Below are positions 1-64,000 of a stretch of 64,000 nucleotides of DNA, one piece after another (the first letter of the stretch is position 1; every line of letters starts with the position of its first letter). The notes under the pieces are model-generated. The model saw only the letters and a program-made list of their open reading frames with translations, ran no database searches and had not been told where the DNA came from. Origin of the DNA: Sipunculus nudus (taxonomy: Eukaryota; Annelida; Sipuncula; Golfingiida; Sipunculidae); contig CM049321.1 of the NCBI GenBank assembly GCA_026874595.1, positions 4,085,479-4,149,478 on the forward strand. Reading direction: 5' to 3'. Both the position numbers and the translations under genes were made by a program.

Positions 1-149
1 ACACAAGCTTGGTCTTAATTGTCTCCTCTCGCTCAAATACGAAAAAATAATTTTCAACCCCCATGACCAAATACGAATAAACCACATATGCGGGAAAAAA
101 TGATTCCTACCCACACGGACAAGCTCATATATTCTTTAAGCCAAATAAA

Positions 150-860
150 ATGTAATTTCAATTTAAATGGCGTATCTTAATTATATGAAGATGAAATTAA
201 GGTGTTGGGAGTGACCATTGATTTTAAATTAATTTTAACAGACATTTTCCAAACATGTGTAAGAAGGCTGCAAGATATTCGGTAAAATGTTTTGAAAATA
301 ATTGGCAGACGTTTAAGCAGACTCCGAAAATTTATTATTCTTTTATTATGACAAACTTAAGTTATTGCCCTTAAATTTGACATGGCATTTTTGTAGAGAA
401 CAAAACACACACAAAAATGAGAAAATTCAAGAACGTGCACTTCGTTTTATTTATGATGATTATCAAAGTTCTCATGAATATCCCCTGGAAAAATCAAAAC
501 TGCCATCTCTAAAAACACAAAGAATGCGCACAATTGCCGTTGAGACCTTGAAAAATTTATGATAAAATGAGTCCGGTGTTTATAGCAGATCTGGTTGAAA
601 TTAAACACAACACATATATCATTTCTGATATGTAAATACTGCTAACGTACCTGGACCTATAGAACTACAACATTCGGTAAAAAATGTTTCAGATATGGGG
701 CAGCTCAGGTATGAGACTCACCTCCTATTGAGACAAGAGCTATGACATATTTAACCAGTTTAAAAACTATGTTAATAACTGGTGTAGTGGGCTCAAGTGG
801 GCTGTAGCGCATGCCGAATTCCGACTGATCCATCTCAGAGCTAAAATTGTTTCCTCTCTA
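150..860 (+). pseudogene. Decayed LINE reverse transcriptase, C-terminal part (jockey/CR1-like)
   Basis: Remnant of the C-terminal half of a non-LTR retrotransposon reverse transcriptase. A reading near 190 gives 'EIKVLGVTIDFKL', the conserved RT block after the palm. Frames near 419-463 and 500-555 give 'EKIQERALRFIYDDY' and 'LPSLKTQRMRTIAVETLK', the C-terminal signature found in many invertebrate LINE ORF2 proteins. The trace continues past 700 with 'FKNYVNNWCSG'. In-frame stops and frameshifts occur throughout (for example near 174 and 560-640), so it cannot encode a working enzyme. The upstream catalytic palm is absent from the window. Assignment to non-LTR RT is from recalled family motifs and is firm; the clade is less certain. 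Confidence 0.8.
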
Positions 861-944
861 CATTCCTTCGTTGCAGCATACTCTTGTGTATACACATTAT
901 CCTCATGGAGAAGTTTTTCCTTTTAGTCCAGTTGTAAAGAGAAT

Positions 945-1196
945 AATTGTGCAAAAAGTGAAAGAAGCATGAAACTTGGCATAATAGTTGTCTTGTCCAG
1001 ACCAGGCATACTCAATATTTTCAGATATGGAACAAAGCGGAATTCACCCTATCTTGGTCAAAATCCAAGATGGCGGCCAAGATGGCTGCCGGATTATGAA
1101 ATATCAATACATCCGGTTATATTTGTACTAGAATGCTTTGCAAATGCACTATTTTTTATGTTTGTGGGGTCCAAAAATTCATTTACAAGGTTTTAA
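945..1196 (+). repeat. Left copy of an inverted ~238-bp repeat with CCAAGATGGCGGC words
   Basis: This block contains 'GTGCAAAAAGTGAAAGAAGC', 'TCAGATATGG' and 'CCAAGATGGCGGCCAAGATGG'-type words in order. The same words recur in reverse complement at 2473-2976. The AAGATGGCGGC word equals the known YY1 consensus, but the match may be incidental. An open frame across it is a by-product of the repeat and I do not call a gene. Confidence 0.75.
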
Positions 1197-1704
1197 CGTC
1201 TGTTTTATGACTCTCTGATTGAAAGTGTCATTGCTGGTTTAGGTTTGTCTGTTTTGTCATGCATTTGGATGCTTGAATTGTAGAAGTTTTTATTGCAATA
1301 TTTCTTCCTTTCTTCCGTTTAATTACCCTTTATTTGCATGCTAACAAGAGGTGATCGGTGCAAGAAGTGTATCTGTTTAAATATGGAATAAAATTATGAT
1401 TGAACTTGATATGTCCGTAAAACACTAAGTATTAGAATATTTGAGACCTACATCCTGTGCACATAGTGATCAATTATTTCAATAAAGAAGCATTATTTCT
1501 ACTAATTAATACAGTTAAAAAACTGTGCATCATGTTAGAAAATGAAGTATTTTTAGACAACAACGGGAAATGCAAATCAATGCTAGTTTATTAGTAGGGA
1601 TCATCAACCATATTACCAAAGTAGCAGGTAAACGACAAACTGCACAAGTGTCCAGATTCTGCCATGCAACATCGATCATCATGGTTCAAAGATAAGATAT
1701 ACGT

Positions 1705-1800
1705 GGTGAGATCATCTCCTCGGGGTTAAGGCATGGGACGTCGGAGTTTTAGGTCCCGGGTTCGAACCCCGTCGATGTCTAAACGGCATAATGGTGAAAT
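1705..1800 (+). repeat. tRNA-like SINE head or tRNA relic
   Basis: An A-box-like 'GGGGTTAAGGCATGGG' is followed by a good B box, 'GGGTTCGAACCCC' at about 1758-1770, as in an RNA polymerase III internal promoter. A T-arm with a 7-base loop can be drawn (4 of 5 pairs), but the acceptor stem does not close, so I call a tRNA-derived SINE head or decayed tRNA and not a working tRNA gene. It lies between the inverted repeats at 945-1196 and 2473-2976. The rest of 1200-2470 shows nothing I can name. Confidence 0.45.
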
Positions 1801-2472
1801 CTCGCCACAAACCAAGATATTTACTCTAATGTCTTAATGATAGGTTATGACTTCTTTCTAATGACATACCATCTTTATCATATGGATAACCTCATTCTCA
1901 CTCAAGAGAAAGTGATATCAACAGGCCGAAATATATCCTTTCAAAAGAATGCGTAGCATACAGCATAATGTTGTGAGACTCTATGTGCGGATTCTGTCCT
2001 CATGCAAGCAAAGAATCTGGAAGCGGCACCATCACCTCAAGGCAAACGAACCATTAACTTATATATAAATAAAATTTCTTCTACATGGATTGTACAACAA
2101 CTGCTTATAATTAACTACAACAAGGCACTTAATTATAATTTCCATTGCTCGGATGACGTGGTGGTTGATGGAATCAGGGGACATGGAGAAAACCACCGAC
2201 CCTGTACGTACCACTACAACCCAATCTCATAGCAACGTCAGGGATAGAAACTTGGTCGCCAGTGAAGAGAGCCAAGTATTTTACCAATTGACTGTCCTTT
2301 TCATTACTTTGAAAGAGACTAGTGTTCAAATACTAAAAATCACATATATATTAAATTTCAGCACGGTAATGAACAAGTACGTTTTACTGTTCGATGGTCT
2401 GGGAAAGGGCAATTTTAGCACAATTTTATATCAACAAAACCAGATTTCATTCACAGATTTATTTTACAGACT

Positions 2473-2976
2473 TGAAACCCTTATAAATGAATTTCTGGCC
2501 CCCAATAAAATAGAAACAGTGCTCTTGCAATGCATTCTAGGACAAATATAACCGAATGTATTGGTATTTTTAAGATGGCGCCATCTTGGATTTTGACCAA
2601 GATATAGTGAATTCCACTAGGCCCCATTTCAGATCTTAACATAAAGAGTATGGTGTGGACAATTATTATGATAAGTTTCATTCTTCCTTTCACCTTTTGC
2701 ACAATTCCTCTCAATATGCAGCTTAACCGCTGGACCATTTTGAATAATACCAAATTCTTGCTCGGGACATTATGATTCAAGTTATTGATATTTTCTAATC
2801 TGGCGGCCATCTTAGCCGCCATCTTGGAATTTGCCGAGATAATTTATTTTCAGTTCGGCCCCATATCTGAAATTCATTAGTAAGCTCCAAAGAATACTTT
2901 TGCCAACTTTCATGCTTCTTTCATTTTTTTTTGTGCAAAATTCCTCCAAATATGGGAGCTTAACCGCTGGACCCTT
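2473..2976 (-). repeat. Right copies of the inverted CCAAGATGGCGGC repeat, two tandem units
   Basis: On the minus strand this holds two tandem units. The word 'GGTCCAGCGGTTAAGCT' occurs at both unit starts, about 238 bp apart (2720-2735 and 2958-2973 on the plus strand). Each unit carries the 'GTGCAAAA..GAAAG.A' word, the 'TCAGATATGG' or 'AGATCTGAAATGGGGCC' region and a 'CCAAGATGGCGGC'-type block. The unit nearest 2473 is a reverse-complement match to 945-1196, giving an inverted pair with about 1.3 kb between. Confidence 0.75.
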
Positions 2977-3365
2977 AACTGTTAGGCTCTTTGCTCCGTG
3001 TGTAAGACCTTTTCCTCTGGTCTCTTGTATTGTTATATGGGCCCTTATTTAGCTTATATATAGCCAAACTGTACACTATTTATCTTTTTTTTCTCAATAA
3101 GATAGGTCAACCTTAACTTGGAATAGTTTTATTATCTTGAATTATGCACGACAACTGTATACGCTTTTAGTGATGCTTAAAACTATAATAGTGTTTGTTT
3201 TCAATGTTGTTCTTTATGTTTCACTGTTTTAGTGTGCATGATACAGTAACTCGTATCTGTATTGCAATGATATGCAAGTATTTATGTAGTCGGGTTAGTT
3301 CATGTTGCCTTGTTGACCTGTAATGTATCTGACTTGAAATAAAATTTACTTATTTACTTACTAAC
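2977..3365 (+). repeat. Probable LINE 3'-UTR tail
   Basis: A T-rich unique-looking stretch ends in 'GAAATAAAATTTACTTATTT' followed by further ACTT/ATTT-type short repeats at about 3335-3365. A short-repeat 3' end of this sort, with an AATAAA-like signal, is typical of CR1/L2-type non-LTR elements. It could be the 3' end of the same LINE whose RT remnant lies at 150-860, separated by the inverted-repeat insertion; that link is inference. Confidence 0.35.
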
Positions 3366-3507
3366 ATTCACATGTGTTTTCAGCACAAGGAGAAATATTC
3401 TTGATTAATCCCGAAGGGCATATGTCGTGGCGATGCGGCGTCCGTCCGTCTAGCGTCAGTTTGGCGATTGACGTCCGTCCCCATTAAATGTAAATACACG
3501 CATATAA

Positions 3508-3687
3508 AAGCTGTGTTTACCGGGCGCGCGGTATGCGGGTTGAATCAGCAGGACGCGTTATGTATACTACATACCGTGGGCCGGGTAAACGGTTTATAAT
3601 AAAATAACTAAGGGCAAAACAATCTATTTTGCAAACCGCATATCGCTTAATTACCGCATATCGTGGGTCCGATAAACGCAGCTTAAT
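3508..3687. mobile_element. Small palindromic MITE-like element
   Basis: The left end 'AGCTGTGTTTACCGGGCGCG' is mirrored at the right by reverse complement of 'GGGTCCGATAAACGCAGCT', with matching inner 'GGTATGCGG' and 'CCGCATATCG'. A third arm at about 3569-3592 ('CATACCGTGGGCCGGGTAAA') is also a reverse complement of the left arm. No clear target-site duplication was found, so the class is unknown. The open frame on the minus strand comes from the palindrome. Confidence 0.5.
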
Positions 3688-3689
3688 AC

Positions 3690-5200
3690 CGAAAAGCACT
3701 CTTCTCACCTATACTTCTAAATGAGAGTTATATATAAAGCCTGTACTAACATTACCTGCCCATTGACAAGTGATTCGTTTACTAGACCAGGGTGCTTAGT
3801 GCCCTTTTCTAAGAATTACCCTCCTGAACCTGCTACTGTTTATATGTTGTATATGAAAGTGGTCTCCCGCAGTGAAACATTTACCTGCTTTAGATGTCTG
3901 AGCAAATAAAACTCTGAAATATGAATTTGGAGTCAGCTTAGGTGCAATCCTAGACAAGGCGTCCCAGTGTATAGTCTGTCTGGCGTTTTCATGTGACCTA
4001 ACATGGTATTTTGAGAACCTCATAGGAAACCTCTCAAGAATTTTTGTCATAGTCCTCTTTTTTAATTGTGTTAAACTTTCATTTTACATCCACCGGGGTG
4101 GTTTTAATTTTTTTCCTTGAGTCGTTTGTTTGACTTTTTGTTATCAACTTCACGCAAAAGAATATGTGAGAATTTACATGAAATTGTGTAAGGATATCAG
4201 CCTTAGAATAATCCGTAATATTTTGTCGTTAATTTGGATTACCATTATAAATTTTCAGTTCAAAGAGGTTTATCCCATTTTGACACAGGACAGTTCTGGG
4301 TAGAGGCTACTCCATTCATAGGTATTAGGACCAGCGTATGTTTAGCAACAGACCTGGTGAAAATGCAGCATGACACTGTACAAGTGTCGTGTATAATTAC
4401 ACACACCAAATTGGAAATATTTCATAGGAGAAGTTCATTTTTTAGTTTGTATGAACACGGTCTAAAACACAGGGCTATTCAGCTGTAATGCATTCTCAAT
4501 TAACAGGAGCACGTGAGCTAACCCGTTATGACGTCATTCCTGGATAACGATCAATTGGCATTCAGCTTGGTGAACTCCGAAAGCGCACCGAGTCCTCACT
4601 CTTTATAAAGATTGCGAAATCTGATACATTAATGCACTTTGCTCGACTAATTAAAACTTTTCTAACTGAGCGAGGTAACAGCTGGAAGCAATTACATGTA
4701 TAGTAAAAAGGACTGTTCACTCCGTGGAACAGTATACATCAAGCAAACTTTTTTCTGGGCTGTCAATTAGCACTCGGGAGACATGGTTGAAAGACGGTCA
4801 ACAAATGGGAAAGCATTAACATTAATCATTGTGTACCCCTAATGTAAAATCGAACTGACGGGGATTTTTAAAGTGTATCATCACCCCGATCCATCTGCAT
4901 GTATTCTTCAGTAATTACTGATGTTAGCGTAGATATATAGCGTTTTTAGGAATACATAGACTTAGTAATACTGTAACATGATGTGATTTATAATGATAAA
5001 ATTGAAACCATAAACCATTAGACTCTACTGTACAGCTCGGCTGTTGAAATCAGATGACTATATTTTTGGCGATATGTAACAGCCATTTTACCAGGAATTA
5101 CGGCGGATCAGGTATATACACTTAAATGCCGAGAAATCCAAATGACGCATTTATGAGTAGTTTCGGTGAAATATGAAGCATGAACGTTGAAGGCAATCGT
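3690..5200. other. Intergenic, no supported gene
   Basis: Several short open frames occur but none resembles a known domain and none has convincing start or splice context. A TGACGTCA-like site lies near 4529-4536. I see no repeat or RNA gene here. Confidence 0.5.
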
Positions 5201-5204
5201 CCTT

Positions 5205-5212
5205 TATAAATA
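5205..5212 (+). promoter_or_regulatory. Possible TATA box of the GPCR gene
   Basis: TATAAATA lies 178 bp upstream of the chosen GPCR start codon. Such words are common by chance in AT-rich DNA and nothing else marks a promoter, so this is only a candidate. Confidence 0.15.
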
Positions 5213-5389
5213 AACTAGCTTATTACCCGTTCATTATTTTGCACTTGGATACCAGTTTAGTGTTACATGCATAAACGAGTGGCCAGTGGCCACAGAGGAG
5301 TTCCGTGACAAAGGTGAAGTGGGACCACCCTCAATTATAACACAGATTATCTATTTTCTGATAATTTGATAGACAGAGGAAGTTTTAAT

Positions 5390-6223
5390 ATGGAGAGCTA
5401 TGCCTCGCAGATACTTGACTACACGCTACGCTCTGCACTTTGGCCTGTCATCTTCCTGGCGAATGGGCTGACTGTGGCTGCCATTTTGAAATTTCCATCG
5501 CTCAGAAAACAGACCAATCTACCTTTTGCAGCCATTGCTTGTGTGGACATATCAGTTGGTCTGCTCTCCATGACGCACACTATCCTTGAACAAGTGGCGA
5601 CGAGGAATAAGGAACTTGAGATGATAACAGAGTGCCTTTGTCTTCTGACATACCAGACCTCTTTTGTTGCTCACGTTGCCTCTGGTGTAGAGAGGTATTT
5701 TTACTTTATACATCCACTAAGATACAAGAAACTGTTGTCACGAGCCTTTTACTTGCTTGTGTGTATTTTAATACCTATCTGTGTTATACAGAGTGTTCTG
5801 AAGATATATACCCAAAACCCAACTGATATGCTTGTCTTATTAGCGACAGAATACTGGGTATTTGTTATTGTCGTTTCTGTATTATATTGTTATGTCGCAA
5901 AGGGTATTCACAAGCAAACGAGCCAGTTAAAAGTCCTGACTTTGACTGCGCGGTGTTCTTCCGGTATCTCCAGATCGGACATCCGGGCTTTTAAAACCTC
6001 AGCCCTATTATGGCTGACACTGGCAGTTGCTTGGTTACCGCCGATTGTTCTTATGGTTACCATGTACAATCACTCTATAGAACAGTCTGTTTTGAATTTC
6101 GCTGAACCAATTGTGTACAACTGGTGCCTATCCAAATCAGCATTAAACTATTTTATTTATGCTTGGGAAAACAAGGTATTTTACGATGCATACTGCCGTC
6201 TGCTCACAGAAAAATGTTTTTAA
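5390..6223 (+). CDS. Intronless class A (rhodopsin-like) GPCR, MECA-like orphan
   Basis: Predicted plasma-membrane seven-helix receptor that would signal through heterotrimeric G proteins; ligand unknown. The frame is open from 5318 after a TGA at 5315, but the first ATG is at 5390 (A at -3, G at +4), giving 277 residues. Landmarks: N25 in TM1 (ANGLTVAAIL), D53 in TM2, ERY at 101-103 with IHPLRY after it, AWLPP at 214-218 in TM6 (W215, P217), and NYFIY at 253-257 in TM7, where Tyr replaces the usual Pro of NPxxY. Helix 8 follows (NKVFYDAY). There is no Cys at the 3.25 position, no Cys in the second extracellular loop, no Pro in TM5 and no Trp in TM4. Loss of the disulfide and of the TM5 Pro is known for the melanocortin/EDG/cannabinoid/adenosine group, so I infer a relative of that group. 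All seven helices fit in one exon, and no stop or frameshift interrupts it. An upstream spliced exon cannot be excluded. Confidence 0.88.
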   Translation: MESYASQILDYTLRSALWPVIFLANGLTVAAILKFPSLRKQTNLPFAAIACVDISVGLLSMTHTILEQVATRNKELEMITECLCLLTYQTSFVAHVASGVERYFYFIHPLRYKKLLSRAFYLLVCILIPICVIQSVLKIYTQNPTDMLVLLATEYWVFVIVVSVLYCYVAKGIHKQTSQLKVLTLTARCSSGISRSDIRAFKTSALLWLTLAVAWLPPIVLMVTMYNHSIEQSVLNFAEPIVYNWCLSKSALNYFIYAWENKVFYDAYCRLLTEKCF

Positions 6224-6229
6224 CAGAAG

Positions 6230-6735
6230 AAATCTTCGTCACATTTTGCAAGACCACCAAAAAAAAAAGTGAAAGAAGATTCAAGAAGAAAAAATATGGT
6301 GCGACAAATCGATTTTAATTTTTTGTATTATTCATAATGGTCGAGATACAGCACGCGGATTTGTGCAAATTAACTTAATAGGTAGGTACAAGAAGAAATT
6401 CTTGAAATGATGCATTAATCGACATAAGATTAATTCATTCCATACCTTTAATTATTTTTTTTTAAAGAAAGAGCACAAATTACCAACATTATCCAGAACA
6501 TGGTCATCATTTGCCAAAACAAAAATCGACGAAAAACGAGAGCAACGTCCCCGTAGAACATTTTTTTGTGCGAGACCAACTTTATTCAGATAATGGTATA
6601 TGTGCAACATATGTTGAATGGCGTACTTGACAGAAAGAATGGACAAAAGGGTGTATAGAAAAAGGAATATATATATATATATATGCGGCTTTTGATGCGT
6701 CGTAGACATTCGGCAAAGGTTTGCAGCGGTATTAA
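6230..6735. other. GPCR downstream flank, no gene
   Basis: AT-rich sequence with A-tracts and a short (AT)n run near 6668-6684. I see no clear AATAAA soon after the GPCR stop codon and no supported gene. Confidence 0.4.
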
Positions 6736-6737
6736 AT

Positions 6738-7370
6738 CAGCACGTAGTTGACGCGTGTATGCACCTATATGACGAGTGTTGACATCTATTTGACGCGGGT
6801 CAGCACCTAGATGACGAGTGTCAGCACCTAGATGACGAGTGTCAACACCTAGATGACGAGTGTCAGCATCTAAATGATGAGTGTCAGCAGCTAGATGACG
6901 AGCGTCAGCACCTAGATGACGAGCGTCAGCACCTAGATGACGAGTGTCAGCACCGAGATGACGCGTGTCAGCACCTAGATGGCGAGTGTCAGCACCGAGA
7001 TGGCGAGTGTCAACACCTAGATGACGAGTGTCAGCATCTAAATGATGAGTGTCAGCACCTAGATGACGAGTGTCAGAACCTGTTTGACGAGTGTCAGCAC
7101 CTAAATGACGACCGTCAGCACCTAGATGACGAGTGTCAGCACCTAGATGAATAGTGTCAGCATCTAAATGACGAGTGTCAGCACCGAGATGACGATCATC
7201 AGCACCTAGATGACGCGTGTCAGCACCGAGATGGCGAGTGTCAGCACCGAGATGACGAGTGTCAGCACCTAGTTGACAAGTGTCAGCATCTAAATGATGA
7301 GTGTCAGCACCTAGATGACGAGTGTCAGCACCTAGATGACGAGCGTCGCACCTAGTTGACGAGGGTCAAC
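6738..7370. repeat. 21-bp minisatellite, about 30 units (CACCTAGATGACGAGTGTCAG type)
   Basis: About 30 head-to-tail 21-bp units, each containing 'GATGACGAGTGTCAGCACC' or a one- or two-base variant. Variants (AGCGTCAG, CGCGTGTCAG, CATCTAAATGATGAG) recur in ordered blocks, for example the ACCTAGATGACGAG - CATCTAAATGATGAG pair near 6848, 7017 and 7264, which suggests a higher-order unit. Each unit carries the dyad TGAC-N4-GTCA. It begins about 515 bp after the GPCR stop. The array has no spacers, so it is not CRISPR. Confidence 0.95.
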
Positions 7371-7825
7371 AATAAATACCACCTAACAGACGGGCGTATA
7401 GCTGCATTAAGGGCACCAGAAATAATTATATTCCTCATTCATTGACGGCTTGCTGCTATGATATTGCTCTATACCTTTAAATATTTGCAACTGAATGGGG
7501 TAATTATGACTCTCAGAGCATTATATTGGAAATCTCTTGGACGTCTGTCCTCTATTGCTTGTTTCTTATCAGGAGTTAAATTCACCATGGTGAATGTTGT
7601 TAAGATATTATGGCTGTTACATGCAAAGAATTCTCCACAGAAGACATCTAAATCGTTAGTGTATATTAGAGTTATAAGAAGGAAACCAGAATTCATCTTT
7701 TGATATGTAAAAATGCTAATTTTTAACACCACACATGAAAAAGTGCATTATATCTATACATTAAACAGCGAGGAGCCTACCCTCCAGGTTCAACCCTTGA
7801 CAGTCATTGTGGGTATTTTGTAACC

Positions 7826-7865
<40 letters not shown>

Positions 7866-10050
7866 TATAATTGAATATCTGACAATTTCCATTTTTATTA
7901 TTAGAGAGTGTAATTTTGCCAGTGTTTATCTATCAGCGTTCTTTTCATATCATTAGAACTAGGTTGCCTGAATACTGGTATCATAATGGATTCGTCGGTG
8001 TAGGCTTTGTTTAGTTATAAGTGTACAGTCGTCGAGCATAAGCAAGCATCAGGTGACGTCGATCATAGTCATACATGTATTTAATATCAGAACAGGGACG
8101 ATTTTTTTTCCCAATTTCCTGAAAGTTTAATATATCATGTATATATCTACGAAGAAAAAAATCAGTAGCATTGATTGGCTTACAACACAATCTCGGTAAA
8201 CAGTTTTTGTTATGTCCCTCGGCAGCTGGAACTTTTGAGAGATTCAGGCTTCCATGTAACTGCGTTTGTGATGAACTGATTCTTCTGAGTTAACTTTATG
8301 CCTGTTTCTTCTGTCTTAAGCTATTTATGTAGGAGATTACATAATAAGACTGAGGAGGTGTAACCACAGTCAAATAGTTAAAATATCCATACGGTTATAA
8401 CATTATAAAATATGCACACTGTGTTTTATCTGATATGTCTACATCTATAATTATTTTAGAAAAGAAAATGTTGTTAAATGTACTTTTTTGCACATTTAGA
8501 TTTTAATAAACTGGGAAATGCATGATGAAGAGCTGTGCCGGAGAACCACCGTTAAATACCAAGTACAATTATTATCCTTGGTTGATTTACAAATGCGTTT
8601 GTTAGTTTTAATGAGTTTGGCGTCTACATTCTTTTAGTTGTGATAGTTAGATAAGTCAAATAAAAGAAAAAAATCATTTTAATTTTTTACAATAATATCT
8701 CTGTTCTTTTTACATTTCATTCCATGTTTCAAATTAACCGACTGATTTTTCAGCCAATTTGTAAAATTTTCAGTCATTTTTACAAATTGACTGATATTAC
8801 ACTTTGACTGTAACAATTACATATGAAACCAGGCATAGGTTATTCAGAAAGAGTAAAATATTGATGTATATAGGCATTGCATATCCCACGAGAATATATA
8901 TGTATATGAAAAACTCTAGCGCTGTTGAGTGTATAATTTGCTTATATGAGCATTTATTTAAGTTTAACGTGCCATCTTTTATGCTCTGTGTGGGTTAACC
9001 GATGCGTCTGTGCATGCTTAAAGATAATTTTGTTTTAAATCTGATGAGCATAGGCAACCGGGCTGCCACAGGCAATGTAAACTCTTGTCAGTCGAACATT
9101 AAGCTACAGCGAACAGTTCCTTCGGTCCTCACCTAACATGTGCCGATGTGATTTCGAAGATGCACACCTAGACCTGCTACAGGCCTCAAGTGATTACTTT
9201 GTCACTAAAATATGCAAAGAAGGACCAAACCTAACGCCTTGATGGACGCTTGTTCCCCACTGCCGCCGTGCCAGACCTCCTTTCCTGTAACCGCTGCATT
9301 GAATAGCAAGATTCTCTGTGTTCGACCACCAGGATGAGCACAGAGCAAAGAAGTGTAATCAGACCAATAAGACTGTGGTATCGCATTGTGCATCCAGCTC
9401 TAAACTTTGAATATGCAACACCCATAGTGGCTCTCGTTGGTCTTATATCACCGGTTTTACACGTGCCCAAGAATCAGAAAAAACAAGAGTTGGTGTCCCA
9501 GTGTAATTCCTATCACAGGAAAAGAAGACACGGGACGACTGCAATAAAACCGCTGCGTGGGTAGCGTAGAATGGACATCATTAAGGCAGGAACTTAATAA
9601 GTTGATCATGTTAACAGTCTCTCCAGTGAATGTGGTTAATCCCTGATATTTGCATATCTGTACGTCACAAGGTGGTTGCAAGGCATGGCGTGACCTTTAA
9701 TTTGCACATTAGTACGTCACGGTTTTGATCTAGAATAGCGATGATTGAATTAATCTTTATATCTGCAGTGAAATCCAGTGAAACGCCCCCGATATTGCTA
9801 AGTCACGGGAAAACACCCCCGAGCTAAGTCCCGACAGTTGGCTACTGCCTCGCTGCCAAATAAACCAGTCGGTATGCTAGCATCCATGTATTGAAATCAT
9901 GACGTACATAAGTTTTTTTTCTAATCTTGTTCCAAACTATATAATCAGTTCTCTGGCTTAGAATTGTTAAATCATGTTGGCTGGGCCAGTATGATGCCCA
10001 CGCCTTTAACTTAGTTCTCGAGAACTAGATTTTACTGCACTTCACAAGTC
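7371..10050. other. Intergenic with one AT microsatellite and a short hairpin
   Basis: An (AT)n tract lies at about 7828-7869, preceded by a weak B-box-like 'GGTTCAACCC' near 7788 that may be SINE debris. An exact 12-bp inverted repeat (CAATTTGTAAAA at 8755-8766 with its complement at 8777-8788) makes a hairpin. Near 9650-9720, two copies of a 'TTTGCAYAT..GTACGTCAC' pattern occur about 50 bp apart. No gene is supported. Confidence 0.45.
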
Positions 10051-10690
10051 TTTAATACAATTACAAATTTCATACAATTACATCATATTTGATAAAGAAT
10101 ATTAAGACAATTCTAACTGTATATACATTTTAGAACATAAGGGCAACAGGTAAGTTACAATGAGATTATGAGTATAATTTACTGTAAAATAAGCAGACGG
10201 TAGTAAGAGAAGAAGACGATGTGATCCCAGGAGATTTTAAGGGTTATTTATGGTTATTATGGCAGACGATAGTGAGAGTATGTTCTCCTAGAACCGAGAC
10301 TAATATATGTATCCGGATATGTAGCACGAGTTTACACTTTAAACCCTTGAGAGGAGCAAACACGACTCCATACAGTTACATAAGATCTAATATGAAATAG
10401 TATGACAGTTCAAATAATATATTGGTATACATTATAAGGACATTAAGGTAAAGTTCAGTTGCAGCGAGATTTTTAGGAAGATTTACGGTAATATAGGCAG
10501 ACGATAGTGAAACCCGAAAACAGTATCTTCTCCGATGATTTTAAGGTTAATTTACGGTTTTATAAGCAGATGATAGTGAGACCCGAAAACGGTATTCTCC
10601 GGTGATTTTAAGGGTAATTTACGGTTTTATAAGCAGACGATAGCGAGACCCGAAGTCGGTATCTTCTTCGACTACTAAGACTGATAAATG
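10050..10690. repeat. Diverged direct duplication (~300 bp) with nested 70-bp units
   Basis: Two diverged copies: one starts at 'CATACAATTACATCATATTT' near 10071, the other at 'CATACAGTTACATAAGATCT' near 10368. Both continue into 'GCAGACGATAG'-type words. That word recurs near 10192, 10262, 10495, 10565 and 10630, the last three about 67-70 bp apart with 'GAGACCCGAAAACGGTAT' and 'GGTAATTTACGG' between. No coding potential. Confidence 0.7.
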
Positions 10691-11013
10691 TCTCTGACAG
10701 TGTATTTGCAGCAGACAGCAGTGCAGTAAATGTTTACTTGACGTTAACTTTATTACAATCACGTCGGCTCATTTGAAACATTTATTTCCTTGGCTGACTG
10801 GTGTCTTGGTCTGATGCATTTTTCAAATTTTGTCGAAAGAAAAGAAATTAAAATTTTGGAAAAACAGTAACAAAGAATGGCGTAATAAAATTTCTTTCAC
10901 AGCATAGAATAAACTATGTAATTTTACGCATAATTTTATTTTTTTAAGCATTTTAGAGAACGAGTGATGAAGGATACAGTCATATGGTCGTATGATCTGG
11001 ATATGAGTTGCCT

Positions 11014-11017
<4 letters not shown>

Positions 11018-11072
<55 letters not shown>

Positions 11073-11095
11073 TAAAAAAATATATATATATATAA
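11018..11095. repeat. (AT)n microsatellite
   Basis: About 75 bp of alternating TA with a few interruptions at the right end. Confidence 0.95.
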
Positions 11096-11636
11096 AAGAT
11101 TGCAACCTTAACATATTATCAAGTGCAGTATGTCAGACTCATTTATAAACTACGTGATCTGCTGCTATGAAGTGAATGGGGAGACCTTGACAAATCGCTA
11201 GCGAGAAAATGAAATAAGACTGATACAGAAAATATATCTGACAAATCCATTTATTACACTACCTTATCAGTCTAGGATCACTGCTATTCGTTGGCTCATG
11301 TTTCTCATTTGAATTCCCGGCGGAAAGAACTGTTAGGATCGTCGGAAGCCAAAGCCGATAGTTTGTGTCCTTTATTTAAGAATTATCAATCTGACTGTCC
11401 CTTTTCCGGTGTTATTTGATCTATGGGTTACAGACGAATGGTGATGCTATCTGTTTTGAGTCTAGCATTAATGCTACATTTTATGGATTCTTTGTTTTGG
11501 ATTTAAGAAACTGTGCTATTCAACTTTTCGAACTGTAAATATTTTCTTTTCTCTAGGTTATGTTTACTCTTTGTATGCATATCAATCGTGAATTTTGAAT
11601 ATTAAAGTTGGCACATTTGGTTTATTCGTGGCTACA

Positions 11637-12300
11637 TGGTCACGTGTGATTTTCATGATGAGAACGAGGCAATGCCCGCTGGCTACGCGTGATTAAATTT
11701 TGAGAACGAGGCAAAGGCAGCGGGCTACATTAAGGAGGGGGGGGGGGGGGGCAATGTAATCACCTAATAAAACTTATATATTGGAAAAGAAATATATTAA
11801 TAGTTAATATTATAGACTTTGGTTCCATTAATGAGTTTACTATGAAACATGTATTTCGAAACCGAGTTATTTTCTAAAAGAAAAGCCCTATTTTCAAAAA
11901 CCTTACACTTAATTTTTATATAAATAAAATGTGTCATATATATTTATGCGTGTGTGTGTGGGCTTGTGTGGCTGGGTGTGTGTGTCTGTGTGTTCATAAA
12001 AGGCTGTCCCTACTGTGAAATCTCTCCTAGCCCCCCCCCCCCCCCCCCTTCCCCCCCCCCCCCCCCATTCCCACACTACCTTTGAAGAAGATTGAAGAAA
12101 CTGACCCAAATGAAAACAAGACAATATAAGCGTGCTGCACGTTATGACATGATGAGAACGAGGCAGTGGCTGCGGCAACAGGTGACTTCAGGATGTGAAT
12201 TAAAGAGGCAATGACCGCAGACTGCACGTGATGACATAATGAGAGACAGGCAATGACGGCGGGCAATATGTGATTTCATGTTGAGAACGAGGCAAAGACA
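11637..12300. repeat. ~45-bp tandem array, interrupted by a MITE relic
   Basis: Diverged units built on 'GATGAGAACGAGGCAATG' followed by 'GCGGGCTACACGTGAT'-type words occur at 11637-11735 (two units) and 12122-12300 (four units). Unit length is about 42-48 bp. The block between them (11736-12120) is unrelated and resembles hAT MITEs elsewhere in the window, so the array was probably split by insertion. Confidence 0.7.
11736..12120. mobile_element. hAT MITE relic, same family as 22819-23217 and 59312-59677
   Basis: Starts with a run of at least 15 G. The inner part shares 'GACTTTGGTTCCATTAATGA', 'GTTTACTA' and 'TATGAAA..TATTTC.AAACC' order with the other two copies, and contains (TG)n and long C runs (about 12030-12066). 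Terminal CAG...CTG ends are not visible, so the ends are lost or recombined. Open frames across the C and G runs are not real genes. Confidence 0.5.
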
Positions 12301-12900
12301 ACAGATAACTATAACATAAATTTGAACTTGAAATGGAAAGCGTCGCAGGTAGAATGGGATCATTGCAGATTGCCACCCCCCCCCCCCCCCCCCCGCGCCA
12401 CCACAACCACCGAAAAAAAGAGAAAAGACCTCCAGCAAGATTAGGAGATTTAGGCGATGCTTTTAATCCAAGTAAAATATAAAGTTGTCCAACGCTTAGA
12501 GTGCTCGAAATCGAGGCGAGTCCCACGGCAAACCGTATCGATAGGGATTATTCAAGACGGTCCTGAGGTTGCCAAGTTAGTTTTACACGATTAAAACTTT
12601 CGTGGGTCTCCGCAACTTTCTCGTGAAAATTCACGAAATGACTAATATTCATGAGAGTTCAGTACGGACCACGACGGACTGATAACGGAGGTATTAGGGG
12701 ATGTGGCGGAAGCGACAGGGGTGTGATGCTGTCGTCATGGAGTTCCGTGGCTCTTTCGTTTCAATATGCGCTTGTCAGGTCTCTTCAACATGCCGGTGAT
12801 GCAACAAAATGCTACAAAAGAAATTAAGGAAAGCAGGAAGGCAGCCAAGCATGACCCGACCTCATTCCAACAACCAGGTCAGCCTGCTCTTTCGACAGGA
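12301..12900. other. Intergenic, with a C-tract
   Basis: A run of about 18 C at 12376-12394 is the only notable structure. Minus-strand open frames here read poly-glycine through this tract and are not supported. Confidence 0.5.
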
Positions 12901-12904
12901 GGGT

Positions 12905-13022
12905 GCATGGCCGTTCTTTTCTTCTTCTTCCTGTTCTTCATCATCATCTTCATCATCATTATCACCATAATTTTATTCTTCTCTTTCTTCGTGTACTTCT
13001 TCTTCTTCTTCGTGTTCTTTAG
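12905..13022. repeat. Imperfect (TTC)n/(ATC)n polypyrimidine tract
   Basis: About 115 bp of interrupted TTC and ATC triplets. It gives a spurious Phe/Ile-rich open frame on the plus strand. Confidence 0.9.
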
Positions 13023-13029
13023 AACTTCA

Positions 13030-14450
13030 TGGGACGAATCATATCAGCAATCTTGACAAACTGTAGAAAATCTTGATGCTCGATATTTTTAACGTAGTAC
13101 CCAGAGGCACTTTTCCGGTGTATCACAGCCTTCGACCTCTTTTCCGTAGAATTGTCCTTACCGTTACTGGTCTCTGTCTGAATGCAGTCGTGGTGAAACC
13201 TTAAAACAACGTAGAGTAAGCTAATTATTATAGCCGTAGCCGATTATTATTTTTACCGTGTGTTGATTGACAACAACGGTTTGATACGGTTTATAGCGCC
13301 GTGATTACCTGGGGGATAATGTGTGTAGAAGTACACTGAACTTGGGTGAATCTGGCTAAAGTGGCGTGTGGGCTTGGTGATTTGGTTTTTGTCCGACAGA
13401 TGGTGCTGTGTACTCCCTTTCTTCCCTGAGGAGTTCACCCTCCCACGTAATGTTAAGCGATTATTCAGCATAAACACGCTTAACCATCCGGCATGACTTC
13501 GTGATGGAGCCAGTCTCATGGTTTCATCATATCTCGGCCCCATGGATAACCTCAATTAATGATCCATTATGTATATAACACGCCGGTTTATCGTCAGCGT
13601 GTACAAATTGACTGTTAAACAAGCATGACCAACACAGGGTAAATTTAATTTTGCTAAAAGGCTTAAAGGGCGCAACAAAGCGTTCCCTGGTCGATGATTA
13701 ACATAGAGGTGCATTATCTAATGACCTATACATGGCCAGTGGAGCCCGGTGGCAGAAAAATAACAGAGGATTCCTTCCGAGTGTCTGCCAGGTTTATTGA
13801 GTACAGAGAATTGTAATAAAGTAAATGGGATAAAACATTGTTTGGAGAGCCGTTTCATCCCATGGACCATCGTTTTACTGCATCTTTTATGTGATATTGA
13901 CAAGCCCAGCCGACCCAGAGGTCGCCCGGGAGCAGCTGAAGAGGTGAATCAATGCCCGGATCGACCACCGGACTGCGGAAAATTTGACGGAATGTATTTA
14001 CTTAGATACGTCTGTCTGAGGGTATTTAGACTAAATAAAGAAAATGACTGAATAAGTATCCCTGTCACAGTTTATATGGCTTAGTCGAAAACAAGATGGT
14101 ATTAAAACCGGTGGTGGATCAAAGGAAGAAAGTCGTATAAAACAAAAGAAATGCATTACTCATAAAGCATTACAGAAATAGAATAGAAGATAGAATTTAA
14201 TATAGGTTCACATGATAGAGAAGTAGCAATAAATTACATATAAACATATGTATCAGTGTATTTAATGATTTTACATACTTACCTTTAAATATCCATCTTT
14301 ATTTATTAGTATTTCATTTTTGTATTCTGGTACATGCATATCTGAATATAATATGCTATTATATTAAAACTTATTGGCAAATGCATGGAATCTTATTTAG
14401 TTTGAGACTTTGGCGTGGCCCAAAAAGACGTAATGCCATTTTAAACATTT
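13030..14450. other. Intergenic, no supported gene
   Basis: Moderate-complexity sequence with short overlapping open frames on both strands, none resembling a known domain. Confidence 0.45.
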
Positions 14451-14459
14451 TGTACTCTC

Positions 14460-14605
14460 TCCGCTGCCAGATTCTCGCCTGGGCGATGTCCTCGGAGTAC
14501 TTTCGTGTCGTATACCCGCGCCTTTATCGAAACCTGCCAGGTTTATTTATCCCCGTTTCTCAAAACTGCTCAAGGGGGCCGCCATTTATACTCAAACCGT
14601 GATGT
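14460..14605 (+). repeat. Dispersed repeat family A, copy 1
   Basis: Shares 'CCAGATTCTCGCCTGG', 'TGTCCTC.G.GTACTTTC.TGT', 'GAAACCTGCCAGGTTT' and 'GGCCGCCATTT' in order with 45830-45965. Family and mechanism are unknown. A poly-A run follows at about 14681-14702. Confidence 0.7.
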
Positions 14606-14955
14606 CGACATTTATGGTATCTTGATAGTATTTAATAATTACATATCGGGTAGTTTCAAGATGTTGACCTCATTTTCCATAAAAAAAAAAAAAAAAAAAA
14701 AAATGGCTGGACGAGATAAAAATTACGCCTGAGATCCACAGGTTGGTTTTGATATAGAAACAGCAGAACATATTCATATTTACAGTAAATACAAAGTGTT
14801 TTGGCAATATTTTAGTATTGTGTACTTTCTCATGAACATTTTCACCGTGAAATACTTCAGATATTTAAAATAAATTTATATTCTTTATGTTTCTAAATTT
14901 GAACCTTTGTATCAACAGTGCCACACACCTGTAGAAATACAGCACAAATTTGTCG

Positions 14956-14987
<32 letters not shown>

Positions 14988-16178
14988 ACAATTGAACACA
15001 TTATAGTGAACAGTTTAAGATGGCAGCCATTGATTGTCCAGGGGAAGTCCTGAGACAGTGGAACCACGGAGGCCTAGTTTTCTATCAGGAGCGGTTGTTT
15101 TTTAATTCTGAAATATGAAACAGTAGGTCTCTCCAGATAACACATTTATAAACAGGTCTCCTTATTCTGATTCTTTATGCGGTGATATATAGCAATGCTG
15201 AGCTTGTGTGGCAGTTTCCATGAAGATCCCCTTATCACTGCTGCCTTCCAGTGTCTGTCAGGTTAGGTAATGGGTATAGAACAATGCTGATCCGGTGGTA
15301 TATTGTCGCGCAACGTAAGCCTCCCTTAATCATCTAAAGGACGGCTGCAATGTCAGTTATCCGTCCCACGGAAGATCTGGATGTAATTATATGCATGAGA
15401 TAGCATACGCTTCACGCTTACCGGGAGTCCCAGTGACATACAATACCTAATCAATCAGGCCACATGAAAAATAATTGTTTCCCGGACTTAATGACCATAA
15501 AACATGATGTGATTTAAAAAGAAATAATTTACTAATGGGTCGAAACACAACAAGTGGGATTTTGCAAGATTGCAAGAAATATACTAAAACTTGGTTTACA
15601 TTTTTTTAACGATGCATTAAATCATTGTAAGAATTAATCCGTACTTGTATTTCCTGTACTTTTAAAAATTCTGTTGAAGTATCCAGAAATGAGCATCAAC
15701 TAGCGACATCATGATAACCAAAGAACTGGATGTCATATGCAAACAAAAAAAAAAGAAAAAATAATTCACTGGCGGTGAATCGGTAGAAAAATTATTTTTG
15801 TGTGCGGCCTAGCTAAATCATGCCAGTCTATTATTCCGCGCGTATAAGTTGGCGCCATATATATGCTGTCTAAATCCGGCCTCCTGGTAGAGCAGTGCCA
15901 TTCACTGGTCATACAAACAGTAACCGCCATCACCTAAGTTTCAAGGAAACATTGTATAGTATGCGACAAAGGGCCATAAAGTGTAAATGTGGATTTATGG
16001 GTCCTTTACTAGGCATGATCAGCTGTTGAAAATAATCTTTGTAGTTCTTGTGAAAATGTTCAAACTTTGGAGAATTCCTGTGTTTTATCCTTTCTCGTTG
16101 GAAGAGACAAACCACCTTAACCCATCCAAACATTAACAGCAGTATTCCAACCAAACATTTAAGCAGATTTACGCACAG
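14606..16178. other. Intergenic with (A)n and (CA)n tracts
   Basis: Contains (A)22 near 14681 and (CA)n at about 14956-14991. The stretch 15300-15480 is unusually complex and repeat-free, so it is a candidate for conserved non-coding sequence, by impression only. No gene is supported. Confidence 0.4.
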
Positions 16179-16179
16179 T

Positions 16180-16375
16180 TCTTACCGTACTCTGTTATCT
16201 CGCAAGCTGTTATTTTCCAAATTTTGAGAAGAAAAAAAAATCATTACTACGTCCCGTTTCAAGAACTTGGAATTTTTGCATCTAAGGTAAACTTACATAT
16301 ATTCATGCTGTGATATTTTTAATAACGAAAGCTTTTTTTCGCATGACCAAATTACTAAGAAATTACTCGGGTAAA
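16180..16375 (+). repeat. Dispersed repeat family B, copy 1
   Basis: Shares with 51070-51275, in order: 'AAGCTGTTATTTTCCAAATT', 'ACTACGTCCCGTTTCAAGAAC', 'GCATCT.A.GTAAACTTACATAT', 'ATGCTGTGATA' and 'CATGACCAAATTAC', each with a few differences. The two copies lie 35 kb apart in the same orientation. Confidence 0.7.
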
Positions 16376-19300
16376 CATAACCTCGCGGAAAGGGCTTGCG
16401 AAACTGCTGTGGACACACAAGCGGTGCAGACTGAGCCACTGTACGGCCATATGAAAAAAAGGACTCATATTAGCGTCCAGTTCCAGTTTTAAAACTATAA
16501 GTCTGTCCGAGGGCCGCATTTTTCTGTATAAATATATACAGAAAATTGCTCAAGTGGTTGGCTGCTGCAGAGTGTGATGTCACCGACGTATTTCTTAAAT
16601 CTAGCAATACCTGATGGCTAGTTTATATAATTTCCCGAAACTTTGGTGCTGTCAGTGTCAGAGATACTAAGCGTTTTTGAGGTCTAGAATACTTTCATTG
16701 GGGGGGGGGGGGGGGGGGCATATCCGTGCGTCGCCGCCGAGTTGAAAGAATTAATATAAGTATCGACAGCTCTCTAATAAATCACATCACCTCATTATTT
16801 TTGGTATAAAATAGAAAGATTAAATGGTTTTCTGTGTGGATATGGTTTCATTTTATAGAAAACCAATAAAAATAAATTTGATTAAGCAAATGTGTCATAT
16901 GATAACATAATAAGGTTTTGAATACGTTTTCTTGACTTGAAGTAACTCACAGCTTCTTTCAACTTTATCTTCCACTCGACTAATATCACGTGATTTACGG
17001 CTGCGGAAACGAACTCTGCGATATATGGTGTCCTAAGATTTTCAAGCAAGGTCGGAGTTAAGCCATCTTCCGTGTTATATTTGTTTATGCCGCATTCTCG
17101 GGATCTTGTGAACGGCTAGAATTTCATTCTTAATAATTGTGTGGCGTCTTTCTCCACACATACAGTTTAACTTTGTGATGTCAAGGATAAACGTCTGCTT
17201 GATCTAGTGCGCATGCACTGCAGTGATATTTCTTTATATTTGTACATGTACTCAACGGTGCTGCCACCTAATGGTATGTTAAACACTCACATGCTTTAAC
17301 ATGTCTTTATGGCATTATTGGAAAATGGGTCATGGCTGAATAAAGTGCATCGTATTAAATTGCTGTTATCGTTTATCACAATAAGAACCCGTGTGCAGCC
17401 CGTAATCCAGCAGAAATTGCACTGCACGCTTTTACGCCGAAACCGAGCTAATGTGCGTAGGAATTGTTAATGACAAAATAGTCGGTTCCAACAAGGGGCG
17501 GCCATCGGTTTCTGGCGATGGTTATCTACAAAGTGGATTTTTTAATTACCTGTCAACAAATAAAAAAGGTATTCCGACAGTTATTTATAACTCAACAACC
17601 GCTATACCTTGCACTGACTTTGATTGAAAGAATTAACTTAATATCTGAGAGAAAAGTCTATTTTTGTCATGATATATTGACTAAAGAATAATGTAACAGG
17701 GACAGTAACAGGCGTTGATTGGATAATTGGAGTGCTGAGTACCATAAATATGATAAATACACTGTCAGCTAAAAAACGCCATTCTGCGTTGTCAATTAAC
17801 GAGAGGAAAAAAAACCAATATGATTATACACTCCTATTTTTGGGAGTCATATCAACTTTAGGAAACAGGATAACCTCGACTAAATAACTCGAATGTCCAT
17901 TATCGCGTGTCGATAAAACAAGTGAGGGCCAAGGAATCGCGGATCAAATCTTATCCAAGTGGGCCAGAAAATGGACCACGGGTAAAGTCTAGCATGCTTA
18001 AATCCATCTTATTCAGCTGGTTCTATTTATAAGCAACAATAGATCTTAACCCTGTGCTGGAGTTTGTGGGGATGTGAGACAAATGGCGTGGTTAACTGAA
18101 ACTGAAATCCAGCTGGAGGCCCCGTCTTTCAAAACTCACCCGGAAAGAGCACACAAAAATACTTTAATCTGATTAAAAGGACTCAGAAAGCGGCGAAACA
18201 GACCTCCCATTGTCTTACATTCCACCAGATCAAATATATCCACAATGGAAAGAAAAAGAAATGCCTGGAAAAAGTAAAATGAGGTTCCTTTAAATTCACT
18301 CAGGGATATTGAACTGGAGTCCTGCTAACAAAACCTCCTTTTGTGCCGTCTAGGGTAACATGTGCTCGTGTTTGATGTAACCCGCGGCCCTGTTCATGGG
18401 CCTGGTAAGAAACTATGTATGTTTTATGGACAGGTATTGTTTACCCATAGTTGTTGGCAACCCTATTCCGTTAATTCAATCGATACATTGCTGTAGTATT
18501 AAAACTATCCTTGAATTTTGCATCAGAAGTACTGTATCTAAAACGACCATGTAAAATAACAAATACTAGTATTATTTTGTGCAACATCAGTAAATATATT
18601 ATATAAAGAATCAAATGTTGGAAAAATAAAATATTGTATATGTCATTAAAAGATCAACAGCCGAGCTAGCAACACAGTCAAAATGCCAAGTTTGATGTGA
18701 TAAAAAATTATTACACGCAAGATGGTGAAATTAATTAAAGAGTTGCTTTTAATTAATATGCCTTGGAATGCAGAATTTTTCCTGTTTTTATTATGAAAAT
18801 GCAATTCCGTTTTTATTTCAGAATTGTTTGTGGGTTCTTCCATTAATTTGCCAGAAAGATTTTAATTCAGGAATATAATTGGGGTAATTAGTAGAAGCCA
18901 GTCTATTTTGAATCCATAACTATTCCATTGTGTATATTAATATGTCAGCCTTTTTAGATTAAAAAATGTCCGTGGTGTTTTTTTTATATAAATATGCCAG
19001 TGTATTATTAATTGAGGTGTATTCGTGGGTTTTCATTAACATGAGTTGAGCATGAAGGTTAAGATTTTGAAATATTTGATAATCCATTTCCACAAATTTT
19101 AGAAAGATATTAGTTGAAAGCATTGATTTTAGACGAATCGACATAAAACAAGGCTCAATGTCCGAAAATATGTATTGCGCATATATCAAGTACCAATGCT
19201 TTCGTTCCAAAACAGTTATAGAGTAAAAACAATAACACCCTAACTGATAGTATTAAAATAGGTAAAAACGAAGCTAAATAGCTTTGAGGGAATGTTACTC

Positions 19301-21420
19301 TAAAGTCAGTTATACGGTTTTTTTAAACACCAAACAAACTCAAATTCACGGAACATAAATCTGGTGTTTCTCCATACTGTGACCTCCTTAAAGGGACGTA
19401 TTCACATGCAATGTACGTTAAATATACATTACATATAGCGTTTTCTTCTAACAATATAATGGTATCCGCCAATATTTCATTCTAGAACCTCTCTTGCAGG
19501 AGTGTACACAAGTGCAAATGAGCTTGCCATCTGGGGAGAGTCTCGCGCAAGTTCACAAGTTTATTAATTTTTACTGTTTTATTGATATCATATTTATACA
19601 AGATAATCAACCAATTAGCTAAAATCAAGCTTGACTACCTTGGTGCCCTTTACTGTTTACAAATAAAAAAACCGTTATCAACTAAAATATCAATACAATA
19701 CATGCATAATACCAGGGCTAAGAATGATAAAACATGAATATTATATTTATGTGGACTCTAAAACATACAAGCATATATCTATAATTACTGATAAAGGTTT
19801 TAAGAAATATTGAAATTTAAGGCCCACGAGATTTTTTTTTTCCTGATTCCACATAATGATTACAGTGTCACAGTAGATTCCTTACATTTCAGACCAACGA
19901 GACGTTTCCCCAGTCGGAAAATCATGTTCTTATAACGCTCAACCCCAATGGCACCCTTTAAAATGGAAATTTTGTATGGTTGCTTATAGGCGAATAGAGG
20001 GTAAGCGCTTGAGTATGCTAACAATAATAACATTCTATTCATTTTCTTTGTCATTTAAGATTTGTAAGATATTTGTGCACCATTAATATTTTTCATAAAC
20101 CGGTTATCATAACATACTGACATATTACCATTAAACCGCTTGATACACACAGTTGGCCTGGTTTCTGACCGATGGTACTGCAATAAACCCTACCCAAAAT
20201 AATGTCAAATTCTTGAGGAATGGGGGGGGGGGGGGGGGGAGTTTGAGAAAAAAGTAAAGTATGAAAATTGACCCTCCTTAGAACACACTTGGCTTCGTTC
20301 TCGACACCACATAACCACAAACGGACATTTCTTAGGCGTGACCACAAAGGAATTGCGTGCCACCGCCGTCATTAAATATTTTGATGCACTGTTGACCATA
20401 AGGTGACCTTTGATTCAAAGTCGCCATACTGAGGCAGGAAAACTATAGGCGACCTGGTCCCCTATAAAATTAATGTTTGTGCAATCTTTGCATTTGGGAA
20501 TTGCCTGACGTCTAGTTTCTTTGTGTCTTCTTTTACTTGGTGGCGTATATAGTTACAAGCGAAATATACCCCTCAAAAACAAATGGTGAAAAAACAAACC
20601 AGGCAAAGAAAAACGTGAAAACAAACTCAGACCTGCAGCGATGTTTTTCATTTATCACTCAATATTACAATCCGCGGAGAATTAGAAGGAAACACGGCAA
20701 ATTCAAAGCTCTTCCGCCTTTATAACAAAGAGGATATTCTCGCTTGCCTGCCTGAGCGCCACTGCCGTTCGTCTGCAATCAGTTTAACCGTCAGATAAAA
20801 CCCAACCTTAACGTCTCGGGGTACTGCGGGTTTTGCATTAAGTCGCTCTTCCGCGTCCGTCATTGCGGTTTCAAAGGTAGTTAAAGCCTCATTTGTTTTC
20901 GAGAAAATTTCTCCCCTGGGTTTCTTTTGGAGTTTGTTCGATATAAATGCCTTTCCCGTTCGCTCGGCTTGTTTAGTTTCATGGATGACTCGTCAAAGTT
21001 GCCCCTGCACTGCGTTCTCCTGCTTTATGTATAATGTACATCTTCCCAAAATGCTTTTATCATAAGATATTTGTCAAGAGATCAGCTATGCTATATATAT
21101 TGCTTTCTATATTTCGATTACTTGTCAATTGTTCACTTCATATAATAGTAACAACGTCAATATTATATTTATTGTCTATAAAGCACACACAGGCAGACAC
21201 CGCTTCAGTAAACCATTCACATTTAACAGTTATAAATCTGTCAAACTGTAAATACAATTCCTAATCGATTATATGTCAGCAAACATTAAGATATAACGTT
21301 AGTGTTTCCCTATAATAGGACGGAGGGGCTCTTGCTTTATACTAAAACAGTGGTTTATGTTTTACTTCATATAAGAGACCAAAGGTTAATAATGAAATGT
21401 TGTATGACTGAGCTGACTCA
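16376..21420. other. Long intergenic stretch, no supported gene
   Basis: Poly-G runs occur at about 16699-16718 and 20222-20240. Most of the rest looks unique and AT-rich. At 20300-20350 three ACCACA words (Runx-type core) cluster. At 20725-21000 sequence is relatively GC-rich and complex, a candidate regulatory segment. The open frames are short and resemble nothing known. Confidence 0.4.
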
Positions 21421-21778
21421 ACGAAAACTTTCGGCTCCGGGGTCTGGGGGTTGAATACAGGACGCAAAGCCGGGAGATCGTTCACCCACCCATGGCAGGG
21501 TATAAGTGCTCTGCAGGTTTTATGGGGAGACCGTGCCCAATAGTCGTGATTCCCTCACAAACAAGTGCGCATTTTGAGGGTTCCTCGGTGTTATGAATCA
21601 GCAATGTAGACGACACACACCCTGGAGTGGTACGCTGACTGTCGCTTGTAACCCGCTATCATGTAGTCCGAAACCGAAATTGAACTCTGCAGATGAATCG
21701 TACATTAAAAAATTGAAGGCTGCTACCTCCATAAAAAAATCTTTAAGAGAATTAAAAAAAAAGAAACATTTCGGTTAG
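21421..21778 (+). mobile_element. SINE family 1, copy 1
   Basis: The body 'CCGTGCCCAATAGTCGTG' then 'GGGTTCCTCGGTGTTATGA' and 'AGCAATGTAGACGACACAC' aligns with the minus-strand copy at 30085-30415. The 3' part ('GTCCGAAACCGAAATTGAAC', 'CTGCAGATG', 'CTACCTCCATAAAAAAATCT') aligns with 33495-33748. The tRNA-like head here is decayed ('GGGGGTTGAATACAGGACGC'). Confidence 0.7.
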
Positions 21779-21994
21779 AAACTTGGGTTGCCCATAGGTA
21801 AATCTAACCTGTGCATGTATTTACTGTTGTAAATCCGACATTTATTTTTAAAACCTGACTCACAAACTAGGAAAATGAGAACGAATTTTAAACATACGTA
21901 AAAGAAAATCTTTAGATGATGGCTTGGGGTAATATAAAGGCTTGTACTTTATCACAATAAATACATGTAGAGAATGGATAGCTTGATTAATTGG

Positions 21995-21998
<4 letters not shown>

Positions 21999-22057
<59 letters not shown>
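21999..22057. repeat. (AT)n microsatellite next to the ribozyme
   Basis: Perfect alternating TA just 3' (minus-strand sense) of the hammerhead at 22079-22127. The second hammerhead, at 26175-26223, is also flanked by AT tracts. Confidence 0.95.
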
Positions 22058-22058
<1 letters not shown>

Positions 22059-22078
22059 AAATACATCAATGCATCACT

Positions 22079-22127
22079 GTCACTACCCGCAGGTTTCGCG
22101 CTTACTTCATGGCACTCATTAGGTGAC
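22079..22127 (-). ncRNA. Degenerate hammerhead ribozyme of a Penelope-like element
   Basis: On the minus strand: stem I GUCAC, core CUAAUGA, stem II GUGC/GCGC around a 10-base loop, GAAA, stem III CC/GG with a UGCG loop, then UA and stem I GUGAC. It matches the intact ribozyme at 26175-26223 almost base for base, but core position G5 is A (CUAAUGA for CUGAUGA), which is expected to abolish self-cleavage. It lies about 140 bp downstream of the Penelope-type endonuclease remnant on the same strand, the place where hammerheads are known to sit in the terminal repeats of such elements. Confidence 0.85.
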
Positions 22128-22249
22128 TGAGGTGTGTTGGTTTGTGTTTGCTCATGTTTGGGCGCGTGTGTGAGATTATTTACGGTTGGCTGCTTTTCAC
22201 GGTACGGTGCCTGCAAGTGTTAAGGAATTCACTTCGTTTATGAAGGAGT

Positions 22250-23106
22250 GGCGTTCTTGTGTAAGTCATGATTTTAGCTTCTCCTGTTCGCATAGGGTAC
22301 ATCTGTTAGCCATCGCTGTCATGACTGGCTTAGCGATAATGGACCATGTAATATTGTGCGAGGTGCCTTGTCGTTTGAGTTTCCAAATATATTTTGATAG
22401 TTCTGTTTCTTTCTCATTTTGTTCGTATTTAAAGGATTTCTTATGGTTTCCATATATAGGGCTTTTAAAAGTGCTTCCTGTATATCCGATGTATGAGACA
22501 GTCCCGTTGTTGGTTGTTATATCGGTCTTGTAAACAACACTGGCTATCAAGCAGTTTCCGTTCAGTGAACATTCCCCTTGATACCTGCAGTTGCAAGCTC
22601 GCTTGGGTGGGGGGTTCAATGGTTGTTGCAGAACTTTTCGGTTGTGGATTCTGACAATCCTGCTCATGTTTTCGAGGTAGCTGTAGCTGACTTTCATTGT
22701 ATTTCTGTTGAAGAGTTTGTGAAGAAGGCTGCGGGATGGGAAATATTTGTCTATCAGGTTCAGGAACATTTTGCTGACATTTGTTTTTACACTCTTACAG
22801 AAAGGTGGGTTAAACCATCAGGGGCGTCAATATAGGGGGAGGGGTATATATACCCCCCCACTTTTTGGCAAATGTAATAATCCCCCCCCCCAACTTTTCA
22901 GAGAATAATATTATAATATTGCAAACGAAATATTTTAATAAATAGAATTAAAGACTTTGGATCTATTTACTAAAAAATGTTATATCTAAACCTTGTTTAG
23001 AATTAACAAAATAACTTATTCTCTAAATCATTATAATTATTTGAAATTTGATTAAGTATATATATATAAATATAGTTGTATATGCCACTCACTGACGCTG
23101 AAAAAA

Positions 23107-23177
<71 letters not shown>

Positions 23178-23400
23178 AGATCATACCTCCACCCTGTAAG
23201 AAAAATTGACGCCACTGTAAACCATATAATATTCATTCTCCGCTTGTTCCTATGTTTGTTTTGGGGCGTTTTGTTTTAGCTGATTCTTTCGTCGTATCCA
23301 GAGTTTTTCAACGCATCGATATAGATGTAGGCGGTTGAGTTGAATGAATCTTCGTTGTGGGAGAGTTGTTGTATATGCGTTTGCCGCATTTTATGAACTT
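22250..23400 (-). pseudogene. Penelope-like retroelement, C-terminal RT tail and GIY-YIG endonuclease
   Basis: The minus-strand frame 22769-22266 gives 167 residues, and the same frame is open further upstream to the MITE. It reads 'NPPFCKSVKTNV', 'DKYFP', 'LHKLFNRNTMKVSYS', a CxC-x5-C-x5-C cluster at residues 59-73, the GIY-YIG-type core 'VVYKTD...SYIGYTGSTFK' at 78-102, and 'ETELSKYIWKLK' at 121-132 with the catalytic-type Glu. The Arg usually found after 'TFK' is missing (TFKSPIYGNH). A TGA follows KLKS, and readable sequence continues beyond it (ERHSFINEVNSL). A hAT MITE (22819-23217) splits the gene. Beyond the MITE the frame resumes at 23226 and runs to about 23390 ('ALKNSGYDERIS', then a stop). 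It is a dead 5'-truncated copy; most of the RT is missing. Confidence 0.88.
22819..23217. mobile_element. Non-autonomous hAT element (MITE), 399 bp, with 8-bp TSD
   Basis: The ends are CAGGGGCGTCAAT and ATTGACGCCACTG, inverted with one mismatch. Both flanks carry the identical octamer TAAACCAT (22811-22818 and 23218-23225), the 8-bp duplication typical of hAT transposition. Inside are short C runs near 22850-22895, AT-rich sequence and a long (AT)n at 23109-23175. There is no transposase. Insertion is into the Penelope remnant, so it is younger than that copy. A second copy is at 59312-59677. Confidence 0.93.
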
Positions 23401-23465
23401 ATTGCAGCTTTACTTTTATGTATCGGGCACTTTGATCCTGGAATGGCAACTAAACCCTTTCAGTA

Positions 23466-23511
<46 letters not shown>

Positions 23512-23535
23512 ATGGTGTGTGTGTGTGTGTGTGTT
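23466..23535. repeat. (AT)n(GT)n compound microsatellite
   Basis: Alternating AT runs into GT with one GATG interruption. Confidence 0.95.
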
Positions 23536-23861
23536 AGTTATATAAGATTATGGATGGCTCTGACAAAAAAAATCGATACATATCTCAATTAAGACTCGAT
23601 AGTTGAAGAAAAAAAATCACTACACACTCGTACAGCAAACGGAGAATGTACAGTTATTTTGTGAGTGTTACCAAGGCTTTCTGAAGACAGTTTTTCACCT
23701 ACCTTATCTGTAGAACTTTTGTGATTTCTTGTTCTTTTTTTAACTTTTGTGATTTCTCTGCGTACACATTGATGAACATTTGAAAATTCGTGCGAAGAAA
23801 GGTTCTGATGAAAACATGTCACCTCTGTGACGGGTGATTGACCTTGTATATCAACAGGCTG

Positions 23862-24081
23862 CAGGGGCGGATCCAGAATTAGGAAAAAAAAGGGGGGGGG
23901 GTCCAACCCAGGAGGACTAATGAAAATCCTAAAAAAAAGGTCATGAGCTCCGAAAGGGGGGGGGGGTCCAGGCCGCAAAATCACGTCTAAAATCCTTAAA
24001 AAGGTTGCTGCGGGTGAAAATCGGTGGGGGGGGGGGGTGTTCGGCGCCCCTGGACCCCCCCTCCCGATCCGTTCTGGGCTG
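23862..24081. mobile_element. Poly-G hAT-like MITE family, copy 1
   Basis: Starts CAGGGGCGGATCCAGAATTAG, the CAGNGGCGG-type end of many hAT elements, and holds three G runs separated by 'GTCCAACCCAGGAGGACTAA' and 'CTAAAAAAAAGGTC' words. The far end is 'GATCCGTTCTGGGCTG', an imperfect match to the expected inverted end. The same inner words occur at 36403-36607, 54692-54862 and 61408-61615. No target duplication was found. Open frames across it are not genes. Confidence 0.75.
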
Positions 24082-25855
24082 TTTTTAAACACCGTACATG
24101 CACCAATGTTTACGAACAGAAAAACCGTGTATCTGAAGGTGTTAATTTGTATATATTTGGAAGTAGAAGGGTCACTAAGTGCAACACAGCCTTTTCAGAA
24201 TTCTGGCAAGTCTGACTTGTTGAATTTATTTGTATTATTTTGGAGGACCCCCACATGATATAAATACATGAATATAAACAAAAGGACCAGCTTGTGCGCG
24301 GTAAGACCGGCGTTTTCTGGTCTATTGTTATGAAATATTCAACGGATTATCATAAGTTAACAGACAGATATCGAAATAGACGCCTTTTGAGGCAAATGTA
24401 GTCTTTTGATTTTCCTTCTTCATTTTTTGCTACTACTTTCCGGCCAAGCAACATAACTTTTTTTAAAGAAAATTTGATATAGTAATAACGATATATTAGT
24501 TATCACCCTTTCCAACATTGTCCCAATTTTCACCTCTGATTTATGAATAATCGATCGTCGAACAAGACGGGCAATCCCATGTTAAACGTTCTCCAGATTT
24601 ATGTAAAAGTTTGATCGATAGAGTTTACTTAAATTGTAAAGGACGACGTAGTAGGAATCCTGATCAGACCGATAGCGGTAATTTAGGAGTCGCGAGAGTA
24701 GTCAGCCTAAAGCTGTAGTGAAATGAATGAAAGTTCGTACTCTCGAAACAATCTCGTGCACAGTCGGTATTCTTAACATTTGAGTAAGAGTGGGAAATTA
24801 ACAAAAAGGACTATTCGTATGCGCAAACCAAGGTCTAAATCCCATATCTTCGGTTACAGTCGTCCTGTCTGCATGGTACTTTGCACGAATTCGCTGTCAA
24901 TCACACAAGCAGCAGGGGACATGCTTGTATGCTGTAATGAACCTCAACAAAAATGGATGGTAGATTTCTCACTATGCTGATCGATTCATAAGGGAATGGT
25001 TTTAGAACACCAAAATCAAACAGACAACCATATATATGACGGTTAGTCTTCTTCATTACAAGTGACATGTTACATTTAAGCAGTAAAGCACAGTCAAGAA
25101 TGAGAAAAATTTGTTTCCCCATCGAGTTTTGAAGAATTGTTTTCAAAATGGCTGGCTCTTTCACTCTGACTCTCACACCCCTAAATTCTTGAAGGTCAAA
25201 ACTGCATGGATGTCCGTACATTTAAAACAACATTATAATTCACAGGCAAACGTCTCCTTAGCAAGCCATAAAACAGTATATATTGACTATATGTTTCTAA
25301 ATAAAAATGGACCTCTGCTTGGAGACCAGTATTTGCATCGTCTGCGATGTCGGCCGCAACGTCACGTGATATGGCACACCGTCGATTTTGGGCGCCAACT
25401 GGCGAGGAGTGGCGGTATGGGATATAGTCCCGTCAGGATCTAACAGTGAATATGTTGACCATGCGTAAAGTAAACAGATGGGGTTAAACCACGAAGAAGC
25501 TGTGAACGGACTGGGAGAACAATCAAAACTTCTAAAGCTGTGAGTACAGACTTGTTTTCCTGTTTTAAACCAGCTTGTTCCACCTGTTATCTCTGTATCA
25601 GGAAAAAAAAGCCCCAGGCAAGGTGATATCAGCTGTAAGCAGTAGGTGAGATAAGCTGTGATAATATATTCTTTTCTCATGCCCCCCTCCCCGCCCCCGG
25701 CAACTCCAACTTTCTATGTAATGTTGCGGAATAACTGTCCAGATTCTAATTATATACGCTCCTGGATAGCGGGTTTGTTGCACCCCCTGTTCCGTAAATC
25801 CTGGTTACTCCCCGTTTTTTTTTTCGAGTTACAGATGCTGATGGCTTCACACAGG
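24082..25855. other. Intergenic, no supported gene
   Basis: Complex sequence with short overlapping open frames on both strands. I recognise no domain, repeat or RNA gene. Confidence 0.4.
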
Positions 25856-25859
25856 TTTC

Positions 25860-26050
25860 CAAAATCCTTACAGACATGTTTTTTTATTTTATCAAAGAAA
25901 GGTCCATGACCTGTTGGTGGCACTGTGTATTGAAGATGATAAGGGCATCTACCGGTATATGAAAAGATTGACATGTTATTATTAATACTTCTGGATTTCA
26001 GGTTTTATATGCACAGGGTAAGGAATAATCCAGAAGTCATAACCTGTCAT
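25860..26050 (+). repeat. Dispersed repeat family C, copy 1 (contiguous form)
   Basis: Carries 'GGTCCATGACCTGTTGGTGG', 'CACTGTGTATTGAA', 'ATGTTATTATTAATA', 'CTTCTGGATTTCAGG', 'TATATGCAC' and 'GAATAATCCAGAAGTCATAA' in order. Copies with the same order are at 29600-29965, 58730-59220 and 63675-63835. Mechanism unknown. Confidence 0.75.
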
Positions 26051-26174
26051 TAAGATATTTAGTTTGACAATAATGATTAGAACATTTCTGTTATTGTCAC
26101 ATTTTGTAATCTGCAAAGCAGGAGACATATTGTACGTAATAAGATTCAAATAAGATTATATATATATATATAGA

Positions 26175-26223
26175 GTTACCTGATGAGTGCCACGCAGTGC
26201 GCACGAAACCTGCGGGTAGTGAC
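26175..26223 (+). ncRNA. Hammerhead ribozyme, type I, core intact (Penelope-type)
   Basis: Self-cleaving RNA motif. Stem I: GUUAC (26175-26179) pairs with GUGAC (26219-26223), one G-U. Core CUGAUGA is at 26180-26186. Stem II is GUGC (26187-26190) with GCAC (26201-26204), extendable by CAC/GUG inside. GAAA is at 26205-26208. Stem III is CC/GG with a UGCG loop (26209-26216), and UA follows at 26217-26218, so cleavage is predicted after A26218. All catalytic core bases are present. A two-base-pair stem III is characteristic of the type I hammerheads described in Penelope-like elements. It is flanked by AT tracts (about 26157-26171 and 26254-26271) and no endonuclease remnant is visible nearby, so it is probably an isolated terminal-repeat fragment. 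Confidence 0.9.
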
Positions 26224-26289
26224 ATTTATGCATTGATGCATTTTTATAAACTTATATATATATATATATATGCACAAAACTTTCTGTCT

Positions 26290-29200
26290 TGTGTTTTGCT
26301 AAGAAAGGGTAGAGCAGAAGAGTTTATAAACACACAGACGTACATTTTTTTCAAGTCGAATTACTTTTCCTATGATTGATCGTAATTTGTAAAACAAGCC
26401 GTCGTCCGGCAACAATCCAGATATGAAAATGTCACAATCTGTATGGCCTTACGTATGACCACGGTACTAAATATTCTTGAGGTTAAGAAAATTGTCTGAT
26501 TCCACCATTCCTTCCTGCCGATTCATAGTTGGTTACGCAGACATCACCCTGGAGCTAATATTTCAGCAATGGCTGGCGGCTGATATAGCAGATGATATCA
26601 CCTTGGCCCCAGGGCAAATATTGTGTATTTATAGACGCACAAAGCCACCGGGAACCGGCACAAGGGCACGCTCTATCTCCCGCGGTCAAAAACAGGTGAA
26701 CTAGCCGTTTGTACCCAGATGCTGCCGCCGCTGCCTTTCTCTCGTGTTTGACATCAGGTGGGAAACAAAATGCCGCGAAGATTCACGCTGTTTAGACATG
26801 TGCGGTAAATATTATATAGTCCAGGGTATTGACGAGTATCAGTATAGAAAACAGATCTCGCTGCCTGAGGACTTACTTCTATGCAGGATATGTGAACTAG
26901 AGGGAAATCTTTTGAACGGATCCCTGGAAACATGATAAAAGACTCGTGGTATTCAAAACATTTCTGCAACATTATGCTTTTATGCAGGAAGTCGTTCTTA
27001 ATGAAATGCCTGCATATGAACCAGCAAATAGAGATGAAAATAGATATTGCAACAGAAAATCTAAATAAATTAATTTAAACATTTGAACGAATATGGAAGA
27101 GCTGCCTGACCATTAACAGACTCTTTAAGCTTAATGTTAGTAATTATTTTAGCATGGGCTTTATTAAAGAATAAAAGTGAAAATACAAGAAAATCATGAA
27201 TGAATTAGCAGATCCGAATCATGCGAAAACGAATAAAGTCGTGATTGTGATTTGATTCAAGTGTCAAGTGAAAGAACAACCGGTTAAACCCATCGCGATT
27301 TCTGTGTTAATGTGAAAACTTCAATGAATAAAAGACCGTCCGACAAAACAATATATTAACAGACAGCTTTTCGGACAATTCATGCTTACAGATCGAAAGG
27401 TAACATATACTGCCATTAGTTCCCATAGATGAAGGGACAGATAGACAGACAGACCCAAGGTGAAATATACTTGAAAAGGATGATAAAATCGTGCGTATTC
27501 TGATATCTTGTCCTCGTATGCATATTATAACCTTCGCCATCTTATGCACTGGGATATTTCCCAGCAGACACAAGGATAGATCGTATGTTTACATTCTTCT
27601 ACTTGCCAGGAGCTTATGTTATGATAATATGGCGGATGCTATGGTGGAAGTCATGTGACCAACATGAAGCAGACCCCGTAATGAGCTGCAGCTTTGGGTG
27701 TTTAGTAAACGCACGATCATACCTGACATGATGCCTCTGCTTACAATATATACGGGGACAAGATGGCGCAGCTTACAATGTGTAAACTAGGTCAAGATGC
27801 CGACGCTTATGTTGTATTCAACAAAGCTTTTGAAAAACGAACTAAAATGGGGACGCAAATCGTCTTCTTTCTCACTTAAGTAAACCGGCAAAGTAAAAAA
27901 TCAGGATTACATGTTTACCAAATGCGGATATGGCCTATACATGGTGTATTAGATACTCCTTCACTTCAGTATGTTAAATCTACAATGAGGTAATCATTTA
28001 TTTCACAGATTAATCATTACTCAGTACAAAAATTAACCTGAAAGGGCACATCTGTTCAAATGATACTTGGATAAATTGATAAAAAATACAGAATGATATT
28101 TAGTTACACTTACAGGAGAGTAAAGAAATCACGGATGGTATTAATTCATTATCCCAGAGTCAACTTGTGAGAGGCATTAAGCTTCCATTTTACACAAGTA
28201 ACTGGTTAGTATCATGCGAATTCTAGGAAAGAGATGAAAAAACACATTACAGTGTCATGTGATATCCCAGGCATGTTGTTCTGCCATTTAGCTTTACATA
28301 GGTGTTCGTAAAAGTTAACTTGACATTTAAGGAGAAAAAAAATTGTAGCATTCAATGTATCCGTCATATTCTGAGTTTCATTAAAAAATGCGAAAATCAC
28401 GTTCTTCCACGAAGACAGTTTCTGTTAAATAAAAAACGACTCCCGCTCAATGGTGATTTTTTTAAACTTTACTCCGGCCGTGTATCTGTTTCCAGGGACA
28501 TTAAGCTTGTCCCGTTCAGCTGTTAATGGAAATCAAATCCTGCCCGCCTTGTACAGCCGATTTGATTTTACTCTTAATCGTTAAGACTGCTCGTAAGTCC
28601 AGGGATGTTTGCTTTTTCTGCTTGGACTAATTTCCGCTGGGCTGTCCCGCTCAGACAAATGACAATTGTAAGGAGAGAGAGCGTGTGTAGGACTGTACAC
28701 GTAAAAACATTCAAGTACCACGCAATACATGTATAGAAAAGCAACAGTTACCGTCGAATTTCCCATTTTGTTACTAAAACTAAATTCTAACGTATCGGAC
28801 ATACAGACAAAAGGCGCTCCTGTTCTGAACAATACATAGATGGTATCAGTCTTTTTGCCGTAGCCAAGAGGGTACGTGTTCGTGTTTTGTGTGTGTGTGC
28901 GTGTGTGTGTGTGTGTTTGTTTATTCACAACATAACTCACGCAGTCGTGAACGGTATTTTTATTAAATTTTCAGAATGGGTACCGAAGGGGGGGGGGTTC
29001 TTGAGGGAGGAGGTAGATGGCGCTCATGATTGATATAAGGATACAATTACTTTATATAGTTACTCTCTTAAAAAGATTGCGTTCTAAACTTTGTGAATAT
29101 TTTCATTTATTTGCAGATCAGTTCCAAAAAGTAAGCTGCAATGGAGAAATAAGACACATGCCTAATTTACTAGAATAAAACAAAAATCATACCTTGCTTA

Positions 29201-29595
29201 ATATTTTAGTATGATTGGTCGAATAGTGTCATAAATATTCTAAAATTTGTTAATGTGGAAGGGAGGCTGGTGCGTCATATCTGATGCCAGGTCACTTGGC
29301 CACATGATTTAAGAACCGGAAGATCGTAAAAGATAAAATGTTGGTTTTTGGCATGAGGTTTTTCATCTCATATTATGCCTTCAACAGTTTTAATCACACA
29401 CGTTGTGATCATATTGAACCGTAAGAGAAACAATGCTAAAGTTCATAGTGCACATGACATAGTACGCTAAGGTAGGCAGATACACGTAAGTACATGACAA
29501 AATACTGAGTGTATAGGCGAGAATACTAATACGCATCACGTTTTTCCATTGTTTTTATTGGATGGCTCATCTGTCATTGAATTCCCCGACTCTTG
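26290..29595. other. Intergenic, no supported gene
   Basis: Includes a (GT)n-like tract at about 28879-28920 and a G run near 28990. The stretch 26480-26760 is complex and repeat-free, a candidate regulatory segment. At 28560-28680 AT-rich homeobox-like words are dense. Open frames are short and unrecognised. Confidence 0.4.
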
Positions 29596-29599
29596 TCCC

Positions 29600-29965
29600 C
29601 CCCCCTTCTCATATTATGCGAGAACACTTATTTTTAAATACGATAGGTTCATGACCTGTTGGTGGCATTGTCTACTGAATGAGGATGTAGGTATCTACAC
29701 GATCAGATTAAGAATGTTTTATTATCATTAATGTTATGTTATAATCACTTACCTTTACTATAGAATTTACTTGATTCCTGGCTTACTCTGCTTATATATT
29801 GACGGACTAGGTAAGTCCGTTTAGGATCAGATCTTAATACGCCCCTGTGACAGATGTATAAAAAACAGTAAAATCAGATGTTGGAATAGGCCCCTTTAAG
29901 CCTTCTGGATTACAAATTTTATATGCACGGTGCTAGAAATAACTCAGAGGCCATAATACTCGATT
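29600..29965 (+). repeat. Dispersed repeat family C, copy 2 (long form)
   Basis: The first half is near 29643-29735 ('GGTTCATGACCTGTTGGTGG' to 'TTATTATCATTAATG') and the second half near 29898-29960 ('CTTCTGGATTACAAATTTTA', 'TATGCACGG', 'GAAATAACTCAGAGG'). About 160 bp sits between the halves, at the same junction where copies 1 and 4 are contiguous. Confidence 0.65.
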
Positions 29966-30084
29966 TTCTACAGGTTCTATTGAGATTTTATTATTATAGA
30001 TACGAAGTGTTTTTTAATATTTTTGTTGGAGGTAACCGCCTCCATATTTTAATGCTAGTTTAACAAAGTATATGATCAACTGCC

Positions 30085-30415
30085 GAGGTCTATTCCGGTT
30101 TAGGACTCGTGACGGGGAAGTATCCCGCGCTTCCTCTCATGTTATATCCTGGCCCGGTGACCACTGCACCTGCGGGCCCTTGGTGTATAATCGTCTGCAT
30201 AGCTGGGTCATGCCACCGAGAACCCCCGAATTCTGCACTTTTTTGTGATTGAAACACGTTCGTTGGGCACAACCTTCCCATTAAGCCAGCACAGCTGTCA
30301 CCTCTGGTTGGGGCCGGTCGTGAAAAAACTCTCCGCTGCGGCTGAGATTCGAGCTCCCTTCTTCCCGACTTTGAGTCCCCGTGCTTTACCCCTGAGCCAC
30401 AGAAGCCGACCAAGC
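30085..30415 (-). mobile_element. SINE family 1, copy 2, with tRNA-like head
   Basis: On the minus strand the head reads 'GTGGCTCAGGGGTAAAGCAC' (A-box-like) then 'AGCTCGAATCTC' (B-box-like), as in tRNA-derived SINEs. The body follows with 'GTTGTGCCCAACGAACGTG', 'GGGGTTCTCGGTGGCATGA', 'CAGACGATTATACACCAAGG' and 'GCAGTGGTCACCGGGCC'. The middle aligns with 21421-21778 and the last word with 33588-33606. Open frames across it are not genes. Confidence 0.75.
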
Positions 30416-30429
30416 TTCTAGGTGTTACT

Positions 30430-31210
30430 CATTAACCATCAGGCTTTGCCCTACCCCCGAGACACATTCAGTGTAAAATTGACATTTGAACACAGGCCCC
30501 GTATTGTTTCGCAAATACCGAGTGTTTTCGACCTGCCCAGGGAAATCACCTCGTAATGACCATCGGTCACTCACTTTACCGGGGATGGACAGGAATCCCG
30601 GTGACGTCATGAATTACGTCATAAACCATCCCTACATGGAGCATAGATATTAGGGCTAATCGAAATTCCCCTTTTGTTACTAAAAATAGAATCGAACATT
30701 TCTTGCAGGCAAGCTTAATTAAACAGTTTAAATGTTTAAATACATGTTTGCAGATCGCTTAAACCTGTATCTGGGTCCTCATTTCGGCTGATATTCATGT
30801 GTTTGTTTTATATATTATATCAAGAATGTTTTTCCGAATGTGTGCACTTGCATTTTCTATTCACACTTTTACTCTTCAACAGACATTATGTACACAAAGA
30901 AAAATGAATATAACCCCTGCTGACTGCCTCAAGGTCCCCGGATTTGAAATTCTGTAATAAAGTACAAATTACATGGTTTTATAATAGCTTTTTCAATAAC
31001 AAGTGGTCTTTCATTAGAAAAAAAAACATTTTTTTTTTTTTTGGATTTGGCTGATCAAATTTATAAGTACTTTAACAGTATATTGCCATTGACTGTTATA
31101 CCGACTTGGTGAACACTCAGTAAAACAAAGCATACAGAGGAAGATGCTCATACGAAATATTGATGCTCTATAGGAAAATTATATATATACATGTATATAT
31201 ATATATATAA
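30430..31210. other. Intergenic, with a pair of CRE-like sites
   Basis: At 30599-30625 two sites, GGTGACGTCATG and ATTACGTCATAA, lie about 10 bp apart. A poly-T/poly-A pair lies near 31020-31045. No gene is supported. Confidence 0.4.
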
Positions 31211-31214
31211 TACC

Positions 31215-31378
31215 TAATACGAATCACAATCCAAGACCGCATACTGGCGTTAGGTTATGTGTACGGGTGGAGGAAACCAAGGTCCTTGGACGGGCCACTA
31301 TACAATCCACTCTGATAACTACGTCAGCAATGGAACCCAGGTCGCCAGCTCTCGACTGTCAAGGGCCCTGGTTAATTG
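31215..31378 (-). mobile_element. SINE fragment (tRNA-derived, second family)
   Basis: On the minus strand 'GGCGACCTGGGTTCCATTG' is B-box-like and is followed by 'CCTTGGTTTCCTCCACCCGT', which resembles the 'GGTTTTCTCCGGGTCCTCGG' segment of the SINE at 59990-60182. It abuts the (AT)n tract at 31380-31439. Confidence 0.5.

Positions 31379-31379
<1 letters not shown>

Positions 31380-31439
<60 letters not shown>
31380..31439. repeat. (AT)n microsatellite
   Basis: About 60 bp of perfect alternating AT directly adjoining the SINE fragment. Confidence 0.95.
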
Positions 31440-31442
<3 letters not shown>

Positions 31443-31639
31443 TTCAAGTTTGAACGCGATAGATGGCTCTCTTTGGCATTTCGGATAGGCAGATATATTA
31501 TTAGCAAATATCTATCGATTCATTGTTCATATACAAGCAGAATATGCAATTCACTGGAAATGCTCATTTTTGTAAGGTTTATTTTATGTCTTCCATAAAT
31601 CACACTCACAAAACAGGTTAAATCAATATGAGTTACTTA

Positions 31640-32045
31640 AACTTGGCTGTAGACGCGTTGCAGATGGTAACAAAAAGGTCGTTTTTCATAGTTATATTGT
31701 GACAGTAGACATATATGCCGGAAGAATATCCTCCATTTGATGCTGTCATCAACAATAGGTTTATCAAAACAAGACCATGATTTGCGGGAACATTATACAG
31801 TTGGATATTTGGCTACAGTTCAGGAATGTTCCCGAGCAGTGTAGTTTATAGACTACTGATGGTAAGCTATAAGTCCCTGAGCGGCACGTAGACCCAGCGC
31901 TCCTCTAATAAATGTTTCTGCTGTATTAATGGGTTTCATCTGGCTATGTAATTTGCATAATATAGAATTTATTGGCTTTCCAGCTGAATCAGAAATCGAT
32001 GGAATAATCATGTTTTGTGGCTGCCATTGGCAATATTACCGAACC
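31640..32045. other. Unique sequence, possible conserved non-coding element
   Basis: No open frame of note. The segment 31880-32000 holds 'GTAATTTGCATAAT' (octamer-type POU word), TAATGG and ATTAAT words in a repeat-free context. Regulatory function is only a suggestion. Confidence 0.25.
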
Positions 32046-32047
32046 AT

Positions 32048-32575
32048 CAGATTTCTATGGAGCCCCTAAAGTGACATACGTGATATTTTTTTCTGGGTTA
32101 TTATCGCGTTTCCTCGCGATCTTTTCGCGTTCCCTCGCGATCTTTTCGCGTTCCCTCGCGATCTTTTCGCGTTCCCTCGCGATAATATCGCGTTCCCTCG
32201 CGATCTTTTCGCGTTCCCTCGCGATCTTTTCGCGTTCCCTCGCGATAATATCGCGTTCCCTCGCGATCTTTTCGCGTTCCCTCGCGATAATATCGCGTTC
32301 CCTCGCGATCTTTTCGCGTTCCCTCGCGATCTTTTCGCGTTCCCTCGCGATCTTTTTCGCGTTCCCTCGCGATCTTTTCGCGTTCCCTCGCGATCTGTTC
32401 GGCTAGGCTGGTTCCCTGCTCCTCTATATCTGGCATACATGCAAATAAATGGACGCGGGAACCAGTACAACAGTTTACTTTACCTCGTTCCTTGTGTCTT
32501 TAACACCACAACGCTCCAATAAGATATACGCTCGATGTCAGGTCAACACAACGATGCTTGTATAAGATTAGATTA
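32048..32575. repeat. Left arm of large inverted repeat, with 21-bp TCGCGA minisatellite
   Basis: Order from the left: unique outer sequence ('TCTATGGAGCCCCTAAAGTG', 'CATACGTGATATTTTTTTCT'), then about 14 units of 21 bp (GCGTTCCCTCGCGAT + CTTTTC or AATATC) at 32104-32400, then inner sequence ('CTGGTTCCCTGCTCC', 'GTCTTTAACACCAC', 'CTCGATGTCAGGT'). The whole series recurs in reverse complement at 35370-36052. Long open frames on both strands come from the 21-bp period being a multiple of three. Confidence 0.95.
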
Positions 32576-32582
32576 GTAAATG

Positions 32583-32830
32583 ATTAAATATGCAGATGAC
32601 ACGGTGACCCTAGGACTCATTTCTGATGACAATGAATTGCCTTATAGGCAAGAGGTATTATATCCGACTAAATGTTGTCAATCATAACCTTCTTTTAAAT
32701 GATGAAAAAAACAAAGGAAGTTTTATTCGATTTTAGGAAAGGGGTGTAATGTAGTAATTAAAGTGTGTATCAGCAATGTTGGAGTTAAGATTGTTAGTAA
32801 TTATAAGTACCTCTCAAATGGTCTGATAAC
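32583..32830 (+). pseudogene. LINE reverse transcriptase palm fragment with YADD
   Basis: From 32583 the frame reads 'IKYADDTVTLGLISDDNE', with the YADD catalytic box at 32589-32600. A frameshifted continuation gives 'NHNLLLNDEK'-like sequence and later 'VGVKIVSNYKYLSNGLI', the block that follows the palm in non-LTR reverse transcriptases. Stops and frameshifts make it non-functional. It lies just inside the left arm of the inverted repeat. It is a different copy from the remnant at 150-860, and more 5' within the RT. Confidence 0.8.
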
Positions 32831-33006
32831 ACACACATATATATTTATATATATCATATATATGGCATAAATGTTTTCATTAATATTTTATATCTTTTTC
32901 TTTTACCTGACATGAAATTAATATTAGGCCAGATTCTATTAAATACTAAAGATACTGGACACAGTTCATCTTGGAAAATTGATACTTCCACTGTCAAAAC
33001 TATATG

Positions 33007-33053
<47 letters not shown>

Positions 33054-33490
33054 ATATATATGCCTCATGCTCCACATATCTGCTGTTTATTATTATGGAT
33101 CCTCGGCCACCCGGAGATATGTGCAAACCGGTGTTTAAGATGATCTAATTTATCTGGAAACAACCTAAGACATACTAAAAATAATCGGAATGTCTTAAAT
33201 TATTAGATTTGCTATATAGAAATGACGCCTTCGTTGTTGGTCTTATATTTTTATTACAGAAACACGGTATATCACAAATAACAATATATATAACAATAAT
33301 GTCATCTTAGTACATACATACATTTTCAGGCATTTTTATCATATATTTATCATCTTTCCTTCTAAGATTTCTTCAGTTAAAATTGCGGAAAAGTTAACAA
33401 ATGATTCTCTATTAAAAATTCGCATGAAATAATTCTATGAAACAAAATGTTAATGAGTAATATATCTCTGAAGATGGTGTAAGAGACTAA
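32831..33490. other. AT-rich spacer with (AT)n microsatellite
   Basis: (AT)n occurs at about 33006-33061 with smaller AT runs at 32840-32865. Nothing else is recognised. Confidence 0.5.
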
Positions 33491-33494
33491 AATA

Positions 33495-33748
33495 GACTTA
33501 ATGGGAAGATCGTGCTGGCCGGCCCTGCTTCGGGGGTTCGACCCAGCAATGGGATAGATTACGCACCCAGGGCTCGCAAATGCAGTGGTCACCGGGCCTG
33601 GTTACCGCCAGGAAAAAAATCAGAAGAAGCGTGCGATAATGCCGTGTCACATAATCCGAAAGCGAAATGGAATTCTGCAGATGTTAAGATTAAAATAAAG
33701 AAAATGGTGACGGTTACCTCCAACAAAAAATCTTTAATAAAAGAGTAA
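33495..33748 (+). mobile_element. SINE family 1, copy 3
   Basis: The B-box-like 'GGGGGTTCGACCCAGC' near 33531 is followed by 'GCAGTGGTCACCGGGCCTGG' (shared with 30085-30415) and a 3' part 'ATAATCCGAAAGCGAAATGG', 'TTCTGCAGATG', 'TTACCTCCAACAAAAAATCT' shared with 21421-21778. The central body present in the other copies is shortened here. Confidence 0.7.
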
Positions 33749-33749
33749 T

Positions 33750-34655
33750 TGTAAATGCCAAAAGTAAAGTTTGCAAATGTCAAACTGGAAAGGAGGCATA
33801 ACAATCCAGTAAAATGTCCATCTGGCTCGTACTAATTAAAAGTCAAGAACCAGGGCCCAGATATCAAAATAAGCAGTTTTTATTCTCATTCTCTAAAGGT
33901 CGGTTCTATGCTTCATATGTTTATCGACGGGCAATTGAAGAATGTGTTGGTCCTCCCAGGGCACGCTTGTGGTTTTGTATTCACTGATGTGGGGTCGGCA
34001 AATAAGTTAAATATTTCTGTTTCTTAATGGAGAATCACATTTACAAAAAATACATTAATGAGACAAGGTTGGTATTTTAATGATCTAGGGTAAAATAACC
34101 CTCTGAACACTGGAATATCTGCATACTAGTGTTTAGTATCAGAAGAAGAACAGATGAGGCCTAAAGCCAAAAATAATTATGAGACTGTTACAACTGATAA
34201 TGTAAAACCAACTGATAAAGTAATAAATAAATGACCGATAACTTATCACTAACCAATAATGTAATGCGAAGTTAAACGATAATGTAACAGATTTTACTAG
34301 CCGTTAACGTAAAACAGAATTAATTGGTAAAGTAAAAACATTTCAGTGAACCTGACCAAACCAAATTGGACCTCCCGCATGCTTCTTGGACAATACATGC
34401 ATTTTTTTAGCTGAGTTGACCATAGGTCATCAGAGCATTAGTGATCACCCCTTGTCCGTCCAAGCATAAATTGGTCTCTTTCGCGTCGCACTTTTCATGT
34501 CTTGTATTATGATTATATAGCACAACTTAGGACATCAACATTTCATAATGATAAATTTAAACCAGTTGGGGATCCAGAAATTTTAGAATTTAGGCTGGGG
34601 GGGGGGGGGTCAAACAGGGTATGATTAAAATTAAAGTTCTTAAATTGTGCCTTTG

Positions 34656-34719
<64 letters not shown>

Positions 34720-35365
34720 GTCGCGCGCCATCTTCCGATCTTAAGAAGGACCAGTCCAATATGCGATCATGATCTGCCGATGCATTCCTACCGCTTTGAA
34801 TTAAAAGAAAGAAAAGAAAAGATTAAATAAATATGAGTTAATCATCTACGAGTATTATAATTTGTATATTTTATGGTATTATGTGTTGAAAGTAGCTGGT
34901 GGGTGGAAAGGTATATACCTGCAAAGGTTCTATACCTTGTAAAATGATTTTTATTATTATTTTTTAAATAGATTTAAATGAATTTAAATACGTGTATATT
35001 TTTTGTATTTTTTGTCTTATTTTATATCTAACAGATGTGTATAAAATAATACCAATATCAGTAAATAAACATAGGGAGATGGGCATGTGCAAAGTTGATA
35101 TTGTTGATTGGTAATTTGGCCTGACCCATCTTAAAATGGGTCTGAACCAATAACTGACGTGAAAAATATTATTAATTTCTGTCAATTACATCGGGATATG
35201 GGCCTGTTCCAGGTTGACATTGTTGATCCGTTGTATGGTCTGACTGCTAATAAAAAAAAGGGATAGAAAAGAATAATTTGATAATCTAATTGCTAAAAAT
35301 ATAAAAAGAAGTCTGCTAAAAAATGAATAAATGGGGAACAGATAACATATATCAGAAACATGGCA
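33750..35365. other. Spacer of the inverted repeat, with hAT-like fragment and (AT)n
   Basis: At 34563-34610 'CAGTTGGGGATCCAGAAATT' and a G run resemble the left end of the poly-G hAT family. (AT)n lies at about 34657-34716. No gene is supported. Confidence 0.45.
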
Positions 35366-35369
35366 AAAA

Positions 35370-36052
35370 GTCTAATCTCTCTTATTCAAGTATCGCTTTG
35401 TTAACCTGACATCGAGTGTATATCTAAGAGGTGGAGCATGGTGGTGTTAAAGACACAGAACGAGACACAGATAACTGTTGTTCTGGTTCCTGCGTCCACT
35501 TTTCTGTATGCTAGATGTTGCATGCTAGATATAGGGGAGCAGGGAACCAGCCTAGTGATCTTTTGTAAGATCGCGAGGGAACGCGAAAAGATCGCGAGGG
35601 AACGCTAAAAAGATCGCGAGGGAACGCGCAAAGATTGCGAGGGAACGCGAAAAGATCGCGAGGGACGCGAAATTATCGCGAGGGAACGCGAAAAGATCGC
35701 GAGGGAACGCGAAAAGATCGCGAGGGAACGCGAAAAGATCGCGAGGGACCGCGAAATTATCGCGAGGGAACGCGAAAAGGTCGCCAGGGAACGCGAAATT
35801 ATCGCGAGGGAACGCGAAAAGATCGCGAGGGAACGCGAAATTATCGCGAGGGAACGCGAAAAGATCGCGAGGGAACGCGAAATTATCGCGAGGGAACGCG
35901 AAAAGATCGCGAGGGAACGCGAATAGAACGCGAGGGAACGCGAGGGAACGCGAAATTATCGCGAGGGAACGCGAAAAGATCGCGAGGGAACGCGATATTT
36001 ACCCAGAAAAAAAATATCACGTATGTCACTTTAGGGGCTCCATAGATTTCTA
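35370..36052. repeat. Right arm of large inverted repeat, 21-bp TCGCGA minisatellite
   Basis: Reverse-complement counterpart of 32048-32575: inner sequence ('ACCTGACATCGAGTG', 'GTGGTGTTAAAGAC', 'GGAGCAGGGAACCAG'), then about 20 units of GCGAGGGAACGCGAA + AAGATC or ATTATC at about 35572-35996, then outer sequence ('AAATATCACGTATGTCACTT', 'AGGGGCTCCATAGA'). It has more units than the left arm, plus a few irregular ones. Open frames reading 'REGTRKD' repeats are by-products. Confidence 0.95.
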
Positions 36053-36402
36053 TCAAACAGAGATTTTTTTTTTAAACTGGCGATTCAGTTAAATTAAGGA
36101 CTTTTTCAGGACGATGTTGTGTTATATCAAACAGCAACACAAACCCGAATCTACAATCTTCCATTTGAATAATGTGTTTTATAGTTTTCTCAAGATGAAA
36201 TAACCATTTGTTAGGCTCAACACGATACTGTACAGCATGACAAGATAGCATAAGACAAGAAAACAAACTCGAACTTGGTCTGCTGCTGAAAGATAAGAAC
36301 GAGGAGAAATAATCCATAGAAAGAACAAGAAGTTGTCGTAGACACCAGTACCCCGCCAGATGATCATCGTGACCCGTATAGGTCTACACAAGGTTCAGCA
36401 AC

Positions 36403-36607
36403 CAGAAGCGGATCCGGGGGGGGGGGGGGGGGGCACGGACCCCCCTGTACATCCGAAGCAACCTTTTTTTAGGGTTTCAGACAAAATATTTTTACCTAGA
36501 ACCCCCCCCCCCCTTTCCGGACCATGGGACCTTTTTTAGGGTTTTTATTTGTCCTCCTGGGTTGGACCCCTCCCCCTCTTTTTTCCTAAGTCATAGATCC
36601 GCCCCTG
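36403..36607. mobile_element. Poly-G hAT-like MITE family, copy 2 (both ends present)
   Basis: Ends CAGAAGCGGATCC and GATCCGCCCCTG are inverted. Inside are G and C runs and 'CCTTTTTTAGGGTTT' words in reverse orientation to copy 1, including 'GTCCTCCTGGGTTGGACC'. Length is 205 bp. The flanking octamers TCAGCAAC and ACAACACA do not match, so no target duplication is claimed. Confidence 0.75.
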
Positions 36608-37312
36608 ACAACACATCCCAGGCCACCCACAGTTTAAAAACGGAATTTTTTTTATTACAATAACAGTTATGTGGTATTATAAGTTGAACTTTTTTCCCAT
36701 TTTTTATATTACCTTTAAACTATTGTATGCATTCATAGGTCTCCCATCAACCAAAAAAGGAAATAATATAGTTTTATTGAATCTTGGGACCCTGCCTGAG
36801 ATGTAACCTTTACAAATTGTGTCGTGTATTAAAAACTGAAGGTGAAAGGTGGACTGCCTACTTGACCTTAAATATCATGAAATGCCCGGAATGTTACAAA
36901 TATCCTGGTATTTAACCAGTTACTCTCTACTCTAAATTGCTGTCGCTACAAACGCTGAGTCACGCTCCCAGCAGACGACTAAGCGATATCCGGTTCCGGT
37001 GAGGGCTGCATGATTACGCTGACGCTAGTGGAAGTTGGGTCGTGATTATCTTGACATTTAAGTAGTATTTAGATCCCGAACGGATGCAGCAGGCCAACTG
37101 TCAGGTCATGACCTCTCCCGCAAGGAGCCAATAAAAATCCTCAAAATCCCGCTGACAGTCACCACTAAGAATACGATCGAGAATATATAAGGCGGGGTCT
37201 GGTCTAATCTCATGGACATGTTTACTCTAAGGTGACCTGCGGGAGAAACAGAGATAGACAATAAGATAGACAATATAAGAGATGCACATATTGAAAGATT
37301 ATATATATATAA

Positions 37313-37397
<85 letters not shown>

Positions 37398-37458
37398 AAT
37401 TGATAGATGTACAGATATAGGCACATAAATAGAAAATAAGTAGGTACAAAGTACGCGA

Positions 37459-37519
<61 letters not shown>

Positions 37520-38540
37520 GCGGAGAGAGACAAACGGATAAACAGTTAAACACATAATAAGATGGAAGCTAAATTAGACAGATAAAAAAACGCGTATGAA
37601 TAGATAGATCTATGATAAGGTTGGATGGCATGTAGAGAGATAAACATATTGTTAAATCTATATGTAGGAGGGTAGACTTGTATTATTAGTTGAGAGAGCA
37701 TAATATAACAGTGGTTTACAGAAGTACCATTGTCACTGCGGGCCGACTTCCGTGTCAAGTTCGCGAACCTTTGGCAAGCGTATTGAGACTATCTTACTGA
37801 CGTGCAGTGATTTGCATAAACATGTATATGAGTATAGTCAGCGGCTTTAGTCCTCTCCTTTTTTCAGCCTGAAAAATCGGAGAAGACAGAACACAGAAAC
37901 CGCACCCCCAGCGCACCAACTGTCTACACCGTGGGTGGAAGACACCCCTTCTCCCTGTCATACCCGCCCCAATCTGCCTCAATATTTGAGCCATCACCCC
38001 CACTCCATTCTAAATTCCTTTATTCGCCCCGACAGTGAACCCTGTAGCTGGTTTTAACCAAAAACGACATGCTTTCACAGGGAGTCAGCACTTGTCTCAT
38101 TCTCCTTGCCGACAGTTTAAACAAGTAATACTCTATCCGGACATATAGTTGTTATACTTGGCTAGGCACGTGCATTACCGAATCCAGTTTTATGTAAGAA
38201 CAAAATTATGTACATGTACATAGCTTGTCATCAGTTTATCGAATAAGCAAAGTAGTATTCCTTAATGTAAAATACTCAGAAACGTTCAATAAATTATTCA
38301 GCACAGCTTCTGTAAGATATGAAAATATTCCTCTCTATACTGTTTTATCATTGTATAAAAACATTACAGTCACATAGTGTAATAATTTACCAAATAATGT
38401 TAAAACCTGTAACTTAAAAATATAAATAGTTTGTGAAATCGAGGCCTACAAACTTCTATTCGAATCTTCGTGTCAGAATTTTACGTGCATATGCATAGTG
38501 TCATGATTCAGTAACATGGGTTAATTTGGTGAATGGCTCC
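36608..38540. other. Intergenic with compound simple repeats
   Basis: (AT)n at about 37302-37353 runs into (GA)n at 37354-37397, and further (GA)n(GACA)n lies at 37459-37520. Long open frames on the minus strand read these as Ser/Leu and Ile/Tyr runs and are rejected. The rest is unrecognised. Confidence 0.5.
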
Positions 38541-38559
38541 TTAGACCTATGGATGGGCG

Positions 38560-39022
38560 GTTTTCGCCCATTTCACGTGGACAAACCTTAAATGGAAGGT
38601 TATGTTTTACAATGGGGATGTATAGAATGGTCGACCCCGGTTCAATATCAATGGCACACAAATCTAGGGATCCAATCGCTTCGCTAATAAAGCAAGATTC
38701 AGTGGCGAGATTGGTCCACCTTCATATGTACCCCATAACAGCCCCCAAAGATCGTTCAAACCTCAGAACATGGTTTATAAATTATTTATACCAGGACTCA
38801 CACTTTGGTGGAGGTAATATTATTACTCAAACCAACTTTTAAAAGGGTCCCATGGTTTGGCGTTTTGATGTCACCTTCACATACCTTAAATATCAGGTTA
38901 TTTTGATAAGGGGAAAATATGAAAGGATCGATCAGAGATTTTAACCCATGTCGAAGGCGACAACTCCAGCGATCCAACCAATAAAGCAAGCTACAATGGT
39001 GGAACAGGCCGCCTTCATATAA
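38560..39022 (+). repeat. Diverged tandem duplication (~300 bp) hosting a MITE
   Basis: 'ACCTTAAATGGAAGGTTATG', 'GATCCAATCGCTTCGCTAAT' and 'GGTCCACCTTCATAT' (38588-38735) are matched by 'ACCTTAAATATCAGGTTATT', 'GATCCAACCAATAAAGCAAG' and 'GGCCGCCTTCATAT' (38882-39020). The second copy is cut by the element at 39023-39725 and appears to resume after it ('GCTAACAGACATACCC'). Confidence 0.6.
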
Positions 39023-39725
39023 AGGCCGTGTCACACAGCCGTTGACGCATAAATTGCGCATAATTTACGCATAAAATTGAAAAATCTGGATTTATACGCG
39101 GACATACGTGGAAAAAATTAGAAAAGTTGGGGGTTATGCGTGAAATTATTACAGATGAATCACGCGAGAACGACGCATAAACTACGCATAATCTACGCAT
39201 GCAATACGAATAAACTGCGCAAAGAAGACGCATATCCACGGAAAGCCAAATTTCTAGTTAATTCCCACGTAATGTGCGTAGTTCTTAACGGTATACGCGA
39301 TATATAAGTGATGCATCTGCGATACATGCGTGTTATATGCGTGAAAGGTTCGTTAAACATACGCGGACATACGCAGAACGGTCGTGATAATCGCCGATTT
39401 TGCGTAACAATCTCGTATGTATCGCGCACATGCGCCTATGAATTACGCATGATTTGCGTAAGAACTGCGTATAAACTACGTAAATTACGCATAGATCGCG
39501 TAAATCCAAAAAGAGGAAAATTTTGTGCAGCTCAAAACCGTTTTCGCATATGTCCGCGTATACCCACCCCGGCCCCCACTCGCTGCGCATGGCGACGAAT
39601 GAAATGCGCATGAAAAACTAATGAATTACGTATATCGCGCATGAATGGCGTATCTCCGCGTATGCCTCATATTTTATGCGTACATTATGCGCAATATATG
39701 CGTCAACGGCTGTGTGACACGGCCT
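39023..39725. mobile_element. Harbinger-like MITE, 703 bp, filled with ACGCAT/TGCGTA words
   Basis: Terminal inverted repeat AGGCCGTGTCACACAGCCGT (39023 on) continues through TGACGCATA and is perfectly matched in reverse complement at the right end. TAA flanks both sides (39020-39022 and 39726-39728), matching the 3-bp TWA target preference of PIF/Harbinger elements, though three bases can match by chance. Dozens of ACGCAT, TGCGTA, ACGCGG and related hexamers fill the inside on both strands. No transposase is present; the open frames near 39308-39613 come from these words. Confidence 0.85.
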
Positions 39726-39759
39726 TAAAGTTGCTAACAGACATACCCAGACAGCGGAC

Positions 39760-41374
39760 CATGGGGAAAACTTAATACATTCGCCTCCTCGGAGATTCTC
39801 CCGGGCGGTCGGACAGGTAAAAAGAATGTGATTAAATCTTTTGAATTAAGAATATAGTATGGTCATCCAGAACATCTTAAATACTGAAGAGATTTGCTCA
39901 TATACTAACCAGCTTCAAGGTTTCACCAAAATACCGAGTTGACTTTTTGTTCGCGAGTGTTTCTAAATAGAGATATTCGCGGAGTAATTAACGCGAAAAT
40001 AAAACCCTCGTGAAGAAAACACCACTTTTGCACAGGTGAACATAATTTATACTATAGCTTCAAAGATATATCACGTATATTGTGCCAACAGCGTAAATAT
40101 TAGCATAAATTTTAGGTCACGTGTAATTAAAAATTTAATATGATAAGTAATATTAATACATTTATATATCTGCTACTATCGTAAGAAAATTTCCACCCCT
40201 TCGATGTTTGCTTAGCACCTCATAAAAGTAAAGCTTTTTGTTAGTGATATAAAAAGTTATGTACATGTGAATGTGAAGAAAAATTGTCGGATATATAACC
40301 TCGGGAATATGAAACCAGTTACAGTATTCTAAGCTCAGTATGATTATGTAGATGTCTAATCAAATTCCAATGAAAGGATTTTTTCCCTCTCAGAGAGGAA
40401 ATAAAACGTGAACTTATTCATACATATTTATGTATGAATATACCAAAATGAGATGGAGAAGTAAATAACATAAGCAAGAGAGAGAGAGAGACAGACAGAG
40501 AGACAGAGAGACAGAGAGAGAAAGTAAAGAAGAAAGAGAAAAAAGAAAAAAAAAAGAGATAGTGGTATAATCACATTCTTTAGTAATTAAGACGGGAGTA
40601 AAAGGGTTGTTGTCACATAGAACAGGGATTAACGTTTCACGCAATCGATTCCATTTTACAAAGGAAGAGGGAGGAAAAAACGAAATTAGGAGCCAGCTTT
40701 GTTTAATGGCCTCTCATTGACGATTACTAAATGTTTATGGTCTTGATGTTAGGAAGGGAGGGGAGCGGGTCGCTGGCCCGATTATTTCTCAAACGTCTTA
40801 AGTTATTAACTCCAAGTATTTATGAAACCTACAAACTTTTAAGTAACCCTCGTAATCATAAACTGCCGATTAGAAGTGCCATGATTCACGAAAGAGCCAC
40901 GTTATAGATTCTATAACAACTATGCATTGAGGTGGGAGAGGTATTCTTATTGAATTTTCATGAGAGAAATTCATCATCAAGCATGGGTTACGTGGTCTAA
41001 CGTCTTTATTTCAGTGACAGAAATTCTGCGGAAAGAACCCCAGTTATAGCGCAGTAATAATCCCTGTTACAATAACCGATATGTGTGTGCTTGCATGCGG
41101 GAGTGTGTGTAAAGTTCACGTGTTATGTATTTGGTCAAATCTTCAAAACTGACAACAAATCTAACGTCTCTGTTTCATACTTGTCATGCTACTATATACA
41201 CGATGACGTCACGTGTCATTCGTAGTCAGTATTAGCCTTCTTTCAATTCTTTATCGATCTTTGTTTTAATCATAATTTTTACATTTGAATGACATTGTCT
41301 TTGAATATCATGGTTCATGCGAATTGGAACTCAGGTTTGAATATATATATATATATATTTATGTATATATATAC

Positions 41375-41437
<63 letters not shown>

Positions 41438-42466
41438 ACCGCCCCCGGTTTAAAGGTGTGGTCACGGGCGGTTTTAAGACAATCAAATCATATTGGAAAC
41501 ATGTCTATCTACAATCTTTATTATAACTGACGGTGGTGACACTCAACCGTTGCCATGCATCTCCCGTGTCGGGACCTGTACAATCTGTCTCCTATGAATA
41601 TTGTCGATAGTATCAAAAAAAATCTTGAGAAATAAGACCTTATTTCGCGGAGTGGCTATCGCAGCGTCGTATGTCGGAAACTTCGCCATTTGACGTGGCC
41701 CATGGACTGATAGTGACCGCTGGGCCCATATCAACTTGACCAGGGATAACGGATCACGTAAACCTCATATCAATATAAAGAGACCACCTGATCCGGAAAA
41801 AAATGATACAACAAGACATTTTCAGGAAACTCGGATAGATGTCATGTTTGGCTGGTTTCGCAATTTTTAGGGAAACTTTTCTTATTGCGAACCTGTACCG
41901 TTAGTCCTCAGTAGAATGACTGTTTTTTATTCAACCCCTTCAAAGAAAAAATACATGCATTAAGAATAACAAAATCATTTATAAAGGTATTATTAAAACT
42001 ATATTATATTTTTGTTGTTCATATGCCCCATCTTAAGAAATGTTGCATTTAATTTAGTCGCGACTGTTTTGATTACTCCGATAAGTAATAAATTTGTAAT
42101 GCTTCTATCCCATGATATTATTAACAAATTAGACGTTGAAAATATACGTTTTAAAAGCTGAAATCAATTTATGTAAAATGAAATTTATTTATTCAATTCT
42201 CTGTCTTTATTCATGCCGGTTTTTTCAGAATATGCTGTTCTTCCACAAGGCCCTTATAGTAAGTGAAAAAATTCATATATAAACAAATAGCATGGCAGTA
42301 TTATACCAAGGAAACATATGTGTATAAAACTTTAACTAAACATTTCATGTAATGTTAGATAATGTAATGGTGTGTTTGTTATTAAGAATGTTTTAAGGAA
42401 GAAATTCGAAGAATTTGTATGAAGAAATTCGTAAGGCGACTCATTCAGGTTGTTAACCATGAGGCC

Positions 42467-42515
<49 letters not shown>

Positions 42516-43165
42516 CATTTTATGAAAATAAGTGCACAGAAAAATTCGATTCGTTCAGCATACAAGTGCAATACAGTGTTTTTAGATTTTTTCCCGATTC
42601 TTGTTTTATTAGAGTCAGCATGCATAGAAGGTCAACAAGCACCCCTTGTACAAAGAAGTAAAAAAATGTCGCAAAATGGGAAATTCTTTGCTAATTATAT
42701 CTATATTGACTCATTTACTTCGCCCACCCCGCCTTATAATATATATAAACGTAATTGTATACAAACCGTGACTCTAATTTTAGAAGTCCAGAAGTATTAA
42801 ATTGTAGTAATTATTAGTTAATGAACAAATAAAAAACAACTATATGAGGACGGGTATTCGGTAATCTGAGGTGGTCCGGTAAACAAACAGTGGGTAATTT
42901 GAAATCGCTACACCGGTTTAACCATCGGGAATTATGTACAGGAGGATGCCAAGGAATCCATAGTTAGCAACCATGCCTGGAAGTTGCGTTGCTATGTAAT
43001 GCAACACATGATAATTCTTAACATCACCCAGACCTTATCGAGACTTGCTGACCGGGGATCACGACTTTCTCTTTTTATAATGTACAGTGTGTCAAATGCT
43101 ATGGTGGCTCAAATGTAGAACAAAGACAATTTATTTAGATGACGTGCACACTTTCAATTATGCAT

Positions 43166-43213
<48 letters not shown>

Positions 43214-43585
43214 GTGTGTGTTTTAATGCTGTAACACGGGGATTTTTTATACATCAAGGTTTAGGGTAATGGCGTACATTTTCGTTGTATAGTTTTGAAG
43301 AAAGTTATACCACAAAGGGACATGTTTTTCTACATATTTGGTTTACCAGGGATTATATAACGCCTAATGATACTTAAGTCCTAAAGCCCTGTCACTAACC
43401 ATAAAAAAAGATGGTGGGGTTCCCTGAAGACACAAAAATGGAGAATTGTTTTACACGTTAGGTATACCAAACATTATGATTATTAATGTGTTCTTACTCT
43501 AACTGTAAAAAAAGGGCGTTTCCGAACCACTTTAGACAAAGGAACAGGTCACATGTTCAATATTTCTGGGGTAAGATGTATTTTC
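39760..43585. other. Intergenic with simple repeats
   Basis: Holds (GA)n-rich 40474-40560, (AT)n at 41340-41434 and 42468-42512, and (CA)n/(AT)n/(TG)n at 43163-43221. A TGACGTCACGTG word (CRE overlapping an E-box) lies near 41203-41214. No gene is supported; Ile/Tyr-rich open frames are AT tracts. Confidence 0.45.
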
Positions 43586-44147
43586 CAGGGTTGGATCCAG
43601 GATTTAGGAAAAAAAAGTGCTTCGGATATTCTGAATTTTCAGAGATTCAAGAGGTTCGAATATTCTGTGGTTCAGGCATGCTGGTGGTTATGAGACTCTG
43701 GTGGCTCAGAGTGTCCGGAACGTGACTCGAAGATTCTGAACTTTCAGAGATTTTGGGTTCGAAAATTCTGATGGCTGATGATTCCGCGATTCTTGTGGTT
43801 TGGAGATTCTGGTGGTTTTGAGATTCTGGTGGTTTTGAGATTTTGGTGGTTTGGAGATTCTGGTGGTTTGGAGATTTTGGTGGTTTGGAGATTTTGGAAG
43901 TCTAGAGATTCTGGTGGTTTGGAGATTCTGGTGGTTTGGAGATTCTGGTGGTTTGGAGATTTTGGTGGTTTGGAGATTCTGGTGATTTGGAGATTCTGAA
44001 GTTTCGGGGATTCTGGTGGTATGGAGATTCTGTTTATTCAGAGATTCTATTGGCTCGGAGATTCTGGTGGTTCCAAATTCTGATGGACCAGTGGCTCTTG
44101 TGGTTCGGCGTCTATTTTTTTTTTGTATGGAGATTCTGTCCTCTTGC
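43586..44147. repeat. 17-bp minisatellite abutting a truncated hAT end
   Basis: A hAT-like end, CAGGGTTGGATCCAGGATTT plus an A run (43586-43617), matches the start of the poly-G family. It passes directly into degenerate then regular 17-bp units of GATTCTGGTGGTTTGGA, clearest at 43790-44080 with GATTTTGG variants. Because 51 bp equals three units, frames read as 17-residue repeats; these are not genes. Confidence 0.85.
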
Positions 44148-45825
44148 CGAATTATCCAGTGTCCTCACACTGATTTTCATACCTTTCATTTAGCCCGCAG
44201 ACTCAGTGACGTAGATTTGCTGTCTCTGAGTGTTTTTTGACGGTTTTCCGTCTCAGACTGCAAGACCAACGGTCGAATATCTCTCATAGATAGTCAGAGG
44301 ACTGTCACATATGTTTATTGAAGTCAAGATTTACAGTAACATATTTTTTTAATAAAATACATTTGAAGGCTAGCTGATTGGGGTTTCGATTGAAGAAGCT
44401 TCAATGAGTTCAGGTATATTAACAAAGTGTTCAAAAATTATCTTTCAGGTGTGGCGGAAAATCTTTTTAATTAGTATTTGCGATCAGTTTCGACATCTTT
44501 CCCGTCGCTTGCCAAAACTTGACAGGATAGACAATGCATCACCCCTGTGTAAATGATTCTACTTCTGATAATATTTGCTGTTTAAGAATTATATGCATAT
44601 TGACTATTTGATAGATGATTCATAAACTAATTAAACACTAAACAGTGTTAATAATGAGAATAAGTGTTTTCTAAACAAAAGCTAAATCAGTTTGAATCAG
44701 CACTCTTCATTTATAAACATTACCCAGTGTTGAGCTATTGTTATTCCACCGATATCACTATTGTATTTTAAATCCTCAGCCCAACTGTACAGCAAGACAA
44801 ATTTCCTTCTATTCCTTATGATAAATTAACTGATAAATGTTGAAGGATAAAAATGAGCTCGGAGACCCACAGTCAACTAGTTGGAGATGCCTGGCAGCCA
44901 CGCTCCAGCACCGCGGGGATCGATGCGGCATCTGTTGTTTTAGATAAACTGGCACTGGGAACGATAACCACTGCGCAGTGGCAGTGAACTTCCCATATAT
45001 CTCGGCTTGAATCGTTTCGCTGTTTGGTATCTGGGGCATGAGGTCATCTAGACGGCCACTGTGTCTACAGATGCCCCTCCTTACTCTAAGTAGCTGTCAG
45101 CGCGCGGCCAACAAAGGATCACTGCCAGAACGAGGCTAACAAAAGTATGTCTTCGCCAGCGCAACAAGGAGCACCTCTCGCGTGACCTCAAACTCCGTAA
45201 CCTTGACCCTCATGTACTTGACCTTGATATCTCCAAATACAAATCACATGAGATATAAATGTAACTTGCATGAAAACGGGGAGAAGGGGGAATACTGCCC
45301 CCCCCCCCTTGCAAAGAATGAAAACATATCTGGAAATTTCTTTCAGTATTTTTCTGGATTTTGTTAAATTTGACTCGAACGAATTTGACCCTGATTCCCA
45401 AAAATACATTAAAGATGAGCAATCACCCGGACAAAAAGAGGGAACTTGGGAATTTATCAAACTACTTCAACATTATTAAAAATTTGCATTAAAAAAACGT
45501 GCATGATCTAATAAAGACATACGTGTCACTGAAATGTGTATATCCATTTTTTATTCATGTAAGAAGATTGCTATTTTGTATCCTTGGCTTTGCTCCGGTT
45601 GAACCTTCAAATGAAATTCACGAATGTCACCGATAATGCTCAGTGTCAAGATACACAAACAAAAATTGTGCAAGCGCCTTAGGCATGATTTATTATAATT
45701 TGAATGTGTAAATGTGTATACCTAACTTGTTTACCTGTCAAGTAGCAGGGTATCATACGGTAATTTAAGAATTTGAACGTGGTCCGAAAAACCGTTTTAC
45801 TCCAAGCATTGCCGATACACGCCTC
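44148..45825. other. Intergenic, no supported gene
   Basis: A short C run lies at about 45298-45308. At 45183-45235 three TGACC half-sites occur, one as TTGACCTTGA (an NR5A/ERR-type word). The open frames are short and unrecognised. Confidence 0.4.
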
Positions 45826-45829
45826 TTTT

Positions 45830-45965
45830 CCACCAGATTCTCGCCTGGCCGCTGTCCTCTGTGTACTTTCATGTTTGTTGCCGGCACCTTGATTGAACCC
45901 TGAAACCTAGGTTTGTTTTTCCCAATTTCTGGAAACCGCTGATTATGGCTGTCATTTTGCGTACA
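45830..45965 (+). repeat. Dispersed repeat family A, copy 2
   Basis: 'CCAGATTCTCGCCTGGCCGC', 'GTGTACTTTCATGTTTGTTG', 'GAAACCTAGGTTTGTTTTTC' and 'GGCTGTCATTTTGC' follow the order seen at 14460-14605. Confidence 0.7.
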
Positions 45966-46389
45966 CCCTAAAATGCGGAGGTCAAAGGTCGCATGGCAAA
46001 ATTATGGGTACACCGCTAGTATTTGAAAAAAAAAACCCCAGGAAACACGTATTCCCTATACCCGTACCATTTATATCTGTGATTTGGTTACTCAGACAAA
46101 TGTGATTGTTGAATGCGGGTCAGCTGGAGTTTCAGGTCAAGAAAACCCTGATATTCAACCAGACACATATAACAATTGCGAATTCTAAAGAAAAAAGAAA
46201 AAAAAAAACAAACAATAACACACAGGAATAACAATTTACCAACATGTAGTGTGCAGTCAAACTGCACAGTGAGCATCTCTATATTATTTTTGTTATTCTT
46301 CAGTAAATGCTGCGAGGCCATGGTTAAGTCAGGGGCATGAAAACATTCAGTACGCCCCGATGACATTGGCCTGGCAGCAAAAAGGCTGA

Positions 46390-46580
46390 AGTATCAGTTC
46401 AGCTGAGGGCGTGACACCAAAGAAATAAAGATAAGCTCTCACTGCCTGATATGTTTCAGCGCACACACAGAATATATTTGACTAGAGCTCAATTTAAGCC
46501 ACTTACACTCAGTCCAGCTTGGGGGCGTGCTCTAAATAAGCTCTCACTGGCTGATACATATAGGGGCGTGCTATATGCCT
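46390..46580. repeat. Short direct repeats (GGGGCGTG...AAGCTCTCACTG)
   Basis: 'GGGCGTGACACC..AAAGATAAGCTCTCACTGCCTGATA' is followed about 100 bp later by 'GGGGCGTGCTCTAAATAAGC' and 'TCTCACTGGCTGATA', then by a further GGGGCGTGCT. Confidence 0.55.
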
Positions 46581-46672
46581 GGTTGATTTCTTGGCTATTT
46601 TAAAACTGCTCGTCCAAACACATAAGTAAGAAACTTTGTTCTTGGCATTTCATTATATGTGTATGCGTATAC

Positions 46673-46674
<2 letters not shown>

Positions 46675-46732
<58 letters not shown>
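46675..46732. repeat. (AT)n microsatellite
   Basis: About 55 bp of alternating AT. Confidence 0.95.
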
Positions 46733-49700
46733 GCAGATGCTCCTCCATACATACAACAGAAACTATAAGACGGAGAGGTAATAACAATGACCACAATAAT
46801 TTATTAGAAAGAGCTACAGAATTACACAAGGATACATCCCCTGATATAACATAAAATAAATGTAACTATACGAACCAGAATCTGGTTGTCCAGGTTTTCC
46901 CTGGTCACTATATTCTCAGCTTCTGCACGGAAGAAGCTAAAATGGACCAGTGAGGCTCAGAGCCTGGTGGGGCAGACACCCCCGCACATCTGCACATGGT
47001 ACATGGCTCATGTATCAGTCATTCCAGCCCTGCATCGCCAGCTCTGTGGTCATTGGTCAACCCCAAAGATCTGCATCTGGTGGCATTAATACCAAGGGAA
47101 CCTCCCCTGGTTGCCATGACGTCATAGGGTGTCCCCCCGGTAATACCAGGGGTAGGGCATTCGTGTAACACAATCAATCTGATGAGAGCCGGGGACCAAC
47201 AACCAGCAACCAGCAACTATTTCCATGTCTTTAGTACCGAAATGTCCGAGGTTAAAACGCACTTTATTTTGAAACTCGTATTAATCGGTTGGGAATTTAT
47301 TGTTTATCTTTAATTAATGAAATTTAGATACCTTAAGGGTATTTAAATATTTATGACATTTTAATAGTCTTTTTACCCCAAATTACCAATGTAACTGCGA
47401 CAAGTACGTATATATATACAGTAAAAGAATAGGTTCTTCCTAATATCAAAGAGCGCCGTTGGCCATCTCTCCTGCGGTAAACACTGTTAAATTATAAAAC
47501 GTAAACAAGATGTATTTGAGAAGGTGAAAGTGCAAATAAAGATAGCTAAAATCACCAAAGGTAGTCATGTCTGAAGCGTGGCAATATATTCTCAAATTAT
47601 ATAGCTCAAGCTATTAACGCTGTATCAATATATAGGTAACATATAGGAACAACAGGATAAGTATTCCAAATACGAGCGAATTCTTCAGGTTTCAAACCCA
47701 TCCATAACATATGACGCAGACGTTGCATGAACCCCCCCGATGCCGTGCATAAATGACACTTTGCATGGTGGGCGTGGTGACCTGGTGCTTTCTCTCCGTA
47801 ACGAACAGCCTAACGTATCAAAGGTCACGTGAGCATCATTGATATGTGACGTGTGATGTTAACCTGCAATGAAATGACTTTGATCTTTACCAGTACCTGT
47901 ATATGCATTTATTACGCAAACTTTTCCTCATGCGGAGATATCTAATTTTCTATATCTTAATTGGATTTTAAAAAAAATATGATATGGTAACGCCAGTTTG
48001 TGAAACACCTGCTATCTTTAAGGATAACATTTAATTCCCCACAGGGTAGATTTGTCTAAGAAATATAAAGGATAAACCTCTGCCTGCGGTGATCGGCACG
48101 GCACGCAAATATACCGAAATGGATTTTTTTCCGGGAAGGGAGAGTAAATAACACTCTGTAAGATAAAAGAGCCAATGATGAGTTTGCTTAAAATATTCTT
48201 TCCAAAAATAACCAAAACGAAAATATGGTCATTACACACATTGTACCAAAACTCTTAATGGTTAATATCGGTGACGCGTACTTATAAATAAAATCTGCAT
48301 TATAATGATCATAAGCCTCCGACATGTGGACATTCATGTGTTCGGCCCATATTCCCAGGCTAATTTGTGTACAAGTTACTTTACATTTGTGACTACTCCT
48401 TGGTCACCTTCTTGGATCCGGATCATGTACGTGCCAGATCCACACCAAAATCTAATCAGTCCTTCCTTGGCCCATTCCTGAAATGCCCTGAAACTTCCAT
48501 GAGATTCAGTTCATAACTGACTGAGGTATGTTATGAACACACACACACACACATATACGAACGGGAATAAACGCACGCAGTTCTGGTGGAGGCAATGATC
48601 TAGTACTTAAGCACAATCTTACTTGCTGATGTAACATGATGCAAATGTTTTCAGAATTGTTGTTGATGTAAATGCAATGTGATCATGCAGTGATACTTAT
48701 TGTTCTCAATCACCCACCGTTCTGGCACCACCTTAGTCTGACGTCATCGCTGGAGGAACAAAATGGCCGCTTTGATGTACTTAGAAAATAAAGGAAATCA
48801 GCAGGAAATGAGTCAGGGTAATTACATTTATGGTTAAAACCTGAAAAGTTTCATATTTTAGCACAACATTAAGGGTTTGTCAGTGAAATTGATCGTTCCG
48901 TTAGGTACAATATTTTTCTATATCACCTGATGCAAAAACCTAGAGGCCTTGACGATTTAACCAGAGAACAGGGAATGGATAGTTATTCTTTCATCAGGTT
49001 AACCTACTATCCGCGTGTTACATTAGTTTATTAACCGGCAACAACGTGGAGAAGAGCGTGATGAAAGACGAGAAACTGCGTGATCACCCATTAATGTAAT
49101 TTGCTGCGGAGCTGCAGTCACATGACAAAGAGCTCTGTTGCTCCGTTACTAATTTCCGCTCGTGAGATGTTTTATCAGTTTCTACTTGAGCAACCTCTCC
49201 AGCATCTCCTCCCTGCCTTACTTTAGTCTCAGATTCCTAATTAAGCCAGGTTTTTAATGAGAAGCACAGTATGATGCGTGGTGACGCTGCACCTGGGCGT
49301 GAAGCGCTCTTGGTGTGTCTCTCCTCGGGGTGTCCCGCTTAATTACGATTCACGCCAATTCAACCTGCTGTAATTTTAATCACCTTTGCGACCTCGGGGA
49401 ATTAAGCTGAAAATTTAATCGCAATCGTGCTCTCGTAATCCTTTATTTTAACCACTTAATAGGTAATTTATTACTTCACAATTGAAGCACAGATAGGCAG
49501 CGCCACGCCAGTTTAACAATTTTTGCCGCGATAAAGGCTGGCGCTAGAAGTGTAAATTAGTGAATCTGAAAAACGGGTTTCAGATCGTGTCCCCGCCATG
49601 ATAAAGGCTGGCGCAAACATTTTAAATTAATGAAACCGAAAGGTTGGCCTTAAAGCTAATTTCTTTAGACAATAATGGGTGGTATATGCGTTCTACGGTG

Positions 49701-51065
49701 ATCAGTGAACAAATAGAGCTAGACATCATAATAAGCACTAAGCTTGACGAATATGATGGTGACTTATGGTGAGTGTAAATTCATCACTTGTCTATTGACC
49801 ATGGTGTGAGTCGGCGTTTCCAGTGCATGTATGCGGTTGCTTGGTTTCTCTTGAAAAAAAAAGCAAAAAAGAGGATACTTGTGAGCGAAATAAGTTGAAA
49901 GGGGGGTCACGATCCATAATTATGCAACGGATGGTATTTAATATCTGGGGTTCAATGTATATTATAGCACGATATAACTGATTTGCTGCTAATTATTATA
50001 AGTACTAAGTTATTAAGTTCTGAATACTTATACCTAGAGATGAATACACTATGGTGTATAGCACGACCCTTCATCTACGTACAGGCAATGCTGGAAGTGT
50101 TTGGTGGAATAGACTAAGATAGGCTGGAGAAAGGCAGAATACAAAAGATGCAAAAGCCCTTACAATAAGCTAATGTTCTACTATTTAGTACCAACAATCG
50201 ATATCTGTATCAAAGCGATATGAATAGTTTAGGGCCCTTCGTATGCATTTATTATTATATCAGACAACTTATAATGGTATGCGAGAATCATGAATTGTCA
50301 TTTGTCAGAAACTCATGAAAACTCAACAAGATCTACAGTGTGTAATTTGATTTCAGAACACACCACAGAGTGTTTTAGGCCATGTTTTATTTATACTAGT
50401 CCTTTGTTATTGGAATTCGTCGCCATATGATCTTAGATGAGCTTAGTCTTTAGCAACCTTCAAGCAGTTTGCTATATCCTTATGTTTAAGATCTTTATTT
50501 CGTACTCTATGTAGTATTTAATATTTTTTTTTCTTTTTATTGATTTTATTTGAACCTAAATAAAATATACGTTAACTAAGGAGTTCCTTCTTCCATTCAC
50601 ACAAGTTTCTCAGTGACTAAATTTTTTTATACTGTAAGTTTATATGCTCCACATCATACATGCTTCCATCATTATCATCATATTTCTGACATATTTAATA
50701 TGTACATATATAAGTATATGACCATATGCATTTAAAGGTATCTCGCTGTCTCTTTCTCTTTCTCATAAGAACATTATGACTTCCCTCCATAAATATATAG
50801 TGAACTAGATACTGTATAAGTATATTTATTTAATAACAATAATAATAATATTAAAGTTACTTATTAAAGTTATCTACCGTGACATTCATTGGTAGCGTTA
50901 TGGGTAACTAACTCAAACAGCTGCATGAGGTATACCACCTGTTTCCCCTGGATCTATCCCCGCCGCCTGCCACCCGAAAGTCGATAATTAAATGCTGGAG
51001 ACGTTTGGGTGGCATAACAACCCATGTGGTTGTGATTTATTCTAAGTTAAATAGGTGTACCCGTC
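46733..51065. other. Repeat-poor intergenic stretch, candidate regulatory DNA
   Basis: There are almost no open frames and few repeats. From 49000 to 49660 the sequence is dense in TTAAT, TAATTA and ATTTAAT words between GC-richer blocks. It also has a 70-bp tandem duplication around 'GATAAAGGCTGGCGC' (49524-49543 and 49593-49614). No gene is supported. Confidence 0.35.
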
Positions 51066-51069
51066 ATTT

Positions 51070-51275
51070 CTGACCGAACTCTGCTAATTTTTTTCTGCCC
51101 GTTACAAGACAATTTCCCAATTTAGGAAAAAAACAGTTACCACATCCCGTATCAAGAACATACAAATTCTCACATCTTATGTAAATTTACATATCGTTAT
51201 GCTGTAATAATTGATAGCAAAGGCCTTTTTCCTCATAAAATTATACCTAACCAATTAAGAAAATTGCATTATTTA
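51070..51275 (+). repeat. Dispersed repeat family B, copy 2
   Basis: 'CAATTTCCCAATTTAGGAAA', 'CCACATCCCGTATCAAGAAC', 'CATCTTATGTAAATTTACAT', 'ATGCTGTAATAATTGATAGC' and 'CTCATAAAATTATACC' match the order at 16180-16375. Confidence 0.7.
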
Positions 51276-51279
51276 AGGG

Positions 51280-53360
51280 ATTATTCCGATATACGGCGTC
51301 TATTGACTAAAAGTAATCCCAAGAATATTTTATAAACTGTCAAGAAAACGCCTATTCTGTTCGTTATGTTGATATCCAGATGTTTAAAACAAGTGGGGGT
51401 AAGGAGCGCATATATATAATCCAAACACATTCAGCTGGGACAACTTGCGGGAATTCAGCCTTACCAGAGTTTTGCAAATTGTTTTGCAGCTAATGGCTTT
51501 TCAACTCCCAACCATATTTAACCAGCCAATTTAGGTTACCTGTTTTTCTTTGTAAACGTTGGCGCATGTTCCGTGTCTACTTATAGGCTCGTGCATCCGT
51601 TATAGAGTCGCTATGAGAACTATTCTTACTTGAAATAAGAGCACCAGTACTTAAAATTTACGCCGAGGACTAGGTATTTATTCACAAGCAAAAAAAAATG
51701 ATTACTGAACAATAGAAAAATTAATATTTCCGACGTGGCCCTACATGACACTCACTGTACCGTACTAACTGCATACCACTTTAAGTGTATATAGGTCAGA
51801 CATTCTTCATATTTTTCTTTGACATAAAAGACAGTAAAGACAATATGAGCTCACTTGTGGATTGTCTGCACTGTTATAAGGCATTGTTTCCATGGATACC
51901 TAAGATATTTTTGTCAATATGTTATTAAGCACTGGTACTTCATTTCCGGACGTCGCAGACGACAGGTCACGTGATGATATGTCCCAGATGATATGTCGTC
52001 TTGTTGCCATGAGACGTGGCGTTGTCGTCTAGTTATGGCGTAGGGGAGTTAATGATTGTCACATTACTGGGGAACTAGCACTCACTAGCTCAATAAGCTC
52101 AATCAACTGATCTTGAGCAATTACGCATTTGACTTCAAGGCTGTTGGTGCGGTATCAGGGGGTTCACGTATAACTCGGACCGTCGTGACACCGGTATAGT
52201 TCCCCTTGACTGAAAAACATAACCTATTATATATCGGCTGTAAAAGAAGCATCTCTAACAAAAGTCCTAGCTTAAAGTCAACCCAAAAGTTGTTTTAGTT
52301 TCATATCAAACCCAAGCATATATTATTTTATACCTGGTATTGGTATATATAACAGTATATGTATAATGATGAAGTCTTCATTCATTTTTAGTATGATATA
52401 TTGAAATTTTGAAATCATTTTTTTAATGTGCACTGTTTTAGGCACTTAGTACGTCCAACCCGCTTATTGGATAGCTCACACATGAAAATATCTCATTAAG
52501 ATAATTTTGGCGCTCATGTCTCTTTCATGCATGCTCAGATATAATTTTTTTATTTTTCAAGTAAAAATGTAAAACTGTGAAATTTAGACCTCACAGAGAC
52601 GACTCAACAACTGAATTCTGATGTAAATTGCCCATGCCGATGCATTTCTTACAGAAAGCGTTTTCTTTATGCAAATATATGCAAATATATAAATATTTAA
52701 CAAACAACTGACCCTGCTGGCATCTAACGCCACTGTAATACACTAAGAATATTCTTTAGGACATTTAGGTTTACAATCACAAAAATATCCCACGACAGTA
52801 TGTTTTCTTCTGATAATAGAACCAAAACTTGTATTTGTATGTAACAATAGAGGGACAGGGGCAGGAAGAGGACTTTAAAAAAAAGGGGGGGGGGGGGGGG
52901 ATAGGGGGCACATCCTGGCCCAGCTAAATAATTGACCTAACAAGGAACTCTATGTGACCTTAATCGTATATTCATTCAATGAATTATCATGAACAGTGCG
53001 ATTGTGAGCAACCAATCAAGTTACTGTTGGAAATGTAAACAGTCAATCATCTGACAAGAGCGAAATTTGCATAATTTGGGCAAATCTCTCAAAAGAACAC
53101 GTGTAGTCTGTACCAGTACCCGTGTCAGCATGTTTGTCCAGGATATTTGTTTACAAAGGTCACAGTATGAAAGGTTCTAAATCAAAAGTTGCAGGAGTTA
53201 TTCCGCCGACTGCCGATTGAATAATAATGTCTTACCTTGCACTGTATTTATATGAGACAATTAATTCAAAATGGGAAGACACTTCACAGCGATTGCGATA
53301 TATTCATCACTGCAGTGGAGAACAGATATTTATTATATAACAATTCCAGCTGCTGCCGTC
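51280..53360. other. Intergenic, no supported gene
   Basis: A G run lies at 52887-52900. No open frame of note, no RNA gene and no repeat family recognised. Confidence 0.4.
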
Positions 53361-53367
53361 AATCAAT

Positions 53368-53450
53368 GCGACGTCATACATATATACGCGAACGATCTTT
53401 GTGACGTCTTTGGGTGACGTCATACTCGAACGACCTTTGTGACGTCGTAG
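53368..53450. promoter_or_regulatory. Cluster of four CRE-type sites
   Basis: CGACGTCA (53369-53376), TGACGTCT (53402-53409), TGACGTCA (53415-53422) and TGACGTCG (53440-53447) fall in 80 bp, in a diverged duplication around 'CGAACGAYCTTTGTGACGTC'. TGACGTCA is the consensus for CREB/ATF factors. No gene start is recognised nearby, so the target is unknown. Confidence 0.4.
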
Positions 53451-53800
53451 TGTGGTCTTCTAAACAGCTCTCGCAACCATAGGCATGGAAAGTCTACTGT
53501 GTAGGAGCGTTTAGGGAATCATAGGCTACGAAGAGGAGGATAAGGGCTGTGGTTGTTAGGTCTAATGTGCCGATAATACCATTAGACTTTACACATTACT
53601 ATCTCCCACAGCATTGGGGAAGAAAACACGGCGATAGATGCAAATTTGGGCGCTTTTTTCGGTATTAAGCGTGATTTTTTTTTATCTTTCCTATTTGAGG
53701 TTCAGAACAGGGAGAGGGTGTTTCTCAACACCCCCCCCCCCCCCCGGCGCCCAACAACCTTACTCCGCCCCTGATGAATAAGAAAATCAACACACATATA

Positions 53801-54525
53801 CAGTCGAACCTGTCTAATGCGACCACCCAAGGGACTGGGCAAAGTGGTTGTAATAGACAGGTGGTCGTATTTGACAGGTTCCGAACATTTAGGAACTGCA
53901 CAAATCTAGCTGACATGTATGACGGAAATATACATATTAGACCATCTTTATGACTATAAATAAAAACATATTTGCAGAAGGGAACAATCTTGATGTAACA
54001 TGTGTTTTGTGAGTGTACACAAATGTACATGTACTTATCTGTGCAATTTAATGTAATGCCCTGAATAGATCAAAGACAGATCACAGAGGCATAGGTCAAA
54101 GATTGACTTCGGGGTACCTCCATTCATGTGGATTAATAGGTCGTGTGAGCCAGGCACGTTGCCCGCCAGGGGCTCCTTGCCCAGGCTCCCAATAATAACC
54201 AGTCTGTGCTCCGTACACACACACACCATAACACAAACAGAGAGGGGCGCAAAGTGACCGCAACTTAACGCATGGTCAATCAACCGACCGGTCAGCGCTG
54301 GTCAGTGAGTAGCACATAGAGTGCCCGCATTAGGCAGGTCAATTATTAAGTAAAATGTCACTTTGGTCAGAAAAAACTGCCTGTAATCCGTAATAGCCAG
54401 ATGGTCCTATTTCCCAGGTTTTGTCTATAGATAATACAACGGAATTTCAAAAGGGACTGATATCTAGTGGTCGTAATAAGCAGGTGCCCGCATTTCATAG
54501 GTGGTCGTTCTGACAGGTTGGACTG
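53801..54525. mobile_element. Mariner-like non-autonomous element, 725 bp
   Basis: Ends CAGTCGAACCTGTCTAATGC and its near-complement at the right (…GACAGGTTGGACTG) form inverted repeats of about 28 bp through GCGACCACC/GGTGGTCGT. TA flanks both ends (53799-53800 and 54526-54527), the target of Tc1/mariner elements. Repeated GTGGTCGTA...GACAGGT words also occur inside, near 53845-53880 and 54465-54520. There is no transposase. A C run and 'CTCCGCCCCTG' just to the left (53730-53772) look like an unrelated hAT end. Confidence 0.8.
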
Positions 54526-54691
54526 TACAAACATAAACACACATGGGCAGGAAGGTGTCATACAGGCTCATACAGTATACAGGCTCATACAAACTGAACG
54601 AATGCTCAGAACAACCAAACTGGGCACTCTTTCATTGAACAGGCTATGCTGTCTCTGAGAATCCTTCAGTACCTTTTAAAATATAGCAGGA

Positions 54692-54862
54692 CTGTAGAAG
54701 CGGATCCGGGGGCGGCGGGGGGGGGGGGGGGGGTGGGGGGGGGGCGCGGGGGTGTCCAGGGGTTCCTACATTTTCAGTCACTACACCCTTTTTTCAGGGT
54801 TCAGACCAAAATTTGCCGCCTGGACCCTGCCCCCTTTTCCGAACCTGGGGACCTGTGTTTTT
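54692..54862. mobile_element. Poly-G hAT-like MITE family, copy 3 (truncated)
   Basis: Starts 'TAGAAGCGGATCCGGGGG', like copy 2, followed by long G runs, then 'CCCTTTTTTCAGGGTTCAGA' and 'TTTCCGAACCTGGGGACC', which match copy 2 in order. The right end is lost after about 54862. Confidence 0.65.
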
Positions 54863-57660
54863 TGATGCAGAGTAGAAAGGTAAGCATCCTTGCCGTGAAC
54901 TTCATTTTGGGTCCCGAACAAACGTAAATGCTAAACCTACCAACGAAGTTGCTAGGAATCCTTGGGTCTATTTAATTATTTGCTGGGTAAAACGTCTGAA
55001 ATCTAGCCCTAACGATTCCGATAATAAACGATCCACCCCGCAGCTCATGACCGCCGCCATTTGCAATGTGTCGAGGGCTGTTCCAGAATATTGTATTCAG
55101 CTCAACCTAACGAGAGTTTCAAACGTACACATATAATTTCATCTATGACAAAAATGTTAACTGGAATGATGTTCAAATGTCTGTCATAATATTAAGAGGG
55201 CAGGGGAATCCTCCATAAATACAGAGAAGAACAATACTTTTTATATTTGTAGCCGTAATAAGAACGATAATCGGTGAATTTACACACACAGTATTGCAAA
55301 TGACGGACAGTTTTTACTATTAATAATCCCTTCAGTAATCTGTGGATCAAAATGTGGGTAATTTATTAATCAAACATATTATTTAATGAATCATATGAAA
55401 ATTCAGTTATAACGTATAATAATATTTATAACTTGTTATTCAACCACATTTTTAAGACAAGGTTTGAATATAAACATTTTCAAGGCTTGAGTATATTCAG
55501 GTTGCTACCTCTGTCACAGGGTTTTTTTTATAATTATATTTCTGAGCATTCCCATCATGTATTAACATGTTCGTAGAGTATGTCAGGAATAATCAGAAAT
55601 CACATAATACAAATAAGGCAAGTGAATAGCTGTCCACATCCGGAAAATACCTTCGTCTGGTTTATTTTACCTAGGTGTAGGAAATGTATGAAGTCAAACC
55701 GCGATACAGTTCACCGACTCGATGGTTGGATCGCAGGTCAGCTCAACTGTTCGGAAAAGAAGTGGCGCTTGTTACAAAAATCAAGAAATAACTTGATCTC
55801 GGAATGGTTAAGAGTCCTTTAGATTGATCCTTGGGTATATTCTCTGCATTCAACAAAGTTTCGTTAGTTTTCAGTAAAATTAAAATCAGACAAAGCGTTA
55901 AAGCGAACGGCGGAAGTAGAATTATCTCTAGTCGAGACGTGTCGTTGACCTGGGTTTTCTTATACCACATGTAGTAGTTAGGGAAAAGCTGTTGTAATTA
56001 AAGCAATCAACGACAAAACCTGAGACTGAAGCATATGTTGGTGTTCTTAAATAACTGCTGAAAATCGATCAAACGTTAAATATATGATAATGGCGTCTGG
56101 AGTATTCTTCATTCCATATTAAAAATCTCCGGAACAGAACACGACAGCTAATGGTGCATGGGTATTTGATCTCTTTACAATAGATTTAACAGCGTAAAGC
56201 CAATAACACGACTAGCCTAAGGCTTTTTCTATAAAATGAGACATGGAAAATCAATAATATGCTTTTTTCATGGAATGGGAAGTGAACAGCATAGCAGATT
56301 TTATCATTTGCTTATGGCCCAATAACAGAGAGACAGTATTTGATGAACCCCCAGATATCATCGACCTCGACTGTGCACTGTTAACTGTCACGATTAAAAA
56401 TGGGGAGGACCATCATTAATAACCATGATAAAATGAGTAACATGATCAGAGACATTTGTCTTTGTACTGACAGTCAGTGCATCATGCATTTCATGATTAT
56501 TTCCCCTGTACTTATGCAGTTGTTTCTTAATGCCAACAGCATGGTGATGTGGGCGTTACGTGGAGTGCGGTTAATAGTAGTCACTGTAAAGCTCAACATC
56601 GTCTCCTAAGGGAACAAGATGGCGTCTTTTCTCTTACAGAATATGACACTCCCACTCTTCCACTTATAGCACAATCTTGGGAGTTTTAGAGAGAATTGGG
56701 CCTTTTACATTTTATTTAAGTTTTAGTATTAACTAGCAGGACAAGTCGACGTGCTTTTTGTAGGGCGGGTTTTCCATGGACGGAGTTAACATAGGCCGAT
56801 TTTTACTGACGTAATATCTGATGGATGACGATGCGATTGAACATTCGCGGCTAATGTCAAATTCTTTTGGATTTATGTAATAAATTGAGGATGGCCCCCA
56901 GCCCCCTCCCCCCCCCCCCCGCCCTCAATTCACTTCGAATTATTCCCGACATTTCAAGAACATGCACGTGCATTTCCCAGGCATGGCCTCAGTTACGTGA
57001 CAATGGTTGAGTTACACCACCGTCAATCATTAATAAGATTAGAACTATTTATGCAGAGGATCGTGTTTATTAATTAACCCGTGGATTTTCCACGGGTTAA
57101 ATGAGAACATCTATAATGAAGTAATAAAACATGAGATCAGATTGAAATGGCCACATGCTTGCACGTATCATATATAAACTATCAGAAAAGACACAAGACT
57201 GAACTCATGAAATTACGAATCAACCAGTAGTAATCATGGCTGAATATTCGAAGGAAAGGACCGTTAAAATATGGAAAGTTGCCTTATTATATGACAGGGG
57301 AGGTTAAAATGATAGGATAATTTTTTTGGTAATGTTGCCGTGATTCTTTATAATGATTCCTAAAAGTATGGGAAATGGACTACATTGTATATTGATTATA
57401 TCAACCATTTCAAGAATTTGTATTTTACCTGTCAAGTTTGAAATATTCAATGTATATTCTCAACGTTTTTCAGAATAAAATATAGTACGTAGTTTTGGTA
57501 AATGAATCATTTATATGTGGAATGCGGGTCCTGTTAACGGATACGGTGTACGGAAACTATCCACGTATTTTTTTTACGGAAACAGACATTCGGAAATCAA
57601 GCTTCATTCGGGTAGATGAAGTCTTATGTTATTATATGAGCTGATGTCAGATCATCTGTC
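54863..57660. other. Intergenic; one perfect hairpin
   Basis: A 12-bp perfect inverted repeat TTAACCCGTGGA (57074-57085) with a TTT loop and its complement at 57089-57100. A C run lies at 56908-56922. Open frames near 55580-55822 and 56400-56609 resemble nothing known and are not called. Confidence 0.45.
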
Positions 57661-57663
57661 ACA

Positions 57664-57765
57664 GTGGATCCGGTGAACTACACGTCGGTGATGGAGGACT
57701 TGCCTAGGGACTCGGACTTGGACTCGAACGTCCTGGACTCGGACTGGTACACGGACTCGGAGGTA
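57664..57765 (+). other. Exon-like sequence rich in DSD codons
   Basis: A frame from 57664 reads 'VDPVNYTSVMEDLPRDSD' and on through LDSD and YTDSE. It is preceded by CTGTCACAG (acceptor-like, weak pyrimidine tract) and followed by GAG|GTAAGA (good donor). The minisatellite at 57888 begins after AAGGCAG, another acceptor-like sequence, with the same acidic codon style (GACTCGGAC). This may be a real exon or merely the ancestral seed of the minisatellite. Confidence 0.25.
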
Positions 57766-57887
57766 AGAACTCCATAAATCAGGCCGAGTGTGTATATACC
57801 AAGCTTTAGGTCTGAATCGGGAGCTAAATGTATATAAACCTTAAAATAAAAGGGACGTGTAAACTAACTTAATAATACTGAAGGCAG

Positions 57888-58542
57888 ACTCGAACCTCAA
57901 GGACTCCGACTTTGACCTCTACTCGTGGATCCTGGACTCGGACTTTGAACTCTACTCGTGGATCCTGGACTCGGACTTGGACCTCTACTCGTGGATCGTG
58001 GACTCGGACTTTGACCTCCACTTGTGGTTCCTGGACTCGGACTTTGACCTCTAATCGTGGATCGTGGACTCGGACTTTGATCTCTACTCGTGGATCCTGG
58101 ACTCGGACTTTGACCTCTACTCGTGGATCCTGGACTCGAACGTTGACCTCTAATCGTGGATCGTGGACTCGGACTTTGACCTCTACTCGTGAATCGTGGA
58201 CTCGGACTTTGACCTCTACTCGTGGATCGTGGACTCGGACTTTGATCTCTACTTATGGATCGTGGACTCTGACTTTGACCTCTACTCGTGGATCGTGGAC
58301 TCGGACTTTGACCTCTACTCGTGGATTCTGGACTCGGACTTTGACCTCTACTCGTTGATCCTGGACTCGGACTTTGACCTCTACTCGTGGATCGTGGACT
58401 CGGACTTTACCTCTACTCGTGGATCGTGGACTCGTAGTTTGACCTCTACTCGTGGATCCTGGACTCGGACTTTGACCTCTACTCGTGGATCGGGGACTCG
58501 GACTTTGACCTCTACTCGTGGATCGGGGACTCGGACTTGAAC
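57888..58542. repeat. 33-bp minisatellite, about 20 units
   Basis: Units of GGACTCGGACTTTGACCTCT plus ACTCGTGGATCCT or ACTCGTGGATCGT, highly alike, with one 31-bp unit near 58406. As 33 is a multiple of three, two frames stay open for hundreds of bases ('DSDFDLYSWIV' and 'TSTRGSWTRTL'). The acidic frame is broken by TAA within CTCTAATCG units and I do not call a gene. Confidence 0.95.
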
Positions 58543-58729
58543 TAGGTCTCAGATGATGTAACTCTACTACACCAGTGCTACAAGTAAACTTTCTACCAAC
58601 GGTGTATTATGCAACTCACATTAACTGTATTGATGGCCATCGTCCGGACTGGCTTGTGGTTTTAGTTTGGTGGTCATTTATTGTCATATGCTAATCCCAT
58701 TGGACCAAAATCTTAGACATCGTCAAGGT

Positions 58730-59220
58730 CGGTCTTTTAAGTGAGGCCTAACGCCTGTTGGCGGCACTGTCCATGGAGAAAGGAAAAAGGTACAACTCTA
58801 CCAAGGGCATGTTATTATTCCCTGCGCCACTATTATACCTTACTAGTATAAGCAAATTTACGCAAAAGTTCTAAACAGATTTTGTTGAAGTTTTGGGGAG
58901 GATTAGGAAAACACCCAATTAGCTATCTTTTAAATGTTGAGGTTATCAGGATCACCGTACAAATTACATTAAATGATTCTGTCCAGTTGTTACCACTATT
59001 TCATTATAGAAGAGTTATTGATCAGTATTAGCTGGTGGCTCATGAGGTGACCTGGAATGCAGTTGTTGACCCGTGACAGGTATGTAGATCAACCCGGCAA
59101 AGCTTCGGTCCTGGCGGAGGTTTGGTGTCTCTGACAACATCTTTTTTTCTAACGATTTCTGGATTTAAAGTCCTATTCGCACGGAATTATGAATAATCCA
59201 TAAGTCAGAACCTTTGAGCG
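58730..59220 (+). repeat. Dispersed repeat family C, copy 3 (long form)
   Basis: The first half is at 58745-58822 ('GCCTGTTGGCGGCACTGTCC', 'CATGTTATTATT') and the second at 59150-59215 ('TTTCTGGATTTAAAGTCC', 'GAATAATCCATAAGTCAGAA'). About 320 bp lies between the halves, at the same junction as in copy 2. Confidence 0.65.
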
Positions 59221-59311
59221 TATATATGAGGTCCTCACGAGATGTCACCAATTTACCTTTATGGGACGGCGGGGTATGAAACGATGACCGCCTGCCTGAA
59301 TATCAAGGCGT

Positions 59312-59528
59312 CAGTGTGCGTCAGTACGGGGGGGGGGGGTATCCCCCATGTTTAAGCAAGGGAGGATGATCAATGTAATCATCTCCCTGCTATTCAGAGA
59401 ATGATATTTTTAGATTGGAAATGTAATATATCAATTATTAGAAGTAAATAATTTAGTTCCTTTTCTGAGTTTACTAGCTATGAAATATTATTTATCAAAC
59501 CTGGCTACGAAATAGACATACACATGGA

Positions 59529-59581
<53 letters not shown>

Positions 59582-59677
59582 TGTAAATATAAATGTGTAT
59601 GTGTTTTTACAAAAAATTCCTAACTTTGATCACCCTACAAGTCATCCCCCACCCTTGAAGATAAATTGACGCCACTG
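59312..59677. mobile_element. hAT MITE, second copy of the 22819-23217 family, 366 bp
   Basis: Left end CAGTGTGCGTCAGTACGGGG and right end AAATTGACGCCACTG. The flanking octamers CAAGGCGT (59304-59311) and CAAGGCCT (59678-59685) match at 7 of 8 positions. It shares with the first copy the G/C runs near the ends, the 'TTTAGTTCC..TTTACTA' region and a central (AT)n at about 59528-59580. Confidence 0.88.
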
Positions 59678-59989
59678 CAAGGCCTTAAAACCACGCGGCT
59701 TTGTTTAACTGTTTACATTAAAAATAGTCAGTTTGAACAAATATGTCGGATACTAGTAGCTGGCTCTGTCTGGTGAATGAGTATGAGAGTATTTATATGA
59801 TAAGAGTAATAAGTCTTATTACTAGATAAGGGTAATAAAATCTTTGGATTTTATGTAAGAAAGATCGCATTCTCATAAGACCACCTGCCTATAAAGATAA
59901 CCCTTCAACGACCCATAAACTAGTACATTGGTTATAAATAACCTGTTTTATATGTTATGTCAAAGATCACCACTTGTAGTCGGGACAGG

Positions 59990-60182
59990 GTGGGGCACGA
60001 CATCTTAGTGGTAAACGCTCGGCCCTTTCCGCTGGCAACTCGGGTTCGATTCCCGGCGTCGGTCGTGGTTTTCTCCGGGTCCTCGGGTGTTACCGACTAC
60101 CGAACGCCAACACCCGAGCCATTGAGAGTGCCTCGTATATTAGTTATTATAATAAGCTATACGATCCTTGTAAAATAAGAAA
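59990..60182 (+). mobile_element. tRNA-derived SINE
   Basis: A-box-like TAGTGGTAAACG near 60006-60017 and B box GGTTCGATTCC at 60043-60053 form a good RNA polymerase III promoter. 'GTGGTTTTCTCCGGGTCCTC' follows, a segment I recognise from molluscan-type SINEs, then an AT-rich tail ending 'TTGTAAAATAAGAAAAG'. An open frame through it is not a gene. Confidence 0.8.
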
Positions 60183-61400
60183 AGTTTATTGACATAGGAG
60201 TGGATCGATGATGTCACGATTTCAACATTGTGTTTGTTTGGGTAGGATCAAGAACAACATTTAAAGTCAAAATTTAAGTCCAGATGTCATATCTTAATAA
60301 AACACTCACAATGTGATGCTTTGCGATAGTACATACCTCTGACGTCATACAATTATTCAGCTAAATATCATTTTACACCTTACATGGCTTAACAAATGAT
60401 GTCATATCTTAAAAACACTGCAAGTGATGTTTTGCGGTAGTGCATATCTTCATAATACTTTAAAGCTAAATACCATTTCACACAAAATACATGTGTCTAC
60501 GCACACATAAACGATAATCATTCTAAATTCGGACAGATCTTTCGGCTATTTTGGAGATGTAAAACTAAATGTATGTGTTGTTGTTGTATTCTATCCATAG
60601 GAGAAACCCTACACCATGTTATGTTGATCAGAAACGATGCGCTCTCCTGCTTCTGGAGGTAAATTTAATTGACCTTCCTGGGGCAGGATCATCCGGTTTG
60701 CGTCCTAATCATGCACCAGCCCTGGATCTGCTGGAACCCGATCCAAAAATAACGTCCAAGAGGACCAGCTAGTATATTAATTTTTATTTGCCAAACTATG
60801 CTCTGTAAACTGAATTTAAATTATTGGTGTAACCCGGAGCTTCACATGAACATCTCATGCGGCAGCGGGAAGGGGCTAACTTCATTATGCCGGAAAACCA
60901 ATTACTGCTGCATGATTAAAGCTGGTTATTTGACCAGGGTTAGGGTTTGAGTTATAATTTATGGAATTGGTTAATGTATGCTGTCATCTTCTAACGGAAG
61001 GTTCAGAGTTGGAGAAATGTGCTGCTGTTTTCTTTATTGTCACCAATAACCAGTGACTAGACAGGCGGCTATTTCTGTACATGGGGACAATAAACATTGA
61101 ACTTGGTCCTGTGTTTGGACACGAAAGCGAGGCTAGGTGATGGTTGACTGGCTGATAAATATAAGGTTATTTATTTTACAGCGGTGTAAAATATAATTAT
61201 ATGAATGTTTTAGTCACTCCATTTTGAAAAAGGTATTAAAAATTAGATTATATGGCTACTGGAATCTTAACATTAGCCTTCAGTTCAAAAGTATTTTATG
61301 CGTGACTGGCTTCATTGAGCTCGTATATACCAGTCATTTACACTTCATGTATTCACTTTCTGTATATTATATGCATATTATACTCAAATAAATAACCGGT
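60183..61400. other. Intergenic, no supported gene
   Basis: Two similar segments around 'CATATCTTAATAAAACACTC' (60286) and 'CATATCTTAAAAACACTGCA' (60403), each followed by a 'TGATG.TTTGCG.TAGT' word, suggest an old ~120-bp duplication. Nothing else is recognised. Confidence 0.4.
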
Positions 61401-61407
61401 CGTACTG

Positions 61408-61615
61408 CAGGGGCGGATCCAGAACTCAGGAAAGGAGGGGTCCAAACAAGAAGGACTAATAACAGAATCTTAAAAAAAAGATCCCAAGTTCGAGAAAAAG
61501 GCAGAAAGAAATTGGTCTGATACCCTTGAAGAAAAGACGCGGCGGCTGAAAAAGGTGGGGGGGGGGGGGGGGGTCCAGGGGGTTCGGAACCCCCTTTTGA
61601 TCCAGTTCTGTCCTG
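61408..61615. mobile_element. Poly-G hAT-like MITE family, copy 4
   Basis: Begins CAGGGGCGGATCCAGAACTC, then 'GGGGTCCAAACAAGAAGGAC', A-rich words, a G run at 61556-61573 and 'TTTTGATCCAGTTCTGTCCTG' at the far end, the same layout as 23862-24081. No matching flanking octamer was found. Confidence 0.75.
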
Positions 61616-61732
61616 CTCATGGAACCCATGCATTAGCAGTGAGAACGTAGCGTTTGTAGCGGCAGCAGGCTTTGTACCATGCCCTTTACCTCAATTATCA
61701 TGGTGTTACATGTACATATAAATTAAACCCAA

Positions 61733-62750
61733 AATTTGTGCGTATTGGCTTACCAAAAGAAAGCTCTGTCTTCATAAAATGAGATACCCGAGATCGTTAT
61801 ATTTATAATTTGTGCGTATTGGCTTACCAAAAAAAAAGCTGTCTTAATAAAATGAGATACCCGAGATCGTTATATTTATAATTTGTGCGTATTGGCTTAA
61901 CACTCTGTCTTAATAAAATGAGATACCCGAGATCGTTATATTTATAATTTATAGCGTATTGGCTTACCAAAAAACACTCTGTCTTAATAAAATGAGATAC
62001 CCGAGATCGTTATACTTATAATTTGTGCGTATTGGCTTACCAAAAAAACGCTCTGTCTTAATAAAATGAGATACCCGAGATCGTTATATTTATAATTTGT
62101 GCGTATTGGCTTATCAAAAAACGCTCTGTCTTAATAAAATGAGATACCCGATATCGTTATATTTATAATTTGTGCGTATTGGCCTACCAAAAAAAACCGC
62201 TCTGTCTTAATAAAATGAGATACCCGAGATCGTTATATTTATAATTTGTGCGTATTGGCTTACAAAAAAAAAACAAAAAAAAAAACGCTCTGTCTTAATA
62301 AAATGAGATACCCGAGATCGTTATACTTATAATTTGTGCGTATTGGCTTACCAAAAAAACGCTCTGTCTTAATAAAACGAGATACCCGAGATCGTTATAT
62401 TTATAATTTGTGCGTATTGGCTTACCAAAAAACGCTCTGTCTTAATAAAATGAGATACCCGAGATCGTTATATTTATAATTTGTGCGTATTGGCCTACCA
62501 AAAAAAAAACGCTCTGTCTTAATAAAATGAGATACCCGATATCGTTATATTTATAATTTGTGCGTATTGGCCTACCAAAAAAAAACCGCTCTGTCTTAAT
62601 AAAATGAGATACCCGAGATCGTTATATTTATAATTTGTGCGTATTGGCTTATCAAAAAACGCTCTGTCTTAATAAAATGAGATACCCGATATCGTTATAT
62701 TTATAATTTGTGTGTATTGGCCTACCAAAAAAAACCGCTCTTTCTTAATA
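61733..62750. repeat. ~73-bp satellite, 14 units
   Basis: Each unit runs AATTTGTGCGTATTGGCTTA, a variable A run, CGCTCTGTCTTAATAAAATG, then AGATACCCGAGATCGTTATA and TTTAT. Units are very similar; they differ mainly in A-run length (6 to about 20) and in GAGATCG versus GATATCG. The GATATCG units recur in a two-step order near 62150, 62538 and 62689, hinting at block duplication. Confidence 0.95.
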
Positions 62751-63670
62751 ACTTTCTTAATATCTTTCGCATTATAATTGTAATAAAATATTTAGATCTT
62801 TTGTATAGTGAGATCGCAAAAATTGAATTCAAGTGAAAAACTTTAAATGTGAAGATCGCGAAATTTAATCCCCGCGAATATCAGCTTTATCTATTTAGGT
62901 TGCTGACATCCAGGGTGTGTTTTCTTTGTCAGACTGTTCAAAGAGTTCACGTCGTGGACGGAAATAAGTACAAACCTCGTTGAGGAAGTCCTGCCTCCGC
63001 CATTGTCATCTATTGCAGCTCAAACTACGAGACATTGAGTGGCAGCCTAAAAGTATTACTACCGGCCGGCTTCTTCAGCCAAGTAATAAACCACGGCCTC
63101 CATTGTAACGGGACGACAGTGCTCCCGGTTTTATCCACTACCTGAAGCGACTTATCAGACTGTTTTGATGGTTTCATTTGACTAAATCCCGGTAAATTCC
63201 AAATCTAAGTATATATCCACCAGGGGTGTCCATTTACGGAGTCACCTGACCTCATCACTTCCCCCCTCCCTACGATTTAATATTTTCGTGCCTGGTTATG
63301 CCTTATCAAGAAGTTTATAGTAGTCTATTTAAGCTTCTTGATCTTACAGAGACCAGTGCGGCAGCCATAGAAAAAGAAAGAGGAATGAAACTGACAGTGG
63401 GTTTGGTATTATTGTAACACTACAATGCCCTTTATGTCAAAAGCCCGGGTGACGAAATTATTTCAAGTTAATTTATGGAGCATGTGCATATACGCAGAGA
63501 GGCATCCATCCAAACTGAAACAGTATGGTTTGGTAACATTGTCCTGGCTTATATCTTTACCCCTGTTTATCTGTTCGTCCTTTCGTCTCCTTTTTTTGCC
63601 TAAATTTACACACACAATGTTACAAGTTACTGACGATTTGATTCAATCGAATCAGAAAAATGCTTTGTTT
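62751..63670. other. Intergenic; candidate regulatory segment
   Basis: At 62940-63170 a complex repeat-free stretch has two CCATTGT (SOX-type) words. At 62815-62880 'GAAGATCGCGAAATTTAATC' resembles a common low-copy repeat, also hinted at near 39950-40010. No gene is supported. Confidence 0.35.
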
Positions 63671-63674
63671 TCAT

Positions 63675-63835
63675 AAAGGACAAGTTTATGGCCTGTTGGA
63701 GGCGCTATCTATTGAAAGAGGATGACGTATAGGTTTACGTTTAGGTTAATATGTTATTATTAATTATTGTGGATTTCAGCTTTTGTGTGCACGAGGCTAC
63801 GCCAAGACCTCACTAATCACTAATGACTTATTACA
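63675..63835 (+). repeat. Dispersed repeat family C, copy 4 (contiguous form)
   Basis: 'TTTATGGCCTGTTGGAGGCG', 'CTATTGAAAGAGGATGA', 'ATGTTATTATTAATTATTGT', 'GGATTTCAGCTTTTGTGTGC' and a diverged tail follow the order of copy 1. Confidence 0.7.
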
Positions 63836-64000
63836 GTTACAGTGTTTCAAACATTGAACAGCTTCAAATATTTAATAATGAGACGTATTAATGACTATAT
63901 CAAAATATAAAAGATCAGTCAAAACTAATGAAATTTATTTGAAACCACACACACACATACAGACAAATAGATATAACTAAGCTTTATTTATTTCACACGG

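Follow-up and report, generated by a model that had tools for sequence, protein, structure and literature searches.

Sequence features of the window

The window is a 64,000-nucleotide stretch of the Sipunculus nudus genome (GCA_026874595.1, contig CM049321.1, positions 4,085,479 to 4,149,478, forward strand). It contains a hammerhead ribozyme (HHR) motif between two (TA)n tracts and a remnant of a Penelope-like element (PLE). L numbers denote individual sequence stretches used for comparison. The features of the solo motif are as follows, with the evidence in brackets.

26157..26172, unstranded: (TA)8 tract of the target microsatellite, to the left of the solo (tandem-repeat reading of the window)
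26173..26173, plus strand: extra G between (TA)8 and the first element base (sequence; L003 has GGGC at the same place)
26174..26251, plus strand: solo Penelope leader fragment, 78 nt, consisting of the HHR and 28 nt to the short junction site, AAAC and then TTATATA (own-genome copies match end to end)
26175..26223, plus strand: type I hammerhead motif, core intact (sequence reading, strict descriptor, homologous family)
26253..26270, unstranded: (TA)9 tract of the target microsatellite, to the right of the solo (tandem-repeat reading of the window)

The features of the Penelope remnant are as follows.

21999..22054, unstranded: (TA)28 at the remnant 3' end (tandem-repeat reading)
22079..22127, minus strand: diverged HHR of the remnant, core mutated to CTAATGA (sequence, alignment, copy comparison)
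22128..22265, minus strand: Penelope 3' untranslated/pLTR segment, 138 nt, from the endonuclease ORF to the HHR (sequence, own-genome copies)
22266..22817, minus strand: ORF of 183 aa, RT end and GIY-YIG-type endonuclease remnant (46-47% identical to an L001 ORF, E 3e-51)
22819..23217, unstranded: hAT-like MITE nested in the remnant (8-bp TSD ATGGTTTA at 22811-22818 and 23218-23225)
23226..23385, minus strand: upstream RT part of the same remnant (sequence, three-frame reading, by eye)
23386..23466, plus strand: truncated leader arm in inverted orientation on the 5' side of the remnant, with its end at the long junction site (by eye against L007)
23471..23494, unstranded: (TA)12 at the remnant 5' end (tandem-repeat reading)

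The solo motif was confirmed as a core-intact hammerhead with three stems, composed of GTTAC (26175-26179), CTGATGA (26180-26186), GTGC (26187-26190), GCAC (26201-26204), GAAA (26205-26208), CC-TGCG-GG (26209-26216), TA (26217-26218), and GTGAC (26219-26223). Stem III has the two pairs originally described plus the usual A-U. The CUGANGA ... GAAA ... UH core, three helices, and opening at stem I that characterize type I hammerheads are all present in 26175-26223, and cleavage is expected after A26218.

Three other features were observed in the window. An ORF of 301 aa resembling a rhodopsin-family GPCR lies stop-free at 5318-6223 (Pfam 7tm_1, E 2e-10). A 21-bp minisatellite, TCGCGTTCCCTCGCGATCTTT and its complement, forms arrays at 32104-32401 and 35567-35999 in opposite orientation with several frames open. 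The tandem array of ~73-77-bp units at 61733-62751 is apparently a satellite.

Penelope remnant and its bivalve-associated relative

The original prediction reported no endonuclease remnant beside the motif; this stands for the solo insertion itself, but 3.4-4 kb upstream the minus strand carries an endonuclease remnant that has an HHR as well. The HHR segments of the solo and the remnant align without gaps over 71 bp, 61 of them identical (E 2e-19), starting within a base of the left (TA)n of the solo and ending just before the right one. The two HHRs are separate insertions. The 690 nt upstream of the remnant HHR match the own-genome copy L006 at 83%. The nested hAT-like MITE has 12-bp terminal repeats (CAGTGGCGTCAA/CAGGGGCGTCAA, 11 bases matching) and contains (TA)34.

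The relative L001 is a 6.7-kb contig (NZ_MPRK01000087.1, 1-6731) filed under a gill symbiont of Solemya, a bivalve. An HHR-like motif lies between its two PLE ORFs, and a 1253-aa retrotransposon-like ORF was recognized by eye. As it carries these Penelope and retrotransposon-like ORFs, L001 probably represents host DNA that contaminated a bacterial assembly. The ORF start of the own-genome PLE resembles that of L001 by eye. The ORFs are called Penelope-like because of the similarity between the Sipunculus copies and L001, their arrangement, and presumed PLE motifs.

Pfam and NCBIfam were silent on the window ORF (22266-22817), Pfam likewise left the L001 endonuclease unnamed, and the sister copy L042 matched Pfam GIY-YIG at E 0.063, below the cut-off. 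The predicted structure of the endonuclease was poor (pLDDT 38.8), and the PDB sequence searches returned one meaningless match (E 0.54) and otherwise none. No matches came from scans of viral contigs with the endonuclease protein, an HHR stretch, a schistosome-like HHR, or a PLE motif.

Significance of the hammerhead motif

A strict descriptor requiring the core and three stems (at least three pairs in stem II, two in stem III, and four in stem I) matched a single time in the window, and 200 first-order-Markov shuffles of the window together gave one match, both strands being searched. The bare core pattern without stems was not unusual, with two matches in the window and 2.7 expected. The Rfam covariance check proposed for the motif gave no matches at the gathering score in the whole window; the best hammerhead model was HH9, which scored 12.4 and 12.2 bits (E 7.6 and 1.2) where its cut-off is 52. 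The HHR-like motif of L001 was likewise unreported by Rfam. The original prediction would have let an absent covariance score count as refutation, a rule that, applied with Rfam, would have wrongly discarded the motif; Rfam can overlook PLE-type hammerhead motifs.

The folding energy of the 49 nt was no better than that of shuffled sequences (z -0.48). Covariation across the HHR helices was measured on 24 of the 29 distinct first-batch cores, five being omitted as shifted, inserted, or broken in stem I; it amounted to one double-sided change, a level reached in 81 of 500 shuffles.

Genomic family and element anatomy

The genome-wide motif search suggested at the outset retrieved at least 128 copies of the 41-nt core within three mismatches in 1.43 Gb (67 on the plus and 61 on the minus strand), and the reversed pattern, used as a control, retrieved none. 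A first batch of copies came from an own-genome homology search with a TA-flanked query, which gave at least 51 matches, the best 40 of 286 candidates being scored; a second batch was located by the HHR core pattern. In all, 85 stretches including the window, with 118 HHR arms, were examined.

In L043 and L041, one HHR precedes and one follows the broken-frame pieces of a Penelope ORF, with a spacing of 2363 and 2368 nt between the two HHRs. When the leader of these copies is numbered from the A before stem I, its junction sites fall near +84 and +148 and its ATG near +208. Both direct tandem and inverted pLTR arrangements are present in the family. The homology, the own-genome copies, and the HHRs flanking the Penelope ORF therefore identify the solo as a PLE pLTR/leader fragment in a (TA)n microsatellite. 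The two origins originally offered thus fared differently: an isolated Penelope terminal repeat is favoured by the remnant homology, own-genome copies, flanking HHRs, and copy number of at least 128, and a separate ribozyme-bearing retroelement is disfavoured, as the whole 78-nt unit occurs inside PLE copies. The motif is of a known kind and is one more PLE hammerhead.

The core was identical in 23 of the 56 complete first-batch copies. The solo in the window differs from this commonest core by one base, which changes C-G to U-G in stem I, and the solo L003 has U-A there; these changes are only suggestive of a helix, as covariation in the family was not above that of the shuffles. A more diverged HHR-like segment with a CTGAGGA core and a similar tail was observed at L012:772-849, hinting at older related Penelope families in the S. 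nudus genome. The tail-only repeat of L080/L081, which begins near the cleavage site, resembles a local tandem duplication.

Target and junction sites

The original description of a solo copy flanked by AT tracts was borne out: the copy is apparently single, and the tracts are the (TA)n insertion target. A script found (TA)n adjoining 90 of 114 arms, the near-duplicates L024 and L040 being excluded, and it missed some (e.g., L077 and L094). The first-batch query was itself TA-flanked; in the second batch, found by the core, (TA)n adjoined 37 of 59 arms. Arms without (TA)n include L051, L065, L066, L082, L083, and L095. Tracts of (TA)8 or longer make up about 1% of the window when summed by hand.

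The copies end at two junction sites, a short one (AAACTTATA) and a long one (CTGTAATA), both of which are TA-repeat-like. Among 25 head-to-head pairs, 20 were long-short by count, L052 was long-short by eye, one was long-long (L059), two were long-other, one was other-other, and none was short-short; L007 and L074 were entered by eye, and the two HHRs of the window were not counted as a pair. With near-duplicates removed, 18 of 23 pairs were long-short. The copy L039 ends at the long site yet has 1.2 kb of PLE upstream. A single rule for all inverted arms and 3' ends proved too strong, given L039, the long-long pair, and several ends that are not (TA)n. A 23-bp direct repeat flanking the motif was considered as a target-site duplication and rejected, as in sister copies AAACTTATA forms the terminus of the element itself.

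5' ends of the copies

Positions are given relative to the A before stem I. In 15 of 81 independent stretches, an arm ended within -8 to +3, and elsewhere four ends fell within +4 to +14 and four within +15 to +44. The test left out the window remnant, L080/L081 (walk artefacts), L024/L040 (near-duplicates), and one diverged L012 arm, and the value for L028 is an artefact of a 1-nt insertion. For 53 stretches and ends spread uniformly across 309 nt, the clustering had a P of 1e-9, with bin limits set after the data were seen. Ends inside the HHR were under-sampled because the second batch was located by the HHR core, and the result is therefore a sharp drop of 5' ends upstream of +3 rather than a proven peak. 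Seven partner arms end inside the HHR (L021, L030, L050, L055, L062, L067, and L074).

Six apparent solos have 5' ends at 0 (window), +1 (L003), -7 (L038), +3 (L084), -3 (L089), and -4 (L090), where solo means that no partner occurred in the stretch read, about 400 nt on each side for L084, L089, and L090. In L038 and L090, the 5' side lacks (TA)n. Some of the clustered ends belong to head-to-head pairs with the near-palindromic junction CAGGTSACCTG, for which self-priming could be an alternative source. The strict pattern TATATAG-(0-8)-AGTYACCTGATGAGTGCC had two matches in the genome, the window and L003, and a single exact pattern for copies that begin at the cleavage base of the HHR, no more than 6 nt from TATATA, had none.

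In both the window and L003, an extra G precedes the A before stem I; that at 26173 could be target-derived, untemplated, or cap-templated. The sequence around A26174, TCAGTC (TCAGTY), resembles a common animal initiator, and none was seen in L001. The end positions, the lack of matches to the cleavage-base pattern, the extra G, and the initiator-like motif are consistent with a cDNA that reached the 5' terminus of an RNA left uncut at the HHR.

Predicted folding

The best predicted fold of the solo monomer was not the hammerhead (-13.8 versus -11.8 kcal/mol for the hammerhead), and for the commonest PLE core the two were nearly equal (-14.3 versus -14.0 kcal/mol). The best predicted dimer of all four sequences tested had stem II within each strand, and stem I and a ten-pair stem III between strands. 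The near-palindromic stem III would suit such dimers. The predicted dimers would fit the dimer cleavage claimed for PLE hammerheads in the title of a paper cited within PMC7761336. A 136-nt segment including both TA tracts folded stably (z -3.2); the tracts pair with each other in this fold, and it was rejected as a hammerhead.

Origin of the solo copy

We consider the solo to be a 5' leader copy of a (TA)n-preferring PLE, with reverse transcription begun inside the leader and run to the 5' end of the RNA (probability of about 0.55). What was observed directly is the homology, the number of copies, where they end, and the (TA)n beside them. The leader of the family has the hammerhead first, then the two TA-like junction sites, at about +84 (AAACTTATA) and +148 (CTGTAATA), and then the ORF. 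The PLE enzyme would cut (TA)n DNA and prime reverse transcription at either junction site. On a tandem or read-through RNA template, the cDNA would enter the upstream ORF and yield a long copy; on an RNA beginning at the leader, it would run off after 78 nt and leave an HHR-only copy such as 26174-26251. The HHR would be expected to cut tandem transcripts after the equivalent of A26218, perhaps as a dimer, and a solo copy need have no present activity. Internal initiation is taken by analogy from PAc, a published PLE. A26174 is the putative start of the RNA, judged by the 5' limits of the copies and the initiator-like TCAGTY.

Alternatively, a longer PLE or head-to-head pair might have been reduced to the solo, through deletion or recombination at a palindromic junction or between (TA)n tracts, which we regard as possible though on balance unlikely. 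This origin accords with the (TA)n on both sides and with the frequency of head-to-head pairs joined at or inside the HHR, and solo pLTRs without TSDs in Adineta vaga are so explained in the available text of PMC3846280; it leaves unexplained the 5' edges of six apparent solos within a few bases of one nucleotide.

That the pLTR is a relic whose HHR is non-catalytic and serves as an RNA structure bound by the PLE enzyme appears improbable. The accessible part of PMC11167929 describes a PAc HHR that cut only with protein and HHR mutants that left insertion unchanged, and in our family there was no significant covariation and the monomer folded no better than shuffles. Against this, the commonest core, shared by 23 of 56 complete first-batch copies, retains the catalytic bases, and the predicted dimers form hammerhead helices.

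A free-standing retrozyme, a non-autonomous circular-RNA retroelement, is very improbable: a type I HHR in an animal genome would agree with it, and a stem III of comparable shortness is described for some animal retrozymes (PMC7229834, as far as its text was available), but retrozymes are ~170-400 nt and usually tandem, and here a single 78-nt unit is found wholly inside PLE copies. Chance resemblance, for which one could cite the silence of Rfam and a rate of one strict match per 200 shuffled windows that still amounts to many in 1.4 Gb, has a negligible probability and is ruled out by homology rather than by the Rfam score, namely at least 128 near-identical copies, the PLE linkage, and a constant place in the element.

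Comparison with known elements

The leader-copy reading was compared with the following systems as described in the portions of the cited papers that were available. PAc (Poseidon of the green anole, Anolis carolinensis) starts RT internally at two adjacent sites, prefers and cuts AT-rich DNA, and inserts mainly unprocessed RNA (PMC11167929). The Sipunculus family resembles it in the HHR near the ORF start, the two adjacent internal sites proposed for RT start, the AT-rich target, and the tandem copies; unlike those of PAc, its sites lie upstream of the ORF (+84 and +148, with the ORF at +208), are TA-target-like, and occur mostly in long/short pairs, and apparent leader-only copies exist.

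Pen2a and its relatives in Adineta vaga (PMC3846280) are like the Sipunculus family in the inverted 5' pLTR, the optional tail on one inverted pLTR, the palindromic junctions, the solo pLTRs, and the leaning to simple AT-rich targets. The solo pLTRs without TSDs in A. vaga were ascribed to recombination or deletion, whereas leader-only copying is proposed for the Sipunculus solo.

PLEs bear minimal HHRs (review PMC6155905), and minimal HHRs are mostly dispersed, some in PLE pLTRs, with a role called a mystery (review PMC7761336). Those of PLE pLTRs (Cervera & de la Pena 2014; Luense et al. 2017, as cited in the two reviews) share with ours the core, the place in the pLTR, the very short stem III, and the many copies; for the Sipunculus family, by contrast, we have mapped leader anatomy and copy ends, and the target is chiefly (TA)n. 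Animal retrozymes also have type I HHRs, some with a two-pair stem III and tetraloop (PMC7229834), but the Sipunculus unit departs from them in size (~170-400 bp) and tandem arrangement, being a 78-nt single unit in PLE copies.

A wider and tentative reading, which we hold with less than even confidence, is that the dispersed minimal hammerheads of animals are largely leader-only retrocopies. The PLE transcript would start just before stem I, making the HHR the 5' terminus of the mRNA; copying would begin at TA-like leader sites matched to the (TA)n target and run off the RNA 5' end, sometimes with the cap copied as an extra G; and two cDNAs, one per site, would join head to head to form inverted pLTRs. 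Among the titles and abstract openings surveyed in the related open-access literature, leader-only retrocopies were not proposed.

The S. nudus genome holds a family with recurring ends, characterized by two leader junction sites, a 5' boundary where the HHR begins, and insertion into (TA)n. The leader model would offer a testable account of both solo hammerheads and head-to-head pLTRs.
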